From Desulfatibacillum sp. (GTDB lineage Bacteria; Desulfobacterota; Desulfobacteria; Desulfobacterales; Desulfatibacillaceae): a stretch of DNA of 64,000 nucleotides. The notes under the pieces were generated by a model. The model searched no databases. It was not told the DNA's origin and saw only the letters and a program-made list of their open reading frames with translations. A program made the position numbers and the translations under genes. Positions 1 through 64,000 of this stretch are shown here, piece by piece (positions within the stretch are counted from its first letter, which is position 1; each line of letters opens with the position of its first letter). The stretch lies in NCBI GenBank assembly GCA_016342355.1, contig JAEINP010000001.1:124001-188000 (forward strand), read 5' to 3'.

Positions 1-133
1 CCATCCCCACCGCCTGCCCAAAGTCCCGGTTCCTGAAAAGGGCCTCCAGGCAACCGACAATTGCGACGCGTAAGGCTTCGACGCTTTCCCACTCCTGACC
101 CAGCGGAGTGTTCAGCCTAATGTCAACTTCCAT
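1..133 (-). CDS. Truncated CDS, N-terminal 44 residues only
   Basis: A leftward reading frame opens with ATG at 133 and runs off the left edge. A good ribosome site (GGAGGG) lies 6 bases before the ATG. The start is 10 bases after the stop of the STAS-like gene at 144-515, so the two are probably co-transcribed. The visible residues begin MEVDIRLNTPLGQEWESVEA and look like a helical soluble protein. STAS-like regulators are often paired with an ATP-binding kinase or phosphatase, but nothing in these 44 residues proves that, and I do not recognise the family. Confidence 0.55.
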   Translation of the reverse strand, partial: MEVDIRLNTPLGQEWESVEALRVAIVGCLEALFRNRDFGQAVGM

Positions 134-143
134 CTTCGCCCTC

Positions 144-515
144 CTATTCGATGGAGCTTATTTTTAACAACCCTTCCTGTTTTTTCTCAAATATCTTTAA
201 GGCGTGGAAACTGAGCTTCTGCCATTTCGTGGTCTGATCATAGATTATCACTAATGGCACCTGCTTGTTCCGCAAATCCTGGATTAACTGAATGATGGCG
301 GTAATGGTGGAGGAGTTGAAATATTCCAGGTCTTCAAAATGCATCTCAATGGCGGTTTGCATTTCTTTGGCCGCATTGCTGATCTTTACGAAGAACGGGT
401 CGAGGATTTTCCGGGGCTGGCGGTCGTTGCTTTTACCTTTCCAGTCCAGTCTGACTTTGCCCGAAACGGGATCACCGACCTCGATGGTTAAATCATTGAA
501 AACGAGATTTTCCAT
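144..515 (-). CDS. STAS-like (anti-sigma antagonist type) regulatory protein
   Basis: A 123-residue soluble protein. The part around residues 55-105 has the pattern of a STAS-like fold: a strand (EMHFEDLEYFNSSTITAI), a helix rich in I/L, a second strand (PLVIIYD) and a helix starting WQKLSFHALKIF. The Ser-Ser-Thr at the end of the first strand sits where SpoIIAA-type proteins carry the phosphorylated Ser. Proteins of this kind take part in partner-switching signalling in the cytoplasm. The gene leads a short leftward operon whose next gene is cut off at the window edge. The family call is by pattern only; an slr1659/SiaC-like protein is the closest comparison I can offer. Confidence 0.55.
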   Translation of the reverse strand: MENLVFNDLTIEVGDPVSGKVRLDWKGKSNDRQPRKILDPFFVKISNAAKEMQTAIEMHFEDLEYFNSSTITAIIQLIQDLRNKQVPLVIIYDQTTKWQKLSFHALKIFEKKQEGLLKISSIE

Positions 516-643
516 TTGGTCACCTTTGTACTTTGTATTTTAATTGTTCAGGCTCGTTAAACTGATCCGGTGACTTTTTTAACTTGCCCGATGCTGACTT
601 GGCAAGCCCTTTTGTAAGGCTTTCTCACAACGCAATGCAAACA

Positions 644-1882
644 TCAATCGGCGTCCGGGTCTTTGAGGCCCTTCACCAGATACATTTGAGTCTTTCCAAT
701 TCCCTTAACGCGAATCATCCCTCGCGGGTCGCATTGGAAACGTTTTTTTACCTGCAGATAGGCGGCCTCTGAAATATTCACTTGGTTGGGAATGCCGTTG
801 GCCTCCATCCGGCTGGCCAGATTGACCGCATCACCCCACACGTCATAGGTGAATTTTGTCTGGCCGATGACGCCCGCCACCACAGGCCCTGTATGGATGC
901 CCACGCGCACGTCCCAGGAATTCATGCCCAAGGCCTTCCTGGCCTGCTTGATCGCCTTAATGCTCTCCACCATGTCAAGACCTGCCTGCACGCAATCCAT
1001 GGCATGGTTCTCGTTTAAGACCGTCAACCCGCCAGCGCACATGTAGGAATCGCCAATAGTTTTGAGCTTTTCCAGGCTGCGGGTTTCCACGATCTCATCG
1101 AATATGGCGTAGCAGGTTTCCAGGTCGTCTATCAGCTCTTCGGGCGATATCTTCTCGGCATGGGCGGAAAAATCCACAAAATCCGCAAAAAGGATGGTGA
1201 CGCTATCATGGCGCTTCGGCGTGACGCGCCCCCGCTCCTTAAGCTCCCGGTACACTTCCTCCGGCAGAATGTTGAGCAACAGTTGTTCGGATTTATTGCG
1301 TTCGGCCTCCAGGTCGCGCGTGCGGAGTCTTACAAGCCGATCCTGCTCCTTGTAAAGCCGGGCGTTCTCGATGGCGATCCCGGCCTGGGCCGCAAGCAGA
1401 TTTAAAATTTCCCCGTCATAGGCTGAAAAGGATTCGCCGCTGAGCTTGTCCTCAACAATGAGAGCGCCGATCGCCTCCCGCTTTCCCGAAACCGGAACCA
1501 CAATGGCTTCCCATTCACAGCCGGGATTTAAAAACGGCAGTTTTGGGCGATCCTTGGGCTGCACCACCGCAAAAGGGGTCTTTTCCGTCATCCACTCCGT
1601 GTTGAATGACTCCTTGCATGATTTATCCAGCATTTCATGTTCATTATCATATCCATGGACCGCCTTCACCATATGCTTGTTCGTCTCGGGATCGATGATG
1701 CAGAGCACCGCCTTATCCGCCTCTAAAAGCACGGAGGCGTAGAAAACAACGAGATAGAACAGGGAGTCCGGTTCCAGCTCCGAAGTCAGCTTCAGGCTGA
1801 TTTCGCTGATGGTTGTCAGGTCCCTGAGTCTTCGCCTGTCCGATATCAAATCCGGCGCCTTTCCCCAATAACTGTTTTTCAT
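644..1882 (-). CDS. GAF-domain class III adenylate cyclase
   Basis: A 412-residue soluble protein. Residues about 25-180 form a GAF sensor domain, 180-215 a helical linker, and 225-405 a class III cyclase catalytic domain. The two metal Asp residues are visible (D234 in LFADFVDFS, D278 in KTIGDSYM). The base-selecting pair is Lys (K274) and Asp (D347 in TYDVWGDAVN), which in this family points to ATP rather than GTP. N354 and R358 of the transition-state set are also present. It should make cAMP in response to a small ligand or redox cue bound by the GAF domain. No clear ribosome site precedes the ATG, but a 60-codon frame ends 4 bases upstream, so coupling is possible. A cNMP-binding exporter lies 4 kb away. 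Confidence 0.9.
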   Translation of the reverse strand: MKNSYWGKAPDLISDRRRLRDLTTISEISLKLTSELEPDSLFYLVVFYASVLLEADKAVLCIIDPETNKHMVKAVHGYDNEHEMLDKSCKESFNTEWMTEKTPFAVVQPKDRPKLPFLNPGCEWEAIVVPVSGKREAIGALIVEDKLSGESFSAYDGEILNLLAAQAGIAIENARLYKEQDRLVRLRTRDLEAERNKSEQLLLNILPEEVYRELKERGRVTPKRHDSVTILFADFVDFSAHAEKISPEELIDDLETCYAIFDEIVETRSLEKLKTIGDSYMCAGGLTVLNENHAMDCVQAGLDMVESIKAIKQARKALGMNSWDVRVGIHTGPVVAGVIGQTKFTYDVWGDAVNLASRMEANGIPNQVNISEAAYLQVKKRFQCDPRGMIRVKGIGKTQMYLVKGLKDPDAD

Positions 1883-1886
1883 TATT

Positions 1887-2069
1887 TCAGATTGTGCGGC
1901 AACCCGTCATCAAAAGAGTTCCCACAAGCCTGTTTTCAAAAATATCCTTCACGTCCGATTCACGCAACCCTTTTTTAAAATAGAACTGATTATCATTTAC
2001 CTGAAGGGGGAGGCTTTGCTTTAAATGTCTAATAATATTTAAAAAGATTGATTGAAAAGGTCTTGCCAT
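1887..2069 (-). CDS. Possible small protein upstream of the cyclase
   Basis: A 60-residue leftward frame (starts MARPFQSIFLNIIRHLKQSL) whose stop lies 4 bases before the cyclase start. Its composition is plausible for a small soluble basic protein, and the cyclase itself lacks a ribosome site, which would fit translational coupling. Against it: only a weak GAAG ribosome site, and local base composition more AT-rich than the flanking genes. It has no recognised family. Confidence 0.3.
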   Translation of the reverse strand: MARPFQSIFLNIIRHLKQSLPLQVNDNQFYFKKGLRESDVKDIFENRLVGTLLMTGCRTI

Positions 2070-2439
2070 GACGTGATCTTCTTCAATAAAAATAGACAGT
2101 TGTCACATCGAAAGGAGGATGTCATGTCGAAATTGTATAAAAATCCATGAAAACTGGTAAGCGATCCACTTTTCAAAATTCCATACTAATTGAGTGTTTT
2201 TTAAAGATATTGTCTTGCTCAAAGCCTTTTTCAGCCGTTTCAAATAGCCTTTTGGCGGCGGCGTTCCCGGAGTTTCCAATTTTGGCGGCATAATCCACAG
2301 GCAGAGCCCTGTGGGGGCTGGAGACTTGGGGTGTTTGTTACTTTTATGGGATCAAAACGCCATGCTACGATCAGAATTGGTTGAGCCGTGGAATCCCTGC
2401 CCTAAAAACAGGGGTGGTGTGGGCAGGCAGCAATTATGT
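2070..2439. other. Intergenic, no supported gene
   Basis: No frame here has both a plausible protein and a ribosome site. A perfect AAAGGAGG sequence near 2110 on the plus strand precedes ATGs that open frames of only 8 and 13 codons. The left part is AT-rich. Confidence 0.5.
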
Positions 2440-2512
2440 TTTGCGGTACAATCAGGCCCAGCCCGGGGAATACGAGCACTCTTCCCCAGGCTGGTCTGAT
2501 TGTATCTGCAAA
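2440..2512. repeat. Long near-perfect hairpin (73 bases)
   Basis: Arms pair almost end to end: TTTGC/GCAAA, then TACAATCAG/CTGATTGTA, CCAGCC/GGCTGG and GGGGAA/TTCCCC, closing on a loop around 2471-2480 with only short bulges. It lies about 30 bases past the stop of the secreted repeat protein (2541-4295, minus). It has no T-run on either side, so it is not a textbook terminator. It may be an mRNA-end stabiliser, a REP-like element or part of a small RNA. Confidence 0.7.
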
Positions 2513-2540
2513 GAAAACTTATCTCATCAATCTTTCCTGC

Positions 2541-4295
2541 CTAAAACAGTCTGCCGCCAAGCGCCTGGATGAAACAGTCGTCGTCATCAATGGGGGGGGC
2601 TGACTCATCTTCCAAGCCGCCCGCAACCACAGGGTCCTGGATCCTTCCCACGGTGTTGTCCGAGTCGCAGTCGGAATTGTCCGCAATGGTGTACGTCAGG
2701 GTTGTTCCGTTCAATGCCGCATTCGTGATTCCAGTGGTTTTATTGGACGGATAAATCTGACGCCAAACCCCGTCAGTCACCTTATAGAGTATGGGATTCT
2801 TCGGAAGGGAGGCAAACGTGATGGAAATGTTCGCGGTTCCAGTGACTCCGGTGGCCGTGAATTCAACGGTTTTGCGCGGGATGAACCCGGAAGGCCTGCC
2901 GTCAGGTGTGGCGGGCGCGGACACATTGGTGATGGTGGAATCGCTGGAGGAAACGGTGGGGGTATCCCCATGCCCGGAGACACAAATTCCAACAAAACCC
3001 TCTATGGCAGTCCCGATGCGGATATAGTAGGTGGTTCCTCCTGTCAGCTCAATCCGGGCAATTTCGCCGCCGCCATAGCGCGCCGCATCGGACGAAAACA
3101 GGTTGTTCAGGTCCTGGCAATACACCTGGGAAAGGGGATGCCCCTGGCCGGTATAAATCCCCAGAGAGGGATTGACGTTTTGAACCACCTTCCTTGCTTC
3201 CACCTCTTGGTTGAAGGCTGCGACAATAATATCCACCGGGCCGTCCTGAGCCGGGGTGAGGGCGTACCAGAAAGCATACTCGCTTCCCTCGCACATTACT
3301 TCATCGGCCTCCACCTGACCGGCCCCCGTGTTGTCCACGGCGGAGGAATAGGGATCGCCTGCAATTCCCCGGGCGTCCGCCAGATCATTATTCGTCAAAT
3401 CCTCCAAAGGCATCACAGCAATGCGGACGCGCAATACTCCCGGATCTTCCGACCGGGAACCCACCTTGATGGAGTAAGTTGTCCCAGCGGTCAACATCTG
3501 AACATAGCCTTCCGAATCACTGCCCCGGTTGTCAGCATCAAAAGCCACGATTTCGGTCAGGGGGTATGTTCTTCCCTCATAAAGGCCTGTGACGTGGTCC
3601 CCGTGCTCCCCGTCCTCGATCACCATGAGCATGGAATCCACAGCCGGAGTTGCCGTATACCACATGGATTTCTGAATACTGTTAACTACAGGTTCCTCGT
3701 CCTCCAGGGTGGCATTGGCCAGGTTGACGAATTCGTCAATGCCGTTCCCTACGGGTTTGGCGTTGGCCAGGTTGTCGTTGGTCAGGGGCGTGATGGCCTG
3801 AACATTGATCTCCACATTGATGGTTCCTTGGGTGTAGGAGGCAATGCGAATATGATAGGTGGTCCCCGCACTCAGGCCCCACACAAAATACTCGGACTGT
3901 GTTCCCAGATTGTCAAGGTTGCTTTCGGCGTCCCCATCGTCATTTGCAAAAGTCAGGGGAAAAGCGCTCCCGGTATATAAACCGACTCTCGGATCAGCCG
4001 CATCGTTTGCCGCCCACACTTCCAGGGCCACGTCAGTGGTGGGCGTTACGGTATACCAAAACGAATAATTGGCGTTGTTTGATTCGTCGGCCTCCAGGGT
4101 GGCCCCTGTGTTGTCCACCGTTTCCGTATAGGGGAATGCGGTCACGGTAACGGCGTTGGCCAGGTTGTCGTTGGCGGGGACAGCCCAGGCCGCCCCCGGA
4201 CCCGCGGCCAGAAGAAAGACCATCAAGGCCAGTGTGAAAACAGTGCTCAAAACCGGATTTCCAACAGAAAATAGTGGGGTAAATACCTGTTTCAT
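2541..4295 (-). CDS. Secreted protein with three PPC-like repeats and a choice-of-anchor-U-like tail
   Basis: The start at 4295 is chosen because AGGAGG lies 6 bases before it; an ATG 16 codons upstream has no such site. The 584-residue product begins with a signal peptide (hydrophobic run ending GPGAAWA). Three domains of about 110-130 residues follow, each opening with NDNLANA or a variant and containing FWYTVTP / MWYTATP / FWYALTP, then GLYTG or GIYTG, and ending YHIRI-type strands. This is the layout of pre-peptidase C-terminal (PPC) type beta-sandwiches. The last 130 residues (FTATGVTGTANISITF, then a D/S/N-rich stretch) resemble the choice-of-anchor U domain. The extreme end, DDDDCFIQALGG, resembles the CFIATAAYG-type sorting tails of this phylum. 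Probably exported and surface-linked; ligand unknown. Confidence 0.75.
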   Translation of the reverse strand: MKQVFTPLFSVGNPVLSTVFTLALMVFLLAAGPGAAWAVPANDNLANAVTVTAFPYTETVDNTGATLEADESNNANYSFWYTVTPTTDVALEVWAANDAADPRVGLYTGSAFPLTFANDDGDAESNLDNLGTQSEYFVWGLSAGTTYHIRIASYTQGTINVEINVQAITPLTNDNLANAKPVGNGIDEFVNLANATLEDEEPVVNSIQKSMWYTATPAVDSMLMVIEDGEHGDHVTGLYEGRTYPLTEIVAFDADNRGSDSEGYVQMLTAGTTYSIKVGSRSEDPGVLRVRIAVMPLEDLTNNDLADARGIAGDPYSSAVDNTGAGQVEADEVMCEGSEYAFWYALTPAQDGPVDIIVAAFNQEVEARKVVQNVNPSLGIYTGQGHPLSQVYCQDLNNLFSSDAARYGGGEIARIELTGGTTYYIRIGTAIEGFVGICVSGHGDTPTVSSSDSTITNVSAPATPDGRPSGFIPRKTVEFTATGVTGTANISITFASLPKNPILYKVTDGVWRQIYPSNKTTGITNAALNGTTLTYTIADNSDCDSDNTVGRIQDPVVAGGLEDESAPPIDDDDCFIQALGGRLF

Positions 4296-4668
4296 GTTCC
4301 TCCTTTGGCGGCATATGCCAGCCCAAACTTTCATGGTTATCATGGAATAAGCCCAAGGAGCATGTCCTGCCCCTGGATATTTTCAGCCGATCACAACAGC
4401 GATGGATTTAAGGAATTAAGTCTGAATCTGTAAGTTTCATAAATACTACTACAATAGAAATTTTGCAAACGGGATTCAGCGCAAACCCAGGCGGCCCATT
4501 AAATGGAATTGTCCGGACCAACTGGCCATGCCCATCCCCGCGCCGCCGCCCACCTATTCGTCATCGAAACCATTCTGCGCTTTGAATAGATAACAAAAAC
4601 AGCATTTTTACCCGCTTTTAAAAGCAAAAGACTTGCGAAACCCTTCCAAAAGGAGGTATAGGATTGGG
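4296..4668. other. Intergenic, no supported gene
   Basis: Upstream region of the leftward secreted protein, probably holding its promoter. No convincing frame or strong hairpin was seen. A minor inverted repeat (CTTTTAAAAG) lies near 4615-4625. Confidence 0.4.
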
Positions 4669-4773
4669 TTAGAGGGTCAACTGCGGGGGGTCGCTGTCCG
4701 GGGAACATAGTTTTTCCACTGTTTCTCCGGCAATTTCGATTCGGGGGGGGACAAATCCAGAATTTCCAGGCAT
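4669..4773 (-). CDS. Possible 34-residue small protein
   Basis: A short leftward frame starting MPGNSGFVPPRIEIAGETVE with a good ribosome site (AAAGGAG, 5 bases before ATG) and one Cys near the middle. It lies divergent to the DctP-type gene. It is too short to assign. A peptide precursor or chance frame are both possible. Confidence 0.25.
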   Translation of the reverse strand: MPGNSGFVPPRIEIAGETVEKLCSPDSDPPQLTL

Positions 4774-4840
4774 TATCACTCCTTTTTCCGAGTCGGCAGC
4801 CCCAGGCTTAAATATCGGATTTCCTGACATGGAGTTCCTG

Positions 4841-5926
4841 ATGGTATCATTATCTTTCTCGTTCAAGAAAGGGAATTACCGGCCGTTATCCCTTCATCGC
4901 CGCTGTCGGTTTGTGTGGTTTGGGGGCCTGATGTTGTTCCTGCTTTTTGCGGGCGCCAATGCCTTTGCCCAGGAACCCCGCTTTAACTGGAGTTTTGCAA
5001 CCATTGCCCCGGAAGGGGTGGGCTATGCCGTTCAGATCAAGCATCTTATCAAGCCCAAGCTGGAAGAAGTAAGCCAGGGAGACATACGCATCAAGATTTT
5101 TTGGAGCGGTGTCATGGGGGATGATGCGGGCATCATCCGCAAGATGCGGTTTGGACATTTAAACGGCGCGGGCCTTACAGGAAGCGGCAGCATCAGTCTG
5201 TGCCCTGAAATGTCCGTTCTCAGTCTTCCCTTTCTGTTCGCCGACTATGACGAGGTGGACTACGTCAAAAAAAACATGCGGGAGGATTTCGCCCAATACA
5301 TGGAGCAAAGCGGGGCCTTTCTTTTTGCCCTGATCGACCAGGGCTTTGACCAGATTTACTCCACCAAATACAGCTTTAACAAAGAAGAAGACTTCCAGGC
5401 CGCAAAATTTTTGACATGGTACGGACCTGTGGAAGAAGAGTTCTACCGCAGCCTGGGAAACAACCCCATCCCCGTCAGTTTTCCCCGGGTCTTGCCCAGC
5501 CTGAAAGAAGATATGGGGGATTCGTTTATGGGGCCCGCCATCCTGGTGGTGGGCAGCACCATGTTTACCATGTTCAAGCACGTCAACCCATCCTTTATCC
5601 GCTATTCTCCAGCATCCTGCGTGGTGCGCATGGAGGACTGGAACAGCCTGCCCAAGGAATATGTGGATGCCTATTACTCCCTGCGGGACGATATTGAGGA
5701 AGAAATCTGCATCCAGAGCAGACGGGACGATAAAAAATATCTGGTGGCCCTCAGTAAGTATGGAATCACGGTAACCCGGACAGACCCCGAAACCCTGGCG
5801 ATAATTCGGGAAAAGGTTGTGCCCGCCTGGAAAAACCTGGAAGGCCGGGTGTATCCGCGAGAGGTCCTGGAAAAAGTCACCACGCATTTAGAGCAATATC
5901 GGAACGCAAAGAAGTCCGGGCAATAA
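4841..5926 (+). CDS. DctP-type TRAP solute-binding protein without a TRAP permease
   Basis: A 361-residue exported protein. I place the start at 4841, with GGAG 6 bases before it, rather than at the ATG 12 bases earlier. The signal peptide ends near GANAFAQ. The body matches DctP-family binding proteins (IKIFWSGVMGDDAGIIRKMR, then LSLPFLFADYDEVDYV). The family's carboxylate-gripping Arg normally sits in a K-I-R-V-P motif; here the aligned stretch reads AAKFLTWYGP, so the Arg appears to be lost and the ligand may not be a carboxylate. No TRAP membrane subunits are nearby. Instead an RND/MMPL exporter starts 25 bases downstream, so the two probably work together in the periplasm. Confidence 0.8.
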   Translation: MVSLSFSFKKGNYRPLSLHRRCRFVWFGGLMLFLLFAGANAFAQEPRFNWSFATIAPEGVGYAVQIKHLIKPKLEEVSQGDIRIKIFWSGVMGDDAGIIRKMRFGHLNGAGLTGSGSISLCPEMSVLSLPFLFADYDEVDYVKKNMREDFAQYMEQSGAFLFALIDQGFDQIYSTKYSFNKEEDFQAAKFLTWYGPVEEEFYRSLGNNPIPVSFPRVLPSLKEDMGDSFMGPAILVVGSTMFTMFKHVNPSFIRYSPASCVVRMEDWNSLPKEYVDAYYSLRDDIEEEICIQSRRDDKKYLVALSKYGITVTRTDPETLAIIREKVVPAWKNLEGRVYPREVLEKVTTHLEQYRNAKKSGQ

Positions 5927-5950
5927 GGTGAAACCCGTCAAGGAAGGGTA

Positions 5951-8900
5951 ATGACAACACGCTCCTCAAATCTTTTCAATTATGACACCTGGCTCAGGGG
6001 AATCATCAGGCATCCCTGGATTGTGGTGGCGTGCATCCTTTTGTTGACTGTGGCCGCAGGATACCGTTTGCCCTCCATAAAAATCAACACCTCTTCCTAT
6101 GAAATTTCGGTTAAGGACATCCCCGAATTCGCCGCCTACGAAGGATTTTTAAAGGACTTCGGAGGGGCCGAATATATCCAGGTGGTTGCCAAGGCCGACA
6201 ATATTTTCGAGCCTGAAACCTTTGCCCGCCTTGGCCGCATGGCGGACCGCCTGGGAGAGATTCCCGGAGTGCAGACGGTCATAAGCCTGCCTGGCGCCAA
6301 ACAGGATATGGACCTCCTGGACGAATGGACGCCGGCCCAGTTCGAAAAAAAGGTGGAGCCGGTGGACCTCTTTGTCCGTAACATTATTTCCAAGGACAAG
6401 AAAACCACCACCATAACCCTGATCCTCAATGACATCCGGGGCGGGGAGAAGGAACTGGTCCAGGCCGTGAACCAGGCGGTGGAAGCGGAAAAGGGGCCCA
6501 TGACCGTATATGAAATCGGCATGCCCCTTATTTCCCAGGCTGTTTTGGACGTCATAAAGCGGGATTTTTTAATCCTGCCTCCGTTGGCCTTTGCCATCAT
6601 GATACTCACCCTCATAGTTCTTTTCAGGTCCGTAAGAATCCTGGCAGGCCCCCTGGCCTGCATCACTATTTCCATTATCTGGGCCTTTGGCGCCATGGCC
6701 TGGACCGGCACCCCGGTTGCGGCTCTGACCCTGGTGGTGCCCATTTTTCTCATGGCCGTGGGTACGGCCTACTGCCTGCATGTCGCCACGGAATACGAAA
6801 ACGTGGCCAGAAACTCCAAAACATCCGGCGAGGCTGCCTTGGCCTGCCTGGAGCATGTCCGCCTGCCAACCACCCTGGCCGTGTTCACCACTCTCATCGG
6901 CCTTTCGTCCCTCATGCTCAACCGGACCGAGGCGGTGCGGGAATTCGCCATGCCTGCCTGCATCGGCATGCTTTCCCAATTGATCCTGATCCTCGTGCTT
7001 TTCCCGGCCATTCTGGCTCTCACGCCTTTGCCAAAAAGTCGGACAAAGGTCAAAAAAGAAGACGTCCTGGACAGGCTCCTGGCTAAAATCGCCATATTGA
7101 ACCTGGACCACAGAAAAGCAGCTCTTACCGTGGTGGGCGTTATAACCGGCTTGGCTATCCTGGGATTCCCCCTGCTAAGGGTGGACGCCGATGTGACCAA
7201 ATACCTGGGGGAAGATGTCTCCGTCACCAAAAACTTCCATGACGTGTATCAGGATATGGCCGGATGCTTTTCCATCAATGTTATTGCCCAGTGCAAGGAA
7301 GGGGGGGATTGCTTCCGCGATCTGAATCACCTCCAACGCGTCGCCGATTTGCAGCGTTACCTGGAAACCTTAGAAGGTGTGGATAAAACAATTTCCACCG
7401 CCGACTATCTCAAACTCATTAATTATTCGGTCAACGACTACCGTAAAGACAACTACGCCCTGCCGGAAACCCAGGCTGACCTGGATAACCTCTACAACCT
7501 CTACAGGATGCTGTTTGGCGGGGCGAGCACCCAAAAGTTCATATCCGACGACTTTACCCAGGCCAACATTCTGATGATGACCCATATCTCCAGCACCCAT
7601 GACTGGCTCAAAACCCAAAAGCGAATAGAAAAATACTGCCAGGAGAACTTTGGCAAGGATTTTTCCGTATCCATTACCAGCATGGCCGTGATTGTGGCTC
7701 ATAGTAATAAAATTGTGACCCTCAGCCTTATCCAGGGGCTCCTGATCATCATCTGCGTGGTCCTGGGGATCATGCTGGTGGCCCTCCTGTCCCCCAAGGC
7801 CGGGCTGGTCACCCTGCTTCCCAATTGCTTCCCTCTGGTGGTCCTGTTCGGAGCTATTGGCTGGTTTTCCGTGGAATTGTCCATGAACACGGCCATGGTA
7901 GCCAGCATCGCCATCGGTCTGGCCCTGGACGACACCATTCACTACATGGTGCGCTACTCCCGGGAATTGCGCCACGGCCTGGACCGCCGCAAAGCCCTGG
8001 AAACCGCCATCCGAACCGTGGGCAGGCCTATTATTTTCACCAGTGTCACCATCACTCTGGGATTCCTGGTCCTTACCTTTTCGGGCTATAAACCCACTGC
8101 TACTTTTGGGGCGCTCATGGCCCTGACCATGGTCACCGCCCTGGTGGGGGATTTGGTTATTCTCCCCAGCATGATGCTGAAGGTCAACCTGGTAACCCTG
8201 CTGGATCTGTTGCGGGTGAAATTGGGCATCGCCCCGGATAAGGGCATCCCCCTGTTTTCCGGCCTGTCCAAGGCGCAAATCCGCCTTTTACTCAGCGCCG
8301 GGGGCATCAGGAACTATCCCAAGGGGCATATCCTCATGGAGCCCGGCGGAGCGGGGGACTCCCTGTTTGCAGTGATTTCCGGGGAAGTGGCCCTGTACCA
8401 CACTATTCCTTCGCGGGACGAAAACAGCTTGGCTGGCGCCCGCATCCGCCTTGCCACACTCAAGCCCGGGGATGTGATCGGTGAAATGGGAACCTCCACC
8501 CAATGGCATGGAAAAACCGCCACTCTCATGGCAACCACCTATGTGGAATTATTGGAAATCAATCCGGGTGTGGTCAAGAGGATACAATGGCTGTCGCCTC
8601 CCACGGCCTATAAATTCATGCTTAATTTGGTGGAAGTCCTGGCCCAGCGCCTGGAAAACACCACCCAACGCCTGGCCGGGGAAGGATACCGGGACGCCGT
8701 GACCGGCCTGATCAATCCCGCTTCCTTTGAACGTGTTTTGGAAAAGGAACTCCATAGGGTCAAACGCTACGGGAGCCAAATGGCTCTGGGCATTGTGGAA
8801 ATCAGAAACCTTCACGCCATTAGCAGTCACTTCGGGCTCCATACCGGGGACCAGGTTCTGGCCCATGTATCCCGGGTTTTGGGCAAACGCATCAGGGAGT

Positions 8901-9178
8901 TCGATACCCTTTGCCGTCTGGACGAACACCATTTTGGCATGCTGTTGGTCAGGGCCGGGGACGAAGGCGCCGGCGCCATTGTACGGCGGCTGTCCGCACT
9001 TTTAAATCAGGACCTGGACAAGGACCTGCCCAGGCTGGAGGTCGCCGTGGGCTTCACGGTTTACAGTGGCGAAGAAGATACCACAACAGACCAGCTTTTG
9101 GCCGCAGCCCATAAATCCCTGGAACTGGACAAAGACCCGGACTCCCCAACCCTAGAAGCTCTGCCTTATGATTTGTAA
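5951..9178 (+). CDS. RND/MMPL exporter fused to cNMP-binding and degenerate GGDEF domains
   Basis: A 1075-residue membrane protein with a ribosome site AGGAAGG just before the ATG. Residues about 20-760 have the two-fold MMPL/RND layout: TM1 near 20-43, a periplasmic domain, helices about 205-370, a second periplasmic domain and a second helix bundle ending about 755. Residues about 768-885 form a cyclic-nucleotide-binding fold (GDSLFAVISGEVAL, then GDVIGEMGTS). The phosphate-contacting Arg of the cassette is Lys here (HGKTATL). Residues about 915-1075 are GGDEF-like (DAVTGLINPASFERVL), but the signature reads RLDEHHF, so it should not make c-di-GMP. Partner of the DctP-type protein upstream. 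I infer nucleotide-gated export of a lipid or hydrophobic compound; the substrate is unknown. Confidence 0.88.
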   Translation: MTTRSSNLFNYDTWLRGIIRHPWIVVACILLLTVAAGYRLPSIKINTSSYEISVKDIPEFAAYEGFLKDFGGAEYIQVVAKADNIFEPETFARLGRMADRLGEIPGVQTVISLPGAKQDMDLLDEWTPAQFEKKVEPVDLFVRNIISKDKKTTTITLILNDIRGGEKELVQAVNQAVEAEKGPMTVYEIGMPLISQAVLDVIKRDFLILPPLAFAIMILTLIVLFRSVRILAGPLACITISIIWAFGAMAWTGTPVAALTLVVPIFLMAVGTAYCLHVATEYENVARNSKTSGEAALACLEHVRLPTTLAVFTTLIGLSSLMLNRTEAVREFAMPACIGMLSQLILILVLFPAILALTPLPKSRTKVKKEDVLDRLLAKIAILNLDHRKAALTVVGVITGLAILGFPLLRVDADVTKYLGEDVSVTKNFHDVYQDMAGCFSINVIAQCKEGGDCFRDLNHLQRVADLQRYLETLEGVDKTISTADYLKLINYSVNDYRKDNYALPETQADLDNLYNLYRMLFGGASTQKFISDDFTQANILMMTHISSTHDWLKTQKRIEKYCQENFGKDFSVSITSMAVIVAHSNKIVTLSLIQGLLIIICVVLGIMLVALLSPKAGLVTLLPNCFPLVVLFGAIGWFSVELSMNTAMVASIAIGLALDDTIHYMVRYSRELRHGLDRRKALETAIRTVGRPIIFTSVTITLGFLVLTFSGYKPTATFGALMALTMVTALVGDLVILPSMMLKVNLVTLLDLLRVKLGIAPDKGIPLFSGLSKAQIRLLLSAGGIRNYPKGHILMEPGGAGDSLFAVISGEVALYHTIPSRDENSLAGARIRLATLKPGDVIGEMGTSTQWHGKTATLMATTYVELLEINPGVVKRIQWLSPPTAYKFMLNLVEVLAQRLENTTQRLAGEGYRDAVTGLINPASFERVLEKELHRVKRYGSQMALGIVEIRNLHAISSHFGLHTGDQVLAHVSRVLGKRIREFDTLCRLDEHHFGMLLVRAGDEGAGAIVRRLSALLNQDLDKDLPRLEVAVGFTVYSGEEDTTTDQLLAAAHKSLELDKDPDSPTLEALPYDL

Positions 9179-9488
9179 ACGTGCTTTGAAAATCGTCTGA
9201 GCCACCTTGCCGTCCCGGGCATTTCCTGCCGAGCGGGCATTGCATCCCTTTTTTTTCTCCCAGCATCCACTCAAAATCTGTCGTCAACCAAGCGGATGTT
9301 ATCCGTTTTTTTTCGGGATTTTCAGGCCCGAATCCTTGGGGTCCTTCATGCACCAAACCTTGAATGGTAGGGGGCGTTGGCCAGATCCATGCCCAGCGGC
9401 ATGTATGTTGCAGCCTGAAACCGGAAAACACCGGGCCGGAGAGCGGCTTCCTCCAAATCAAGGACAATAAACGTTAGGAACCACGTCA
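9179..9488. other. Intergenic, no supported gene
   Basis: A weak hairpin-plus-T-run (GGGCATTGCATCCC followed by eight T) near 9236-9258 may end the exporter transcript. A modest ribosome site (TTAGGAACC) precedes the next gene. Nothing else stands out. Confidence 0.4.
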
Positions 9489-11015
9489 ATGAATCGAAGC
9501 ATCAATTGTTTCAAAAGCATCGTCATATTGGTGACGGTATGTATTCTTGTTTCGGGACTGGCAGGATGCGATTCGTCCAACCCTGGCGTATGGTCGAAAA
9601 ATTCAACGCCAGGCATACCCATTGATGTGCCGGGCGTGCTCGAAAGAACCTTTGGAGAACAGCGGGATTTTTATGTGGTGGGCTATTTCTCCCCGCCTCT
9701 ATCATATCCGGGGGATGTGTTGATCGAGGTTTTTTCCGGTTCAGGCTGTCAAGGTGCTCCCCTGCGTTCCCTTCGCAGCCATGTGGACCCCACAGCCGGG
9801 GTGACGCCCCTTTCCTCCATAGAGCAGAATTACGCCTTTGCGCGCCATGATCCGGCCCACACCCTTGTCATGGTCCCGGACCTCATCAAGGAGCCTGGAG
9901 GGGTCGCCAATCCCGGCAACAAGGTAGTGGTCACCAGGGACTATTATGCGGGGCTGATTTTTGGAGGCGCCACCAAGGACTTTGAACTGGATTATACGGA
10001 CGACCAGGGGCTTCCGCTAAAGGATCTCACACAGGGCGATTACACTGTAAAGGTAACGGGTCTATCGGGGGAGTTGGCAGGACGGACCAATACGGTATTG
10101 CTGCACTTTGGCCTGACCCACGCGAGCCTGGGACGATTTTCCCCGGCTGCCCACTTGGCCAAGCTGGAGGAATTCGCCCGGGTGCACGGCTATCGTACCT
10201 ATATTGATCCCTTTCCAGGGAATTTTTGGGTGAATAACGTGGGCTGCGAAATCGACAACCGCTGGCGGGCTATTAACTCCATGGAGGTGGTGAACGCCCT
10301 TCCTGGAAACATCGTGGACACGGTCTCTGCATCTCAAAACGACCTGATCATCTACAACATGAAGCCTACGTCCACCCTTATTCAGGTGGAAATCGCCACA
10401 TTGGCCTTGCACGATCGAATCGACAGCCCCAATACCATCTATCACTATTATGATATCGGAGAACCGTATCTGGTTTACATGGATTATGCGGGAGAGGAAA
10501 AAACCCTGAACGGAAACGTGGCCGATGTGAGCAGACTGGACAGACTGGTGCTTACCCGTGCTGAAACCAAGGACCGGGACGGCGCCCAAGACGACAATCT
10601 CCATGTGGTGGACGATCCCACGCCCAGAGAAATCGACATGGACCTTTCAGACGGAGTGCAACTAACCCAAACTCAGGAATGCAGCATTTTTGGCGTGATC
10701 ACGCCTATTCCCACCACGGTTACCCCGGGCCAATACAGTTTCCAGTACGACCTGGATAACCGCATTTCGCAAATCCTATTTACAATAACCCGGGATAATG
10801 GCCCCCAGGTGGAATCCGGCGCCATTGATGTGAACCTGGTCCGGTTTTACGACCCCAATGACCTGGGCTGGGAGTCGCCCTCCATATTTGAATTCAAGCT
10901 GGAATTTGAAATTGCCGCGGGTCCGGGCATGTACCATGTGGATCTTTTGGGGCGGGATACGGCGAACAACCCCATAGACGGAACCAGCGAAACCTTTACT
11001 GTGGAGGTTCTTTGA
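9489..11015 (+). CDS. Large predicted lipoprotein of unknown function
   Basis: A 508-residue protein with a lipoprotein signal: a charged start, hydrophobic run ILVTVCILVSGLAG and a lipobox ending in Cys at residue 27. The rest is rich in beta strands and in D, P, T and G, with no membrane helix and no motif I recognise. A central stretch (YRTYIDPFPGNFWVNNVGCE) and the C-terminal part, which reads like one or two beta-sandwich domains, suggest a cell-envelope protein. It follows the DctP/MMPL pair on the same strand with a 310-base gap, so it may or may not belong to that system. Confidence 0.6.
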   Translation: MNRSINCFKSIVILVTVCILVSGLAGCDSSNPGVWSKNSTPGIPIDVPGVLERTFGEQRDFYVVGYFSPPLSYPGDVLIEVFSGSGCQGAPLRSLRSHVDPTAGVTPLSSIEQNYAFARHDPAHTLVMVPDLIKEPGGVANPGNKVVVTRDYYAGLIFGGATKDFELDYTDDQGLPLKDLTQGDYTVKVTGLSGELAGRTNTVLLHFGLTHASLGRFSPAAHLAKLEEFARVHGYRTYIDPFPGNFWVNNVGCEIDNRWRAINSMEVVNALPGNIVDTVSASQNDLIIYNMKPTSTLIQVEIATLALHDRIDSPNTIYHYYDIGEPYLVYMDYAGEEKTLNGNVADVSRLDRLVLTRAETKDRDGAQDDNLHVVDDPTPREIDMDLSDGVQLTQTQECSIFGVITPIPTTVTPGQYSFQYDLDNRISQILFTITRDNGPQVESGAIDVNLVRFYDPNDLGWESPSIFEFKLEFEIAAGPGMYHVDLLGRDTANNPIDGTSETFTVEVL

Positions 11016-11064
11016 TCAAAACGTCTCGGAAGTGAAATTTAAGGGGTGTTATGGTGGAGCAGAA

Positions 11065-11796
11065 TCAGCCTGCCTTTCGGGGGGATTCCTTGTGAACGGG
11101 CATTTCATCGTACAAAAGTCCGTCCAGCAGCCGACCCGCCTTTTTTTTGTTCACTCCGCCCCATTGCTTAAAAAAGAATTTCACACCGGACTTCTGGCAT
11201 TGGTCGCGGATATCGCAAACCCACTCCTTTTCCATGGGCCTGGCTCCCGGACCGGACTCTCCTCCCACAATCACCCAGTCAATGCCGTCCAGGTTCATGT
11301 CGGGCACAGGCCCCAGTAATGGCTCCAGGGACAAAAATCGCACGGCGGCAGGAATACTCCTCAGATGTTCGATACGGTGCTTATAGTCCTGATTTTCAAT
11401 CGTTATGCCCATCCAGATGTTAGGGCTCCATTCAAGTTCCCCTGATAGGGACAGAGCTCTCTTGGACCGTTTGGTCAGGACCTGAAAGCTATGCCAGGAA
11501 GCCTCCCGCATGACTGAAAATATTTCCTGAACAAAAAGGCCTGGAACTGCAGAATGGAAGGTGTCGCTCATGGAATTGACAAAGATAACCTGGGGCTTTT
11601 TCCAGTGCAAAGGATAGTCCAGCACATGGGGATGGAGGCTTGGTTTAAACCCGTTGATATAGTTTGGCTGGCCCATGGCCTGCAACCGCATCGCCATGCG
11701 TTCCGCATAGCAATGGTCGCACCCCGGACTGACTTTTGTGCAGCCGGTCACCGGGTTCCAGGTGGCCTCGGTCCATTCTATTCGCGAAATACTCAT
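11065..11796 (-). CDS. Gp37/Gp68 family (DUF5131) radical SAM-type protein
   Basis: A 243-residue protein starting MSISRIEWTEATWNPVTGC. The start at 11796 is preferred over one 27 codons upstream because the family begins with this WTEATWNP block. Three Cys form the cluster TGCTKVSPGCDHCYAERM (C-x6-C-x2-C), an unusual spacing known for this family, which is found in phages and bacteria and thought to hold an Fe-S cluster. Other family marks are VFVNSMSDTFH, the SLEPLLGP block and WVIVGGESGPGARPM, and a C-terminal FFKQWGG. Substrate is unknown. No phage genes surround it; azlD follows on the same strand upstream. Confidence 0.85.
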   Translation of the reverse strand: MSISRIEWTEATWNPVTGCTKVSPGCDHCYAERMAMRLQAMGQPNYINGFKPSLHPHVLDYPLHWKKPQVIFVNSMSDTFHSAVPGLFVQEIFSVMREASWHSFQVLTKRSKRALSLSGELEWSPNIWMGITIENQDYKHRIEHLRSIPAAVRFLSLEPLLGPVPDMNLDGIDWVIVGGESGPGARPMEKEWVCDIRDQCQKSGVKFFFKQWGGVNKKKAGRLLDGLLYDEMPVHKESPRKAG

Positions 11797-11854
11797 ATGG
11801 TTTACCTTACAGCCATCGGCAATTTTGGCATTGGGTGAATGAATAAAATAGCTA

Positions 11855-12202
11855 CTATCCAGATAGGCTTGCTTCAATGATCTTTAGCGCCAGCCAGTAC
11901 AGGAGCATGCCCGCCACCACCGTGCCCCCCAGGGATTTGGTCTTGGCAGCCAACAAAAAGGTTGGGACAGCCACCAGGAGTCTGGGGTTCCAAAAATCAA
12001 AAGAAACCTCCAGGCCCGTTTTGGATAGAATCAGCTCAGGAACCAGCAAGGCCGCCAACAGGGCGGAGGGGATGTACGACAGCCATTCGGAAAACCAAGC
12101 GGGAACCTCCCGTTTGGCGAACAAAGCCAGGGGGATGAACCGGGGCAGATAGGTTACCAGACCCATGCCCGCAAATAACAGAAGCAAGTCCGGGTTGGTC
12201 AT
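11855..12202 (-). CDS. azlD: AzlD family branched-chain amino acid export subunit
   Basis: A 115-residue membrane protein with about four hydrophobic helices and the family marks GLVTYLPRFIPL near the start and LLVAVPTFLLAAKTKSLGGTVVAGM later. Its ATG overlaps the last bases of azlC (ATGA overlap), so the pair is translated together. AzlCD complexes export branched-chain amino acids or analogues across the inner membrane. The substrate here is inferred from family only. Confidence 0.88.
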   Translation of the reverse strand: MTNPDLLLLFAGMGLVTYLPRFIPLALFAKREVPAWFSEWLSYIPSALLAALLVPELILSKTGLEVSFDFWNPRLLVAVPTFLLAAKTKSLGGTVVAGMLLYWLALKIIEASLSG

Positions 12203-12969
12203 GATTTGGCCTCCCGGGCTTTCTCCAGACGTTTAAAAAATACGGTTCTGCGTATGGCCAAGCAGGCCGTGGCCCCCATCATGGCGCCCACTATGATGTT
12301 CATGTTGCCGTCCACAAAGAGCGCCATGATTGCAGCGCATAATCCGGCAATGAGGGCGGCCGCCGTATAAATGAGCCCGCGGATCTGAAACACAAGCAGG
12401 CCGATGAACATGGCAATGAGGGCGTAGTCGATCCCAAAGGCTCCGGCCGGGATAAGTTCTCCGAAATATGCCCCGGCCACGGTGCATACTATCCAGCAGG
12501 CGTTGGAGGCGTGGTTGACCACGAGAGCTTTTTTGGGCGACCACCCTCCGGTGAAAAACCGGGTGTAGTTCACTCCAAAACTTTCGTCCGTGACTCCGTA
12601 GGCGAACAGGGCCAGCCCTTTGATATTCATGGAATCAAGGTATTTGGCGAGGGAGGAACTTAACAGCACATGGCGCAGATTCACCACAAAAGTGGTGATG
12701 ATAATGGGAGCGGAAGCAGCCCCGCCCACCAGCATGGACACGCAAATAAACTGGGCGCTACCGGCAAAAACCAGCACGGACATAAGGGCGACATCCCAGG
12801 CGCCGAGTCCCGCCTTTTGGGCCAAAACCCCCAAAGCCATACCAATGGGCATGTAGCCCAGGCAGATAGGCCAGGCCGCCCCCAGGCCCTCTTTTAAGAA
12901 ATTTTTATCCCTATCCTGGTCATTGCCGTTCATTTCCTGTAAAATCCTTCCGAGCAAATGTTCGCTCAT
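12199..12969 (-). CDS. azlC: AzlC family branched-chain amino acid exporter, large subunit
   Basis: A 256-residue membrane protein. The family block GLGAAWPICLGYMPIGMALGVLA opens the first helix, followed by FAGSAQFICVSMLVG and the NLRHVLLSSSLA motif, then TDESFGVNY. It lies directly upstream of azlD with a 4-base overlap and is divergent from the gamma-carbonic anhydrase gene, the two sharing a 48-base start region. Confidence 0.92.
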   Translation of the reverse strand: MSEHLLGRILQEMNGNDQDRDKNFLKEGLGAAWPICLGYMPIGMALGVLAQKAGLGAWDVALMSVLVFAGSAQFICVSMLVGGAASAPIIITTFVVNLRHVLLSSSLAKYLDSMNIKGLALFAYGVTDESFGVNYTRFFTGGWSPKKALVVNHASNACWIVCTVAGAYFGELIPAGAFGIDYALIAMFIGLLVFQIRGLIYTAAALIAGLCAAIMALFVDGNMNIIVGAMMGATACLAIRRTVFFKRLEKAREAKS

Positions 12970-13017
12970 GTATCCTAGTAACTGAAATGGATGTCAAGAA
13001 CAGCAAGGAGAGAAACA

Positions 13018-13569
13018 ATGGCGGAAATTCATCCCAGCGTGTATGTGGCCCCCAACGTGTTCATATCCGGGGACGTGAAGGTGGAAGAGGACAGCTCTCT
13101 GTGGCCCGGCGCTTCCCTGAGGGGAGACATGGGACCCATCCGTATAGGCAGAGGGTCATCTATCCAGGACAATACATCGCTCCACCTCATGCCCGGTTCC
13201 ATGGTGGAAGTGGGCGACCTGGTGACCATCGGGCACGGCGCCGTGCTCCATGGCTGCAAGATAGGCAATCATTCCGTGGTGGGCATGAATTCCACGGTCA
13301 TGGACAATGCGGTGATTGGTAATTGCTGTATTGTGGCGGCAGGGGCTGTGGTCAAGGGCGGAACCCAAGTGCCGGACTACTCCCTGGTGGCGGGAAACCC
13401 GGCTCAGGTAAAGTCCATCCGGGTCAACCCGTTTTTCAACTGGTTCGGAGCCCTTATGTATCTGGCTATGTCAGCCATGTACCGGGAAGGGGCCACGGAG
13501 TTTTCGGTAGAGGAAATCAACAAAGAGGCGGAAAAACTCAAGGAAAAATATCCCATGCCCCCGGAATGA
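13018..13569 (+). CDS. Gamma-class carbonic anhydrase / hexapeptide-repeat protein
   Basis: A 183-residue protein; the start at 13018 has AAGGAG 7 bases before it, better than the ATG nine codons earlier. It is a left-handed beta-helix made of hexapeptide repeats. The zinc ligands of the gamma-CA family are in place: H in IQDNTSLHLMPG, H in VTIGHGAVLHGCKIGNHS (GHGAVLHGC is the classic double-His block). A C-terminal helix (VEEINKEAEKLKEKYP) packs on the trimer. It belongs to the PaaY/YrdA/CaiE-like group; real CO2 hydration is not certain in these shorter members. Confidence 0.88.
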   Translation: MAEIHPSVYVAPNVFISGDVKVEEDSSLWPGASLRGDMGPIRIGRGSSIQDNTSLHLMPGSMVEVGDLVTIGHGAVLHGCKIGNHSVVGMNSTVMDNAVIGNCCIVAAGAVVKGGTQVPDYSLVAGNPAQVKSIRVNPFFNWFGALMYLAMSAMYREGATEFSVEEINKEAEKLKEKYPMPPE

Positions 13570-13602
13570 TACTTATGTTTGATAAGGCTCGGCAAGGCGG
13601 GG

Positions 13603-14190
13603 CTACATGGTTCTCCACTGGGCCACACGTCCGAATTCGCTGGTTTTAAGGGTCAGTGCGCCGGTGGCCACTTCCAGCCACATGGTGCGGGAGCAGCAGC
13701 CGCCCACGTCCTGGGATTCAATGGACTTTCCCATTTCCCGGAATATCCGGGACAAGGCCTCATAGTTGCGGGGACCGATATTGAACACTCCGGTGGAGGT
13801 TTTGCTTTCAGCCCCTCCGGCAATCTTCACTACCATACGCCGCCAATTTGCACCCAGTTGGGAGCAGGCCTGGAACAAAGCGGGAATGCCTGTGTCGGCG
13901 AACATGTACGGCCTGGTTTCCGCCTTTTCAGGAGATATGGAGGAAATCGGCAACTGGTAGTGGAGGATTCCCCCCACCCGCGCTATGGGGTCGTAAGCGG
14001 CCACGCCAATGCAGGAGCCCAGGGAATAGGTGGCCAGCACCGTGTCCGGGTTTTTGCTCACCTTCATATCCCCGATTCCGGCTTTGACTTCCTTTTTTTT
14101 TCCTAAAACCAGGCTTGTGATCACAGGGCTTTGGGTTGAGGGAGGATAATTATCCATGGAACGTAAATATGCTAACGAGCCGTAAGCCAT
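13603..14190 (-). CDS. cheD: CheD chemoreceptor glutamine deamidase
   Basis: A 195-residue protein with the catalytic pair at the expected distance: Cys60 in ATYSLGSCIGVAAYD and His77 in GGILHYQLP. The later KIAGGAE and GVFNIGPRNYEALSR blocks also fit CheD. AGGAG 6 bases before the ATG supports this start. CheD deamidates Gln residues on methyl-accepting chemotaxis proteins and can be bound by CheC. No cheC, cheY or receptor gene is near, so it acts on receptors encoded elsewhere. An N-terminal extension of about 30 residues precedes the usual CheD start. Confidence 0.92.
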   Translation of the reverse strand: MAYGSLAYLRSMDNYPPSTQSPVITSLVLGKKKEVKAGIGDMKVSKNPDTVLATYSLGSCIGVAAYDPIARVGGILHYQLPISSISPEKAETRPYMFADTGIPALFQACSQLGANWRRMVVKIAGGAESKTSTGVFNIGPRNYEALSRIFREMGKSIESQDVGGCCSRTMWLEVATGALTLKTSEFGRVAQWRTM

Positions 14191-14334
14191 TGGGCTTCTC
14201 CTAATAAGGTAATTGATATACTATACAAGGCTTATCGGCATTCAATTGAAAAAAGTTTAGCAGCTTTGTCGGAAAATATTTTCCGTAGTATCGTTAAAAA
14301 AACTGCGCACCGACCGCTAAAACTTTCTCCCCCC

Positions 14335-14390
14335 AAAAAAAACGCCCCGGACATCTGTTCCGAGCGGAAACAGTTGTGCAGGGCGTTTTG
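14335..14390 (-). terminator. Rho-independent terminator after coaX
   Basis: On the minus strand AAAACGCCC pairs with GGGCGTTTT, the arms enclosing an inner stem (CTGTTTCCG/CGGAACAG), and the outer arm runs into eight T. It lies 23 bases past the coaX stop and should end the ftsH-folP-ybbR-coaX transcript. Confidence 0.85.
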
Positions 14391-14412
14391 AAATTTTATG
14401 TCCGCCAACAGC

Positions 14413-15186
14413 TCAGGAAGCGGCAACCCGTTCGTGGATAATCCGAAGGCCTTCCAGGGTCAGGCCCGGCTCTACCACCTCGATGGTTTCCGCCACGTTG
14501 GCCATGAGCGGCGCCAGACCGCCCGTGGCGATCACTTTGGGGATGGTTTCCATTTCCTTCATGATCCGTCTTACCAAGCCGTCCACCAAACCCGCGTAAC
14601 CCAGAATAATGCCGGACTGCATGCTTTTGGCAGTATCCTTGCCTATGGCCTGGGCTGGCGGGTGAAAAATTTCAACCCGGGGAAGTTTGGAGGCCCGTGC
14701 GAACAGGGCTTCGGAGGCGATGCCCACCCCCGGGCTGATCGCTCCTCCCAGGTATTCGCCGTCCCGGGAAATGCAATCAAAGGTGGTGGCGGTTCCAAAA
14801 TCTATGACAATCAGGCTTTGCTTGTAGCGCTCATAGGCAGCCACTGCGTTGACAATACGGTCCGCGCCCACCTCCGAAGGATTGTCGTAAAGGATGGGCA
14901 TACCCATATCCATTTCCGCCGAAACCCATTCCGGGGCATGGCCCAGGTACTTGACGCAAAAAGCATGGAGGATTTTTCGCACGGGCGGCACTACGCAGGA
15001 CACAATGGTTGCGGTGATGGTTTGAGGCTCCAAACCCTTACCGGCAAACAACTGGGAGGCCAGGACGAAAAATTCGTCCTCCGTGGTCTCCCGTTCCGTC
15101 CTGATCCGCCAGTCGCAAACCAGACGCTGACCGTCGAATATTCCCATTACCGTATTGGTGTTTCCAACGTCGATGACAAGAAGCAT
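14413..15186 (-). CDS. coaX: Type III pantothenate kinase
   Basis: A 257-residue cytoplasmic enzyme for the first step of coenzyme A synthesis. The start at 15186 gives the family's true N-terminus, MLLVIDVGNTNTVMGIFDG, an ASKHA-type phosphate loop; the frame extends 42 codons further but that part overlaps ybbR. Other marks are the GADRIVNAVAAYE and VIDFGTATTFDCIS blocks and GGAISPG. Type III kinases need a monovalent cation and are not inhibited by CoA. It is the last gene of the leftward run and a strong terminator follows. Confidence 0.94.
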   Translation of the reverse strand: MLLVIDVGNTNTVMGIFDGQRLVCDWRIRTERETTEDEFFVLASQLFAGKGLEPQTITATIVSCVVPPVRKILHAFCVKYLGHAPEWVSAEMDMGMPILYDNPSEVGADRIVNAVAAYERYKQSLIVIDFGTATTFDCISRDGEYLGGAISPGVGIASEALFARASKLPRVEIFHPPAQAIGKDTAKSMQSGIILGYAGLVDGLVRRIMKEMETIPKVIATGGLAPLMANVAETIEVVEPGLTLEGLRIIHERVAAS

Positions 15187-15196
15187 GATGGGTATC

Positions 15197-16117
15197 CTAT
15201 TTGATTTGTACGGTAAAAACCTCGGGCGAGGCATCCTGTAAGGTGACGGAAAGCGGAAGGGCAATGACAGCACGGCGGGCGTAAACTCCCCTGCCCAGGC
15301 CGCCAAGATCAATCCATGAGGCCATTTCTCCGCTTTGGGGCAGGTTGTCCAGAACCTGGAGCGGCCCCCTTACAACCAATTCGATAACCGGGGGGGAAAT
15401 ATCAAAAACCTTGGGCGGGTTCTTTCCAACAACCGGCACCGTAATCCTCCGAACTGTTTTTTCTTCCTCTACCACCACCGTGGCAGTGACAGCTTTTGCG
15501 TTTGACGCTTTGCTCACGGCTTCGCTTAAAACCAGGGCCACCTCCATGGTCACGGGCTCACTGGCCTGGGAGATGTCGACGGGCATGGTGGGAATGGTCT
15601 CTTTATCCAGTAAAAGCCTGGCCGGGCCCTTAAGGAAAACCCTCTCAGGCGCCACGCTCACTTCCGTCACTGTATACCCTCTCGCTGGTTGGCCTGCCAG
15701 CATGACAAGGACATACAACTCTTTCTCCACCTTTCTCTCCACCCTGAAGCTCAGTTCCTGGGGTTGGAGGGAGACAACCCTCACGCCTCTGGGGATCAAG
15801 CCTTCCTTCAGAGTCACCGGGATGGAAACCGTGCCTTCCCGAAAACCCGCAGGGTCCGGCCGGTAGGAAATACCGGATTCCGCCATGGAATGAAGCCTGT
15901 ACCGGGGACAGGAAACCGTGAGGGTAAGATTATTGACAGGAGGGTCCGAGGCCATGAGGTCTTCCCGCACGTCCCAGTCTATGGGCACAAGAATTTCCGC
16001 CTGAGTCGGGATGACAAATTTGAAAAACCCCCACCCCAGCAGGGCCAGAAACACAAGGCTCAACGCCAGAAGCAAAGAAACATTACGAGCGCCATTTTTT
16101 TGGGGGGGAGAAGTCAT
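15197..16117 (-). CDS. ybbR: YbbR-domain protein (CdaR-like)
   Basis: A 306-residue protein with one N-terminal membrane helix (LLLALSLVFLALLGWGFF) and a large extracytoplasmic part made of YbbR-type beta domains (PVTLKEGLIPRGVRVVSLQP, then the repeats near 105-150 and 190-270). In other bacteria YbbR/CdaR regulates the diadenylate cyclase CdaA, encoded just before it. Here folP ends 5 bases upstream and no cdaA is present in the run, so the partner is missing or encoded elsewhere. Confidence 0.82.
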   Translation of the reverse strand: MTSPPQKNGARNVSLLLALSLVFLALLGWGFFKFVIPTQAEILVPIDWDVREDLMASDPPVNNLTLTVSCPRYRLHSMAESGISYRPDPAGFREGTVSIPVTLKEGLIPRGVRVVSLQPQELSFRVERKVEKELYVLVMLAGQPARGYTVTEVSVAPERVFLKGPARLLLDKETIPTMPVDISQASEPVTMEVALVLSEAVSKASNAKAVTATVVVEEEKTVRRITVPVVGKNPPKVFDISPPVIELVVRGPLQVLDNLPQSGEMASWIDLGGLGRGVYARRAVIALPLSVTLQDASPEVFTVQIK

Positions 16118-16122
16118 GGCAG

Positions 16123-16995
16123 TTATTTGGCCCGGGCAATGGTATCTGCCAGCAGCAGGGTGTTTCTCGCCTTTGGTACATCGTGAACCCGCACAATGTG
16201 GGCTCCGGCGGCGGAAGGAGAAGCCAGGACCGCCTGGGTTCCTGTTTCAATGTCTTCCATGCTAATGCCCTCACTGCCAGTTAGCAGGTTGTCTTCCAGG
16301 ATTTTGCGAATAAAAGACTTCCTGGACGGCCCCAACAGCACCGGAACGTCCAGTGTATCCAGAGCATCCAGATGCTTGATGAGCAACAGGTTGTGCAGGA
16401 TGGTCTTGCCAAAGCCGATGCCCGGGTCCACAATGACCAGATCCCGGGAGATGCCAGCGGCCACAGCCTTTTCCACGGCTTTGGCCAAGTAGTCCCGCAC
16501 CTCAGCCACCACATCCCCGTAATTGGGAGCTTCCTGCATGGTTTTTGGGGTTCCCGCCATGTGCATGAGAATCACAGGCACACCCGCCTTGGCCGCCACT
16601 GCGCCCATCCGGGGGTCCATGGCAAAAGCGCTAACATCGTTGATGATACTGGCGCCTGCCTCCAAGGCCTTTTCCGCCACACTGGCTTTCATGGTGTCGA
16701 TGGAAATGGGAACGTTAATCTCTCTTGCCAGCCTCTCGATGACAGGAACCACCCGGTCGATTTCCTCCTGCCCGGATACAGGATCGGAAAAAGGGCGGGT
16801 GGATTCACCCCCCACATCAATGATGTCTGCTCCCTGGCGAACCATTTCCAATCCGTGGGCCACGGCCTTGTCTGTTTCCACAAACAAGCCTCCGTCCGAA
16901 AAAGAGTCCGGCGTGACATTGACAATACCCATAATGAGGGTGCGCCCGGTCATGTCCAGTTGGCGGTTATTCCAGGTCATGCGGTACGGCTTCAC
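16123..16995 (-). CDS. folP: Dihydropteroate synthase
   Basis: A 290-residue TIM-barrel enzyme of folate synthesis, joining hydroxymethyl-dihydropterin diphosphate and p-aminobenzoate. Visible signatures are IMGIVNVTPDSFSDGG, DIIDVGGESTRPF, ISIDTMKASVAEKAL, IINDVSA and the C-terminal GAHIVRVHDV. The ATG overlaps the ftsH stop by 4 bases and ybbR follows after 5 bases, so all are read from one message. Confidence 0.96.
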   Translation of the reverse strand: MKPYRMTWNNRQLDMTGRTLIMGIVNVTPDSFSDGGLFVETDKAVAHGLEMVRQGADIIDVGGESTRPFSDPVSGQEEIDRVVPVIERLAREINVPISIDTMKASVAEKALEAGASIINDVSAFAMDPRMGAVAAKAGVPVILMHMAGTPKTMQEAPNYGDVVAEVRDYLAKAVEKAVAAGISRDLVIVDPGIGFGKTILHNLLLIKHLDALDTLDVPVLLGPSRKSFIRKILEDNLLTGSEGISMEDIETGTQAVLASPSAAGAHIVRVHDVPKARNTLLLADTIARAK

Positions 16996-18968
16996 GCGTC
17001 CCCCTCCTGTTCCTCTTCATCGCTTACATGAGGATCGGAGCTTGCATCCAATTGCGGCTCGCTGGTATCTGCCATGGGTTCCGCCTTGGCAGTGAGTTCA
17101 GGGCCAGAGGGGGCAATAATTTGTTCCTCCTCAGGGGGGGTATCCTCTGCGTCCTTGATTTTTTTCAAGTCTGCAGGCAGAAGCAGGCCGGGACGCATGG
17201 AGTGGATCAACTCGTCCAGTTCCTTGCCCATGATGGTTTCCTTCTTCAGCAGAAGATCGGCCACCCCATGAAGGATGTCAATATTTTCCGTCAGGATATT
17301 GGTGGCGGATTGGTAGCTGGCATTAATAAGTTCCTTCACCTCCTGGTCGATCTGGCGGGCGGTTTCTTCAGAATAATCCCTGGGTTTGGCAATTTCTCGG
17401 CCCAGAAAAACCTGTTCATCGCCTTGGGCATAGGAAAGAGGTCCCATTTTTTTACTCATGCCCCATTCCCGGATCATGCGCTGGGCTTTTTCTGTAGCGT
17501 TCTTGATGTCGCTGGAAGCTCCGGTGCTGATGCGATCAAAAATCAACTCCTCAGCCACCCTGCCTCCGTAACTCACAGCAAGTTCGCTTTCCAACTGGTC
17601 CTTGTAAAGGGTTACCCTATCCTCGGAAAGGAACCAGGTAACGCCCAAGGCCCTGCCTCGGGGAATGATGGTCACCTTGTTAACCGGCAGCGTTCCGGGC
17701 AGGAACCTGGCGACCAGGGCATGGCCTGCTTCATGGTAGGCCGTGTTTCGTAAGTCTTCCTTGGTCATGACCTTGGTTTTCCGGGCCAGGCCCATGTAGA
17801 CCTTATCCTTGGAATCCTCAAAGTCAATCATCTCCAGCTTGTCCTTGCCCTTTTTGGCTGCCAGGAGTGCGGTTTCGTTCACCAGGTTTTCCAGGTCCGC
17901 TCCGGAAAAACCCGCAGTTCCCTTGGCCAAGGCGTCAGCGTCCACATCATCGGAAATGGGGGTCTTTTTCATGTGGACTTCCAGGATTTTTTTTCTGCCC
18001 CGGATGTCGGGCAGAGGCACCATCACCTGGCGGTCGAACCGGCCAGGACGCAACAAGGCCGGGTCCAGTACGTCGGGGCGGTTGGTTGCGGAAATCAAAA
18101 TTACCCCTTCGTTGGATTCAAACCCGTCCATTTCCACCAGAAGCTGGTTCAGGGTTTGCTCCCGTTCGTCGTGACCTCCGCCCAGGCCTGCGCCACGATG
18201 GCGGCCCACAGCGTCGATTTCGTCTATAAATATGATGCAGGGGGCATGTTTTTTACCCTGGAGAAATAAATCGCGTACCCGGGAGGCGCCCACGCCCACA
18301 AACATTTCCACAAAATCAGATCCGCTGATGGAGAAAAAAGGCACCTCAGCCTCCCCGGCAATGGCCCGGGAAAGCAGGGTTTTGCCAGAGCCCGGAGGCC
18401 CCATGAGCAAAACGCCCTTAGGAATGCGACCGCCCAGTCTTGTAAACTTGCGGGGGTCTTTTAAAAATGCCACAATTTCGGCCAGTTCCTCCAGAGCCTC
18501 GTCCACTCCGGCCACGTCGTCAAAGGTCACGCGGGTCTGCTGATCAGTCATGAGGCGGGCTCGGCTTTTGCCAAAGGACATGGCTTTGCCGCCCCCGGAC
18601 TGCATCTGGCGCATGAAAAAAATCCATACCCCAACGAGCACGACCATGGGGAGCCATTGTAGGAGCATCATGCCCAGGCTGTTATCTGCGGGTGGTTTGG
18701 CCTCAATGGCAACCCCTTTTTGGGTCAGATGCGGGATAAGGGTGCTGTCCTGGGGAGCATAGGTGGCGTAGTCCTTCCCACCTTCCTTAAACACAATGCT
18801 CTGCCCCTGAATGGTGACTTTGTTCACCTGTCCCTTTTCCACTTTTTCCAGGAAATTCGAGTAGTCGATTTCTTCCTCTGTGGTATTGTTTTTCATCGTG
18901 TCAAACATAAGGAACACGGCTAAAATAATAATGATCCACAAGGCTAAGTTTTTATACCATGGGTTCAA
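16992..18968 (-). CDS. ftsH: ATP-dependent zinc metalloprotease FtsH
   Basis: A 658-residue membrane AAA+ protease. An N-terminal helix ([15 protein letters not shown]), a short periplasmic domain and a second helix ([14 protein letters not shown]) lead to the ATPase domain with Walker [13 protein letters not shown] and Walker [12 protein letters not shown]. The zinc-protease motif HEAGH is present in [15 protein letters not shown]. The Walker A Ser replaces the more usual Thr. The tail is an acidic, Pro-rich, low-complexity stretch. A ribosome site (GGAGG) precedes the ATG. First gene of the ftsH-folP-ybbR-coaX run; it degrades misfolded membrane proteins. Confidence 0.97.
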
Positions 18969-19063
18969 CTGAGATTACCTCCTTGGTCCCGTGTCCTTGG
19001 AAAACAATACGGGTATTTGGGCTAATTAAACGGTCCAGCCTATATTTTAATCATTACATGGTA

Positions 19064-20509
19064 TTAGGCAAGTAAAACTTTGCAACGGACTATGCGCCGG
19101 GTTTTGGGGCGGACCTTTGCAGTTTCCGCCAACCGTTGCCCTACAATCCACACTATGGTCCCGCCGCTCGATAGTACGCATATCTTTGGGCGATCCTTTG
19201 CCGGAATTTTGTGGTCTCCAAGAAATTTTTTCACCTTTTGCCCGCCACCGGTCCCCAAGGGGACAAACCGGTCCCCCGGCTGCCAGGGACGCAGCACTAG
19301 CGGGAACCGGGCAGTATCGAGGTCCAGACAGGCTTCCCGGGGATCTTCCCCGAATACGGGATTTACGGGATTTTCCTCCACCGTGCAGGTGATGGTTGCC
19401 CCTGTCCGGGGGATCGGATAAATCCCCGGGCCTTCAATAATCATTTCCCAGTCCCTGGAAAATGATTCCGTTGGAGTGTGCGCCCAGTCCGGATCAGGAT
19501 GAAGGACAAATTCCAATATCTCTCCAATTCGCCTTGCTTCCAGCCCGTCTGGCAGGTGAATCTGTCCGTCAGTCTTTTCCGGGGCGCAGATTTTCAGAAT
19601 ATCCCTTACATGGGTCCAGGTGGTTTTCCGTGTGTTTCCCCGGGTTCGGGCCATGGCTTGCAGGATTATCCTCCGTTGCAAGGGCAGGGGCTGCTCCCGG
19701 AAACGGTCCAGGGGTATGGCAAAGCCATCCCGGGCCGGAGAGAACCACTGGTCCAGAAAATCGCTGGCCATGCCGTCCATCCATTGATGTTCCGTGCGAA
19801 GGATTTCCGAAAGACGGTTAAGCGCCCCGGTGATGGATGGGTTGTATTGATCCGCCAGCAGGGGAAGAAGATGGTGACGGATCTGGTTGCGCAGAATGCT
19901 TAGGTCGTTGTTGGAACTGTCCAGTACCCAGGAAAGACTGTTTTTCTGGCAATAGTCCAGGATGTCCTGTCTGGTGAAGTTGAACAAGGGCCTTACCACA
20001 GCGTGGTTTACAGGTGGAATGCCTGAAAGCCCTCCGGCGCCCGCGCCTCGAATCAGGGAGAGAAGCATCCATTCCGCATTGTCGTCGGCATGATGCCCCA
20101 AAGCAACGTGCTTGTAGCCCTGCTCTTTGCGAAGAAAGGAAAAAAAATCCCTCCGGGTTATCCTGGCGGTTTCTTCCAGGCTGAGGCCTAAGTCTGTTTT
20201 GGCAGCGGCCACATCGGTGGTTTTCAGGAAGAATGGAAGTCCGTAGGCCTTTGCCAGGCTCCCTGCGAAAAGCGCGTCCTTATCCGACTCCGCGCCGCGC
20301 AGGCAATGATTTACATGGGCCACGCCCAATGAAAGCGCGAATTCCTTTTTCAGGCGCGTTAAGGCGTGAAGAAGGGCCGCGGAATCCGGCCCTCCGCTCA
20401 CTCCCACCAAAACCCGTGCTCCGTGTTGAAACATCCTGTGTTCCCGGATTGCAGAGCGAACCTTTTCAAGAAAAAGGTCCCCCCCTGGCGGGATATGCCC
20501 CTTGGTCAT
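19064..20509 (-). CDS. tilS: tRNA(Ile)-lysidine synthetase
   Basis: A 481-residue enzyme that modifies C34 of the tRNA-Ile with anticodon CAU to lysidine. The PP-loop motif SGGPDSAAL is near residue 37, followed by LGHHADDNAE and the domain tail with LRPWQPGDRFVPLG and KKFLGDHKIPAKDR. The start at 20509 is used because GGAGG lies 6 bases before it; the frame continues eight codons upstream without a ribosome site. Length is typical of full three-domain TilS. Confidence 0.94.
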   Translation of the reverse strand: MTKGHIPPGGDLFLEKVRSAIREHRMFQHGARVLVGVSGGPDSAALLHALTRLKKEFALSLGVAHVNHCLRGAESDKDALFAGSLAKAYGLPFFLKTTDVAAAKTDLGLSLEETARITRRDFFSFLRKEQGYKHVALGHHADDNAEWMLLSLIRGAGAGGLSGIPPVNHAVVRPLFNFTRQDILDYCQKNSLSWVLDSSNNDLSILRNQIRHHLLPLLADQYNPSITGALNRLSEILRTEHQWMDGMASDFLDQWFSPARDGFAIPLDRFREQPLPLQRRIILQAMARTRGNTRKTTWTHVRDILKICAPEKTDGQIHLPDGLEARRIGEILEFVLHPDPDWAHTPTESFSRDWEMIIEGPGIYPIPRTGATITCTVEENPVNPVFGEDPREACLDLDTARFPLVLRPWQPGDRFVPLGTGGGQKVKKFLGDHKIPAKDRPKICVLSSGGTIVWIVGQRLAETAKVRPKTRRIVRCKVLLA

Positions 20510-20542
20510 TGTGGGCCTCCGTCTTGAAGACAACGGCCTTTT

Positions 20543-20932
20543 TTAGATGCGTTGCTCAATAAGGCTGTGGATGGTTTCGGAAACCTGGCGGTCCCAAAGC
20601 CCTACTATCCCCACTCGCACCCCGATCTGGGTGATTTTCGGGTCCAGCATGGTCACCTTGATGGTGACAGGCGTATCGCCTGCCCTATGGCCTCTAAAAG
20701 TGGTGGTGATTCCGTCGTCCACCTTGGAATCAATGGAGATTTTCAACTCATTGACGACAGACTCGGTCACAGACACGGCCTTGGTATATTTGGCAGGGTA
20801 GGAACGCACCAACTCGCCAGTGACATAGGAATAGGCTCCTGCGCCTGCCCCGGCGCCCACCACAACTGCGGCGCAGGAATAGGTGGAAACCAGCACCAGC
20901 GTAACCAAAACTGCCAACAAAGCTCTTTGCAT
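20543..20932 (-). CDS. DUF3568 family small lipoprotein
   Basis: A 129-residue exported protein. The signal peptide ends in a lipobox (VSTYSCAAV) with Cys at 20, followed by a Gly/Ala stretch (VVGAGAGAGAYSYVTGEL) and a compact alpha/beta domain (KAVSVTESVVNELKI to VGLWDRQVSETIHSLI) that matches DUF3568. A ribosome site GGAGGA precedes it. It lies 33 bases upstream of tilS on the same strand. Function of the family is unknown. Confidence 0.8.
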   Translation of the reverse strand: MQRALLAVLVTLVLVSTYSCAAVVVGAGAGAGAYSYVTGELVRSYPAKYTKAVSVTESVVNELKISIDSKVDDGITTTFRGHRAGDTPVTIKVTMLDPKITQIGVRVGIVGLWDRQVSETIHSLIEQRI

Positions 20933-21041
20933 GCGAAATATCCTCCATGATTTAATTGTTGCCCAATCCGTTGGCCTAAGATTAGGCTACAATCCGTAAT
21001 GTGTCAACGCTGCATTGACAGGACGGGGAAAAGTGCTGATT

Positions 21042-21305
21042 ATGATACCAATAAGTGAACCCTTTAACGCACAAAGGGGGTCGCCTTTGGAACTCATTGA
21101 TTTCAAGTATGTTTTTTGCCCGGTTATGGATAAGGAATTGCGCTTAAAGAGACTTTACAAAACCGATGCAAATGGTAAAAGCGGAAGGAAAAAGGTCATC
21201 GACTGCACAGGCGCGCTAAAATGCGGCGCCTGCTCGGTGATGGACGAAAAGGTGGTGTACGATTTTGCCAATTGCCCTTTTCGTACTGTGAATTTTTTTG
21301 ACTAA
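21042..21305 (+). CDS. Small Cys-containing protein, unknown
   Basis: An 87-residue product from the ATG at 21042 (GTG at 21033 is an alternative, with GGGG upstream). Five Cys: one in KYVFCPVMDKE, three in VIDCTGALKCGACSVMD and one in FANCPFRTV. The C-x6-C-x2-C plus C pattern could bind a metal or Fe-S cluster. Not recognised. First of three small unknown genes on the plus strand. Confidence 0.5.
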   Translation: MIPISEPFNAQRGSPLELIDFKYVFCPVMDKELRLKRLYKTDANGKSGRKKVIDCTGALKCGACSVMDEKVVYDFANCPFRTVNFFD

Positions 21306-21380
21306 CCATGTGGAGGACCGGCAAGACCCAATGGAATTTCAGGGCTTCCGGTCCTGGCATTATTGCACCCGAGGCTATCA

Positions 21381-21836
21381 ATGGAAGAAAAACTGATAAA
21401 GACCACGGAACTGCCCAATGGGCTGGTTCTTAACATCTATGATGGTTCCTGGAAAATCGCGGACAAGGGAAAATACCAAAGCAAGCATGAGGCCAAAGCC
21501 CAGCGCAGGCTGGAAGGCGATATCTGGCTCATTTCCGTCATACTTCGGATAGAAATACCCATTCTGGAATCCTATTTTTCCCAGGACGAGGCCAGCACAC
21601 TGACCAGGGAAAGCGTAATCGAGGTTTTGGGAGACGCCGCGGTGTTTGAAAAAAAGATGGACCGCCATTATGTTCACTCCAGTGAAAAGGACGAGGTCTT
21701 TGAAAATGCCATGAAGGACGTGCAAGCCACTATGGTACAGTACCTTTCCCATCCGGAATTTGGCAGGAAGTACGTATTTAAATTATACGCAGAGGAAACC
21801 TCTCCCACGGCTCTTCACGCCAAGGGATTGTTATAA
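21381..21836 (+). CDS. Conserved-looking hypothetical protein
   Basis: A 151-residue soluble protein starting MEEKLIKTTELPNGLVLNIY. The ATG at 21381 has a CGAGG site before it. It has an N-terminal beta region (VLNIYDGSWKIADKGKYQ), an alpha/beta middle and a helical C-terminus, with no membrane segment or known motif. The pattern suggests a real gene, but no function can be given. Confidence 0.55.
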   Translation: MEEKLIKTTELPNGLVLNIYDGSWKIADKGKYQSKHEAKAQRRLEGDIWLISVILRIEIPILESYFSQDEASTLTRESVIEVLGDAAVFEKKMDRHYVHSSEKDEVFENAMKDVQATMVQYLSHPEFGRKYVFKLYAEETSPTALHAKGLL

Positions 21837-21906
21837 CAGGCCAAAGTGAATCTATGGCATCCATACCCCGCCCGTCGGGGCAACATAACGGGAACCACAT
21901 AATATC

Positions 21907-22329
21907 ATGATTACAAATATCAACGAAAGCATGAAGGGCTACGCGGACATGGCTGTCCAGTTCGCTCAAAATTTTTACGAAACCGAACTGGACTATTCCG
22001 AAGAAAGCCTTCAAAAGGTCGATGAAGTTATTGCCGCCTACAGAAGCGGCCAGATTTTTGATCCCAAGGATCTCACGGAAGAGCAGGAACAGGACCTGTG
22101 GATCTTTTCCAAAATGATCGGCGGGTATGTGGGAGAAGTGATTATTCGTCATCTTGGGGGAACCTGGCTCACCCAAAAGCTGGACGACCTGAACCTGACC
22201 ATTGACCTGAACATAGCCAACCAACTGGAAGGCTCTCCCCCGGAATTGGTGTTCCAGTGCCTTACCGAGCCCTTTCGATGCATTGCCACCTATTATGCGG
22301 AAGCCAAGGCCTCTTTAACAGTGCATTGA
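21907..22329 (+). CDS. Hypothetical protein
   Basis: A 140-residue acidic, mostly helical soluble protein (MITNINESMKGYADMAVQF at the start; IGGYVGEVIIRHLGG in the middle). It resembles the small immunity- or DUF-type helical proteins in layout, but I do not recognise it. It sits 70 bases after the previous unknown gene on the same strand. Confidence 0.55.
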   Translation: MITNINESMKGYADMAVQFAQNFYETELDYSEESLQKVDEVIAAYRSGQIFDPKDLTEEQEQDLWIFSKMIGGYVGEVIIRHLGGTWLTQKLDDLNLTIDLNIANQLEGSPPELVFQCLTEPFRCIATYYAEAKASLTVH

Positions 22330-22502
22330 CCCCGTGCAAGGGATCGGACTTTATGGGCAGCCTGTCCTGCCAGGGGATCCATTGCCTCTGCGTTTTTAGC
22401 GTACTATCCGGCAATCCTTGAAATTTTTAGCGTTTTGGGGTATTTGAAATGGGCTTGTTTTACGAAGTCCAAATTTTTTACCCATAATTTTGGTAAGAGA
22501 CC

Positions 22503-22985
22503 ATGCTGACAGACGTTGAAAAGAAAGTGGTGACTGCTATCCAGGGGGACATGCCGATCTCGCAGCGGCCCTACCGGGATCTTGCGGAATCCATAGGCGT
22601 TACCGAATCCCAGTTCATAGCAGCCGTCCGGAATCTCCACGATAAAGGTATTATCCGCCGCTTTGGGGCGACGATCCGGCATCAGAAATCCGGTTTTTCG
22701 GCCAATGCCATGGTGGCCTGGAAGGTGGATGAAGCCAAGGTGCATGAGATTGGCAAGGTGTTCGCCGGTTTCAAGGGCGTTTCCCATTGCTATCGGCGAA
22801 GTCCCGTTAAAACATGGCCTTATAACCTGTATACCATGATTCATGCCCAGGCCCAGGAAGAGTGCGTGGAAATGGCCAGGGAAATGGCCCAAACAGCCGG
22901 GGTGGAGGATTATAACCTGCTTTTTTCCAAGCTGGAGCTTAAAAAAACCTCCATGGAGTACTTTGCGTCCGACGATGACGATTGA
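22503..22985 (+). CDS. ahbB: Siroheme decarboxylase subunit (AhbB type)
   Basis: A 160-residue Lrp/AsnC-fold protein: an N-terminal winged helix (VVTAIQGDMPISQRPYRDLA) and a C-terminal ligand domain. The blocks RRFGATIRHQKSGFSANAMV and SHCYRRSP followed by WPYNLYTM match AhbB rather than amino acid-sensing Lrp proteins. AhbA/AhbB convert siroheme to didecarboxysiroheme in the alternative heme pathway of sulfate reducers and archaea. The His in RHQKSG is the likely heme-facing residue. No ahbA or ahbC is adjacent, so this gene stands alone here. It is functionally linked to the dsr cluster by the shared use of siroheme. Confidence 0.82.
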   Translation: MLTDVEKKVVTAIQGDMPISQRPYRDLAESIGVTESQFIAAVRNLHDKGIIRRFGATIRHQKSGFSANAMVAWKVDEAKVHEIGKVFAGFKGVSHCYRRSPVKTWPYNLYTMIHAQAQEECVEMAREMAQTAGVEDYNLLFSKLELKKTSMEYFASDDDD

Positions 22986-22997
22986 CGCGGCCCGGCC

Positions 22998-24074
22998 TTA
23001 GACAGCCATGTCCACCTGCTGCACCGTGGCTACCTCGCCGGATTCCTTCACAAATATTCCCGTGCGCTGAACCTTGCCCTGCAACTGATTGGCCTGATCC
23101 TTGATGTCGAACTTTGTGGTGAGCCCGGATGTTGAAATGGCGCCCACATTGGCCTCTGCCAGGGAACGCAGGGTCTGGTTGCCCTGGCCGTCCACGGTCC
23201 AAAGGCGCAACTCCCCAAATACCGCGTCAGATTCATCTATCCAGTTGTTTCCATCGTCGTCATATTGAGCCAGTTCATCAAATCCATTGCCCGTGGCAGG
23301 GCCGAACAATTCCGTGCCATCATTGACCATGCCGTCGTGGTTTTTATCCAGAACCAAAAATCCGCTTCCGGGCGCCAGGGTGGAGATGTTTTCCTGGTCT
23401 CCGTCCGCGTCCAGGTCAAAACTGAATTTGGATGACCCAAAGCTGGCAGCAGGCGCACTGAAATTGACGACCAGGGGATCAATGATGGTTCCCGCCCGGA
23501 ATTCAAAATTTTCCTCGGTGTAGTATTCCCGCTGCATAAGCAGATCCAGGGAAAAACTGATGGATTTGCCGTCCGCTGTAAGGATTTCACCCTGAGCGGA
23601 AAAGGATGTGGATTCTGATTCATAATAGGATTCGTGGTATTTATACTGGATTCCCCATTCCGGGGCCGGGGCTTCTTCCACGGGCGCGCCTTCCTGCACA
23701 GGCGCGGTTTCCTGGGGCCGCATTTCGTTCATGTATTCGGAAAGGGTTTTAATACGAATCTTTTTCCCGAACAGGGTTTCCAGGAGCATCTTCACCAGAT
23801 ACCCGTCCTTTTCCATGTACTCGGCTTCCTGAGCCGTTATCTCGGACATGGTTTTGGCTTTTTTACCCTCGGGGGAAGCCAGCGCGGGCTTATCTTTGGC
23901 AAGGTCCCGGGCCAGCTTGGACAGGCTGACCGTGTCTTTGGGGCCTGTGGTTTCTCCGCCCTCACTATCCAAGGACCCGTCCCTCATCTGGATACGAAGG
24001 GACTCCTGTCTTTCAGTTTTTTCCGAATAGGTGCGGAAAGAATTGAGACTGAGATTGGCTTGTTGAATTTTCAT
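22998..24074 (-). CDS. EF-hand/VCBS-like calcium-binding protein
   Basis: A 358-residue protein; the ATG at 24074 has GGGAG 9 bases upstream. There is no signal peptide. The N-terminal part is charged and helical. The C-terminal half contains calcium-loop-like stretches: DLDADGDQENIS, DKNHDGMVNDGTELFG and YDDDGNNWIDESDAVF. The block FGPATGNGFDELAQYDDDGN is common in large hemolysin-like or Type I-secreted proteins. It is convergent with ahbB, with 12 bases between the stops. Possibly exported by a signal-independent route; function unknown. Confidence 0.6.
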   Translation of the reverse strand: MKIQQANLSLNSFRTYSEKTERQESLRIQMRDGSLDSEGGETTGPKDTVSLSKLARDLAKDKPALASPEGKKAKTMSEITAQEAEYMEKDGYLVKMLLETLFGKKIRIKTLSEYMNEMRPQETAPVQEGAPVEEAPAPEWGIQYKYHESYYESESTSFSAQGEILTADGKSISFSLDLLMQREYYTEENFEFRAGTIIDPLVVNFSAPAASFGSSKFSFDLDADGDQENISTLAPGSGFLVLDKNHDGMVNDGTELFGPATGNGFDELAQYDDDGNNWIDESDAVFGELRLWTVDGQGNQTLRSLAEANVGAISTSGLTTKFDIKDQANQLQGKVQRTGIFVKESGEVATVQQVDMAV

Positions 24075-24316
24075 ATTATGCACTCCCTTGCATATGGAGA
24101 TTCCTGTTTTTAGGACTATCGGCAAGGGCGGGCATGGGCTTTAGCGGCATGGCCGGGAGTCTGACTTTTTCAGCCCGAAAAAGCCTTTGGGAAATTTGGG
24201 GTGGGAAAAGGCCTGACTAACTACAAACGGTAAAGGCTCGTGTCAATAAAAGAGTTGTATAACCTCTTGCCCTTTGTTAATGATTTCAACCTATTTACGA
24301 TGTCCACCGAGGCTTT

Positions 24317-25867
24317 ATGGGTTTGCTGAGCAGAATTATACAGGGCTCCGTGTTCAGAGTGGGAAGCCTGTTGTTGCAGATTGCACTGATCTTTGTCATG
24401 CTTCCCTTCATCGTCCACAGCCTGGGAACCAGGATGTATGGATTTTGGGCGTTGGCCGGGGCCTTTATCGGGTATTTCGGGCTCATGGACTTAGGCTTGG
24501 CCACAGCGGTGGTCCGCTATGTTTCCCGGGCCACAGGTGCTGGAGATAACGAGGAAATCAACCAAGTGGCCAGCACCTCGTTTTTTCTTTTTTCCGGGAT
24601 TGGCCTCATCGCCCTTTTGGTTACCGCCGCCCTGGCCTGGTCATCCTATCTGTTTTTTAAAAGCCCTGATGAATCCAGGATTTTTGGGCAGGTCATCGGG
24701 ATTACAGGCACAGGATTCGCCCTGGGTTTTCCCATGCGGGTCTTTGCCGGTTTGTTGGAGGCCCGCATGCGCCAGGACTTGCAGTCCATGGCGTCGGTGC
24801 TCAGGCTGGTCCTGGCAAACATTATGATATTTGTGACTTTGTCCAGCGGTCACGGAATTCTGGCTGTGGCCGCCAGTTATTTGATTGCCGATATGCTCAT
24901 GCACGGCCTCACGGCTGTTATGGCCTATCGAATCCTGCCGGATCTGCAAATCAGGCTGTCCCTGATTTCCAAGGATCGTCTGGGGCAACTGTTCTCTTAC
25001 GGAGGCATTTCCTTTTGGTCCAGGCTCGCAGGTATATTTCAGTTCCGCACTCCTCCTATTCTCATTGCCATCTACCTGAACGCCAACTATGTAACCATAT
25101 TCCATATAGGCGCCAGACTTTTGCACATTTACGCGGCCTTGATAGACAGCGTGGCAAGCCTTGGCGGGCCTATGTATAGCTGGCAGGAAGCCCGGGGAGA
25201 CATGGAAGCCCTCAGGCGTTCGTTTTTGAATTTTGTGCGCATCAGCGGTGTGCTGGCTGTTTTTGTGGGCGCCTCCATTATGTTTTTTGGCAAGAATTTT
25301 GTGGTCGCATGGATGGGGGCCGATTACGTCAGCAGCTACATGATCATTATGATCATGGGGGTCCCGGCTATTATCGCGGCCGCCCAGGGGCCTGCTGTGA
25401 ATCTGTTGTACAGCATCTCCAGGCATCGTTTCCTGGCCGTTATTAACACGATGGAGACTGTCCTGGGCCTGTTGCTTTCCGTGCTGTTGCTGCAGTTCTA
25501 TGGGATAAACGGTGTGGCTGCGGCCTTGGGTATATCTATCCTGCTGTGTAAACTTATTGTCCTGCCCATGTACACCTGCAAATGCGTGAACATCCCCAAA
25601 CGCGATTATCTCAAAGCCCTGGCCATTCCCAACCTGAAACTGCTGGCGCCACTTTTTGTGTGGTTCCTCCTGGTATACCCTTATCTGAAACCCACTTACG
25701 CCAGGCTTTTTGCCGTGGCAGGCCTCCAAATTTTCATTTTTATACCGGTCATCTATTTTTTTGTCCTGGAGCCCCGGGACCGCACGGCCTTGGCCGAAGC
25801 TATAAAAACCCGCCGCATAAAAAAAAGCGTGTCCCCCGCGCCCCATGCTTCCCAAACCAAAAATTAA
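24317..25867 (+). CDS. Polysaccharide/lipid flippase (MOP superfamily, Wzx-like)
   Basis: A 516-residue integral membrane protein with about 12-14 helices. It starts MGLLSRIIQGSVFRVGSLLL and has the family's GFWALAGAFIGYFGLMDLGL and AVVRYVSRATG block at the second helix. The C-terminus is a cationic cytoplasmic tail (KTRRIKKSVSP). Such proteins flip lipid-linked sugar units for O-antigen or exopolysaccharide. No glycosyltransferases lie beside it, so its sugar is unknown. Confidence 0.82.
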   Translation: MGLLSRIIQGSVFRVGSLLLQIALIFVMLPFIVHSLGTRMYGFWALAGAFIGYFGLMDLGLATAVVRYVSRATGAGDNEEINQVASTSFFLFSGIGLIALLVTAALAWSSYLFFKSPDESRIFGQVIGITGTGFALGFPMRVFAGLLEARMRQDLQSMASVLRLVLANIMIFVTLSSGHGILAVAASYLIADMLMHGLTAVMAYRILPDLQIRLSLISKDRLGQLFSYGGISFWSRLAGIFQFRTPPILIAIYLNANYVTIFHIGARLLHIYAALIDSVASLGGPMYSWQEARGDMEALRRSFLNFVRISGVLAVFVGASIMFFGKNFVVAWMGADYVSSYMIIMIMGVPAIIAAAQGPAVNLLYSISRHRFLAVINTMETVLGLLLSVLLLQFYGINGVAAALGISILLCKLIVLPMYTCKCVNIPKRDYLKALAIPNLKLLAPLFVWFLLVYPYLKPTYARLFAVAGLQIFIFIPVIYFFVLEPRDRTALAEAIKTRRIKKSVSPAPHASQTKN

Positions 25868-25888
25868 CAAGCCCCCTGGCCTAAAACT

Positions 25889-26773
25889 TCATGATCTTCC
25901 GGAATCCCTGGCAGGGTTGGCGTAGCAATACAGGCAACTGTGGGGGCACGGATGGAGAGCATAGGAACCCACGTCCCTGGATTCCATGCACCCGCAGCCT
26001 TGGGGGCCACGCTGGCCTTTGTCCCTTTTTCCGGACAAGCCCGGGCCGAATAACTCCTCCAGCAGGTGGTGATCAATGCATGCATGGGGCCTGATGCCGC
26101 TGTTTTTGGGCAATCCATCCTGCACGCTTTTTTCACAACAGGTATGCAGGCTGATCCCCCTGTCTCCCAAAATATCGTGCATGGAAACAAGTATTTCGGC
26201 CTGGCGCATGGGTTCCATGGGAGTGAAGGAGAAATTTCCCATGGCTCCAGTTCGCGTCACTATTTTCCGATAAACATCGACAAAGCTTGTGACGCATCGG
26301 GTGACGCCGCAGGCGGCGGCTTTGTCGGCGATTTTTTCCAGATCCCCCAGATTGTGGCCGGAGCGATTTCCGGCACGGTAATAGCAAATGGGATCAAAAC
26401 GCCAGGTTATGGCTTTAGGGCCAAACAGCTCGGCCAATTGGCCAAGCTGCTTTAAGCGGAGGTCCAGGGGCGGCGTCCGGGGCTCCAATAGGGGAGATTC
26501 CGAATTGATGGTAAAATGAAAAAAAAGATGATATCCTGCCTGGGTAAGGGTTGTCCCATATCCTTTTTCCAGGAAACGGGAATAATCCTTGGACCAAAAC
26601 ACAATGGAATGGACGGCTTCCCGGGTTGCCGGAACCTTGTGCATGGCTTTGGAGTAGGGATTCTGAACCTCGAAAAATCCCTGGTCTATGCCAGCCATAA
26701 ACCATTCCATATAGAACGCAGGGATGTCCGTTCGCCTTGATGCGGAAATGACTATTTTGTTGGATTTTTTCAT
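25889..26773 (-). CDS. DUF1848 family protein with C-terminal Cys cluster
   Basis: A 294-residue protein starting MKKSNKIVISASRRTDIPAF, the hallmark opening of DUF1848. The block VPATREAVHSIVFWSKDYSR and the later FHFTIN are typical. A C-terminal set of Cys (CGCMESRDVGSY, then HPCPHSCLYCYANP) contains a C-x3-C-x2-C of radical SAM type. Members are thought to be Fe-S proteins of unknown reaction. It is convergent with the flippase and divergent from the TatT-like gene. Confidence 0.85.
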   Translation of the reverse strand: MKKSNKIVISASRRTDIPAFYMEWFMAGIDQGFFEVQNPYSKAMHKVPATREAVHSIVFWSKDYSRFLEKGYGTTLTQAGYHLFFHFTINSESPLLEPRTPPLDLRLKQLGQLAELFGPKAITWRFDPICYYRAGNRSGHNLGDLEKIADKAAACGVTRCVTSFVDVYRKIVTRTGAMGNFSFTPMEPMRQAEILVSMHDILGDRGISLHTCCEKSVQDGLPKNSGIRPHACIDHHLLEELFGPGLSGKRDKGQRGPQGCGCMESRDVGSYALHPCPHSCLYCYANPARDSGRS

Positions 26774-26812
26774 GAGTCTTTCCCAAAGGCTGGCGACCCT
26801 GGAGGTGCTGAA

Positions 26813-27634
26813 TTGAAGTTACATAGAATTTTTTTTATTGTTCCAATCCTTCTTTACTTGGCGTCTTTTGTGTTGGCGGACCAGGGTTTTGAGGAAGCGA
26901 TCCTCAAAGACATCAAGGTCCGGATTGAAGATGCCTATTACACGGATAACAAAAATGAGCTTCTGGCGCAAATCAAACGCGTAACGCCCCTTACGGAAAA
27001 TGAGGGGGCAAAGTGGTACGCTCACTATTACTTGGCCTTTAGTTACAATCACTTGTCCATGCTCTACCTGACCACCGATGAGCCCCAGGCCCAGGAGTAT
27101 CTGGACAAAGCCTTTGAACATGTGGATGCCGCCCTCGGAATCCAGGAAAAGGCGGAACTCTACGTGCTGTGCATCTCCATGATGGGCAAGAAAATCACCC
27201 TGGGCTCCACCTTGCTGCGCATGACACGCGGTCTGGAGACCTTGCGCCTGATGGGCAAAGCCCGGGAATTGGACCCCAATATGCCCGGAGTGGTTTTCGA
27301 ACATGCCATGACCGAGTATCACACCCCTGTGGAATTCGGCGGAGGCGTTGACAAAGCCAAGGCTCTGTTGAGAAAAAATTTAAAAATACTGGACAGTTAC
27401 AGGCACCAAGACCCCTTGTATATTGATTGGCACCTGAGAGAGGACAATCTTGCCTGGCTAGCCTATATGGAAGCGGAAACAGGCAACATGGGCGAGGCCG
27501 CGGAGTATTTTCAGGAAGCCGCCACCCTTCGGCCCGACCATTCCTTTCTCAATAAGGTGGTGGAAAAAAAACTGAACGAAAAAATGAATGAACTCCTGCG
27601 CAGCAAGCAGGAAGGGGAAGCAAAACATGGCTGA
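26813..27634 (+). CDS. Periplasmic TPR protein, TatT-like
   Basis: A 273-residue exported protein. The signal peptide (IFFIVPILLYLASFVLA) is followed by helical repeats of TPR type (AKWYAHYYLAFSYNHLSMLY; ADLYVLCISMMGKKI-like; AWLAYMEAETGNMGEAAEYF). The layout, with long paired helices and a conserved MTEYHTPVEFGGGVDKAKA turn, fits the TatT family found with TRAP-type binding proteins. It overlaps the asnS start by 8 bases. A second protein of this kind lies at 42792-43583, so it could serve the orphan DctP/MMPL pair; that is inference. Confidence 0.65.
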   Translation: MKLHRIFFIVPILLYLASFVLADQGFEEAILKDIKVRIEDAYYTDNKNELLAQIKRVTPLTENEGAKWYAHYYLAFSYNHLSMLYLTTDEPQAQEYLDKAFEHVDAALGIQEKAELYVLCISMMGKKITLGSTLLRMTRGLETLRLMGKARELDPNMPGVVFEHAMTEYHTPVEFGGGVDKAKALLRKNLKILDSYRHQDPLYIDWHLREDNLAWLAYMEAETGNMGEAAEYFQEAATLRPDHSFLNKVVEKKLNEKMNELLRSKQEGEAKHG

Positions 27635-29024
27635 GCCAGTTCCTCCTTCTTCCGGTCAAACACCCCGAACCCGGTTGGCCGCCTTGCTCAATGCTTCCAG
27701 ACCGTTGGAAAATGTCCTGGTTAAGGGATGGGTGCGCACAGTCCGGGACCAAAAAGGTTTTTCCTTTTTGGAGATCAACGACGGCTCCAGCCTTCAAAAT
27801 CTCCAGGTAATCGCCGAAGACGGAAGCGCTTGTTACCAGACCGCCATTGCCCTTACCACAGGCTGCTCCGTGGAAGTCCACGGACAACTGGTGGCCTCCC
27901 CCGGCAAGGGCCAGGACTGGGAAGTCAAGGCGCGGGAAATCCTTTTGATCGGTGATTGCCCGGACACTTTTCCGCTCCAGAAAAAACGCCATTCGGACGA
28001 ATACCTGCGCACCATCGCCCATTTGCGGCCACGGACCAACAAATTCGGGGCGCTTTTTCGCATCCGCTCCTCCCTGGCCCTGGCTGTGCACAATTTTTTT
28101 GCGGACCGGGGTTTTGTCTACGTCCAGACCCCCATCATCACAGGAAGCGATTGCGAAGGCGCGGGAGAGATGTTCACACTCACCACCCAGCGCAAAGGCG
28201 AAACCCTGGCGCCGGACAAGGATTTTTTCGGCAAGGCCGCCTATCTCACGGTGTCCGGGCAGTTGGAGGCCGAAATGTTCGCCTGCGCCCTGGGCAGCGT
28301 ATACACCTTCGGCCCCACTTTTCGGGCGGAAAACTCCAACACCAGCCGCCACGCCGCCGAGTTCTGGATGATCGAGCCGGAAATGGCCTTTGCAGACCTG
28401 AATGATAACATGACCCTTGGCGAGGATCTGGTGCGCCATCTGGTCTCCCACGCCCTGGATAAATGCTCGGAAGACGTGGACCTGTTTGCAAAATTCGTGG
28501 ATAAAACCCTCCGGGGCGCCCTGGACAATATCATCAACAATGATTTTGTCCGCATGTCCTATACAGAGGCCGTGGAGGTCCTGCAGAAATCCAACCAATC
28601 CTTCCAGTACCAGCCCATGTGGGGTAAGGACCTCCAGACCGAACACGAACGCTACATCGCGGAAGAATATTGCAAAAAACCCGTGATTGTTTATGATTAT
28701 CCGGCCGCCATCAAGCCCTTTTACATGCGGGTCAACCCGGACGGAAAAACCGTGGCGGCCATGGACGTGCTGGCGCCCCGGATAGGCGAAATCATAGGCG
28801 GCAGCCAGCGCGAGGAAAGGCTGAACGTGCTGGAATCCCGAATTCGGGAAATGGGCCTGAGCGAAGAGGAATACTGGTGGTACCTGGATTCCCGGCGATT
28901 CGGCACAACGCCCCACGCGGGTTTTGGCATGGGCTTTGAACGGGTTTTGATGATGGTGACCGGGATTTCCAATATCCGGGACGTCATCCCCTTCCCCCGT
29001 ACGCCCGGGAACATTGAATTTTAA
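27627..29024 (+). CDS. asnS: Asparaginyl-tRNA synthetase
   Basis: A 465-residue class IIb enzyme. The start at 27627 has GGAAGGGG upstream; thirteen codons of open frame before it are not used. An OB-fold anticodon domain (VLVKGWVRTVRDQKGFSFLE) is followed by the catalytic domain with motif 2 (FRAENSNTSRHAAEFWMIEP) and motif 3 (GFGMGFERVLMMVTG). The block FADLNDNMTLGEDLV favours Asn over Asp specificity. It reads from inside the upstream TPR gene and ends in a terminator. Confidence 0.95.
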   Translation: MAEPVPPSSGQTPRTRLAALLNASRPLENVLVKGWVRTVRDQKGFSFLEINDGSSLQNLQVIAEDGSACYQTAIALTTGCSVEVHGQLVASPGKGQDWEVKAREILLIGDCPDTFPLQKKRHSDEYLRTIAHLRPRTNKFGALFRIRSSLALAVHNFFADRGFVYVQTPIITGSDCEGAGEMFTLTTQRKGETLAPDKDFFGKAAYLTVSGQLEAEMFACALGSVYTFGPTFRAENSNTSRHAAEFWMIEPEMAFADLNDNMTLGEDLVRHLVSHALDKCSEDVDLFAKFVDKTLRGALDNIINNDFVRMSYTEAVEVLQKSNQSFQYQPMWGKDLQTEHERYIAEEYCKKPVIVYDYPAAIKPFYMRVNPDGKTVAAMDVLAPRIGEIIGGSQREERLNVLESRIREMGLSEEEYWWYLDSRRFGTTPHAGFGMGFERVLMMVTGISNIRDVIPFPRTPGNIEF

Positions 29025-29030
29025 CCTTTT

Positions 29031-29051
29031 CCTCCCACACGGGAGGCTTTT
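29031..29051 (+). terminator. Terminator after asnS
   Basis: CCTCCC and GGGAGG pair across a 4-base loop and are followed by CTTTTG, 6 bases past the asnS stop. Confidence 0.65.
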
Positions 29052-29096
29052 GCAGGCAATCAAAGCCCAATACGGGCTTAGGATATTTGGCATTTC

Positions 29097-29936
29097 ATGG
29101 GTTTCATTAAGGAGTACCGGTTCGGCGATGTCCAGGCTTTTGAAACAGGGCGGGCGTCCCGGGGTAAATCTCCACTCATAAGTTCTTTTTCCTACCTGGC
29201 TGGCGGGGTGATGATAGACACCGGCCCGCGCCACGCCCGGAAGGAAATGCTTCAGGCGCACAGGCTTTACCCGGTAAAGATGATTTGCCTGACGCACCAT
29301 CACGAGGACCACAGCGGCAACGCCGCAGCCATGCGGGACCTTTGGGGCCTCCAGATCCACGGCCATCCCCTGTGCGTGCAAAAAATGGCGCAGTCTTTTC
29401 CCATACTGCCCTACCAGCGCTTTCTTTTTGGCAAGTCCGAGCCGGTGGCTATGGAAAACCTGCCCGAACGCATCGACACCCGGGACATAAGGCTGTATCC
29501 CATATACACCCCCGGCCATAGCAAAGACCACACCTGCTATTTTGAGCCTAACCGGGGCTGGCTTTTTTCCGGGGATGCGTACCTGGGGGACAGGGCCAAA
29601 TACTTCCGGTCCGACGAGAACATGGGGGAGGAGATTCTTTCCCTGAGAAAAATTATGGACCTGGATTTTGAAAGCCTGTTTTGCGCCCATAATCCCCAGC
29701 CATTGAACGGCAAGGCCTGCATTGCAACCAAACTGGCCTTCCTGGAAGATATGTACGGAAAAGTGGCGGACCTTCGCAGCAAGGGCATGGGACCAAGGGG
29801 CATCATGCGAAAGCTGGCCATCAAGGAAAGTTACGCCACAAAAATTGTATGCATGGGCAACATTAGCGCCCTGAATATGGTCCGATCCGCACTGGAAGTG
29901 GCCGACGCAGGAGGGCCCGAAAGCCTGGCCCCCTGA
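29097..29936 (+). CDS. MBL-fold metallo-hydrolase
   Basis: A 279-residue metallo-beta-lactamase-fold protein. The metal motif THHHEDHSGNAAAM (HxHxDH) is near residue 65, a further His lies in TPGHSKDHTCYF, and the metal-bridging Asp in LFSGDAYLG. A C-terminal helical domain (SKGMGPRGIMRKLAIKESYA) follows. The reaction is unknown; hydrolysis of a thioester or phosphodiester is typical. No clear ribosome site close to the ATG. Likely same transcript as the nitrilase-like gene, 29 bases on. Confidence 0.85.
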   Translation: MGFIKEYRFGDVQAFETGRASRGKSPLISSFSYLAGGVMIDTGPRHARKEMLQAHRLYPVKMICLTHHHEDHSGNAAAMRDLWGLQIHGHPLCVQKMAQSFPILPYQRFLFGKSEPVAMENLPERIDTRDIRLYPIYTPGHSKDHTCYFEPNRGWLFSGDAYLGDRAKYFRSDENMGEEILSLRKIMDLDFESLFCAHNPQPLNGKACIATKLAFLEDMYGKVADLRSKGMGPRGIMRKLAIKESYATKIVCMGNISALNMVRSALEVADAGGPESLAP

Positions 29937-29965
29937 ACGCCGAGTCGCAAAAACTGGGGGGTATT

Positions 29966-30889
29966 ATGAAAGTCGCCGCCGTTCAAATGCGCGCCGCTTT
30001 AGGCGAGGTGGAAACCAATCTCAAATCCGCAGAAAACCTTGTGAAAGACGCTTTCGCCTCGGGGGCCAAAATGGTCATCCTCCCGGAGTTTTTTCCTTCC
30101 GCCATGGCATTCCATCCAAAAATGATCCGGGCGGCCCGGCCCCTGGACGGCGCTCCCATGGAGTTGCTCAAACGCCTTGCCCGCGAGCACGACGGCATTG
30201 TAGGCGGCTCGTTCAACGCCATCCGCCAGGGGGCGGTGTACAACACCTTTGTGCTGGCATTCCCCGACGGCGCCACCCATCTCCACGATAAGGACCAGCC
30301 CACCATGTGGGAGAATTGTTACTACAAAGGCGGAAGCGACGATGGAGTCCTGAACACCGCAATCGGCCCGGTGGGCGCGGCCATGTGCTGGGAATTTGTC
30401 CGGTCCCGCACGGCCCAACGCTTACGGGGCAAAGTCAAGGTGGTGGTGGGTGGTTCCTGCTGGTGGGACCTGCCGCGCCTGACCCTCCCGGGTTTTTCAC
30501 CGGCTGTGAGCGCTTCCCTGTTGGAAATCATGCGACAAAGCCCGCCTAACATTGCCCGGATGGTGGGTGCGCCGGTGGTTCATGCGGCCCACGCCGGGGA
30601 TTTCAAAGGAAAAATGCCCCTGATGCCCGGTTTTCCCTACGAAAGCCACCTGCTGGGCCAGGCCATGATCACCGACGCCCGGGGCAATATCCTGGCGAAA
30701 ATGGACCGGGAGCAGGGCTTTATCACGGCGGACGTGGACCTTGACGAAAGGGTGGAGCCCTCGGAGCCTGTGCCCGAATCCTTCTGGATTCCCAATTTGC
30801 CCTTGCAAATCAAGGCGGTTTGGGCGTACCAAAACTGGCATGGCAAGCGGTATTATCGCCTTAAAACCAAAAAGACGCTGGGTTTGTAA
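29966..30889 (+). CDS. Carbon-nitrogen hydrolase (nitrilase superfamily)
   Basis: A 307-residue cytoplasmic enzyme with the full catalytic set: Glu in KMVILPEFFPS, Lys in HLHDKDQPTMWEN and Cys in GAAMCWEFVRS. Length and N-terminal KVAAVQMRAALGEVETNL are typical. Substrate, probably an amide or carbamoyl compound, is unknown. GGGGG lies 5 bases before the ATG. crcB follows after 2 bases. Confidence 0.88.
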   Translation: MKVAAVQMRAALGEVETNLKSAENLVKDAFASGAKMVILPEFFPSAMAFHPKMIRAARPLDGAPMELLKRLAREHDGIVGGSFNAIRQGAVYNTFVLAFPDGATHLHDKDQPTMWENCYYKGGSDDGVLNTAIGPVGAAMCWEFVRSRTAQRLRGKVKVVVGGSCWWDLPRLTLPGFSPAVSASLLEIMRQSPPNIARMVGAPVVHAAHAGDFKGKMPLMPGFPYESHLLGQAMITDARGNILAKMDREQGFITADVDLDERVEPSEPVPESFWIPNLPLQIKAVWAYQNWHGKRYYRLKTKKTLGL

Positions 30890-30891
30890 AA

Positions 30892-31281
30892 ATGGAGACA
30901 GGAGCAATCAAACTGTTGGTCATCGGATTGGGCGGCTTTGTGGGCGCCATCTCCCGTTATTTAATAGGCGGCTGGGTCCACCGGCTGTTCCCCGGCTCCA
31001 CCTTTCCCCTGGGCACCATGACCGTGAATGTGGCCGGATGCTTTCTCATCGGCCTGGGATGGGGACTCATTGAAACCCGGGGCCTGTTCTCTCCTAATAT
31101 GCGGGCACTGCTCCTGGTGGGCTTCCTGGGCAGCCTCACCACCTTTTCCACCTTTGGCTTTGAAACCTTTCAATTGGCCCGGAACGGTCAGACAGTCTGG
31201 TCTATCCTGAACATCACCCTGAGCCTGGTCCTGGGACTCCTGGCTGTCATCGGCGGCAATGCCGCGTCCCGTATGCTCTAA
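30892..31281 (+). CDS. crcB: Fluoride exporter CrcB/Fluc
   Basis: A 129-residue membrane protein with four helices. The family motifs are all present: GGFVGAISRYLIGG, GTMTVNVAGCFLIGL and GFLGSLTTFSTFGFE, including the TTFSTF run that lines the pore. It forms a dimer that lets fluoride leave the cell. It starts 2 bases after the nitrilase stop. I see no fluoride riboswitch upstream, because the upstream space is coding. Confidence 0.95.
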   Translation: METGAIKLLVIGLGGFVGAISRYLIGGWVHRLFPGSTFPLGTMTVNVAGCFLIGLGWGLIETRGLFSPNMRALLLVGFLGSLTTFSTFGFETFQLARNGQTVWSILNITLSLVLGLLAVIGGNAASRML

Positions 31282-31291
31282 AGGAGGAAAT

Positions 31292-31636
31292 ATGCGCTAT
31301 CCCAAAGACGGCAAGTTGTTGAGGATTTTTTTGGGCGAAACCGTGCAGCATAAAGGCGTTCCCCTCCACGAATGGATCGTGAAGAAAGCCCGGAAAGAGG
31401 GCCTGGCCGGAGCCACGGTGCTGCGGGGTATTTTGGGCTACGGAGCCAACAGCACCATCCATACCACCAAGATTTTGCGCCTGTCCGAAGATTTGCCCGT
31501 GGTGGTGGAAATCGTGGACACAGCCGACAAGATAGAAGCCTTCTTGGATACCATTGACGAAGTAATCACCGAGGGCATGGCCACCGTCCAAAACGCCCAG
31601 ATCGTTTTTTATCGCTCCAATGCCAAAAAGATGTGA
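31292..31636 (+). CDS. DUF190 family protein linked to crcB
   Basis: A 114-residue soluble protein with AGGAGG 6 bases before the ATG. It starts MRYPKDGKLLRIFLGETV and contains RGILGYGANSTIHTTKILRL and LPVVVEIVDTADKIEAFL, the ferredoxin-like fold pattern of DUF190. It sits 10 bases after crcB, the usual pairing; it may bind a ligand linked to fluoride tolerance, though this is not shown. Confidence 0.9.
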   Translation: MRYPKDGKLLRIFLGETVQHKGVPLHEWIVKKARKEGLAGATVLRGILGYGANSTIHTTKILRLSEDLPVVVEIVDTADKIEAFLDTIDEVITEGMATVQNAQIVFYRSNAKKM

Positions 31637-31682
31637 GCCATTGGCAAACCAAGCCCGTGCCGATGGCCGCATTGAAGTGATC

Positions 31683-31700
31683 CCAAATGGTTTGGTTTTT
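31683..31700 (+). terminator. Terminator after the crcB-DUF190 operon
   Basis: CCAAA and TTTGG pair across a 3-base loop and run into five T, 46 bases past the DUF190 stop. A longer stem, GCCATTGG with CCGATGGC, lies just before it at about 31638-31668. Confidence 0.65.
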
Positions 31701-31720
31701 AACAAAAGTGGAAAAAGAAG

Positions 31721-31747
31721 CAGCAATTTCCTAACCAGAAATTGCTG
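31721..31747. repeat. Perfect 10-base inverted repeat
   Basis: CAGCAATTTC pairs with GAAATTGCTG across a 7-base loop. On the minus strand a T-rich stretch follows, so it may stop leftward reading. Confidence 0.6.
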
Positions 31748-32020
31748 GCAATTATTGAAAATATAAATTTTAGTGAAAACCGCTTCCCGCCCCTGCATTT
31801 TTCACAGAAAACCCCGATGCAGAATTAACCCTGGGCTCTCTGAAAAAAAACCGGGCTCAACTTGTCTAAAGGAGTCACACTGAAGGGTCTGAATGGATGG
31901 ATTGAGAGTACACGCATGATAGCTTACCATCAATAAGGGAATGAGAAAATGAGATGGACGCTTATGGGAAATCGTCGTTTGAACCCAGATAGGCAGTCCG
32001 TCTGAGGCGGTACAATTTAT

Positions 32021-32055
32021 TAAGGGGTTGGCTTCGGCTAGTCCCCCTTTTGTTT
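32021..32055 (+). terminator. Terminator-like hairpin with UUCG loop
   Basis: AAGGGG and CCCCCTTT close a stem whose tip is C-TTCG-G, a very stable tetraloop, followed by TTTTGTTT. No CDS of any size ends just before it, so it would end either a short RNA from about 31.8-32.0 kb or read-through from crcB. Confidence 0.6.
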
Positions 32056-32058
32056 CTA

Positions 32059-32083
32059 CCCGGGTAAAGTCTTCTTACCTGGG
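32059..32083. repeat. Second hairpin, CCCGGGTAA / TTACCTGGG
   Basis: A 9-base stem with one G-T pair and a 7-base loop, 4 bases after the UUCG hairpin. Seen directly in the sequence. Role unknown. Confidence 0.55.
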
Positions 32084-32114
32084 ATATTCAGAAAGCACCT
32101 CAGCCAGAATATCA

Positions 32115-32318
32115 TCAGCACATTATATCTACCGTAACAGGCAAATTCTTCAAGACCTGCAGGGCCGATTCCACCATTTCATCCTGAACCAGATTGGCTA
32201 TTCACCCGGAATTATCCACCCGAGACTCGACCACCAGTTCGTCATGGATGAAGGCAACGTTTTGTACCCCGGTTATTTGCAATATTATTGGAGCCCATGT
32301 CATAGCTTTGGATAGATA
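32115..32318 (-). pseudogene. Remnant of a family A DNA polymerase (C-terminal end)
   Basis: Reading leftward, an open stretch gives QNVAFIHDELVVESRVDN, which carries motif C (HDE) of DNA polymerase I-type enzymes. After an in-frame TGA the same frame continues IANLVQDEMVESALQVLKNL, ending at a second stop, as the end of such a polymerase would. Nothing upstream in the frame is polymerase-like past a TAA at 32319-32321. So this is only the last 60 or so codons of a broken gene, perhaps of phage origin. Confidence 0.65.
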
Positions 32319-32544
32319 TTAAAAGCAACATTGAATGCGCGTAACTTGAGAATAGACTTGCAAAGTTCCGACACGAGAGTGTATTATCCAAACATATGAA
32401 GAATGGGGTTCAGACGGGTTTTGGGACTGGGAGACGTCATACTGGTGGCCATGATGGATGAATTCCATGATTGGATGGTCGAGAGACCAGAAAAATCGGA
32501 TCGAGAGAAATTGAAGCGAAACATAAAAGAAAAGGAAAAATGAG

Positions 32545-32655
32545 ATGGGTGACAAAGGAAGTAAAGATAAAGGCAAGCGGGAAGACCAGAAAAAAAGCCA
32601 ACACACCCCGAAAGAGAAGCGGAAGCTGAAAAAAGATAAAAATAAAAATAAATAA
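32545..32655 (+). CDS. 36-residue highly basic small protein
   Basis: The frame starts MGDKGSKDKGKREDQKKSQH and ends with a Lys-rich KEKRKLKKDKN tail; about half its residues are Lys, Arg, Asp or Glu. I recall very similar tiny proteins (MGDKGSKDKGKRE followed by TPKEKRKLKKEK) annotated as hypothetical in many bacteria, which argues it is real despite its size. A weak GGA ribosome site lies about 10 bases upstream. It sits alone in decayed DNA. Nucleic acid binding is a guess based on charge. Confidence 0.7.
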   Translation: MGDKGSKDKGKREDQKKSQHTPKEKRKLKKDKNKNK

Positions 32656-33389
32656 TATAAGACTGTTACAGCTATAAAGGCTGCTATTTGATCTGGAAGA
32701 TACCCTTTTCTGGGAGGGGCGTTTGTCAGTCTACATTGGAGCCTCATTCCAAATCCACCACCAACGGCACATTCTTCAAGACCTGCTTTCCTGAATTTTC
32801 ATTTCGTATTGGCGCCAAGGCACAGATTTCTTGGTTAAGCCTATTGTCCGGCTGCCTCACACAATAAGAAACAACCGGACAACGGACACTAAACAGTGAT
32901 TTCGGCTTACCCAAAAAGCTCTTCCGGATTGAAGTCATCCGCTGATAGCGATGTTGGAGGCTGACTATGGCGGCTGGCTTCGTATTCCAACCCATTTGGG
33001 GGAGCTGGATTTTTTGTTATTGGATACTTCGGCCAAGCACATTTTAATTCCGAATTCAGCCATAAAGGATGGAACATGCATAAAGCTATGCGCGTTGGCG
33101 GCTTCAAATACATGCTTCATTTCGTGATTTTCTCCCTCCTGGGTAAAGCCGCGCAATCTTACTTCTTTACCCGCAATTAGGAATGACCCAAAATTTTGGA
33201 TTATGCCCGCATATCGCCGTTCCATAAACCGTGCATCACGCCATGGCATCAATTCCATCTAAACCGGCAGAATTCCCTGCGGGCCATTCCATTTGCCAGC
33301 ATTCACCCATTGATGGTATAAATTTTAGACGCTTATACACAGGCGAGTCCTGTGTTAACCATGGTTTGCCATTATAGGGGGAGTCACAC
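32656..33389. other. Decayed DNA, no intact gene
   Basis: Several overlapping leftward frames of 68-97 codons exist, none with a ribosome site or a recognisable family. One frame around 32965-33258 contains HEMKHVFEAANAHSF, loosely like a metallopeptidase site, but this is too weak to call. The region also holds a second tiny polymerase-like end at 32744-32785. Confidence 0.45.
32744..32785 (-). pseudogene. Second copy of the polymerase C-terminal end
   Basis: Leftward codons read QVLKNVPLVVDLE and stop, closely matching LQVLKNLPVTVDIM at the end of the remnant at 32115-32318. The two share the 16-base string ATTCTTCAAGACCTGC on the plus strand. Only about 14 codons remain, so the call rests on this pairing. 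Confidence 0.45.
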
Positions 33390-35549
33390 ATGTCTATTCG
33401 CATCAAGGGAACGCATCCGCAGGGATTGGAGATCACACGCAAAACCCATGGAGTGCCTCATATCAAGGCCCTGGACCTTCCCGGAGTGTTTTGGGGCATG
33501 GGCTATTGCCACGCCATGGACAGGGGCCTGCAGATGCTGATTATGCGCATTCTTGGCCAGGGGCGCGGTTGCGAATGCCTGGATGACTCGGACGACATGC
33601 TGGAAGTGGACCGCTTTTTCCGCAAACTGAACTGGGGCAATCATCTCCAGGAACAATGGAACCAACTGGACGCGGAATCTCAGGGGTTGCTCCAGGAATA
33701 TACCCGGGGCGTAAACGCCTATCTTCAACGCAGCAGACCGTGGGAGTGCAGGCTGGTGGGATACAAACCCACCCCGTGGCTGCCCGAGGACACCCTCATG
33801 ATCACACGCATGGCCGGATACCTGACCCTGGCCCAGTCCCAGGGCGAGGTGGAAAAATTCTTCATCGAAATGGTCCAGGCCGGGGTGGAAAACGACAAGC
33901 TGGCTTCCCTGTTTCCCGTGGACGCCGACAACATTGACCGGGGGCTTTTGTCCAAAATTCGTCTGGAGGAAAAACTTGTGCCGGAGTCACTCAAGTGGCT
34001 TTGCCCGGTTCCCAGGGCTATGGCCTCCAACAATTGGGTTATCTCCGGGAGCAAAACATCTTCCGGCAAGGCCATGCTATGCAATGATCCTCACTTGGAG
34101 GTCAACCGGCTTCCCGCGGTCTGGTACGAGCAAACCGCCCAGTGGGGCGATAATTACGCCATGGGCGCAAATATGCCGGGCCTTCCCGGAATCATCGTGG
34201 GCCGAACCCGTCACCTGTCGTGGGGCGCAACCTATCCCTTCATGGATAATATCGACAGTTGGATGGAAGATTGCAAAGATGGCAAATACCGCCGGGGGGA
34301 TCAATGGCAGGATTTCACTGTCCGCAAGGAGACCATCCAGCGCAAAAAGCACGATCCTCTTCAAATGACCATTTACGAAAACCCCCACGGCGTCCTGGAC
34401 GGAAATCCTAACGAGGCAGGCCTCTACCTCACCACCTGCTGGGCGCCCTCCCGAAGCGGCGCCAAGTCCATTGAAGCCATCAAAGTCATGATGGAAGCCA
34501 CCACCGTGGAGCAGGGCATGGCCGCCATGGGGCAACTGGAAGTGGCCTTTAATTTTGTGTTTGCCGATACCCGGGGAAATATCGGCTATCAGATGTCCGG
34601 GCTGTATCCCTTGCGTAAGGAAGGGGTAAACGGGTTCATGCCCGTGCCGGGTTGGGACCCGGAATACGACTGGCGCGGCTTTGCCTCTCATGAGGATTTG
34701 CCCCGGGAAATCAACCCTGCCCAGGGTTTTATCGTGACCGCCAACCAGGACCAAAACCACCAGGGCGTTTTGGACCCCGCCAACATGCCCATGGGCGATT
34801 ATCGGTTCAGGAGAATTTCCCATTTATTGGATGAGCGGGGAGATCACGATTTTCATTCGTCCAGGTCCATCCAGATGGACACCTATTCCATCCAGGCCAG
34901 GGAGTATTTGGAAGTGTTGTTGCCCCTGCTTCCCGAATCCCGGGGAAAATCCGTCCTGAAAGCATGGGATTGCCGTTACGACCTGGACTCCCAGGCCGCC
35001 CTCCTGTTCGAAACCTTCTACTCGAAATTGCGCAAGGAAGTCTTCGGAAAGGGATACCTTGGCGAGGCCGTTGTGAAGCATCTGGAAGAACAAACCGGCA
35101 TATTCATAGATTTTTACCAGAATTTCGACCGTCTGCTTATGGACGAAAAATCCCCCTGGTACACGGAATTCACACGCGATCAGGCCTTCGCCGCCGCCTT
35201 TGAACAGGCCGTGGAGGGTTACGACTGGAATAAAACCTGGGGCGAGGTCAACCAGGTCATGCTCACCAATATTTTCTTTGGCGGAAAAGTCCCCGCCTTC
35301 CTGGGCTTCGACCATGGCCCCATTCCCCTTCGCGGTGGGAGGGCCACGCCCCACCAGGGCCAAATTTACACCAGCGGAGGCCGTAAGACTTCCTTTGCCC
35401 CATCCTACAGGATGATTACGGACATGGGGGAGGATGTCATGTACACCGCCAATGCAGGAGGCGCCAGCGACCGTCGGTTTTCGCCTCATTACAAATCCGG
35501 GGTCCAGGATTGGCTGGAAGGAAAATTCAAGAAAATGGAAATCCGTTAA
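33390..35549 (+). CDS. Penicillin acylase family Ntn-hydrolase
   Basis: A 719-residue S45-family protein. A short alpha part (to about 212) leads to the self-cleavage site, where Ser213 begins SNNWVISGSKTSSGKAML, the N-terminal nucleophile of the beta chain; the NDPHLEVNRLPAVWYE block follows. The beta chain has IVGRTRHLSWGATY and QDQNHQGV. Unlike most members it has no signal peptide: it begins MSIRIKGTHPQGLEITRK, so it would be cytoplasmic unless the start is further upstream, where no frame is seen. The substrate could be an acylated amine or homoserine lactone; untested. GGGGG lies 7 bases upstream of the ATG. Confidence 0.88.
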   Translation: MSIRIKGTHPQGLEITRKTHGVPHIKALDLPGVFWGMGYCHAMDRGLQMLIMRILGQGRGCECLDDSDDMLEVDRFFRKLNWGNHLQEQWNQLDAESQGLLQEYTRGVNAYLQRSRPWECRLVGYKPTPWLPEDTLMITRMAGYLTLAQSQGEVEKFFIEMVQAGVENDKLASLFPVDADNIDRGLLSKIRLEEKLVPESLKWLCPVPRAMASNNWVISGSKTSSGKAMLCNDPHLEVNRLPAVWYEQTAQWGDNYAMGANMPGLPGIIVGRTRHLSWGATYPFMDNIDSWMEDCKDGKYRRGDQWQDFTVRKETIQRKKHDPLQMTIYENPHGVLDGNPNEAGLYLTTCWAPSRSGAKSIEAIKVMMEATTVEQGMAAMGQLEVAFNFVFADTRGNIGYQMSGLYPLRKEGVNGFMPVPGWDPEYDWRGFASHEDLPREINPAQGFIVTANQDQNHQGVLDPANMPMGDYRFRRISHLLDERGDHDFHSSRSIQMDTYSIQAREYLEVLLPLLPESRGKSVLKAWDCRYDLDSQAALLFETFYSKLRKEVFGKGYLGEAVVKHLEEQTGIFIDFYQNFDRLLMDEKSPWYTEFTRDQAFAAAFEQAVEGYDWNKTWGEVNQVMLTNIFFGGKVPAFLGFDHGPIPLRGGRATPHQGQIYTSGGRKTSFAPSYRMITDMGEDVMYTANAGGASDRRFSPHYKSGVQDWLEGKFKKMEIR

Positions 35550-35616
35550 AACGGAGAGGCTGCTTACAAAGCAGGAACAGTTCTATCCACTGGGAGGGTC
35601 TTAAAAGGGCGCGAGG

Positions 35617-35642
35617 AAAAGTTCCCAAAGTGGGAACTTTTT
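35617..35642 (+). terminator. Hairpin serving as terminator and likely operator
   Basis: AAAAGTTCCC pairs with GGGAACTTTT across a 5-base loop, then TT. It lies 67 bases past the acylase stop and looks like a rho-independent terminator. The same GGGAAC half-site recurs at 35657-35662 inside the higBA promoter, so the palindrome may also be bound by the HigA-type repressor. Confidence 0.65.
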
Positions 35643-35643
35643 A

Positions 35644-35672
35644 TTGACATGTAATTGGGAACTAACTATACT
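35644..35672 (+). promoter_or_regulatory. Consensus promoter of the higBA pair
   Basis: TTGACA (35644-35649) and TATACT (35667-35672) are separated by 17 bases, close to the sigma-70 consensus. A GGGAAC half-site lies in the spacer. The predicted transcript start, about 35679, falls inside the first codons of the higB frame, so translation may begin on a leaderless GTG at codon 3. Confidence 0.7.
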
Positions 35673-35972
35673 ATGCATGTGATCTCCAGGAGAACCTTAA
35701 AGGCGTTTTATGAAAACAGGGAATACCAGGACGCCAAAGGGCCTTTGGAATCATGGTTCTACGAAACAAAGAATGCGGAGTGGAGCTCTCCGGCCGATAT
35801 CAAGGCGCAATTTGGATCAGCCAGTATTTTGAGAAATGGCAGGGTGGTGTTTAATATCGCCGGGAATAAGTATCGCCTCATAGTCAGCATCAACTATGAT
35901 TACAAAAAAGTATACGTCAAATTTGTCGGGACGCATAAGCAGTACGACAAAATAAACGCAGAGGCAGTATGA
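35673..35972 (+). CDS. higB: HigB-type toxin (mRNA interferase)
   Basis: A 99-residue RelE/HigB-fold protein starting MHVISRRTLKAFYENREYQD, the usual HigB opening. The blocks WSSPADIKAQFGSASIL and VVFNIAGNKYRLIVSINYDY and KVYVKFVGTHKQYDKI match the HigB family, with the C-terminal H and Y of the active site. It would cleave ribosome-bound mRNA. No ribosome site can be placed before the ATG because the promoter's -10 box abuts it. The antitoxin gene follows after 1 base; toxin-first order is typical of hig systems. Confidence 0.88.
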   Translation: MHVISRRTLKAFYENREYQDAKGPLESWFYETKNAEWSSPADIKAQFGSASILRNGRVVFNIAGNKYRLIVSINYDYKKVYVKFVGTHKQYDKINAEAV

Positions 35973-35973
35973 C

Positions 35974-37230
35974 ATGAATTTACGGCTCATCAAAACCGAG
36001 GATGATTACGATCAGGCCCTGGCCAGGATCGACGCATTGATGGCTGCCAAACCCGGTACGCCTGAGGGCGAGGAATTGGAACTGCTGGCCGTGCTGGTTG
36101 AAATGTATGAAGAAAAGCATTATCCCATTGACCTGCCCGACCCCATAGAAGCCATTAAATTCAGGATGGATCAGGCGGGATTGTCTCAAAAGGACCTCAT
36201 TCCCTATATCGGAAGCAAGAGCAAGGTCTCTGAGGTGTTGAATAAAAAACGCCCCCTTACTCTATCCATGATGCGCGCCTTGCATAAGGGTCTTGGCATT
36301 TCTGCCGAAGTATTGCTAAGCGAACCAGACGCCTCGTTTCCAGAAGAACTGCTTGGCTTTGTTTGGAAAAAGTTTCCAATCTCCCAAATGGCCAAGCGGG
36401 GCTGGATATCTGTGGCTGGTGATATTCGTGATAACGCCGAAGAAGCGATGCGGGGATTCCTTGCCCGGGCCGGGGAGGGGGGCATTCCGGCTGTTGCCTT
36501 TAAGAAGGGTTTCGGGAGCAGGATCAACCCGCGGACAGATAATCACGCTTTGATGGCATGGTGCTGGCAGGTTGCCACCATCGCCCAGGAGGAACAACTG
36601 GAGGCAACCTATAAACGAGGGGTGATAAACCAGGCATTCCTACAGAGCGTTGCCAGGCTAAGTTTTTTTGATGAAGGCCCACAACTGGCTAAGGAATTTT
36701 TAAACAAGAATGGCATTCATCTTATTCTCCTCCCCCACCTGGATAAAACTTATCTTGACGGAGCCGCCATGCTCCTGCCCAATGGAGCGCCCGTAATTGG
36801 CATGACGTTAAGGCATGATCGTCTGGACAACTTTTGGTTTGTCCTGATTCATGAGTTGGTTCATATAGCCAAGCATCTTTGCCTATCTGGGCAAAGAGTG
36901 ATCGCTGATGATATGGATTTGCGTGCTGGGGAGTCTGAGCCAGAAGATCTTGTGGAGAAGGAAGCCGATTTTCTTGCTGAGGAAGTGCTGGTTCCCCAAA
37001 AAGTACGAACAGCCAATTCATCGATGTGGGACAAACAAAGTCCTTTAAAAGGCCGCCAATTAAGCCAAGCGGTTTCATCACTGGCTTTCCGCCTGCAGGT
37101 TCACCCTGCGGTTATTGCAGGAGGGATACGCTATCAAAGAAATAATTATAAAGTGTTGCATCATATGATTGGGCAAGGCCAAGTCCGTATCCAGTTTTTC
37201 AACGACATGCAATATTCAGAGAACAATTGA
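35974..37230 (+). CDS. HigA-like antitoxin fused to an ImmA/IrrE metallopeptidase
   Basis: A 418-residue protein. Residues about 1-115 match HigA: an N-terminal helical part (EGEELELLAVLVEMYEEKHYP), then an XRE helix-turn-helix (GLSQKDLIPYIGSKSKVSEV, LTLSMMRALHKGLGI). The C-terminal two thirds are an ImmA/IrrE domain with the zinc motif HELVH in FWFVLIHELVHIAKHL and a downstream Glu (EKEADFLAEEVLVP). Ordinary HigA is about 100-140 residues, so the fused protease could cut the antitoxin or a partner under stress. GAGG lies 9 bases before the ATG. Confidence 0.88.
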   Translation: MNLRLIKTEDDYDQALARIDALMAAKPGTPEGEELELLAVLVEMYEEKHYPIDLPDPIEAIKFRMDQAGLSQKDLIPYIGSKSKVSEVLNKKRPLTLSMMRALHKGLGISAEVLLSEPDASFPEELLGFVWKKFPISQMAKRGWISVAGDIRDNAEEAMRGFLARAGEGGIPAVAFKKGFGSRINPRTDNHALMAWCWQVATIAQEEQLEATYKRGVINQAFLQSVARLSFFDEGPQLAKEFLNKNGIHLILLPHLDKTYLDGAAMLLPNGAPVIGMTLRHDRLDNFWFVLIHELVHIAKHLCLSGQRVIADDMDLRAGESEPEDLVEKEADFLAEEVLVPQKVRTANSSMWDKQSPLKGRQLSQAVSSLAFRLQVHPAVIAGGIRYQRNNYKVLHHMIGQGQVRIQFFNDMQYSENN

Positions 37231-37265
37231 ATCAGATTGAAAAGCGGTAAAGGTGATTTGTGCGT

Positions 37266-37292
37266 GGGGGCCTGATGCGTAATCAGGCCCCC
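37266..37292. terminator. Strong hairpin between convergent genes
   Basis: GGGGGCCTGAT pairs with ATCAGGCCCCC across a 5-base loop, an 11-base perfect stem. It lies 35 bases after the higA fusion stop and just past the gltX stop on the other strand. There is no T-run, so it may act as a barrier or mRNA-end stabiliser in both directions. Confidence 0.65.
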
Positions 37293-37302
37293 ATTATTGA
37301 TG

Positions 37303-38709
37303 CTATGCGTTTTGCGTGCGGATATAATCCATGGCGGCCCTAAGCCGGGCCGTGACCTTTGCCTTGCCCAGAATCTGCACAATCTCAAAAATCCCGGGGC
37401 TGGCCGTCTGCCCGGTTAGGGCCACACGCACGGGCTGGGCGATTTTTCCCAGCTTCAGGCCGGTGCTTTCCATGACCTGCACAAAGGCGTTTTCCACCTG
37501 CTTTTCATCCGAAACATCCACGGAATCCAGCTTTTCAATCAGGGCTTCCAGGGGTCGGATGGCTTCAGGAATCAGGCACTTTTGGGCTGCCTTTGGGTCA
37601 TATTCAATAGTGTCCTGGTAATAGAACAGGGCCTTTTCAGCCAATTCCACCATGGTCTTGGCCCGGGGCTTTAAAGTCTCCATGACCTGGTACAGGTATT
37701 CCCCGTCTTCGGCCTGGATGCCCAGCTTGGCCAACTGCTCGATGAAAATAGGGGCAAGGTCCTTGTCCGCAGCAGCCCGGATGTGATCTGCGTTCAGGTC
37801 CAACAGTCTCGCTGGATCAAAGACTCCCGCGCTTTTCCCTATGTTTTCCAAGGAAAACACGTCCTTCAGTTCATCCACTGTGAAGAATTCCTGATCCCCA
37901 TGGGACCAGCCCAGGCGGGCGAGATAATTGATCATTGCCTGGGGCAAAATACCCATGTGCTTGTATTCAATCACAGACGTCGCCCCGTGGCGCTTGGACA
38001 GCCTTTTTTTGTCGGCTCCCAAAACCATGGGTACATGGGCGAAAATCGGCACGGGATAGTCCAGGGCGTTGTACAAAAGAACCTGACGGGGCGTGTTGCT
38101 CACATGGTCGTCCCCCCGGATGATCGTATTGATGCCCATGGTGATGTCGTCCACCACCACCGCAAGGTGGTAGGTGGGGCTTCCGTCGCTACGGGCGATA
38201 ATCAAATCGTCCAGTTCCTGGTTGTCAAAGGCGATGGTTCCCTTGACCTTGTCCTCGAACACAGTCTTGCCGGTAAGGGGGGCTTTCAGCCGCACCACGG
38301 CGTTATCGGCGTTGGTGAGGCCTTTTTCCCGGCAGGTTCCGTCGTACTTGGGCTTGTCGCCTCGCGCCATGGCGGCTTTGCGTTTTTCGTCCAGGGTCTC
38401 CGGCGAACAGGTGCAATAATAGGCATTGCCGGAGTCCAGGAGCTTTTGGATATATTCCTGATAAATTTCCGTGCGTTTGGACTGGTAAAAAGGACCCTCG
38501 TCCCAATCGATCCCCAACCATTCCAGCCCCTGGAAGATGGCGTCCACAGATTCCTGGGTGGACCTCACCTTGTCCGTGTCTTCCAAACGAAGTACAAAGG
38601 CGCCGCCCATGCGGCGGGCGTACAGCCAGTTGAAAAGCGCGGTGCGGGCGCCGCCAATGTGCAGGGCGCCTGTGGGACTGGGGGGGAAGCGGGTTATGAT
38701 TTTATCCAT
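37303..38709 (-). CDS. gltX: Glutamyl-tRNA synthetase
   Basis: A 468-residue class I enzyme. The start at 38709 gives the usual N-terminus, MDKIITRFPPSPTGALHIGG, with the HIGH-type motif; 31 upstream codons of open frame are not used. A zinc site is present (YCTCSPETLDEKR ... CRE), and the KMSKS counterpart is KKRLSKRHGA. The C-terminal anticodon-binding helices are complete. Whether it is strict for Glu or also charges tRNA-Gln cannot be read from sequence alone. Confidence 0.95.
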   Translation of the reverse strand: MDKIITRFPPSPTGALHIGGARTALFNWLYARRMGGAFVLRLEDTDKVRSTQESVDAIFQGLEWLGIDWDEGPFYQSKRTEIYQEYIQKLLDSGNAYYCTCSPETLDEKRKAAMARGDKPKYDGTCREKGLTNADNAVVRLKAPLTGKTVFEDKVKGTIAFDNQELDDLIIARSDGSPTYHLAVVVDDITMGINTIIRGDDHVSNTPRQVLLYNALDYPVPIFAHVPMVLGADKKRLSKRHGATSVIEYKHMGILPQAMINYLARLGWSHGDQEFFTVDELKDVFSLENIGKSAGVFDPARLLDLNADHIRAAADKDLAPIFIEQLAKLGIQAEDGEYLYQVMETLKPRAKTMVELAEKALFYYQDTIEYDPKAAQKCLIPEAIRPLEALIEKLDSVDVSDEKQVENAFVQVMESTGLKLGKIAQPVRVALTGQTASPGIFEIVQILGKAKVTARLRAAMDYIRTQNA

Positions 38710-38932
38710 GGAATGGTTCCTTATTGTTAATGGTTTGTGCCTGCTGCGACTTTTCCTTGCCAGCAAGGCCAACATAATTTCATACCACAGGGCATGGGCC
38801 ACCTCAAGCCCGCAAAACCTAAAAATGGAGATACCCTCCCACTTCTCCAGGCTTGACGGAGCGGCAGCCTGTTGTTAGGTATCTGGCGTATTTTCCACGC
38901 TGTAAACCAAATCCATAAACAAGGGGAAACGG

Positions 38933-41080
38933 ATGGACATAACTGACGATGATCCCAATCCGTGCCCTTTGCTCCATCCTTTGCCGGAACCGGCCCAACC
39001 AAGACTCATTGACCGGGGAACCCTCCACTGCAGGGCCTCCGCAGGCGGGTCTTCCGAAAGATACGGCAAAGGCAAAACCGCCCACACTATCCATGTATGG
39101 TGGGCCCGACGGCCATTTTCCGCCATGCGAACCCTGGTGTTCGCCAGCCTGTGCCCGGATCAATCCGAAAACGCCCTAAACCTTGCCGCCCAACTGGGAG
39201 AGCAACCGGTTTCCCAGAATGCCCTGGTGGCCCGGGCCAGGGCCATGCTGAATAAGGAATATCCCGATCCCCCCCGCATTCTGGATATGTTCGGGGGCGG
39301 CGGCACCATCGCCCAGGAGGCCGCCACCCTGGGCGCCATGGCCTGTTCCATGGATTCCAACCCCCTGGCTGTGTTCATCCAAAAAAGCCTGCTGGAATAC
39401 AGCCAGGATATAACGGAGGACCTCCCGGCCATGGTCCGGGAAGCAGGCATCCGGGTCCTTGAGCGTGTGCAACAGGAAACAGAGCCCCTGTTTCCCCTGC
39501 GCCATTCTGAAAAGGGGCCGGTCCTGGCCTACCTCCACACCTATGCCATAGAATGCGCTCAGTGCGGATTTGAATTTTTTCTCACAAAGCGCCCCTGGCT
39601 TTCCAGAAAAAAGGGCAGGGAAACCGCCCTGGAAATCCGCCAAAGCGAAGGCGGACAACAGTTCAGGGTGGCTAAAGCGCCAAGAGATTGTAAAATTTCC
39701 GGAGCGTGGCAAAAGGGGAAGGCGGTCTGCCCGTGTTGCGGGGAAATTCAAAACAAGGTGGATACAAACCAGTGCCGGGATGTTCTCACCGCCCTGGCAA
39801 GGCAAGGCAACGGCCATGGCAAGGAATTTGAACCCGCCTTGCCCCAGGCAGATCCGGAACCTGCACTCACAGAACTCATGGAAAATGATATTCTGGAAAA
39901 CCTTGGCGCCAGGCTGCCCCAATCCCGGCTTCCCAAATGGTCCGGCATTGTAAACCCCTCCCTCTACGGCATAAACACCCACAGCGACTTTCTTAATCCC
40001 AGGCAACGTCTGGTTTTGCTTCTCCTCATTCAAAGCCTTCGAAAGGAATACGCCCACCTGGAGAAAACTTTTTCCCCTAAAACAGCCCGATGCATTGTCA
40101 GCCTGGTTTCCGGCCTGATGGATCAATTGATAGACTGGAACTGCCGTCTTTCCATGTGGATACCTCAAAATGAGCAGGTGGGCAGGGCCTTTTGCGGCCC
40201 GGGCGTCGCCATGCTGTGGGATTACGCCGAGACAGACCCTCTCCTGAACGGCCCAGCCAATCTCTGGAAAAAACTGGACCGCATCGTGGAAGGGACCCGC
40301 TCCATCCGGGCATTTCCCCACCGTCCCAGTGTAACGTCGGCCTCAGCTCAGGATCTGCCCTATCCGGACCGGCATTTTGACGCCATTGTCACGGACCCTC
40401 CCTACTATGACAACATATTTTACAGCCCCTTGGCGGACTTCTTTTATGCCTGGAAAAAAATGCTCCTGGATCTCCTGGCGCCGGACCTGGCACACCATGC
40501 CACCACGGAATCCGATTCCGAGCTGGTGGCATCTATTCAGCGAAGTGACACCAGAGCCCTTGCCCACTCAAAATATTGCACCCAATTGGAACAGGCCCTC
40601 TGTGAAGCATCCAGGGTTTTGAAGGATAATGGCGTCCTTTCCCTGGTTTACAGCCACGGATCATTGAACGGATGGGATGCACTGGTTAAAGCCTTTCGCG
40701 CCTCCCCCCTTATTATTACCAGCGTGCAACCCCTGTGTATTGAAAGAAAAGCCCGGCCAAGAGCTATGTCCTCCGTTGCCGTAAACACCTGCCTGGTTTT
40801 TGTCGCCAGAAAAGACCCGAACCCCAAACCCTGCCCTGATTCCTCTTCCCTGATTAGCAGGTTGGAAGAACTCGCCCAAAGCGGATTTTCCAAAGGCCTG
40901 CTGGATTCCGGCTGGAGCGAGGAGGATGCCGGGCTAGCCTTGTTCGCCCAGGGGGTCGCCATGCTGGCCAATTCTTCCAATGACTTGCCGCAAAACGACC
41001 AAAAGACCTTGGCCGCCATGGAATCCTTGGTAAGAATAATCTTTCCTGCCTTTCAGGTTTCCAGTCGAAAAACTTTGTGA
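38933..41080 (+). CDS. DUF1156 adenine-specific DNA methylase (COG1743 type)
   Basis: A 715-residue protein. The N-terminal DUF1156 block is visible (IHVWWARRPFSAMRTLVFAS), followed by the SAM motif LDMFGGGGTIAQEAATLGA, a Cys-rich insert (ECAQCGFEF; VCPCCGEIQNK) that may be a zinc ribbon, and the catalytic block VTDPPYYDNIFYSPLADFFY. This family occurs with DNA-defence genes in some genomes, but no nuclease, helicase or ATPase partner is here. AAGGGG lies 7 bases before the ATG. Target sequence unknown. Confidence 0.88.
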   Translation: MDITDDDPNPCPLLHPLPEPAQPRLIDRGTLHCRASAGGSSERYGKGKTAHTIHVWWARRPFSAMRTLVFASLCPDQSENALNLAAQLGEQPVSQNALVARARAMLNKEYPDPPRILDMFGGGGTIAQEAATLGAMACSMDSNPLAVFIQKSLLEYSQDITEDLPAMVREAGIRVLERVQQETEPLFPLRHSEKGPVLAYLHTYAIECAQCGFEFFLTKRPWLSRKKGRETALEIRQSEGGQQFRVAKAPRDCKISGAWQKGKAVCPCCGEIQNKVDTNQCRDVLTALARQGNGHGKEFEPALPQADPEPALTELMENDILENLGARLPQSRLPKWSGIVNPSLYGINTHSDFLNPRQRLVLLLLIQSLRKEYAHLEKTFSPKTARCIVSLVSGLMDQLIDWNCRLSMWIPQNEQVGRAFCGPGVAMLWDYAETDPLLNGPANLWKKLDRIVEGTRSIRAFPHRPSVTSASAQDLPYPDRHFDAIVTDPPYYDNIFYSPLADFFYAWKKMLLDLLAPDLAHHATTESDSELVASIQRSDTRALAHSKYCTQLEQALCEASRVLKDNGVLSLVYSHGSLNGWDALVKAFRASPLIITSVQPLCIERKARPRAMSSVAVNTCLVFVARKDPNPKPCPDSSSLISRLEELAQSGFSKGLLDSGWSEEDAGLALFAQGVAMLANSSNDLPQNDQKTLAAMESLVRIIFPAFQVSSRKTL

Positions 41081-41214
41081 CCATTATAAAAAAACTGAAT
41101 ATTTCGTCCTATCGTTCAAAACACTTGAACATAAATGGTTTTGGAGTATAAAATATTTACTCGTGACTTTTTTGCCCGCTGGAGGGTGGATACCCATAAC
41201 GTAAGGGGAGGGGA

Positions 41215-42789
41215 ATGGATTTCGACTTTGTTGTTGTAGGCAGTGGATTCGGCGGAAGCGTGGCGGCTCTGCGCCTGACAGAAAAAGGATACAAGGTGGC
41301 TGTCATAGAGCAGGGACGGCGCATCGGTCCTAAAGATGTGGAGGCCGCCGACGCCAAGCCGCTTAGGAAGTTTTTTTGGATGCCCCCCGTAAATATGGAT
41401 GGTTTCTTCACCCAGACTATTTTTCGCCATGTGCAAATTGTGGGCGGTGTGGGCCTGGGAGGGGGAAGCCTGGTTTATGCTGCGGTTCTGTTAAAACCCA
41501 AAACCGAATTTTTTAAAGACCCTGTTTGGAGCGGCTTTGGCGTGGATTGGGAAACGGAACTGGAGCCCCACTATGAGACCGTTACACGTATGCTGGGCCT
41601 CACCACCAACCCTAATTACGACCTCCAGGACGAATACCTGAAAAAAACCGCCCAGGCTATGGATGCGGAAAACACCTTCGGTCCCACGCCCAACGGGATT
41701 TATTTCGGTAAGCCCGGCGTCACAGTCAAAGATCCCTTTTTCGGGGGAGAAGGCCCGGACCGCACCGGGTGCGAACTGTGCGGCGACTGCCTGTCCGGGT
41801 GCGGCAAGGGCGCTAAAAACACCCTGGACAAGAACTATCTGTTCCTGGCTGAAAAAGGCGGAGCTGAAATCATCACCAGCCGCAAGGTTTCCCACGTCGA
41901 ACCCATGGACGGGGGATACCGTTTGCATTTGGTCGATCCCATGCATCCCAGCCGGAGCTACCCTTCCATCACAGCAAACAAGGTGGTTTTGGCTGGCGGA
42001 GTGCTTGGCACCCTGAACCTCCTGTTTAACAGCAGGGATGTTAAAAAAACCCTGCCAAAAGTTTCGCCCCTGTTGGGCAAAGTGGTCCGCACCAACAGCG
42101 AAGCCATTGTGGCCAGCCTTTCCAGGGATCCCAACGAAGACATCACCCGGGGTTCATCCATATCCAGCCATTTTTATCCGGACGAGCATACCCACATCAC
42201 CCAAAATCGGTTCCCGGACGGCTACGATTTCATGCGCTTCTACCTCGGCCCTATGGTGGACGAACCCAACCCGCTCAAACGGGCGATTAAAACCCTTTGG
42301 GCCATGGTGCGCCATCCGGTCAGGTCCACGGCCTCCATCATGGCGAAAAATTGGCGCAAACGAGTTTCCGTGCTCACAGTCATGCAGCACATGGACAACC
42401 AGATATCTCTTGTGTTCCGTCGGGGCCTTTTTTCCTGGTTTGGGAAAAAGCTCCATTCCCGGGTGCCCAAGGGCCAAAGAGCCCCGGCATACCTGCCTAT
42501 CGCCAACAGGGCAGCCAGGGCCTATGCCGCAAATTCAGGGGGGGACCCTCTGAACGTCACTATGGAAAGCCTGCTTAACCTGTCTTCCACGGCCCATATT
42601 CTGGGCGGTTGCCATATGGGAACCTCGCCGGATAACGGGGTCATTAGTACGGATCATGAGGTCCTGGGCTACCCTGGATTGTACGTGGCCGACGGTTCCG
42701 CCGTTTCCGCCAACGTGGGCGTCAATCCATCCCTGACCATTGCCGCCCTGGCGGAAAGAGCCATGGCGCGGATAGAGGAGAAAAAGTAA
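41215..42789 (+). CDS. GMC oxidoreductase (cholesterol oxidase-like) with Fe-S-type Cys motif
   Basis: A 524-residue flavoprotein. The FAD-binding loop is GSGFGGSVAALRL at the N-terminus, followed by the VIEQGRRIG block. The C-terminal active-site region has LGGCHMGTSPDNGVIS and VADGSAVSANVGVNPSLTIA. Between them, Cys186, Cys189, Cys192 and Cys196 form CELCGDCLSGCGKG (C-x2-C-x2-C-x3-C), a ferredoxin-type cluster pattern also seen in some cholesterol-oxidase-like members. There is no signal peptide. A TatT-like protein starts 2 bases downstream, so they form an operon. The substrate could be a sterol, alcohol or lipid; the acceptor is unknown. Confidence 0.85.
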   Translation: MDFDFVVVGSGFGGSVAALRLTEKGYKVAVIEQGRRIGPKDVEAADAKPLRKFFWMPPVNMDGFFTQTIFRHVQIVGGVGLGGGSLVYAAVLLKPKTEFFKDPVWSGFGVDWETELEPHYETVTRMLGLTTNPNYDLQDEYLKKTAQAMDAENTFGPTPNGIYFGKPGVTVKDPFFGGEGPDRTGCELCGDCLSGCGKGAKNTLDKNYLFLAEKGGAEIITSRKVSHVEPMDGGYRLHLVDPMHPSRSYPSITANKVVLAGGVLGTLNLLFNSRDVKKTLPKVSPLLGKVVRTNSEAIVASLSRDPNEDITRGSSISSHFYPDEHTHITQNRFPDGYDFMRFYLGPMVDEPNPLKRAIKTLWAMVRHPVRSTASIMAKNWRKRVSVLTVMQHMDNQISLVFRRGLFSWFGKKLHSRVPKGQRAPAYLPIANRAARAYAANSGGDPLNVTMESLLNLSSTAHILGGCHMGTSPDNGVISTDHEVLGYPGLYVADGSAVSANVGVNPSLTIAALAERAMARIEEKK

Positions 42790-42791
42790 AC

Positions 42792-43583
42792 ATGTTTTCC
42801 TACGGCCTCAAACTTTTTTTGTTGCTCTGCATGGTGTTTGGCGCGGCCTTTGGCCCTGTCTCCGGGCAAGCCAACGAGTCGGTTTTACACGAAATCCAGC
42901 AAGCTATGACAAAAGGTGACGATCTTTTTGCCAGATTCCACGAGGACACGGACAATCTTGCCCGGGCCGGAACCATTTATCAAAATGTGCTTGAAAAGAA
43001 TCCGAATTTCGTAGAGGCTGTATGGAAATTGTCAGAGGTTCAATACCTCTTAGGCATGTTTAAAAAAGACTTGCCTGCTGAAAAAGAGTATTATGAAAAA
43101 TGTCTGGAACTGGCAAACAGAGCCCTGGCAATAGACCCGGCCAGCGTGCCTGCCTTGTTTTATTCCGGCTGCTCTCAGGTCAGCCTTGCAAAAATGGTTG
43201 GCCCGCTCAAGGCCCTGGGGCTTTTGAAAAAGGGTAAGGCCGAGCTTTTGGACGTCATGGACCAGGGGACCGCAAGCCGTTTTGCGCCCCTGGCAGCCAG
43301 CGTGTTGTCCCAGGTGAATACCGAAACCCCCTGGCCCATGAGGGACCTGAATGAGGCGGAAAGCCTCTCCCTCCAGGCTGTGGAGTGGGACCCGGACCTT
43401 ACCATGGCGCGTGTTCAGTTGGCCCGGGTTTACCTGGCCAAAAAGGAATACGCACAAGCTGCGAAAGAAGCGGAAAACTGTCTGGCCACTGACAAGCCAA
43501 CCTATATGTCGGACGCGGTGGTATGGGACTGGCCCGCAGCCAGGGAAATATTATCCAAAGCAAAGGAGATGGCAGGGGGATAA
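42792..43583 (+). CDS. Periplasmic TPR protein, TatT-like
   Basis: A 263-residue exported protein: signal peptide ending near GPVSGQA, then TPR-type helices (AGTIYQNVLEKNPNFVEAVW; YYEKCLELANRALAIDPASV; MARVQLARVYLAKKEYAQAA). The pattern fits the TatT group of TRAP-associated proteins, like the one at 26813-27634. It starts 2 bases after the GMC oxidoreductase and may assist that enzyme or its lipid substrate. There is no DctP or TRAP permease beside it. Confidence 0.65.
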   Translation: MFSYGLKLFLLLCMVFGAAFGPVSGQANESVLHEIQQAMTKGDDLFARFHEDTDNLARAGTIYQNVLEKNPNFVEAVWKLSEVQYLLGMFKKDLPAEKEYYEKCLELANRALAIDPASVPALFYSGCSQVSLAKMVGPLKALGLLKKGKAELLDVMDQGTASRFAPLAASVLSQVNTETPWPMRDLNEAESLSLQAVEWDPDLTMARVQLARVYLAKKEYAQAAKEAENCLATDKPTYMSDAVVWDWPAAREILSKAKEMAGG

Positions 43584-43602
43584 ACCTCCCTCCAAAAAGG
43601 CG

Positions 43603-44280
43603 ATGATCAAATACGCATTTGAATATGAGGATGGCGTCAGGGTGAAGTATGAACTGGACGAAAACGCCTATTTTCCTGAAGAAGGCGTGGTCATGGAAGG
43701 GACGTGGCTTAACCTGGAGGAATTCAAATGCCGCATTTGCACCATTGATCCGGAAACACATCCCCAGTGCCCGGCGGCCCTGGCATTGTGGCCGGTGCTC
43801 CAGACCTTTGGGAATCGCATATCCCACGAGCCTGTCCATGTCAGCGTGGACAGGATCGACGTGCAACTGGAGGCCACCACCTCCACACAGCAGGCGGTCC
43901 GCTCCATGGTCGGCCTTATGCTGGCCTTGTCCCGGTGCCCTGTCATGGAAAAACTTCGCCCTATGGCCCACTTTCATTTGCCTTTCGCCGACACCGGACA
44001 CACACAGTTCCGAGTATTGGGCATGTATCTCATCGCTCAATACATCCGCAATAAGGATGGCAAGGAACCGGACTGGGAATTGGCCGGTCTTCTGGAACAC
44101 TACCGGGACCTCCAGCATGTCAACCGCAGACTGGCGGACCGCATCCGGGCCGCCTCGGAAAAGGACGCCACTGTCAATGGGCTCATTATCCTGGACGCCC
44201 TGGCTCAAAGCGTGGAAATAGGAATCAATCAGAATCTGAAAAAGCTCCGACCGCTATTTGAAATGTATTTGCAGGAATAA
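43603..44280 (+). CDS. Conserved hypothetical protein
   Basis: A 225-residue soluble protein starting MIKYAFEYEDGVRVKYELDE. The frame is open far upstream, but it overlaps the previous gene there; the ATG at 43603 fits the codon pattern, with AAGG just before it. The N-terminal part is beta-rich with a small Cys-containing turn (KCRICTIDPETHPQCPA), the rest helical. No known family. It ends one base before the stop of dsrN on the other strand. Confidence 0.65.
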   Translation: MIKYAFEYEDGVRVKYELDENAYFPEEGVVMEGTWLNLEEFKCRICTIDPETHPQCPAALALWPVLQTFGNRISHEPVHVSVDRIDVQLEATTSTQQAVRSMVGLMLALSRCPVMEKLRPMAHFHLPFADTGHTQFRVLGMYLIAQYIRNKDGKEPDWELAGLLEHYRDLQHVNRRLADRIRAASEKDATVNGLIILDALAQSVEIGINQNLKKLRPLFEMYLQE

Positions 44281-45672
44281 TTATTTATGGCAGTAACCCG
44301 CCGCCAGACGGACCAGCCCTTCGGCCCACTGGGGCGTGCCCAAGGCGTGGATGTGGGTGTAGGTGGCCAGGACGTTTTTGTAAGTCATGCCGTCCTTGCC
44401 GTTGATCAGCCCCTTGCCCCGGACCATGGAAAAAGCCAAGTCCGACTCGTCGCCGTTAAATTCCAAAACAGAGGAATAATGGAACTCATGGCCCTTTAGT
44501 TGGAAGCCCGCAGGGTAATAGGGGTTGGCTCCGGAGACATCCACCAGGGTGTATCCATGGCCTTGGGGCTTTTTGCACAGGCCGAACACAATGGGCAGTA
44601 CTCCGGCCATGGGATAGTGCTCCCCTTCCAGGATCAGTTCTTTCCCCAAAAACATAAGCCCGCCGCATTCAGCATAAATGGGCAGTCCGGCTTCCGCCAA
44701 GGCCTTGATTTGGTCTCTGGCCGTTGTGTTAGCCGCAAGCTCCTTGGCATGGGTTTCAGGAAATCCCCCACCCAAATATAACCCGTCCATTTTCGGCAAA
44801 GGCTCGCCCGAAACCAGGCTGAACATCACGAGGTCCGCCCCGGCGTCTTCCAGGGCCTGGAGATTCTCGGGATAATAAAACTGGAACGCGGAATCCCGGG
44901 CTACTCCGATCACAGGCCTGTTTCCGCTCAGGGTGGGCTTGGAGATGGTTATGGGAGTTTGGTCCGTTCGGGGGGTTCCAATCAAGGGAGATCTGGCAAT
45001 ATCCCGCACCAGGGCGACATCCACATACTTGCTGGCAATATCTCCTGCGGCATTTATGGCGTCATGGGCCCATTCGTGCTCTGCCGTGGGTATGAGGCCC
45101 ATGTGCCTCTCGGGAAAATCTTCGGAAGTGAGTTTAGGGATAGCCCCCACCACGGAAATTCCCGTGTACTTTTCTATGTTTTTTCGGACTTTAGATTCGT
45201 GTCTGGGACCGGCTACATTGTTCAGCACCACGGCTCTCAGGTCCACATCCGGATCAAAATGGGTGCACCCCATGACCAGCGCGGCTATTGTTCGCGTACT
45301 TTTGGTGCAGTCCACAATAAGTATAAGGGGTGAAACCAGCAGCTTGGCGAGTTCCGCCGTGCTTGTGGATCCTTCGGGATCTATGGAATCGAAAAGTCCC
45401 CGGTTTCCTTCAATAACAGATATGCTTCCGCACTTGGCATGGCTTGCAAAAGAGGCGACTGTGGTGTGGGGATCCACCAGGAAGGTGTCCAGGTTGTGGC
45501 AGGTACGGCCAGCGGCCAGTCCAAGCCACCCGGCGTCAATATAGTCCGGTCCCTTTTTAAAGGGGATGACTGTTTCGCCTGCCTTGGCAAAGGCGGCGGC
45601 AAGACCCACAGATAGTATGGTCTTCCCCGATCCTCCGCGCAGGCCGGAAATTGTAATTCTAGGGAGTACCAT
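44281..45672 (-). CDS. dsrN: CbiA-type amidotransferase, probable siroheme amidase DsrN
   Basis: A 463-residue enzyme of the cobyrinic acid a,c-diamide synthase family. The N-terminal ATPase domain has ITISGLRGGSGKTILSVGL and the KKGPDYIDAGWLG block; the C-terminal class I glutaminase domain has LPIYAECGGLMFLGKELI with the nucleophile Cys. The start at 45672 is used because the ATG at 45711 lies inside a perfect palindrome. Its position after dsrD matches dsrN, which amidates siroheme for the DsrAB cofactor in other sulfur bacteria. No cobalamin genes lie nearby, which favours siroheme over cobyrinate as substrate. Confidence 0.85.
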   Translation of the reverse strand: MVLPRITISGLRGGSGKTILSVGLAAAFAKAGETVIPFKKGPDYIDAGWLGLAAGRTCHNLDTFLVDPHTTVASFASHAKCGSISVIEGNRGLFDSIDPEGSTSTAELAKLLVSPLILIVDCTKSTRTIAALVMGCTHFDPDVDLRAVVLNNVAGPRHESKVRKNIEKYTGISVVGAIPKLTSEDFPERHMGLIPTAEHEWAHDAINAAGDIASKYVDVALVRDIARSPLIGTPRTDQTPITISKPTLSGNRPVIGVARDSAFQFYYPENLQALEDAGADLVMFSLVSGEPLPKMDGLYLGGGFPETHAKELAANTTARDQIKALAEAGLPIYAECGGLMFLGKELILEGEHYPMAGVLPIVFGLCKKPQGHGYTLVDVSGANPYYPAGFQLKGHEFHYSSVLEFNGDESDLAFSMVRGKGLINGKDGMTYKNVLATYTHIHALGTPQWAEGLVRLAAGYCHK

Positions 45673-45708
45673 AGTCTCCGGGTAACTCAAAAGTAATGGC
45701 GCATGGGA

Positions 45709-45736
45709 CATGAAAACGGCCTAGGCCGTTTTCATG
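45709..45736. repeat. Perfect 28-base palindrome between dsrD and dsrN
   Basis: The half-site CATGAAAACGGCCT is followed directly by its exact reverse complement. In the dsr mRNA (minus strand) it folds into a GC-centred stem ending in GGCCGTTTTC, a terminator- or attenuator-like shape. It lies 14 bases past the dsrD stop and 36 bases before the dsrN start. It could lower dsrN expression or protect dsrABD mRNA. Confidence 0.8.
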
Positions 45737-45750
45737 AATATCCCAATTGA

Positions 45751-45990
45751 CTAATCTTCGTCTTCTGCGTGAGCCTGTTTGCCAACGCCCTTGAGTCCGA
45801 TCAGGGTGGTGCTTCCGGAAGACCAGTACTCCAGTGTTCCTTCGCCCACCATTTTGTTGACAATATTCTTTATTGTGCGGGGTTTCTCTTCCGGGAACAT
45901 GGCATAGAAATCCTTGAGATAAAACTTGGATTTTCCCTTTTTTCCCGTCAAAGTCTCGACAATAGTGGTTCTGGCTGCAGTTTCGTCCAT
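45751..45990 (-). CDS. dsrD: Dissimilatory sulfite reductase-associated protein DsrD
   Basis: A 79-residue winged-helix protein. Start at 45990 (MDETAARTTIVETLTGKKGK), with GAGG 8 bases upstream; the 22 extra open codons before it have no such site. It carries the DsrD pattern FYLKDFYAMFPEEKPRTIKN and a conserved EYWSSGSTTLIGLKG wing. DsrD binds DsrAB and is reported to stimulate sulfite reduction. It is found in reductive-type sulfate reducers and absent from sulfur oxidisers, which supports the metabolic reading of this organism. Confidence 0.96.
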   Translation of the reverse strand: MDETAARTTIVETLTGKKGKSKFYLKDFYAMFPEEKPRTIKNIVNKMVGEGTLEYWSSGSTTLIGLKGVGKQAHAEDED

Positions 45991-46005
45991 TATAATACCT
46001 CTTTG

Positions 46006-46047
46006 TTTTCTCCTGAAGGGGCGGCCTAAACCGCCCCCGCAGGAAAA
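46006..46047. repeat. Strong hairpin between dsrB and dsrD
   Basis: GGGGCGG pairs with CCGCCCC across a 6-base loop, extended by outer arms TTTTCTCCTG and CAGGAAAA with small bulges. It lies between the dsrB stop and the dsrD ribosome site. Such a stem could shield the dsrAB message or tune dsrD translation. Confidence 0.75.
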
Positions 46048-46061
46048 GTTGTTCAATTATT

Positions 46062-47207
46062 TTAGAACTTGAACTGAGAGGTCTGGCGCCACGTGTAGTA
46101 GGCCGGATCCCTGAAGTCATCGATCAGGTGATGAGTGAACTCAAGGCCTGTCACGTCAAAGAAACGTTCCCAGCCAATGCGCTCCGCCCATTCACCAAAA
46201 CGTTCGTACTTGTTGGCGCCCTTGGCGTATGCTTCCACCATGTTCTTGATGCAAGAGGTTGTGGATTCCCACCTGGGTACTTCGTTGGGCAGGAAGGCGA
46301 CAACGACTTTGGAGAACTTGGGATAGCTGATACGGTTGGAAACCTTGCCGCCAGCCATGATAACAATACCGTCACCTTCGGTGTCGGCAAGAGGCATGGA
46401 GGGGCACATGGTGTAGCAGTTGCCGCAGAACATGCAGCGTTCGTTCTTTACGGCCACGGAGTTCAGCTTTTGATCGCCAACTTCCACCTTGGTAGGACGA
46501 ATGGCTGCCGTGGGGCATGCGGCCACTGCCAAGGGGATTTCACACATTTTGTCCAGGTACTCATGGTCCAACATGGGCGGTTTGCGGTGGTAGCCCAGGA
46601 TGGCGATGTCGGAGCAATGCACAGCACCGCACATGTTCAGGCAGCAAGCCAGGGACACGCGCAGGTGAGCAGGAAGACGCATTGATTTGAAATCGTCAAA
46701 CAGGACGTCCATGGCTGCTTTCACAGGGCCGGAAGCATCGGTGGCCGGTGTGTGGCAGTGGATCCATCCTTGTGTATGGACGATATTAGTGATACCAGCG
46801 CCGGTTCCGCCAACGGGGAACTTGTAGGATCCGCCTGCAAACTTGCGGCTTTCCAGGTCGTCCACCAAAGGTTTTACCTTGGCTTCGGAATCTACCATGA
46901 ACTCCACGTTGTTACGGGTGGTCCAACGCACATAACCATCACAATGCTTATCAGCGATTTCGCAGATTTCGCGGATGAGGGTAACACTCATAAGACGAGC
47001 GCCGCCAACCCGAACCGTGTAAACTTCGTCTCCGCTGTCACCCACATGCTTCAGGATGCCGGCTTGGAGGACTTCATGGTATGCCCATTTGCCCTTGTTC
47101 GCCTTGAGGACCGGAGGATAAAATTGTTCAAAATGTTTGGGACCGATATCGGTGATCCGATTTTCCATTGGTTTTTCAGGATTGTATCCTGAGGATACGA
47201 ATGCCAT
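46062..47207 (-). CDS. dsrB: Dissimilatory sulfite reductase subunit beta
   Basis: A 381-residue subunit of the DsrA2B2 enzyme that reduces sulfite in the cytoplasm. The start [17 protein letters not shown] is preceded by GGGGG at good spacing; a GTG three codons earlier is less likely. Siroheme/4Fe-4S ligands lie in [16 protein letters not shown], and the inserted ferredoxin domain has CPTAAI and [17 protein letters not shown]. The [13 protein letters not shown] and [13 protein letters not shown] blocks are typical. It follows dsrA by 12 bases. Confidence 0.97.
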
Positions 47208-47219
47208 TATGGTCACCCC

Positions 47220-48536
47220 CTATCTCTGATGGTATTTTCTGAATTCGTTAACGTCGCGTTCCCAACCGCCCGGAACCTCTTCTTCCTTCCAGAAGATGTA
47301 AGGATTGGAGCGGGGTTCCTTGACATGCTGCGGCATGGCCGGAATTCCGGTGGCCTCAAGCAGTTTCTGGAAGCCCTGACGTTTGATCAATTCGCCCAAA
47401 CGCTCACGGTTTTTGCCTTCTTCCATCCACCAGTCCCAAATAGATTCAATGACTTCGCAGATTTCCTCGTAAGGCTCTTCATCCGCCTTGATGAAGGGAA
47501 CCAACAAGGAGCCCATCTGAGCGCCGTCAACAATCGGAGCCTTGGCGCCGACCAGAATGGACAGACCGGTGTCTTTACCAATTTTCAGAGCGCGAGGCAT
47601 TACGTTGATGCAATGCATGCAGCGGGTGCACTCTTTGTCATTGATTTCCAGCTTGCCGCCTTCATAACGCATGCAGTCGGTGGGGCAGAGACCAATGACT
47701 TCCTTTTGGATGTCAAAGGGTCCCCAGTTTCCGTCTTTATGTGCGCCGGCATTGGGCGGGAACTCGCCGCCAACATAAGCGGCAACCGCTTTTTGATCAA
47801 TGCGGATGTTGTCGCGCCAGGTTCCGATAAAGGACATGTCGGAACGGGCGATGGAGGCCACGCAGCAGTTGGGGCAGCCATCAAACTTGAACTTGAACTT
47901 GTAAGGGAACGCAGGGCGGTGCAACTCATCCTGATACTGATTGGTCAGGAAGTGGCACAGACCCTGGGTGTCGTAGCAAGCATACTCGCAACGGGCCTGG
48001 CCAATGCAGTCAGAAGGGGTCCGCAGGTTGGAACCCGATCCGCCAAGGTCTTGACCATGCTTGTGGGTCAGTTCAAAAAAGATTTCTTCAAGCTGCTCGG
48101 TGACCGTGCCCAACAAAACAATGTCGCCGGTGGAGCCGTGCATGTTGGTCATGCCGCTTCCGCGGAACTCCCACAGGTCGCACAGATTCCTGAGCCATTC
48201 GGTATTGTAGAACTTGCCGGCAGGTTGGTTCACACGGATGGTGTGAAAATGCGCCACGCCGGGGAACATCTGGGGTTGGTCGCAGTAACGGCCAATAACG
48301 CCGCCGCCGTAACCGAAAACGCCCACGATGCCGCCATGTTTCCAGTGAGTCCGGCCATGCTTGTAAGAAAGTTCCAGTACGCCAAGAATGTCTTCGCAGA
48401 CGTCCTGGGCTACCTGAAACTCTACGTTATTTGCATTCTTGGCCCGGCTAGCAGCCTCCTGCTTCATGTCGGACACAAAGCTAGGCCAGGGCCCGCTTTC
48501 CAGTTGGTCCAACAATGGAGTCTCGTGTTTTGCCAT
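47220..48536 (-). CDS. dsrA: Dissimilatory sulfite reductase subunit alpha
   Basis: A 438-residue protein of the expected length. Key features: GFGYGGGVIGRYCDQP-like substrate-side block (VFGYGGGVIGRYCDQP), the Cys set around QARCEYACYDTQGLCHFL and FDGCPNCCVASIARSD for the siroheme-[4Fe-4S] centre, and a ferredoxin domain (CPTDCMRYEGGKLE, KECTRCMHCINVMPRAL). A strong ribosome site GGAGG lies 6 bases before the ATG. It heads dsrABD-dsrN. A 190-base AT-rich gap before it, containing a TATAGT-like box about 50 bases upstream, probably holds the main promoter. Confidence 0.98.
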   Translation of the reverse strand: MAKHETPLLDQLESGPWPSFVSDMKQEAASRAKNANNVEFQVAQDVCEDILGVLELSYKHGRTHWKHGGIVGVFGYGGGVIGRYCDQPQMFPGVAHFHTIRVNQPAGKFYNTEWLRNLCDLWEFRGSGMTNMHGSTGDIVLLGTVTEQLEEIFFELTHKHGQDLGGSGSNLRTPSDCIGQARCEYACYDTQGLCHFLTNQYQDELHRPAFPYKFKFKFDGCPNCCVASIARSDMSFIGTWRDNIRIDQKAVAAYVGGEFPPNAGAHKDGNWGPFDIQKEVIGLCPTDCMRYEGGKLEINDKECTRCMHCINVMPRALKIGKDTGLSILVGAKAPIVDGAQMGSLLVPFIKADEEPYEEICEVIESIWDWWMEEGKNRERLGELIKRQGFQKLLEATGIPAMPQHVKEPRSNPYIFWKEEEVPGGWERDVNEFRKYHQR

Positions 48537-48726
48537 GTTTACCTCCAGTTAACAGTTAATGTGTTTATGGGTCATAACTAAATACTATAAGGGCTCTGGC
48601 TTGCCCCCAGACGCCAAAAACGTCACCTCCTCTCTAAAAGTCTTTGTATTTATTCTAAATATTAAATTTTGTCCTTTTTTTACCCATTGTTTCCAGCAAG
48701 TGAAAATTCGTACAAATGGGCCATTT

Positions 48727-49938
48727 CTATAAAAGCATGGCTCCTTTGTCAACAAAAAACGGGTCCATTTTGCTTTTGGAAAGTGCCTCCACAAGGGCTT
48801 GGGCATGCTCCCTGCCATGGGCCAATAATAAATGCCGATCAGGCGACTGTGGTGAGCACGCCCCAATAAGCTGAAAACAAAGTCTTTCCCAATAGGCCGC
48901 CGGCAAGTCCCGGGATATGGCCAAAAGAGCCTGGGCAAAATCCCTATCCCGCCCCTTGTCCAAACCCCGCAAGGCAAGACCCTTAAAGGCTCCTCGGAGG
49001 GTGGGATATACCGAAGCCGCCTCAGCCCAGACCAAATCCCCCGTGCCGTCCAGGCGATCCAGCCTCATATGCAGGCTCAGGTTTACCAGAAAATACAAGG
49101 CCGCTTCCACCCGGGTTTCCAAATCCGGGGAGTCTGCCTCTATCATCCCCTCATACTGGCGCACCGTAATTAAACGTACATCCAGGCAATTTTCAAGGAC
49201 CCGCACCACAAAATCCCCGGCTGCATGATGCCAGGGAAAAATTTGGTTGAACGTGGCAGGGTCATAATAATAACTCAGGATGGCAGCCGCCTTTTCATAC
49301 AGGGCAGCCGCTTGATCGGGAGTCAGGAAAAAATGCCCCCTGGTATTGTCCCACACCACAATCTCCTGCATTTGGCTCGCGGGATTGCGGGAAAGATGGA
49401 ACTCGCAATAGGCATCATACCACTGGCAGAAAAACGCCTCGGCCTCCACAACCCCCTCCCGGCCCATAGGGCAGGGGGCATGGCCCCATCCATAAGCCGC
49501 CGGGACAAACGACTGGCCGAACTCTCCGTGTAAACCGCTCAAAAGGGCATATTCCCGCTTTGCCGCAGCCCGTCCCGCATCAGAAAGGGCCACATTGACC
49601 GCCATGACCGCCGTTCCCTGGTCCGTGATGGCTTCCAACCGGGCAGGATGATAAAAGGCCCCGTGTTTTTCGGCAATTACCCGCCATTCCCTCACTTGGG
49701 TCACTTCCAATTCCTCTCCCAAAAGGTGGCGCACTCCAGCCATGGGAATGGCAAAACCGTTCTCGGAAAGAATCCGGCCCACAGCCTGGAAATAGCCTCC
49801 AAAAGTAATGGAATCCTCGGAGCCCTGGTCCTCCCCATTCCGGCCCATGGGCAGAAGGGTGTGGGCGACCGCCTCATCCAGAGGGATCTCGCCGCCAGGC
49901 ATGTCTACAAAACAGGAAATGGGAGAGGCTTGGCGCAT
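48727..49938 (-). CDS. Unknown protein with a kinase-like motif
   Basis: A 403-residue protein starting MRQASPISCFVDMPGGEIPL. The frame is open much further upstream, but that part overlaps the TPR gene and reads as shadow sequence. It starts 1 base after the TPR stop. The middle (VNVALSDAGRAAAKREYALL, FVPAAYGWG) followed by IFPWHHAAGDFVVRV resembles the N-lobe strand, hinge and HxD-like loop of aminoglycoside-phosphotransferase-fold proteins. No complete catalytic set can be shown. It lies directly upstream of dsrA on the same strand. No recognised family. Confidence 0.6.
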   Translation of the reverse strand: MRQASPISCFVDMPGGEIPLDEAVAHTLLPMGRNGEDQGSEDSITFGGYFQAVGRILSENGFAIPMAGVRHLLGEELEVTQVREWRVIAEKHGAFYHPARLEAITDQGTAVMAVNVALSDAGRAAAKREYALLSGLHGEFGQSFVPAAYGWGHAPCPMGREGVVEAEAFFCQWYDAYCEFHLSRNPASQMQEIVVWDNTRGHFFLTPDQAAALYEKAAAILSYYYDPATFNQIFPWHHAAGDFVVRVLENCLDVRLITVRQYEGMIEADSPDLETRVEAALYFLVNLSLHMRLDRLDGTGDLVWAEAASVYPTLRGAFKGLALRGLDKGRDRDFAQALLAISRDLPAAYWERLCFQLIGACSPQSPDRHLLLAHGREHAQALVEALSKSKMDPFFVDKGAMLL

Positions 49939-49939
49939 A

Positions 49940-50569
49940 TTACCTGTGAGCCTTAAGTTCTTCCATAAGCCCGGGGTGTACATCAAAACCCAGTTCCAAA
50001 GCCTTGTCGCAATGCTCGATGGCCTTGGCGTATTCTTCCCGATCCAGGTAGGCCAGGGCCAGGTTGTTGTGGGCCACGGCAAAATTGGGATTAAGCTCCA
50101 GGGCCTTGTCACAGGCTGCAATGCTTTCCTCCACCAAGCCTTGAGAATAGTACACGCTGGCCAGGGTTGTATATGCCTGGATGAAATTGGGGGTAAAGCC
50201 GATGGCCTTGCGCAGGTTGCGTATCGCGTCATCGTATTCGCCTTTTTGGGCCAGGCAAAAACCTATGTTGGCATAACCCTCGGCAAAACCCGCCCGGGAC
50301 TGAATGGCCTGCTTGTTGAACGCCAGGCAGCCTTCCAGGTCACCGCGGTTCAGGGCGATCCCGCCCAGGGCCACATAGGCCTCAGCCAGAGTGGGGCTAT
50401 TGGCCACAGCCTCCCTCAACTCTTTTTCCGCCTCGTCATAAAGTTTTTTGCCCAACAGGCCCATGCCAAGGTTATAACGAGACTGCCCGCAGTCCGGGTT
50501 CATTTCCACGGCTTGGCGATACTCAGCCAAATACTCCTCCACATTTTCATATTCTTTATACTGCGCCAT
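49940..50569 (-). CDS. TPR repeat protein
   Basis: A 209-residue soluble protein made of about five tetratricopeptide repeats (CGQSRYNLGMGLLGKKLYDE; AEAYVALGGIALNRGDLEGC; AEGYANIGFCLAQKGEYDDA; AYTTLASVYYSQGLVEESIA; VAHNNLALAYLDREEYAKAI). There is no signal peptide, so it works in the cytoplasm as a scaffold. It abuts the kinase-like gene downstream, suggesting a shared complex. AAGGAG precedes the ATG. Confidence 0.85.
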   Translation of the reverse strand: MAQYKEYENVEEYLAEYRQAVEMNPDCGQSRYNLGMGLLGKKLYDEAEKELREAVANSPTLAEAYVALGGIALNRGDLEGCLAFNKQAIQSRAGFAEGYANIGFCLAQKGEYDDAIRNLRKAIGFTPNFIQAYTTLASVYYSQGLVEESIAACDKALELNPNFAVAHNNLALAYLDREEYAKAIEHCDKALELGFDVHPGLMEELKAHR

Positions 50570-50580
50570 TTACTCACTCC

Positions 50581-51408
50581 TTATGGTTGATCTGAAAAAA
50601 ATATCATGGAAGCCCATTTTTGCTCGGTCCGGAGGTCTTGAAGGGAAAATCCGTGTTCCTGAGCGCATTGCTCCAAAGTGTCTGTTTCGTGCACCTGTAT
50701 TCCTGACACAATCAAAAACCCCGGCTTGGTAATAATCCTCATAAAAACCGGCATGGCCTTCAAAAGGGTTGGCAGGCGCAGATTTGCCAAAACCAGGAAA
50801 AAATCGCCCCTGATTTCCGAAATGGGAATGTCTGAGGCTGTAAGACTATCACTTAGCCCGTTCAGACGGGCATTCTCTCTGGTTTCAAACAAGGCGCAGG
50901 GATCAATGTCCGTGCAAAGGGCCTTGTCCATACCCAGCTTGAGAGCGGCAAGGGCCAAAATCCCTGTGCCGGTTCCCACGTCCAGCACCCATTTTCCTGG
51001 CCTGGGTTCAACTTCTCCCTCGGGCGATAACACCTGCTCAATGGCTCTGACAGCCAAGCGCGTGGTTGGGTGCCGCCCGGATCCAAAAGAGGCTCCCTGG
51101 CTCATGACCACCGGAACCTCCCCCTGCCTGGGCTTATAGCTGTGCGTGGGAGGAATTGTTACAATTCTTTCTCCCAGACGCGATACACCCGAATAGCAGC
51201 CCTCCAAAAAGGAGGTGCCCAGTTCATAGGTGTACATCAGCCGACCTTGGTCCACCAGAGCCCGGACAGTACTACGGACCTCCCGGCGCGTCCAGGGCTT
51301 GTCCCTGACAGCCTCCCTTTCCAACAAAAGTTGGGGGATGCGCATGGCCAAGGCCACCCGCTCCATAACCCAGGCGCTTGCTTCCAGGTCAGTCCCCATG
51401 GCCTTCAC
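50581..51408 (-). CDS. prmA: PrmA-like (L11 methyltransferase family) methyltransferase
   Basis: A 275-residue SAM enzyme. It has the PrmA entry block SQGASFGSGRHPTTRLAVRA (usually FGTGTHPTT), the SAM motif VLDVGTGTGILALAALKLG and a catalytic-side block LVLANLRLPTLLKAMP in place of the common DLIVANIL. The N-terminal domain differs from classic PrmA, so it may methylate L11 or another protein. It overlaps the following small gene's frame by 20 bases at its start. Confidence 0.78.
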   Translation of the reverse strand: MKAMGTDLEASAWVMERVALAMRIPQLLLEREAVRDKPWTRREVRSTVRALVDQGRLMYTYELGTSFLEGCYSGVSRLGERIVTIPPTHSYKPRQGEVPVVMSQGASFGSGRHPTTRLAVRAIEQVLSPEGEVEPRPGKWVLDVGTGTGILALAALKLGMDKALCTDIDPCALFETRENARLNGLSDSLTASDIPISEIRGDFFLVLANLRLPTLLKAMPVFMRIITKPGFLIVSGIQVHETDTLEQCAQEHGFSLQDLRTEQKWASMIFFSDQP

Positions 51409-51745
51409 GTATTAAGAGGTCCTGGTACCACACCGCAAATTCGTACATGCCCTTGATGCGCTCCTCGTCATTGACAATGCCAAGGGCCATATCCAGGGCG
51501 CCGCCGGAATAGGCGTTGGAGTAAACACCCTCGCCAGGAAGCGACTGGAGAAATTCCCGCACTAACTGCTGAGTGGTCCGTTTGGACTTGTCCTTCCGGA
51601 TGTCAATGGGGTCTTTGGGCTCCTGGAAGGGATCCCATTTTTCGTAACCCATCTTTTTGATGATCTGGTTACGACGCCGCTCTGACATCCTGTCGAAAAT
51701 AGCGCGTTTACGTTCTTCCTCTTGTTTAGGAGTCAGGTTGCTCAT
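51389..51745 (-). CDS. Small conserved hypothetical protein
   Basis: A 118-residue soluble, charged protein starting MSNLTPKQEEERKRAIFDRM. A basic helical N-terminus is followed by a segment WDPFQEPKDPIDIRKDKSK and a C-terminal half with NAYSGGALDMALGIVNDEER. It overlaps the prmA-like gene by 20 bases and starts 3 bases after the YkgJ-like stop, so it belongs to the same leftward operon. Family unknown. Confidence 0.7.
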   Translation of the reverse strand: MSNLTPKQEEERKRAIFDRMSERRRNQIIKKMGYEKWDPFQEPKDPIDIRKDKSKRTTQQLVREFLQSLPGEGVYSNAYSGGALDMALGIVNDEERIKGMYEFAVWYQDLLIREGHGD

Positions 51746-51748
51746 GGG

Positions 51749-52414
51749 TTATTCCTTGTCCTCTTTGATTCCTAAATATTCCTTGTTGTATACCGTCAAA
51801 AGCGCCATGGATAAAGGAACCAGCATGTCCGCCATTGCCACATACTTGGTGGGAATGCTGGCCACAATTTTCTGGCTCAATTGGGCGAGCATGTTGTTTA
51901 GAGAATCCAGGTTCACCGTGGGGTAAGGCTTGCCTTCCTCAAAACCCGACTCCCCGCAGGTATGGCCCTTACCGCCAATGGCCGTGGGGATGCCGTACAA
52001 CCGGCAGGTGATGGGCCGCTGCTCATACATGATGCATTTGTCATCATCATCCAGCAAGGGACACCGCACCCTCTCCCAGGCGATCTTGGAAAGGACCTCG
52101 TCGGTCTGCCGACCCTTTTGAGTGGCCTGGTAAGCCTCCTTCTTGATAACATGGATTTTGCGGTCCGCCCGGTCCGCCTTTTCCAAAAGCCTTTCTTTTT
52201 CCGGGCCTTCAAAGAGCCTGTTGAAATGGTGGTTGATGTACAGGGCTTCCACCAGACTCAGGTCGAACAGGGCGTAGCAGCAATCAGAACAACCTGGCTT
52301 GCATTTGACGCAGTCAGAGTGAGCTTCCGCAACTGTTTTGAAGGCCTTGTCCACGCCTTCCACTACTTTTTCGTACTCTGTGAATATCTTTGAAAGATCT
52401 AATTCCATCATCAT
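51749..52414 (-). CDS. YkgJ family Fe-S/zinc cysteine-cluster protein
   Basis: A 221-residue protein with the YkgJ set of eight-odd Cys: CVKCKPGCSDCCYALFDLS near residue 37, VRCPLLDDDDKCIMYEQRPI and TCRLYGIP further on. The family is named for its Cys-cluster fold and has no firm function. Its start region faces the atp operon promoter. It is the first gene of the leftward cluster leading to dsr. Confidence 0.85.
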   Translation of the reverse strand: MMMELDLSKIFTEYEKVVEGVDKAFKTVAEAHSDCVKCKPGCSDCCYALFDLSLVEALYINHHFNRLFEGPEKERLLEKADRADRKIHVIKKEAYQATQKGRQTDEVLSKIAWERVRCPLLDDDDKCIMYEQRPITCRLYGIPTAIGGKGHTCGESGFEEGKPYPTVNLDSLNNMLAQLSQKIVASIPTKYVAMADMLVPLSMALLTVYNKEYLGIKEDKE

Positions 52415-52861
52415 GCTCCATAAGTGTAATCCCGGATGGTCCGTGACAGACTGTCCGGGTTCGGGTTAAGCCCGAAACCTAAATTATGCCCGCAATCTCC
52501 CACATCGTCAAGGACTTCCACGGCATTAACCCACATTCAACAGCCTGTCCTCCCTCACCACCACTTATCCTGTTCCCTGTTCAGGGTCCTTTCCAACAAG
52601 GAAACCCAGTCCTGGCGGGGAGCGGATGGATTCCCCCCTTGCCTTGAAGGAAAAAGAAGAATGGTCCCCGTATTTCCGATTTGTATTTAGTGAAACTTGT
52701 ACGAAGAATTAATATTTTAGTTTGACTGGTATTGACCCCCGCCGATATTTATACCTATATAAACGTTTGACACAAGCGTTCCGGTCTGGTACTCACTTTC
52801 CCGGCGTGGAACCCGTACGCCCCAGGCTCGGGCCGATTTCAGCCCGGTTGAAGGCAAAATT
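52415..52861. other. Divergent regulatory region between the ykgJ-like gene and the atp operon
   Basis: No gene seen. A hairpin (GGTTCGGG/CCCGAAACC, about 52458-52479) lies near the left end, in the leader of the leftward gene. The right end is AT-rich and carries the likely atp promoter. Confidence 0.5.
52732..52761 (+). promoter_or_regulatory. Probable promoter of the atp FO operon
   Basis: TTGACC (52732-52737) and TATATA (52756-52761) are spaced 18 bases apart. A second candidate -35, TTGACT, lies at 52722-52727 with TATTTA 18 bases on. The message would have a leader of about 95 bases before atpZ. Confidence 0.5.
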
Positions 52862-53188
52862 TTGTATTTTTTCGGCGTGGTACGGTTTGGTGACTCCTTG
52901 GCGAAATTCTTCAATTTCAAGAATAACAAACCTTGGGCTCAGGATATGACCATCGTCATGCAGTTGGGCCTGACCATGGTCGGCTGCATCGCCTTTTGTT
53001 TCTGGGTGGGGTATCGGGTGGACAAATGGATGGGGACGAAAGGTGTCTTCATCACCATTGGAACGCTTCTGGGTGTTTTCGGAGGCGCCAATGTCTGCTA
53101 TCGCCAGATCATGGCTTTAACGGTTGAATCCGAGAAGGAGAAGGAAGGCGGGAAACCGCCGGAAGACAAGCTGGATGGAACAGGTTAA
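52862..53188 (+). CDS. atpZ: ATP synthase accessory protein AtpZ
   Basis: A 108-residue protein with two membrane helices (MTIVMQLGLTMVGCIAFCFW and TKGVFITIGTLLGVFGGANV) and a charged tail, the AtpZ/FO accessory pattern, with the WVGYRVDKWMGT turn. A TTG start at 52862 with GAAGG 7 bases upstream is the best-supported start; an inner ATG at 52946 is possible. AtpZ together with AtpI helps ion supply or rotor assembly. It overlaps atpI by 14 bases. Confidence 0.78.
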   Translation: MYFFGVVRFGDSLAKFFNFKNNKPWAQDMTIVMQLGLTMVGCIAFCFWVGYRVDKWMGTKGVFITIGTLLGVFGGANVCYRQIMALTVESEKEKEGGKPPEDKLDGTG

Positions 53189-53549
53189 TGAGCTTCGCAA
53201 ACGCTATTGCCCCAGGGCCCTGGCTCTGGCAGTCATAGCAGGGGCTATCCTGATTGTCCTGGACATGAAACCCATCGGCAGGGGAATCATCCTGGGAACC
53301 TTGGCCAGCATCCTCAACTTTCTTGTCATGAGCCATGCATTGCCTTTGGCGGTGCTAAAAAGCTCGGGCGGGGGCATGCTGCGCAGCCTGGGTTCGGTCC
53401 TGGTCCGTTATCTGCTCATGGCAGCGGCTCTTTTTGTGGGCTATCACTATGATGGCTATGATTTTTTTGCCGTGGCCGGAGGGCTTTTTTCCGTGCAATT
53501 GGTTATCTTGGCGGATCATTTATACCAGGGAATACGGAAAAAAAACTAG
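53175..53549 (+). CDS. atpI: ATP synthase assembly protein AtpI
   Basis: A 124-residue protein of four helices (ALALAVIAGAILIVLDM; IGRGIILGTLASILNFLVMS; VLVRYLLMAAALFVGY; AGGLFSVQLVILADH), the AtpI/UncI layout. AtpI helps c-ring assembly, especially for Na+-type enzymes in other bacteria; that fits the unusual c proteins downstream. The ATG lies inside atpZ, giving coupled translation. Confidence 0.8.
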   Translation: MEQVNELRKRYCPRALALAVIAGAILIVLDMKPIGRGIILGTLASILNFLVMSHALPLAVLKSSGGGMLRSLGSVLVRYLLMAAALFVGYHYDGYDFFAVAGGLFSVQLVILADHLYQGIRKKN

Positions 53550-53643
53550 GTCATGGATGTTGAAATAAGGCAAAGCATGTGTTAGGAATGCGCGTCTTTT
53601 GGGGACGATTTGACGCTAAACTGAAGAAACGGGTTTGGAAATT

Positions 53644-54339
53644 ATGGAAGAACTTGGGAGAATACATCAGTTGCTTGTGCCGCTGACTGAAGGTTACACC
53701 ATGACCTTCAACCTGGAAGTGATCCTCATGACCTGGATTGTCATCGGCATTCTACTCTTTTTCGGGTTTATGGCGGTCAAGAAACGCCATGTGGTTCCAG
53801 GCCCCATGCAGGTGGTGGGCGAGCTTTTTGTCAAGAATCTTTACGACTTGGCGGATGACGCCCTGGAAGAGGAATTGGGGAAAAAATACGCCCCCATGAT
53901 TTGCGCCCTCTTTTTATTCCTGTGGATGAGCAACATGCTCGGACTTCTGCCGCCCATTCCCGGCATTCCGGAATTCGCCGAGCCCACCAAGGACCTGAAC
54001 ACCCCCCTGGGTCTGGGCCTTTTGGGTTTTGTCATCGCCCACGCCGCCGGGATCAAGGCCAAGGGATTCAAGGCCTATATCACAACCTATTTTGAACCCT
54101 TTGCCTTCATGATGCCCCTTAATCTTATCGGCGAACTGGCCAAGGTGGTTTCCATCTCCTTCCGTCTGTTCGGTAACATCATGGGCGGTTCTATTATTAT
54201 CCTGGTGGTTTCCCACCTTACGTATTCCATTCTCATTCCCCCGGCCCTGTTCGGCTTTTTCGGGGTCTTTGTGGGTACCATCCAGGCCTTTGTGTTCACC
54301 ATGCTTACAACGGTTTATATTTCTGTCCAGGTGAAATAG
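53644..54339 (+). CDS. atpB: ATP synthase subunit a
   Basis: A 231-residue stator channel protein with about five helices. The essential Arg174 is in VVSISFRLFGNIMGGSII, and PLNLIGELAK precedes it, the hallmark of subunit a. Start at 53644; the frame runs three codons further back. It forms the two ion half-channels next to the rotor, so it must accept both the fused c4 protein and the single c subunit. The c4 gene begins 2 bases later. Confidence 0.95.
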   Translation: MEELGRIHQLLVPLTEGYTMTFNLEVILMTWIVIGILLFFGFMAVKKRHVVPGPMQVVGELFVKNLYDLADDALEEELGKKYAPMICALFLFLWMSNMLGLLPPIPGIPEFAEPTKDLNTPLGLGLLGFVIAHAAGIKAKGFKAYITTYFEPFAFMMPLNLIGELAKVVSISFRLFGNIMGGSIIILVVSHLTYSILIPPALFGFFGVFVGTIQAFVFTMLTTVYISVQVK

Positions 54340-54341
54340 TT

Positions 54342-55319
54342 ATGATTGATATTGCGACATGGGCCAAGGTGGCCGCGTTGGTTGGAGGCGGATTTGCAAT
54401 GGGCTTTGGAGCCATCGGAGCTGCGGTGGGCGAAGGTTACGCCGCCGCCAGCGCCAATGCCGCCATTTCCCGAAACCCTGAAGTCAGCGGCGATGTGTTC
54501 AAGACCATGCTGGTGGGACAGGCTGTGGCCGAGTCAGCGGCGATTTTCGCCCTGGTGGTCGCCATGCTTTTGGTTTTCGCCAATGCGGGGGAAAACGCCT
54601 CCTGGCTGAACGTTTCGGTTTATCTTTCCGCAGGCCTGTGTATGGGCCTGGGCGCCATCGGCTCCGGCATCGGCTCGGGTTTTCCCGCCGGCGCAGCCTG
54701 TGAAGGCACCGCGCGCCAGCCGGAGACAGGTGGACGACTGGTGACCAATATGCTCATCGGCTCCGCCGTATGCCAGACCCCGGCGATTTTCGCCCTGGTG
54801 GTCTCCTTTATCCTCATGTTCACCAATTTCTCGGACAGGCCGGTCAACCCCACATGGGCCGCTATTTTGGGCGCAGGACTGGCCTCGGGTCTGGGCGCCA
54901 TAGGCTCCGGTCTGGGCGGAGGCCTGGTCGCCCAGGCAAGTTGCGAGGGAGTGGCCCGTAAGCCCGAATGCGCGAGCACCGTGACCAACGTCATGCTCCT
55001 GGGCCAGGCGGTTACCCAGACCACAGCCATTTACGGCATGCTGGTCTCTTTTATTCTCATGTTTAAAACCTTTGACCCCGCAGGAACCACCATCGCCCCT
55101 GCCGCAGCTCTGCTCTCCGCAGGTATTTGCATGGGCATCGGCGCCATTGGCCCGGGTGTGGGGGAAGGTTTTGCAGCCCAAAGCGCTGTGGGCTGGATTG
55201 CCAGGAACGAAAACGCTACTGCGGAACTGACCCGTACCATGCTGGTGGGTCAGGCCGTCGCCGAATCTACGGGCATCTATGCCCTGGTGGTGGCGCTAGT
55301 ATTGATATTTGTTGTTTAA
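54342..55319 (+). CDS. Fused four-hairpin F-type rotor c subunit (8 membrane helices)
   Basis: A 325-residue protein consisting of four tandem c-subunit hairpins (about residues 8-82, 92-161, 172-242, 253-325). Helix pairs share GLGAIGSGIG-type glycine runs and R-x-P polar loops (R44-N45-P46, R125-Q126-P127, R206-K207-P208; the fourth reads R288-N289-E290). Ion sites: hairpin 1 has E31 and E64-S65; hairpin 4 has E275 and E308-S309-Y313. Hairpin 2 has S112 and Q145-T146, hairpin 3 has G193 and Q226-T227, so both lack any carboxylate. It would place 4 hairpins but 2 sites in the ring. Normal F-type c subunits have one hairpin. It lies between atpB and a single-hairpin atpE. Confidence 0.93.
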   Translation: MIDIATWAKVAALVGGGFAMGFGAIGAAVGEGYAAASANAAISRNPEVSGDVFKTMLVGQAVAESAAIFALVVAMLLVFANAGENASWLNVSVYLSAGLCMGLGAIGSGIGSGFPAGAACEGTARQPETGGRLVTNMLIGSAVCQTPAIFALVVSFILMFTNFSDRPVNPTWAAILGAGLASGLGAIGSGLGGGLVAQASCEGVARKPECASTVTNVMLLGQAVTQTTAIYGMLVSFILMFKTFDPAGTTIAPAAALLSAGICMGIGAIGPGVGEGFAAQSAVGWIARNENATAELTRTMLVGQAVAESTGIYALVVALVLIFVV

Positions 55320-55349
55320 TTCATATTCATTTTTTCAGGAGGTAGGCAA

Positions 55350-55598
55350 ATGGCGATTGAAGGTGCAGACATCATCAAAGCAGCAGGTCTTTTGGGCGCT
55401 GGTATTTCCATGGGTTTGGGAGCAATCGGGCCTGGCGTCGGTGAAGGTATGGCGGCAGCCAAGGCATGTGAAGCTATCGGACGTAATCCTAAGGAAGCAG
55501 GTCTCCTGACCCGTACCATGCTGGTGGGCCAGGCCGTTTCCGAATCCACGGGTATTTACTCCCTGGTTATCGCGCTCCTTTTGCTCTTTGTGGTTTAA
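55350..55598 (+). CDS. atpE: ATP synthase subunit c, two-carboxylate type
   Basis: An 82-residue two-helix protein. Helix 1 carries the glycine run and E32 (GVGEG), the loop R45-N46-P47, and helix 2 Q61, V63, E65, S66 and Y70. These positions match Na+-binding c subunits (Q32/E65/S66 type), with Glu in place of Gln at 32, as reported for the two-carboxylate Na+ rotor of Fusobacterium nucleatum. The C-terminal stretch [20 protein letters not shown] is nearly the same as in hairpin 4 of the fused protein upstream. AGGAGG lies upstream of the ATG. Confidence 0.95.
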
Positions 55599-55613
55599 TA
55601 CGGGGAAGAATCC

Positions 55614-56066
55614 ATGGAAGTTGTCAGCAATATCGCCTTGATCAGCATTAATGAAACGCTGTTTGTCCAGGTGATTTCTTTCCTGATCTTCCTTTTCATA
55701 GCCAAACGGTTCATTTTCAACCCCCTGCTGGACTCCATGGGCGAACGGGATTCCCAAATCACGGGCGCCAAGGACGACATAGCCCGTGTGAAATCGGAAA
55801 TGGACCAAATGGCGGACCAGCTTGCCAGGCACGAAGCAGAAGCCAGGAGCAAGGCCATGGACCTGAAAAAGGACCTGGAAGAACAAGGGAAAAAAGAAGC
55901 ATTGGATATTGTGAGGGCTGCCCGGAAAGACATTGAAGGTATGCGCGATGAAGCCGCCAAACTGGTGGACGAACAAATCGCCCAGGCCCGCACTTTTTTC
56001 AAGGCTGAATCTCAGACATTGAGCGTCAGCATTATGGAAAGCCTGTTGGGAAGAAAGGTTTCCTGA
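55614..56066 (+). CDS. atpF': ATP synthase subunit b' (stator)
   Basis: A 150-residue protein: one N-terminal helix (TLFVQVISFLIFLFIAKRFIF) then a long charged coiled coil (KSEMDQMADQLARHEAEARS...). This is the b/b' stalk that ties subunit a to the F1 head. No signal peptide. It begins 15 bases after atpE. Confidence 0.88.
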   Translation: MEVVSNIALISINETLFVQVISFLIFLFIAKRFIFNPLLDSMGERDSQITGAKDDIARVKSEMDQMADQLARHEAEARSKAMDLKKDLEEQGKKEALDIVRAARKDIEGMRDEAAKLVDEQIAQARTFFKAESQTLSVSIMESLLGRKVS

Positions 56067-56230
56067 TAGAAACCGCCTTCCCCGGCTGCGCCGGCGCAAG
56101 GAAGGATATGACGGGCCAGGCATGATCCGGGTCTATTCACCGAGCCTTATTCGGCTGTTCCAGAGCAGGGGGTTACTCTAAAACCCGCCTGGAACGATTG
56201 CAACAAGGCCCATTGGTATTGGAGAGGCTG

Positions 56231-56800
56231 ATGAAACATTCGGCACAAAAGATCGGGCTGTTCGCAGGAGTGTTTACCCTGTTTTTTGTAGCGAACGCCT
56301 TTGCAGCAGAAACCGCAAGCTGGCGCCCTACCTATGACTTTGTCATGCGGTGGGTCAACTTTGGCATTATTGTGCTCCTGGTCGCCAAATACGGGTGGGG
56401 TCCCCTTACCCGGTGGCTTAGGGGGCAGGGTGACGAAGTTGCGGCCCAGCTTAAGGATATGGAAGAAAAAAAGCAGGCGATCCTGGAAAAAATGACCGAA
56501 ACCAAGGACCAGATCCAACAGCGCGCCCAATACCTGGAGGATCTCATGGACAGGACTACGGAAGCCGCCAAGCAGGATAAGGTCCGGATCGTGGAACTGG
56601 CCAAAGCAGAGGGCGCCCAGATGATCCAGGACGCCAAACACCGGGCCGATAACCAGATTATGGAAGCCAGGAATAATTTTCGGGCCGATCTTATTGAAGA
56701 AGCCGTGGATCTGGCAGCGCAAAAATTACCGGAAATCATTTCGGCCGAAGACGAAAACCGGATTCAGGAAAATTACCTGACCAAAGCCTTGCAGCAATAG
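56231..56800 (+). CDS. atpF: ATP synthase subunit b (stator)
   Basis: A 189-residue protein with a signal-like N-terminus (FTLFFVANAFAAE), a membrane helix (RWVNFGIIVLLVAKYGWGP) and a coiled coil (DMEEKKQAILEKMTETKDQI). Start at 56231 with GGAGAGG upstream. With the b' protein it forms the heterodimeric peripheral stalk. It is the last gene of the operon; atpH, A, G, D and C do not follow. Confidence 0.9.
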   Translation: MKHSAQKIGLFAGVFTLFFVANAFAAETASWRPTYDFVMRWVNFGIIVLLVAKYGWGPLTRWLRGQGDEVAAQLKDMEEKKQAILEKMTETKDQIQQRAQYLEDLMDRTTEAAKQDKVRIVELAKAEGAQMIQDAKHRADNQIMEARNNFRADLIEEAVDLAAQKLPEIISAEDENRIQENYLTKALQQ

Positions 56801-56855
56801 GCAGGTTTTTAGTTAGCAATTCCAAGGGGAGCTTTCCCCCCTTTCGAATACGGAT

Positions 56856-56887
56856 AAAAGGCTCCTCCCAACAGGGTGGGGCCTTTT
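56856..56887. terminator. Strong bidirectional terminator after atpF
   Basis: A 14-base stem (AAAAGGCTCC at the left, GGGGCCTTTT at the right, one mismatch, 4-base loop) with an A-run on one side and a T-run on the other. It ends the FO operon on the plus strand and can also end the GNAT gene on the minus strand. Confidence 0.9.
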
Positions 56888-56910
56888 GCCGTTGGCCCAT
56901 TCCATAAAGG

Positions 56911-57918
56911 CTAAACCACGTCAGTGTCCCCCAGGCTAAGCCACCATCGGGAGTCGTCAAGCCATTTGGTTTCACCCACAAACCTCCCGGCCAAATGAAA
57001 AACCTTCGGAGCGATCCTTTGCGGCACTGCGTAAAAGCCCCATTGGCTTGCCTGCCTGTCCAGGCTACGCGGGAACAAGGCCACGGCCATGGCGCAGCCT
57101 CTAAGCGCCCCATAGTCCCTGACAGCCGTTGCAAGGCCGTCCATGGTCTTGGGGTCCAGTATGGGAAAACTATCCACCAGGGAGCAAACCCGGACCCCGG
57201 AAATCGTTTGGAACCGCAGGACAAAGTAACCCTGGAGCCGGTTTTCTAAAAACACGCCAAAGGGCTCATACTCAAATCCGGCAACCCCCAAATACCGCCA
57301 TTGCAGGTAAGCACGGTCCCTAACCTGGATGATCCCGGTTTGGGGCTTATGCTCCCGCCACAATTGATCAAACTCAGGGCCGAATTCCATGATAGGCTTG
57401 GCTTCAACTCCTTTGCCCAAATACAGGGGACGCCTTTCTTTTCGCCGATCACCCAAGAGCGCTGAAACTTTGGGCAGGGTGATCCGAGCCAAAAAACACC
57501 CCGCACTTTGCCACCCCAGTTTTTTGGTAAAACCGGGCATGGAATTCTCGTTGGGAAAACCCCACACAGAATGAATTCCGTGATTGATTTCCATGTCCTC
57601 ATAAACGAGATTGGCCAGGCTCACGAAAATCCTCTGCCTGTGATAATCCGGATGGACCATGGTGTCGCAGGAGTAGCCGCAAAGGATCTCTTCCCCATCC
57701 ACCAACATGCGCACCGGTATGGCCGCATATTGCCCAACGATATCGCCCCTATCCTCCGCAAGCATGATAAACCCGGGGCCTGCGGGATTGCACTGGAATT
57801 GCCAGCGCCAAGTATCCAAAAGGGCGCGAACCGGGTCCACCTGTCCGAAAACCGCCCGGCGGAGCTTTAGAATTTCGTGTTCATCCCCTTGTTGGTATGG
57901 TCGGGCCTGCCATGTCAT
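56911..57918 (-). CDS. GNAT family N-acetyltransferase
   Basis: A 335-residue protein. It starts MTWQARPYQQGDEHEILKLR, the usual GNAT first strand-helix. The acetyl-CoA block is present (DTMVHPDYHRQRIFVSLANL, replacing the common R-x-x-G-x-G/A) and later NFLENRLQGYFVLR-like strands suggest a second, degenerate GNAT half. The start at 57918 is chosen from GGAGAG upstream. Substrate unknown. Confidence 0.78.
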   Translation of the reverse strand: MTWQARPYQQGDEHEILKLRRAVFGQVDPVRALLDTWRWQFQCNPAGPGFIMLAEDRGDIVGQYAAIPVRMLVDGEEILCGYSCDTMVHPDYHRQRIFVSLANLVYEDMEINHGIHSVWGFPNENSMPGFTKKLGWQSAGCFLARITLPKVSALLGDRRKERRPLYLGKGVEAKPIMEFGPEFDQLWREHKPQTGIIQVRDRAYLQWRYLGVAGFEYEPFGVFLENRLQGYFVLRFQTISGVRVCSLVDSFPILDPKTMDGLATAVRDYGALRGCAMAVALFPRSLDRQASQWGFYAVPQRIAPKVFHLAGRFVGETKWLDDSRWWLSLGDTDVV

Positions 57919-57984
57919 GATTTGGTCTCTCCAATGAATGGCGGCAAAGTGCCTGTCAATATCCAATTGAGTGCAAAGTCATAC

Positions 57985-59337
57985 TTAATGCAGGATACTG
58001 CCAATGGATTTTATGGCATCCATGCCTACCCTGAACAAAGGTCCGGGGCGCAAATAAAAACGAAAATAGGCTCTGTGAAGGACCTTTTTCAGCAAAATTA
58101 ACTCGTGATCAAAATAATTGTAGTGAGGATACTGGTGCGCAGGAAAATCGCCTATATTCAGGCCGCATTGTTCAGCCAGTCCAGTTCCCGGAAAGGGAAC
58201 AATCAGATGAAAGGCCGCATAGGTTGGATTCAGGCTTAAGGATAATTTAATAGTCTCCTCCATTTCATAGGGAAGTTCCCCGGGGAATCCAAAATTCATG
58301 AATAAAGCGGTCCTAATCCGGTGTTTCCTGCATAGCCTGAGCGCTTTGTGGCAGTCCTCAACCAGAATCCCCTTGCCTGTTTGTTTGAGAATTCGGTCCG
58401 CGCCTGCCTCCACCCCAAAATGGATGAGGCTGCAACCGGATTTAGCCATGATAGCGGCCAGGTCCTCATCCATGTCTGTAACCCGGGTCTGGCAGCACCA
58501 GTTTATGAAAATCCCCCGGTCCAGCAACCCCTGGCAAAAGGCCAGGACAAATTTTTTATTGATGGCGAATTCCAGATCCATGAAATAAATGTTTTTCATC
58601 CCATGGGTGCGCACCGCCCATTGGACCTCATCAAGAAAGCGCTCCACCTTTTTTCTTCGAACCTGTCTGCCGTACATGCCCATGTAACAAAAATTGCATT
58701 TGCCCGGACACCCACGGGAAGCCTCGAGAATTCCAAAGGGTTTTCCCATCACGGGAAAATAATGGTAAGCCTTCATGGGGAGCAAATGAAAGGCAGGATA
58801 GGGCAGGGCATCCAGGTTTTTCATATAGCCCCTGGAAGGCGAATGCCTCAGTTCATCCTGCTCCAGCCATGCTAGGCCGGGTATGTCCGTAAATTTTTCA
58901 GGGGTAGGGCATAAGGCCATTTCAAGCATGGTTTGCTCGGGTTCGCTCAAAATTGCCGCCCTGGCGCCCGACTCCTTCAAAATGGCTGCGGGCCTCTCCG
59001 TCACATGAGACCCTAGGATAAACAGTTTGTCTTTGTCTATATGCCGGAGGGCGTCAAAAAAAAAGCTGATGTCCAGGGAAGGGCATTGCCACCGGTCATA
59101 GGGCGTAGACGTGATGAAAACCGCATTGTACCGGCCCGCGATGCGACCGACTTCCCGAGGACTCAATCCTTCCACCTGATTGTCCAGAATGCGGACTTCC
59201 AGGCCATCCCGCTCCATCATGGCCCCCGCCAAAGCCAGGGACAGGGGCGGCCACAACCTCTTGAATTGCCGCTGCTTTTGGTTCTTGATCCCGGTCCAAT
59301 CCGGGTTGATGAGCAAAATTCGCCGATTTTCCATCAT
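57985..59337 (-). CDS. B12-binding-type radical SAM protein
   Basis: A 450-residue protein. The N-terminal half (RILLINPDWTG, WPPLSLALAGAMMERDG, VRILDNQVEGLSPREVG) has the fold pattern of a cobalamin-binding domain. The radical SAM motif is LEASRGCPGKCNFCYMGMYG (C-x3-C-x2-C) and is followed by the IHFGVEAGADRILKQTGKGI block. The ATG overlaps the stop of the ChbG/HpnK-like gene (ATGA), so they act together. Such enzymes methylate or rearrange lipid, sugar or peptide substrates; which one is unknown. Confidence 0.88.
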   Translation of the reverse strand: MMENRRILLINPDWTGIKNQKQRQFKRLWPPLSLALAGAMMERDGLEVRILDNQVEGLSPREVGRIAGRYNAVFITSTPYDRWQCPSLDISFFFDALRHIDKDKLFILGSHVTERPAAILKESGARAAILSEPEQTMLEMALCPTPEKFTDIPGLAWLEQDELRHSPSRGYMKNLDALPYPAFHLLPMKAYHYFPVMGKPFGILEASRGCPGKCNFCYMGMYGRQVRRKKVERFLDEVQWAVRTHGMKNIYFMDLEFAINKKFVLAFCQGLLDRGIFINWCCQTRVTDMDEDLAAIMAKSGCSLIHFGVEAGADRILKQTGKGILVEDCHKALRLCRKHRIRTALFMNFGFPGELPYEMEETIKLSLSLNPTYAAFHLIVPFPGTGLAEQCGLNIGDFPAHQYPHYNYFDHELILLKKVLHRAYFRFYLRPGPLFRVGMDAIKSIGSILH

Positions 59338-60164
59338 GCCAGGCCCCTGAATGAGCAAAGATTCACTCCCATTTTTTTTAACTGTTCCTCCATGCCCGGG
59401 GCCGTGCATAAATCCATGTCCTGTTTCCATTCATAACCCCAGTGGGCATATTTCTCCTTTGTATAAAGGTCGCCCGAACCCGGGTGGAGCATTACCTCCA
59501 GAACTGCTTCACCGGAAAAATGCCCGAATATTCCAATAAGATCCTCTGCGGTCAACCTTCCTCCCGCTTGAAGAAAACCGGTGCAGGGAATGATCGGCAG
59601 TTCGGATGGTAGGCGCGGTTTCACATAGCGTGAAACCCATGTTTTCAGCATGGCCCATTGTAGCGACCTTTTGAGTCCAAGTCCCCGGTGTGTTCTTTCC
59701 TTAACAACGGTGCGCATGAATGGGATATGGTATTGTTTTCGGATAGCAAGACATAAGGGAAAAATGCCCGGCAGCAGATGCACGAACTGGTGGCTGTCCA
59801 GGTGCGTGGGGGCAATGCCGGAATCCAACACTTTTTCCACCTGAGCGCATAATTCCCGCTTGGCAGCCGAAAGGTCAAGCCTCCCCATAGCCAAGGCAAG
59901 GGTAAAGGTTTGGCGGGAGGGCAGTGTTTCCCCGGTGAAAAATGCTTCCATGGCTTGTGTCAGGGGCTTTTCGTCCGTCAGGGTAAGGTGTACCCCCACG
60001 TCCAGGCCAGTGTGTTGCCTGGCCAGTCCAATTGCATCGTCAAAGGCATCTCCGCTGGCTACCAGGGATGTGCTCGTTAGAATACCCTGGGAATATGCCC
60101 GGACAATTCCCTGGTTCACGCCCGGGGTAAGGCCAAAATCATCCCCATGCACTATGAGTTTCAT
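59334..60164 (-). CDS. ChbG/HpnK-type carbohydrate deacetylase
   Basis: A 276-residue protein of the YdjC fold. It opens MKLIVHGDDFGLTPGVNQGI, with the metal Asp pair in HGDDFG, and has LDVGVHLTLTDEKPL and APTHLDSHQFVHLLPG with the further His ligands. Members remove N-acetyl groups from sugars; HpnK acts in hopanoid tailoring, but no hopanoid genes are seen here. It is translationally coupled to the radical SAM gene. Confidence 0.88.
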   Translation of the reverse strand: MKLIVHGDDFGLTPGVNQGIVRAYSQGILTSTSLVASGDAFDDAIGLARQHTGLDVGVHLTLTDEKPLTQAMEAFFTGETLPSRQTFTLALAMGRLDLSAAKRELCAQVEKVLDSGIAPTHLDSHQFVHLLPGIFPLCLAIRKQYHIPFMRTVVKERTHRGLGLKRSLQWAMLKTWVSRYVKPRLPSELPIIPCTGFLQAGGRLTAEDLIGIFGHFSGEAVLEVMLHPGSGDLYTKEKYAHWGYEWKQDMDLCTAPGMEEQLKKMGVNLCSFRGLA

Positions 60165-60196
60165 ATTTTTTTCCTGGCAAGCCGGTTCTGTGCCTG

Positions 60197-60646
60197 CTAT
60201 CCATCCAGGGCAAACTCGAATTCCCCGGCCTTTTTCTTCAAAATACCTGACAGTTCATCCTTGTGTTGGCCCAGTCCCGGTATGGCGATCTCGCGCATTT
60301 GCCCGTCGTTTTCTTGTATGACCAGCCTGAAATCATTTTCTGCGTCTTTAATGCAAATGGACTCAACGGTTCCAAACCGAATTCGGTGTCTTTTTTTCTT
60401 TCCGGTCTTCCATTTTATGGAATCCACATCAATTAAGAGCGAGGGAGAATTGCGGCGGATTTTTTCATAAAGCAGAGCTGTCAGGCCGTACAAAACCAGG
60501 GGGAAAACAACAATGAGCGCAAACACGCCTTTTTGAAGGCAATACATCAGGGCCAGCATGAAAAGCATGGAATTAAAGGCGAACAAAAACAACCATAAGG
60601 CTGGGTTGCTGCGGATATATCTGAACTCCACAACGCGAATTTTCAT
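60197..60646 (-). CDS. Two-helix membrane protein with PH-like domain
   Basis: A 149-residue protein starting MKIRVVEFRYIRSNPALWL; the start at 60646 has GGAG 7 bases upstream. Two N-terminal helices (LFLFAFNSMLFMLALMYCL; ALIVVFPLVLYGLTALLY) are followed by a soluble part with strands LLIDVDSIKWKTGKKKRHRI and VESICIKDAENDFRLVI, like the small PH-like domains of some bacterial membrane proteins. It precedes the ChbG/HpnK gene. Confidence 0.65.
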   Translation of the reverse strand: MKIRVVEFRYIRSNPALWLFLFAFNSMLFMLALMYCLQKGVFALIVVFPLVLYGLTALLYEKIRRNSPSLLIDVDSIKWKTGKKKRHRIRFGTVESICIKDAENDFRLVIQENDGQMREIAIPGLGQHKDELSGILKKKAGEFEFALDG

Positions 60647-60707
60647 AGAAAAACTCCGTACGCAATCCGGCATTTACAAGGTTAACTCCTTGTAAGGCGG
60701 AGGGTGT

Positions 60708-61322
60708 CTATGTGATGTCCAGGGAACGCTTTCCTGTTTTCTTCTGGACCTTGCCCAAGAAGGCGTAAAGGCCTGCCGGGGGTTTGACAGGCCTTCCTAA
60801 AAGCCTGTGGCTCATGAATTCCAGAACAAAACCGCATTGGCCCAAGGCATCCATGTAAGCGAATTCTATTTTATAGGGCCCCTTCTTTATACGGCCACGA
60901 ACCCACAACGGGCAACCAGAGGCAGTTAGCCTTTCTGCTGCCTCATCCACATCCGGGACCAGGAAAGCCAAATGGTGAACTACGATCCTCCCTTTTGGAT
61001 CCAGGGCGCGGCGGTAGAAATCGGACCCCTCCCCGGGCTCCAGAAGCTCCAACTCCTTACCCTGATACAAGGAACTGCCCAATTTACCACTGAAATTCCG
61101 GTCTTTGCCATTTTCCGTCCACATATCCACAGGCCCACTGGCCAGGAAAAAAGGCTTGACCCCTTTTTGCTCAAGTCGCCTGGAAGCAGCCTCGGCGTCA
61201 GGCACTATAAGGCCAAGCTGATGCACCGGGCCCAACTTCATTTCCTGTACAAAAGGGTGTCCCAGAGCATCCACTGCCCTGGCAAAATCGTCATGGAGCA
61301 ACAAGTCCTCCAAGTAAACCAT
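60708..61322 (-). CDS. VOC family protein (glyoxalase/epimerase type)
   Basis: A 204-residue protein with two beta-alpha-beta-beta-beta halves: GPVHQLGLIVPDAEAASRRL in the first and VVHHLAFLVPDVDEAAERLT in the second. Metal ligand candidates are the His in each of these blocks and Glu residues in ELELLEPG and VLEFMSHRL. The overall length is close to methylmalonyl-CoA epimerase, but the N-terminal extension differs. Function unknown. Confidence 0.8.
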   Translation of the reverse strand: MVYLEDLLLHDDFARAVDALGHPFVQEMKLGPVHQLGLIVPDAEAASRRLEQKGVKPFFLASGPVDMWTENGKDRNFSGKLGSSLYQGKELELLEPGEGSDFYRRALDPKGRIVVHHLAFLVPDVDEAAERLTASGCPLWVRGRIKKGPYKIEFAYMDALGQCGFVLEFMSHRLLGRPVKPPAGLYAFLGKVQKKTGKRSLDIT

Positions 61323-61754
61323 AATGCCTCCGCCTTATTTTAGTTTCCCCCCCAAGGGGCAGTTGTATTTTCTTATGTCATACAAGGCTATGCTCCACGG
61401 AATCAAGGCAATTTTCCAGCCCAGAGGTAATTCTCATGGAGTGTGATACAAAAATTGGCTCTGGGGGGATGAAATGGCAAAGAGTCCGGGTTAAAAGGGC
61501 CATAACTTGCGCATTTTATCCTGATATTCAGGATTGTGTCCTGTTTGGTTGGAATGGTTTCATACCGAAGTATGTAAATTGATATAATATGCTGGAAATA
61601 TATTATTTTCAGATCGTATAGAATTGATGCAGTTGTGGCGATACCGGGGGAGGATAGGGTTTGAGATAAACACAGAATAGAACAGTAGGAATTAGCATTC
61701 CAGATAAGGGGGCGTGGGACGTGAAAAAGCCTGAATATAATATACTTTCTGGTA
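61323..61754. other. Intergenic, no supported gene
   Basis: AT-rich with no convincing frame. One leftward frame of 129 codons here lacks a ribosome site and reads as non-coding sequence. Confidence 0.45.
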
Positions 61755-61789
61755 TAAAAAAAGCCACCCTTTTCAGGGCGGCTTTTTTT
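61755..61789 (-). terminator. Strong terminator hairpin
   Basis: AAAAAAGCC-CCCT pairs with AGGG-GGCTTTTTT through a 4-base loop, with one mismatch and T/A runs on both sides. It ends the possible structured RNA just right of it on the minus strand. Confidence 0.85.
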
Positions 61790-61990
61790 CATCTTGTCCT
61801 GGCATCCAGGATTTTAATGAGGGTGACGGGGCGAGGGTCCCTGCAATGTCTTTCCAGGGAGGGTGGAGGGGGGGGTACACTGAAAACACAGTAGCATTGG
61901 ACCCTCATCAAACCGGTTGCCCTGACTGGAGGCCTTGGATCCAGTCGGGTGGGCGGTCGGTTCTTGCCCGCGTCGCCATCTGGGTTACAT
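61790..61990 (-). ncRNA. Possible structured RNA, about 200 bases
   Basis: Read leftward, this stretch folds into several stems: GCGGGCA with TGCCCGC-like bases near its 5' end, GACTGGA/TCCAGTC, a long pair GAGGGTCC...GGGACCCTC, and TCCTGG/CCAGGA with a 3-base loop. It stops in a strong terminator. A leftward frame of 70 codons overlaps it but looks unlike a protein (Pro-rich stretch from a C-run). The call is from base pairing only; I could not match it to 6S, SRP, RNase P or a riboswitch. Confidence 0.4.
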
Positions 61991-62263
61991 AGTAAGCACA
62001 ATTTGTGCCAATAGCAACAAAAAAGTTAAGAATTTTTTACAAGCGGCCCAAAGCTCCTGTTCTCCGCCTTTGTGCAGGAAAAAGACTCCATGGGGCCAGC
62101 CAATTCCGCTTATGCCGATTTCAATCCTAAACCCCAGGTGTCAATTATTAAGGAGGTCTGACTAAATCTTTGACGCCTGCTCTTGCGACAAACAGGCTGG
62201 ACCTCTTCGAAATAACTGGGGAACCTTGCTGGTTCCCTTTAAAAAGCCTGAGCTTGATTCATA
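61991..62263. other. Intergenic, no supported gene
   Basis: AT-rich near 62010-62040, which could hold the promoter of the RNA candidate on the minus strand. An AAGGAGG at about 62150 on the plus strand has no start codon at the right distance. Confidence 0.4.
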
Positions 62264-62305
62264 AAAAAAAGGCCCCGCAAAAAAAGCAGGACCCTTTTTA
62301 ATAAA
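62264..62305. terminator. Bidirectional terminator-like hairpin
   Basis: AAAAAGG with CCCTTTTT flanks an inner pair and an A-rich loop, 65 bases past the stop of the PxxKW gene on the minus strand. Pairing is imperfect in the middle. Confidence 0.6.
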
Positions 62306-62369
62306 TTCGTAACTCTACCCGAGGGCTTTGAAAGATTCGTAACGCACCCGGGAATACAGCGATTGAATC

Positions 62370-62645
62370 TTAGTGCCCGCCGCGCTTGGAAGCCTTCAAC
62401 GGGTTGATCTTCACGCCTTCCGCCGTTTCTCGTACCACATGGGTGGCCAGATTGCAGTTGCCATTTTTCCACTTTACGCTCGGTTCCGGGCACGAAGTGC
62501 AGTACCAACCGCTCTCCAGTTCCAAAACCCGGGTGCATCCCGTGCATTGTTCTGCTAATGTTTGGCAGGCGCCTCCGCGGTAGGAGCAACCCTTCTTGGT
62601 CATAAAAGCACATTCTTGGCCGTTTTTGATGGTGGTGCAAAGCAT
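62370..62645 (-). CDS. PxxKW family cysteine-rich protein
   Basis: A 91-residue protein starting MLCTTIKNGQECAFMTKKGC. It has about ten Cys (C-x8-C, C-x5-C patterns in GCSYRGGACQTLAEQCTGC and WYCTSCPEP) and the naming motif PSVKW followed by NGNCNLATH. The family is common in Desulfobacterota and may bind Fe-S or Zn. GGGGG lies upstream of the ATG. Confidence 0.85.
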   Translation of the reverse strand: MLCTTIKNGQECAFMTKKGCSYRGGACQTLAEQCTGCTRVLELESGWYCTSCPEPSVKWKNGNCNLATHVVRETAEGVKINPLKASKRGGH

Positions 62646-62978
62646 AGGTGTAATTCCCCCTTGCAAATAAATTTAGTTCAAACCCGTTCGCCTGGGTCTG
62701 TATAATGATCGGACAAAAGAAAAGCCAGCTTTAAGCAAAAAAGCCGGCAACTGTTTTGCTGCGCGAAAAAAAAGAACGCGACGTACGCAAGCGCACTTTT
62801 ACCCACGTACCAAAGGCAGTCTAAAATAGGGCCAATCTTCTCCCTTGTCAAGGAAAAATGTCGCCCACCCAAATCCGCGTCAAATCGACCAGGGATTCAC
62901 CCATGCCAATTTTCCATGGTCTCAAGCCATGCATCTTTTGTTCAGCTACCACCAATATAGTCCTTTATGGGATCTCAA

Positions 62979-63764
62979 TCAACCTTTTTGCGCAAGCCAA
63001 ACTCGTAGCCAAAGTTCCGCGCCCTCATCCATGTCAGGACCCACACCAGACCCGGGACCACCCATGCCGCTTGCCGGACCACCCATACCGCCTGCCGGAG
63101 CACCCATACCGCGTCCAGGACCGCCCATGTCCACCCTGACAAGAGTCTGAATCCCCATGCCCATCGGCCCATTATTGTCCAAACCGCCCAGGCGCTGAAG
63201 GCTGATGCGTCCCTCGTAAACAAATAAGCCATCCTTAAGGCCTATGCGCACCTGGATATCCTCCAGGGTCTCGGCGTCATGCAAGTCCATCAGCCGCTTC
63301 TGGCCCTTTTCCGGGCCTAAGATTTCCACTTTCGCGGGCAAGGCGCTGGCAGACGGATTCTGCGGGAAATCACCTTGGACAGACCCCATGGCCCCCTTTG
63401 CGCCGCCCACCTTGCGTCCCCTATTTTGTGGAGGGATTATCCAGCCTGCAGGATAGCGTACTCCGAATACTTTGTCCTTTCCGCCGTCAGGATCAAACCA
63501 CAACGTCAGACCAGACCCTATGGCCTGATCTGCAAAAGATCGGCTCCGGGATGACACCCGAACATACAGGTGCAGATCATCATTGTGTGCGCCCACCATG
63601 ATCCGGTTTTTCTCGTCGTAATGAAGCAGGCAACTTTGCCATTCCTGATCCTGGCCGTCCACATTCACTTCCCTGTCCAGCCACAGGCTTTGCATTTTTG
63701 GCGCGGCGCAGCCGAGCAAGCACAGGCCAAGGAGCAGGCCTGCCACTAAAAAAAGTTTTTTCAT
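62979..63764 (-). CDS. Lipoprotein with DOMON/CBM9-like domain and glycine-rich repeat tail
   Basis: A 261-residue protein. The start at 63764 gives a lipoprotein signal (FLVAGLLLGLCLLGCAAPK). The middle has WLDREVNVDGQDQEWQSC and LHLYVRVSSRSRSFADQAIG and GLTLWFDPDGGKDKVFGVRY, typical of carbohydrate-binding CBM9/DOMON-like sandwiches. The tail is a run of 7-residue repeats (MGGPASG-type), then a short end (DEGAELWLRVWLAQKG). Function unknown; probably outer-membrane linked. Confidence 0.7.
   Translation of the reverse strand: MKKLFLVAGLLLGLCLLGCAAPKMQSLWLDREVNVDGQDQEWQSCLLHYDEKNRIMVGAHNDDLHLYVRVSSRSRSFADQAIGSGLTLWFDPDGGKDKVFGVRYPAGWIIPPQNRGRKVGGAKGAMGSVQGDFPQNPSASALPAKVEILGPEKGQKRLMDLHDAETLEDIQVRIGLKDGLFVYEGRISLQRLGGLDNNGPMGMGIQTLVRVDMGGPGRGMGAPAGGMGGPASGMGGPGSGVGPDMDEGAELWLRVWLAQKG
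63055..63132. repeat. 21-base tandem repeat coding for MGGPxxG units
   Basis: Three full 21-base units and a partial fourth (63055, 63076, 63097 and 63118 on) with a few differences, each reading GGACCACCCAT-type on the plus strand. They encode the Gly/Pro heptads in the lipoprotein tail. Copy number is likely to vary between strains. Confidence 0.85.
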
Positions 63765-63932
63765 GATTTGGTTTATCCGCAATAAATGATTGGTAATTGC
63801 CGCCTGGGCCGAGCTTCCTATTAATCCTGTCATCTCAGGTCGGAAATTTACGGAATTGGGTTACAATAGAATGGAAAAATTCGGGGTAACCTTATAGACT
63901 TTGCTTTCGGAAAATTTTTTTGGAAAAACAAA

Positions 63933-64000
63933 TCACGGTAGGTCGGACAAAGCCTTCAGGATTAGAATGCTTTCCTCCACACCGGTTTTTCCGTCCCCGT
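63933..64000 (-). CDS. Truncated CDS, C-terminal 22 residues, dockerin/EF-hand-like
   Basis: The leftward frame that enters from the right edge reads GDGKTGVEESILILKALSDL and one more residue, then stops. The GDGK-x-G-x-EE-x-I pattern is the last calcium-binding loop and helix seen at the ends of many exported proteins in this phylum. The rest of the gene lies outside the window. Confidence 0.5.
   Translation of the reverse strand, partial: GDGKTGVEESILILKALSDLP

Follow-up and report, generated by a model that had tools for sequence, protein, structure and literature searches.

How could a protein with four fused c-type hairpins, two of them without a live ion site, work in the rotor of an F-type ATP synthase, and on which F1 would such a rotor act? 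These questions are raised by a locus of a Desulfatibacillum sp. genome, in a stretch of 64,000 nucleotides that we refer to as the window. Positions 54342-55319 of the window, on the + strand, form a single open frame from ATG to stop that encodes 325 aa and that we call c4. The genome is a draft of 142 contigs, and it is placed with the genus of Desulfatibacillum alkenivorans (order Desulfobacterales, phylum Thermodesulfobacteriota). Taking together the cluster, its relatives across the phylum and the gene content of the genomes that carry it, we hold with moderate confidence that c4 sits in a mixed c-ring with a one-hairpin subunit (c1), that its Gln blanks cut the number of ions per ATP, and that the F1 is borrowed.

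The four-hairpin protein and its gene cluster

The initial annotation of this DNA had described one frame with four successive c-type hairpins, two live and two dead, and both points were borne out: the reading frame and four separate PF00137 (ATP-synt_C) stretches confirm the hairpins, the second-helix site residues are E64, Q145, Q226 and E308, and their first-helix partners are E31, S112, G193 and E275 (Table 1). The Tyr kept at the 70-equivalent of hairpin 3 would complete the site of hairpin 4. The Fusobacterium chain used in the alignment we take to be PDB 3zk1.

Table 1. Features of the second Fo cluster in the window.
Feature	Coordinates	Strand	Evidence
atpZ-like gene, start codon uncertain	52862..53188	+	PF09527, 52.3 bits
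atpI	53124..53549	+	PF03899, 31.8 bits
atpB, predicted subunit a of second Fo, conserved Arg motif SISFRLFGN	53635..54339	+	PF00119, 173.5 bits
c4, predicted four-hairpin rotor subunit, site pattern E-Q-Q-E	54342..55319	+	four PF00137 stretches, site residues, model
c4 hairpin 1, live (E31, E64); 70-equivalent Phe	54342..54584	+	hairpin alignment
c4 hairpin 2, dead (S112, Q145)	54591..54827	+	hairpin alignment
c4 hairpin 3, dead (G193, Q226); 70-equivalent Tyr kept	54840..55070	+	hairpin alignment
c4 hairpin 4, live (E275, E308)	55077..55313	+	hairpin alignment
Shine-Dalgarno AGGAGG of c1, strong	55337..55342	+	sequence, duplex energy
c1, predicted one-hairpin rotor subunit, 82 aa, live two-carboxylate site	55350..55598	+	PF00137, 68.2 bits; hairpin alignment
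b' stator stalk subunit	55614..56066	+	PF00430, 60.2 bits
b stator stalk subunit, last cluster gene	56198..56800	+	PF00430, 43.9 bits

As a whole, c4 scored 210.6 bits against PF00137 (cut-off 24) and found its best NCBIfam match in NF009999 (F0F1 subunit c; 235.4 bits, cut-off 124), whole-protein scores that are inflated because four hairpins add up. We ascribe to the same summing the fact that it exceeded the cut-off of TIGR03322, the alternate-F1F0 c model (190.3 against 130.85). Every V-type subunit K model listed in the NCBIfam search remained below its own cut-off on c4 (93 bits against 211 for NF004913), which rules out an identity as V/A-type subunit K. Membership in an N-ATPase was also ruled out, since the cluster is without F1 genes and the N-ATPase of this genome is a separate locus on contig C125. 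The models and the clustering with F-type a and b genes point to an F-type (FoF1) rotor subunit. The best AlphaFold2 model (4 sequences) has a mean pLDDT of 83.1 and a pTM of 0.82, the remaining four having pLDDT values of 74.7 down to 33.8, and consists of helical hairpins in series; among PDB chains it comes closest to subunit c1 of A. woodii, with Z 20.9 for 154 residues in hairpins 3-4.

On the + strand of the window the cluster runs atpZ, atpI, atpB, c4, c1, b' and b. No delta, alpha, gamma, beta or epsilon gene lies downstream of it, where the long frames that come next run on the opposite strand. The assignment to an F-type atp operon made in the initial annotation therefore stands only in part: F-type a, b' and b genes do lie beside c4, but the cluster is Fo-only and the canonical F1 is on another contig. 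That F1 operon, the single canonical one of the genome, is on C25, begins with its own b' and b, and is apart from both Fo sets, the ordinary Fo set (atpI-atpB-atpE) being on C65. The genome has an N-ATPase operon too (L051, C125:128000-142000), so that it holds a and c genes in three different sets; a PF00231 search gives two gamma genes in total, one canonical and one of the N-ATPase. The c1 gene, the missing F1, the wide spread of the family and its variation from 2 to 6 hairpins were absent from the initial annotation.

Conservation and spread of the family

The c4 protein is 93% identical in D. alkenivorans DSM 16219, with a dN of 0.040, a dS of 0.69 and thus a dN/dS of about 0.06; the single hairpins have dN values of 0.025 to 0.060, and c1 one of 0.008. 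Matches to c4 at E <= 1e-20 were found in 126 of the 291 genomes of a class sample (a hand count, with two borderline cases) and in 43 of the 395 genomes of a phylum sample. An assembly artefact of tandem c genes, raised from the outset as a possible objection to the frame, is ruled out by its full-length recurrence at 57-93% identity in many genomes of the class and is also opposed by the purifying selection on c4. Some single-contig genomes contain c4-type frames as well.

The initial annotation had suggested searching for other four-hairpin F-type proteins and aligning their hairpins. We did so on stretches taken from a part of the matching genomes, dropping repeat fetches of one locus, and obtained 122 loci, each with a single multi-hairpin frame. 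The window's order contributed 88 of them and the rest of the phylum 34, and 116 of the frames are complete. In these sampled genomes a frame has 2 to 6 hairpins and 0 to 5 dead sites. With E for a live and Q for a dead site, the complete frames read EE (1), EQ (3), EQE (10) and EQQ (5) among those of two and three hairpins, EQEE (12), EQEQ (1), EQQE (41) and EQQQ (17) among those of four, and EQQQE (6), EQQQQ (11), EQQQQE (1) and EQQQQQ (8) among those of five and six. All 116 begin with a live hairpin, 115 have a dead one in second place, and 115 of these natural frames keep 1 to 5 Gln blanks. When incomplete frames are included, the site residue is Glu in 204 and Gln in 288 of 494 hairpins, with 2 unreadable and no other residue among the readable ones. 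The first helix carries Glu, Asp or Gln in 199 of the 204 live hairpins and in none of the 288 dead ones; both site glutamates are thus lost together in dead hairpins.

The gene order of the window recurs (Z-I-a-c4-c1-b'-b) in 52 loci and likewise in the complete loci with two-, three-, five- and six-hairpin proteins; most shorter loci stop at a contig end. A one-hairpin c frame, with site residues E, E, S and Y in the c1 family, is found in 116 of the 122 loci, and in 5 of the remaining 6 a contig end truncates the locus. Several loci depart from the common form. In L031 (genome G018) a four-hairpin c stands by itself, the flanking 1.5 kb at each end yielding neither an a gene nor a one-hairpin c. 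L100 and L104 have the four-hairpin gene before atpB, not after it. In genome G221, L060 is a second copy and has no full a gene, and genome G119 has two multi-hairpin Fo clusters (L073 and L094) with rotor proteins EQQQQ and EQQQ. The four-hairpin frames of L106, L140 and L151 carry a long N-terminal extension that brings them to 456 to 466 codons, probably owing to a start codon set too far upstream. Finally, in L135 (G421) the one-hairpin c precedes a two-hairpin c with both hairpins live (EE). No complete frame but this one has Tyr70 in hairpin 1, and it is possibly near the state that preceded site loss.

A tyrosine rule across neighbouring hairpins

In the Na+ rings of Ilyobacter and Enterococcus hirae, as the relevant part of PMC2359735 describes them, the main Glu and the Gln of a site come from the same hairpin and the Tyr that steadies the Glu comes from the neighbouring one. 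If chain order is ring order, Tyr70 is therefore expected in hairpin i-1 wherever hairpin i is live. This is what we found in 345 of the 360 neighbour pairs of the complete frames, 70 being live with the Tyr and 275 dead without it, with 15 exceptions (14 live without a preceding Tyr, 1 dead with it). The association of Tyr70 in hairpin i-1 with Glu65 in hairpin i gives a Fisher p of 4e-59, uncorrected for relatedness, which inflates the pair counts; a kinship-aware count on the a-subunit tree leaves 7 independent contrasts, 5 for the rule, 0 against and 2 silent. Among the rule-breakers, 6 EQEE frames have Phe ahead of their live third hairpin and 6 EQQE frames have Leu ahead of hairpin 4; the other three are single frames. 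A dependence within the same hairpin was dismissed, residue 70 having no link there to the site residue (p 0.34), and the control in the following direction, with the following hairpin, gave an inverse link (p 5e-13).

The ends of the chain are also informative. Hairpin 1 has Phe70 in 115 of 116 frames, all before a dead hairpin 2, and the sole Tyr70 case precedes a live one. The last hairpin carries Tyr70 and Ser66 in all 116; Tyr70 is present in 45 of 45 dead last hairpins too, which would fit a live neighbour in the next chain. The A. woodii c1 obeys the rule as well, with Phe70 in hairpin 1 and Tyr70 in hairpin 2 (letters of PDB 4bem). Based on these patterns, the rule supports, at the level of sequence, that c4 would be a member of the ring and that chain order would be ring order.

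The set of residues of a Na+ site (Gln/Glu32, Glu65, Ser/Thr66 and Tyr70) is present in the sequences across neighbouring hairpins, and the second Fo is probably Na+-coupled. The ordinary c of the window genome has Gln, Glu, Ser and Tyr at the same positions, so we make no claim that the two motors differ in their ion. Pumps of the Rnf/Nqr type did not serve as a marker of Na+ use, since PF03116 does not track the multi-hairpin Fo and is almost equally common in genomes with it (27/27) and without it (22/25).

Origin of the hairpins

For a hairpin tree, 194 hairpins of 38 picked loci were combined with references; because hairpins are short, several of its nodes are weak. The first hairpins fall together (38 members, support 0.82), and second and middle hairpins make up another group (77 members, 0.965) that is nearly all dead, the live third hairpins of the EQEE forms falling among them. 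A third group holds 27 last hairpins (0.94), with the others scattered nearby, and the one-hairpin c1 proteins make up a fourth (38 members, 0.885). The hairpins of A. woodii pair with each other (0.97) and not with hairpins 1 and 2 of the family, again on short sequences with weak nodes. Because of this grouping, the fusion looks old in the phylum and the A. woodii duplication is probably separate. Mapped on an a-subunit tree of 112 operons, the site pattern needs a minimum of 39 changes, against a mean of 68 in shuffles, and the number of blanks is therefore labile.

Composition of the ring

The ribosome sites of the two rotor genes differ widely. In the window the duplex energy is -9.8 kcal/mol for c1 against -3.0 kcal/mol for c4; the family means are -10.1 kcal/mol for c1 and -3.1 kcal/mol for the long gene, c1 having the stronger site in 113 of 115 loci. 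Under an alternative start rule c1 still exceeds the long gene in 105 of 112 loci, and also a (104/109), b' (95/102) and b (82/95). Since the c1 site is so much the stronger, the best model would be a mixed ring of few c4-type subunits and many c1. The conserved order a-cN-c1-b'-b also speaks for such a ring. As to whether both subunits share one ring, ribosome-site strength is only a hint. The c4 gene starts 2 bases past the atpB stop, and its weak site may be explained by translational coupling to atpB; the ordinary a gene of the window genome has a strong site though few copies are presumably needed.

Two other roles for the multi-hairpin protein have to be weighed against the mixed ring. 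It could make a ring alone, for example of three c4 copies (12 hairpins, 6 sites) in a V/A-like manner, with c1 as a minor or alternative subunit. The Tyr70 and Ser66 of the last hairpin would then serve equally well the hairpin 1 of the next copy, live in every complete frame, but the one-hairpin c that accompanies the family in 116/122 loci (with L031 as the only one truly without it, the other 5 being cut) and its much stronger ribosome site go against such a ring, and the five-hairpin members do not divide the 11 hairpins of Na+ F-type rings, as given in the portion of PMC3692424 on ring size. We consider it unlikely. Slightly less likely again, in our view, is that the protein serves as a scaffold in assembly, or as a brake that idles the ring through its dead hairpins, and so is no working part. 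Its predicted copy number is low, judging from the ribosome site, and a single dead hairpin halts synthesis in Bacillus PS3 (PMC8809890); set against this, the live sites and the Tyr supplied by the neighbour are conserved jointly across the family, dN/dS is about 0.06, and the comparable two-hairpin c1 of A. woodii is one chain of a crystallised ring, beside nine c2 (PDB 4bem). The mixed ring of c4 and c1 is thus the reading that we carry forward.

One canonical F1, probably shared by two Fo motors

Gamma and a genes were counted in 53 genomes with a multi-hairpin Fo, 12 of them single-contig. Exactly one gamma above 300 bits is present in 51. The remaining two are G221 (84% complete, single-contig), with a single partial match of 202 bits, and G513, with a match of 211 bits and a 36-bit fragment. 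G041 has one additional fragment of 28 bits, and in the single-contig G263 the gamma match contains a stop codon. Leaving that of G221 aside, every other gamma scoring 171 to 211 bits has a further a gene within 4 kb of it, which would be the N-ATPase arrangement, read fully only in the window genome. A second canonical gamma was found in none of the 53 genomes. N-type a genes aside, all 53 have exactly two a genes, all above 160 bits (with a further 31-bit fragment in G221); some N-type a genes reach 166 bits, and score alone does not separate them. Among 25 control genomes of the class sample without a strong match, 19 have a single a gene, 4 have two, one has three and one has none, N-type genes included.

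Outside the order of the window, the cluster continues into delta in 12 of 34 loci, and in 10 of these also into alpha (L126, L127, L132, L134, L136, L139, L142, L147, L148 and L159); L160, where the long gene is cut off, likewise runs into delta and was left uncounted. Gamma was searched for in 11 of those 12 genomes. Nine have the canonical gamma a few kilobases further along and the second canonical a gene apart, G410 has its canonical gamma on a different contig, and for G513 the search gave just the fragment, likewise on a different contig. The fetched stretches of the window's own order have no F1 genes beside the cluster. From this continuity and the gene counts, the multi-hairpin Fo belongs with the canonical F1. 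Most likely, to go by the counts, the second Fo docks on the only canonical F1 of the cell, which the ordinary Fo also uses; the ordinary Fo would then have to share it or wait, and the two Fo motors may exchange within the cell. Pairing with an overlooked F1, either that of the N-ATPase or one absent from the draft assembly, is suggested by the 142 contigs of the window genome and by its N-ATPase F1. We regard it as very improbable given that none of the 12 single-contig genomes has a second canonical gamma (at least 7 of them are also without an N-type gamma) and that the cluster is continuous with canonical F1 genes in those 12 loci.

Proposed working and energetics

In our model, c4 would belong to the rotor of a second Fo motor, probably one coupled to Na+. 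The protein would occupy the c-ring with four adjacent hairpins in chain order, beside several copies of c1, and its two Gln hairpins would fill ring positions ion-free, leaving fewer ions per turn and per ATP. An 11-hairpin ring with one c4 and seven c1 would have 9 sites and use 3.0 ions per ATP. We infer the single c4 per ring, the 11 hairpins, Na+ and the sharing of F1; ring size and ion are carried over from other species, the Na+ F-type rings characterised up to PMC3692424 all having 11 hairpins according to its text on this point. By arithmetic for one long subunit, the sites per ring are 11 minus the blanks, that is 9 here and from 11 down to 6 across the family, and the force needed for 50 kJ/mol would be 141 mV with 11 sites, about 173 mV with 9 and 259 mV with 6. 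Blanks would therefore raise the force needed for synthesis and favour the building of a steep gradient.

This bears on two earlier claims. That there are fewer ion sites per hairpin was right, two of the four c4 hairpins carrying Gln. The suggestion that such a form suits life near the energy limit has to be reversed, since fewer ions per ATP require a larger ion-motive force for synthesis (PMC5662883 and PMC12229609, in their statements on this ratio), a lower n sustaining a lower phosphorylation potential (PMC5662883, same part). The physiology of a low ion-to-ATP ratio is nevertheless contested, because the section of PMC7911925 on acetogens states the opposite view, that a reduced ratio is an adaptation to low energy.

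Round a ring of 11 hairpins, live sites would stand 98 degrees apart in EQQE and 196 degrees apart in EQQQQQ; where the gap exceeds the 120 degrees of one ATP, ion-driven synthesis is hard to picture, and the extreme forms are therefore expected to pump. In the fused c10 ring of Bacillus PS3 one E-to-Q hairpin abolishes ATP synthesis (PMC8809890), and two adjacent blanks would be hard to reconcile with smooth synthesis; since one blank stops the engineered ring, the natural rings must work differently or mainly pump. The least certain part of our model is what the motor is for: it could be a low-gear motor exporting Na+ against a steep gradient at the cost of ATP, or the second Fo could make ATP at few ions each under a high Na+ gradient.

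More tentatively, and as something possible rather than probable, one F1 head may serve two exchangeable Fo motors, an ordinary and a low-ion one. Evolution would then tune the gear of the second by gain, blanking and revival of hairpins within a single rotor protein, and the ions used per turn would no longer be tied to ring size. The family offers a natural series of rotors (EQ, EQE, EQQ, EQEE, EQQE, EQQQ and on to EQQQQQ) in which the numbers of hairpins and of live sites vary separately. This makes an old question testable, namely how many ion-free steps an Fo can cross and whether ions per ATP are set by live sites or by ring size. A shared F1, if real, would let a cell shift its ATP synthase to another gear through exchange of the membrane-bound part.

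Comparison with known systems

A review of hybrid rotors is said to list a dozen other anaerobes whose operons pair an F-type with a V-type c gene. These may include members of the c4 family, so we claim no priority for several hairpins per chain as such. A 2026 paper on Desulfatiglandales (PMC13343851) reports that atpE occurs in two to four copies and refers to the hybrid-rotor review; its excerpted text does not mention multi-hairpin proteins, dead sites or a shared F1. Judged by title or abstract start, none of the open-licence matches listed describes a c4-like form. Within that literature, the c4 family is therefore a previously undescribed form of a known F-type arrangement, a multi-hairpin c with a one-hairpin c.

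Each of the known systems resembles the family in part. V/A-type rotor subunits also have fused hairpins, often with lost sites, numbering two in many V-ATPases, three in Methanocaldococcus and thirteen in Methanopyrus (PMC2359735, in its overview of rotors); unlike them, c4 lies in an F-type cluster with a, b and b' and stays below the cut-offs of the V-type K models. The engineered c10 of Bacillus PS3 likewise has several hairpins per chain, but its ring is artificial and its synthesis stopped by one E-to-Q change (PMC8809890). With the two-carboxylate Na+ c-ring of Fusobacterium nucleatum, hairpin 4 and c1 share Glu at both positions, Ser66 and Tyr70, whereas that ring has one-hairpin subunits only, each with a site (PMC3692424, in its description of the site).

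There is also a likeness to Acetobacterium woodii, and the comparison with its F/V hybrid made in the initial annotation holds, with live and dead hairpins in a multi-hairpin c beside a one-hairpin c among F-type genes. Such a pair in an F-type operon is known from A. woodii and C. aceticum, according to the part of PMC7911925 that treats their c genes. As in A. woodii, the multi-hairpin gene directly precedes the one-hairpin gene in one operon (PMC7911925, same part), the first hairpin is live and the next has Gln for Glu (PMC7911925; alignment with PDB 4bem), and Phe70 stands before the dead hairpin and Tyr70 in the last. Unlike A. woodii, with its two hairpins of which one is dead, the family extends to six hairpins and five dead sites, carries mostly Glu rather than Gln at position 32, and often has its Fo without F1 genes alongside.
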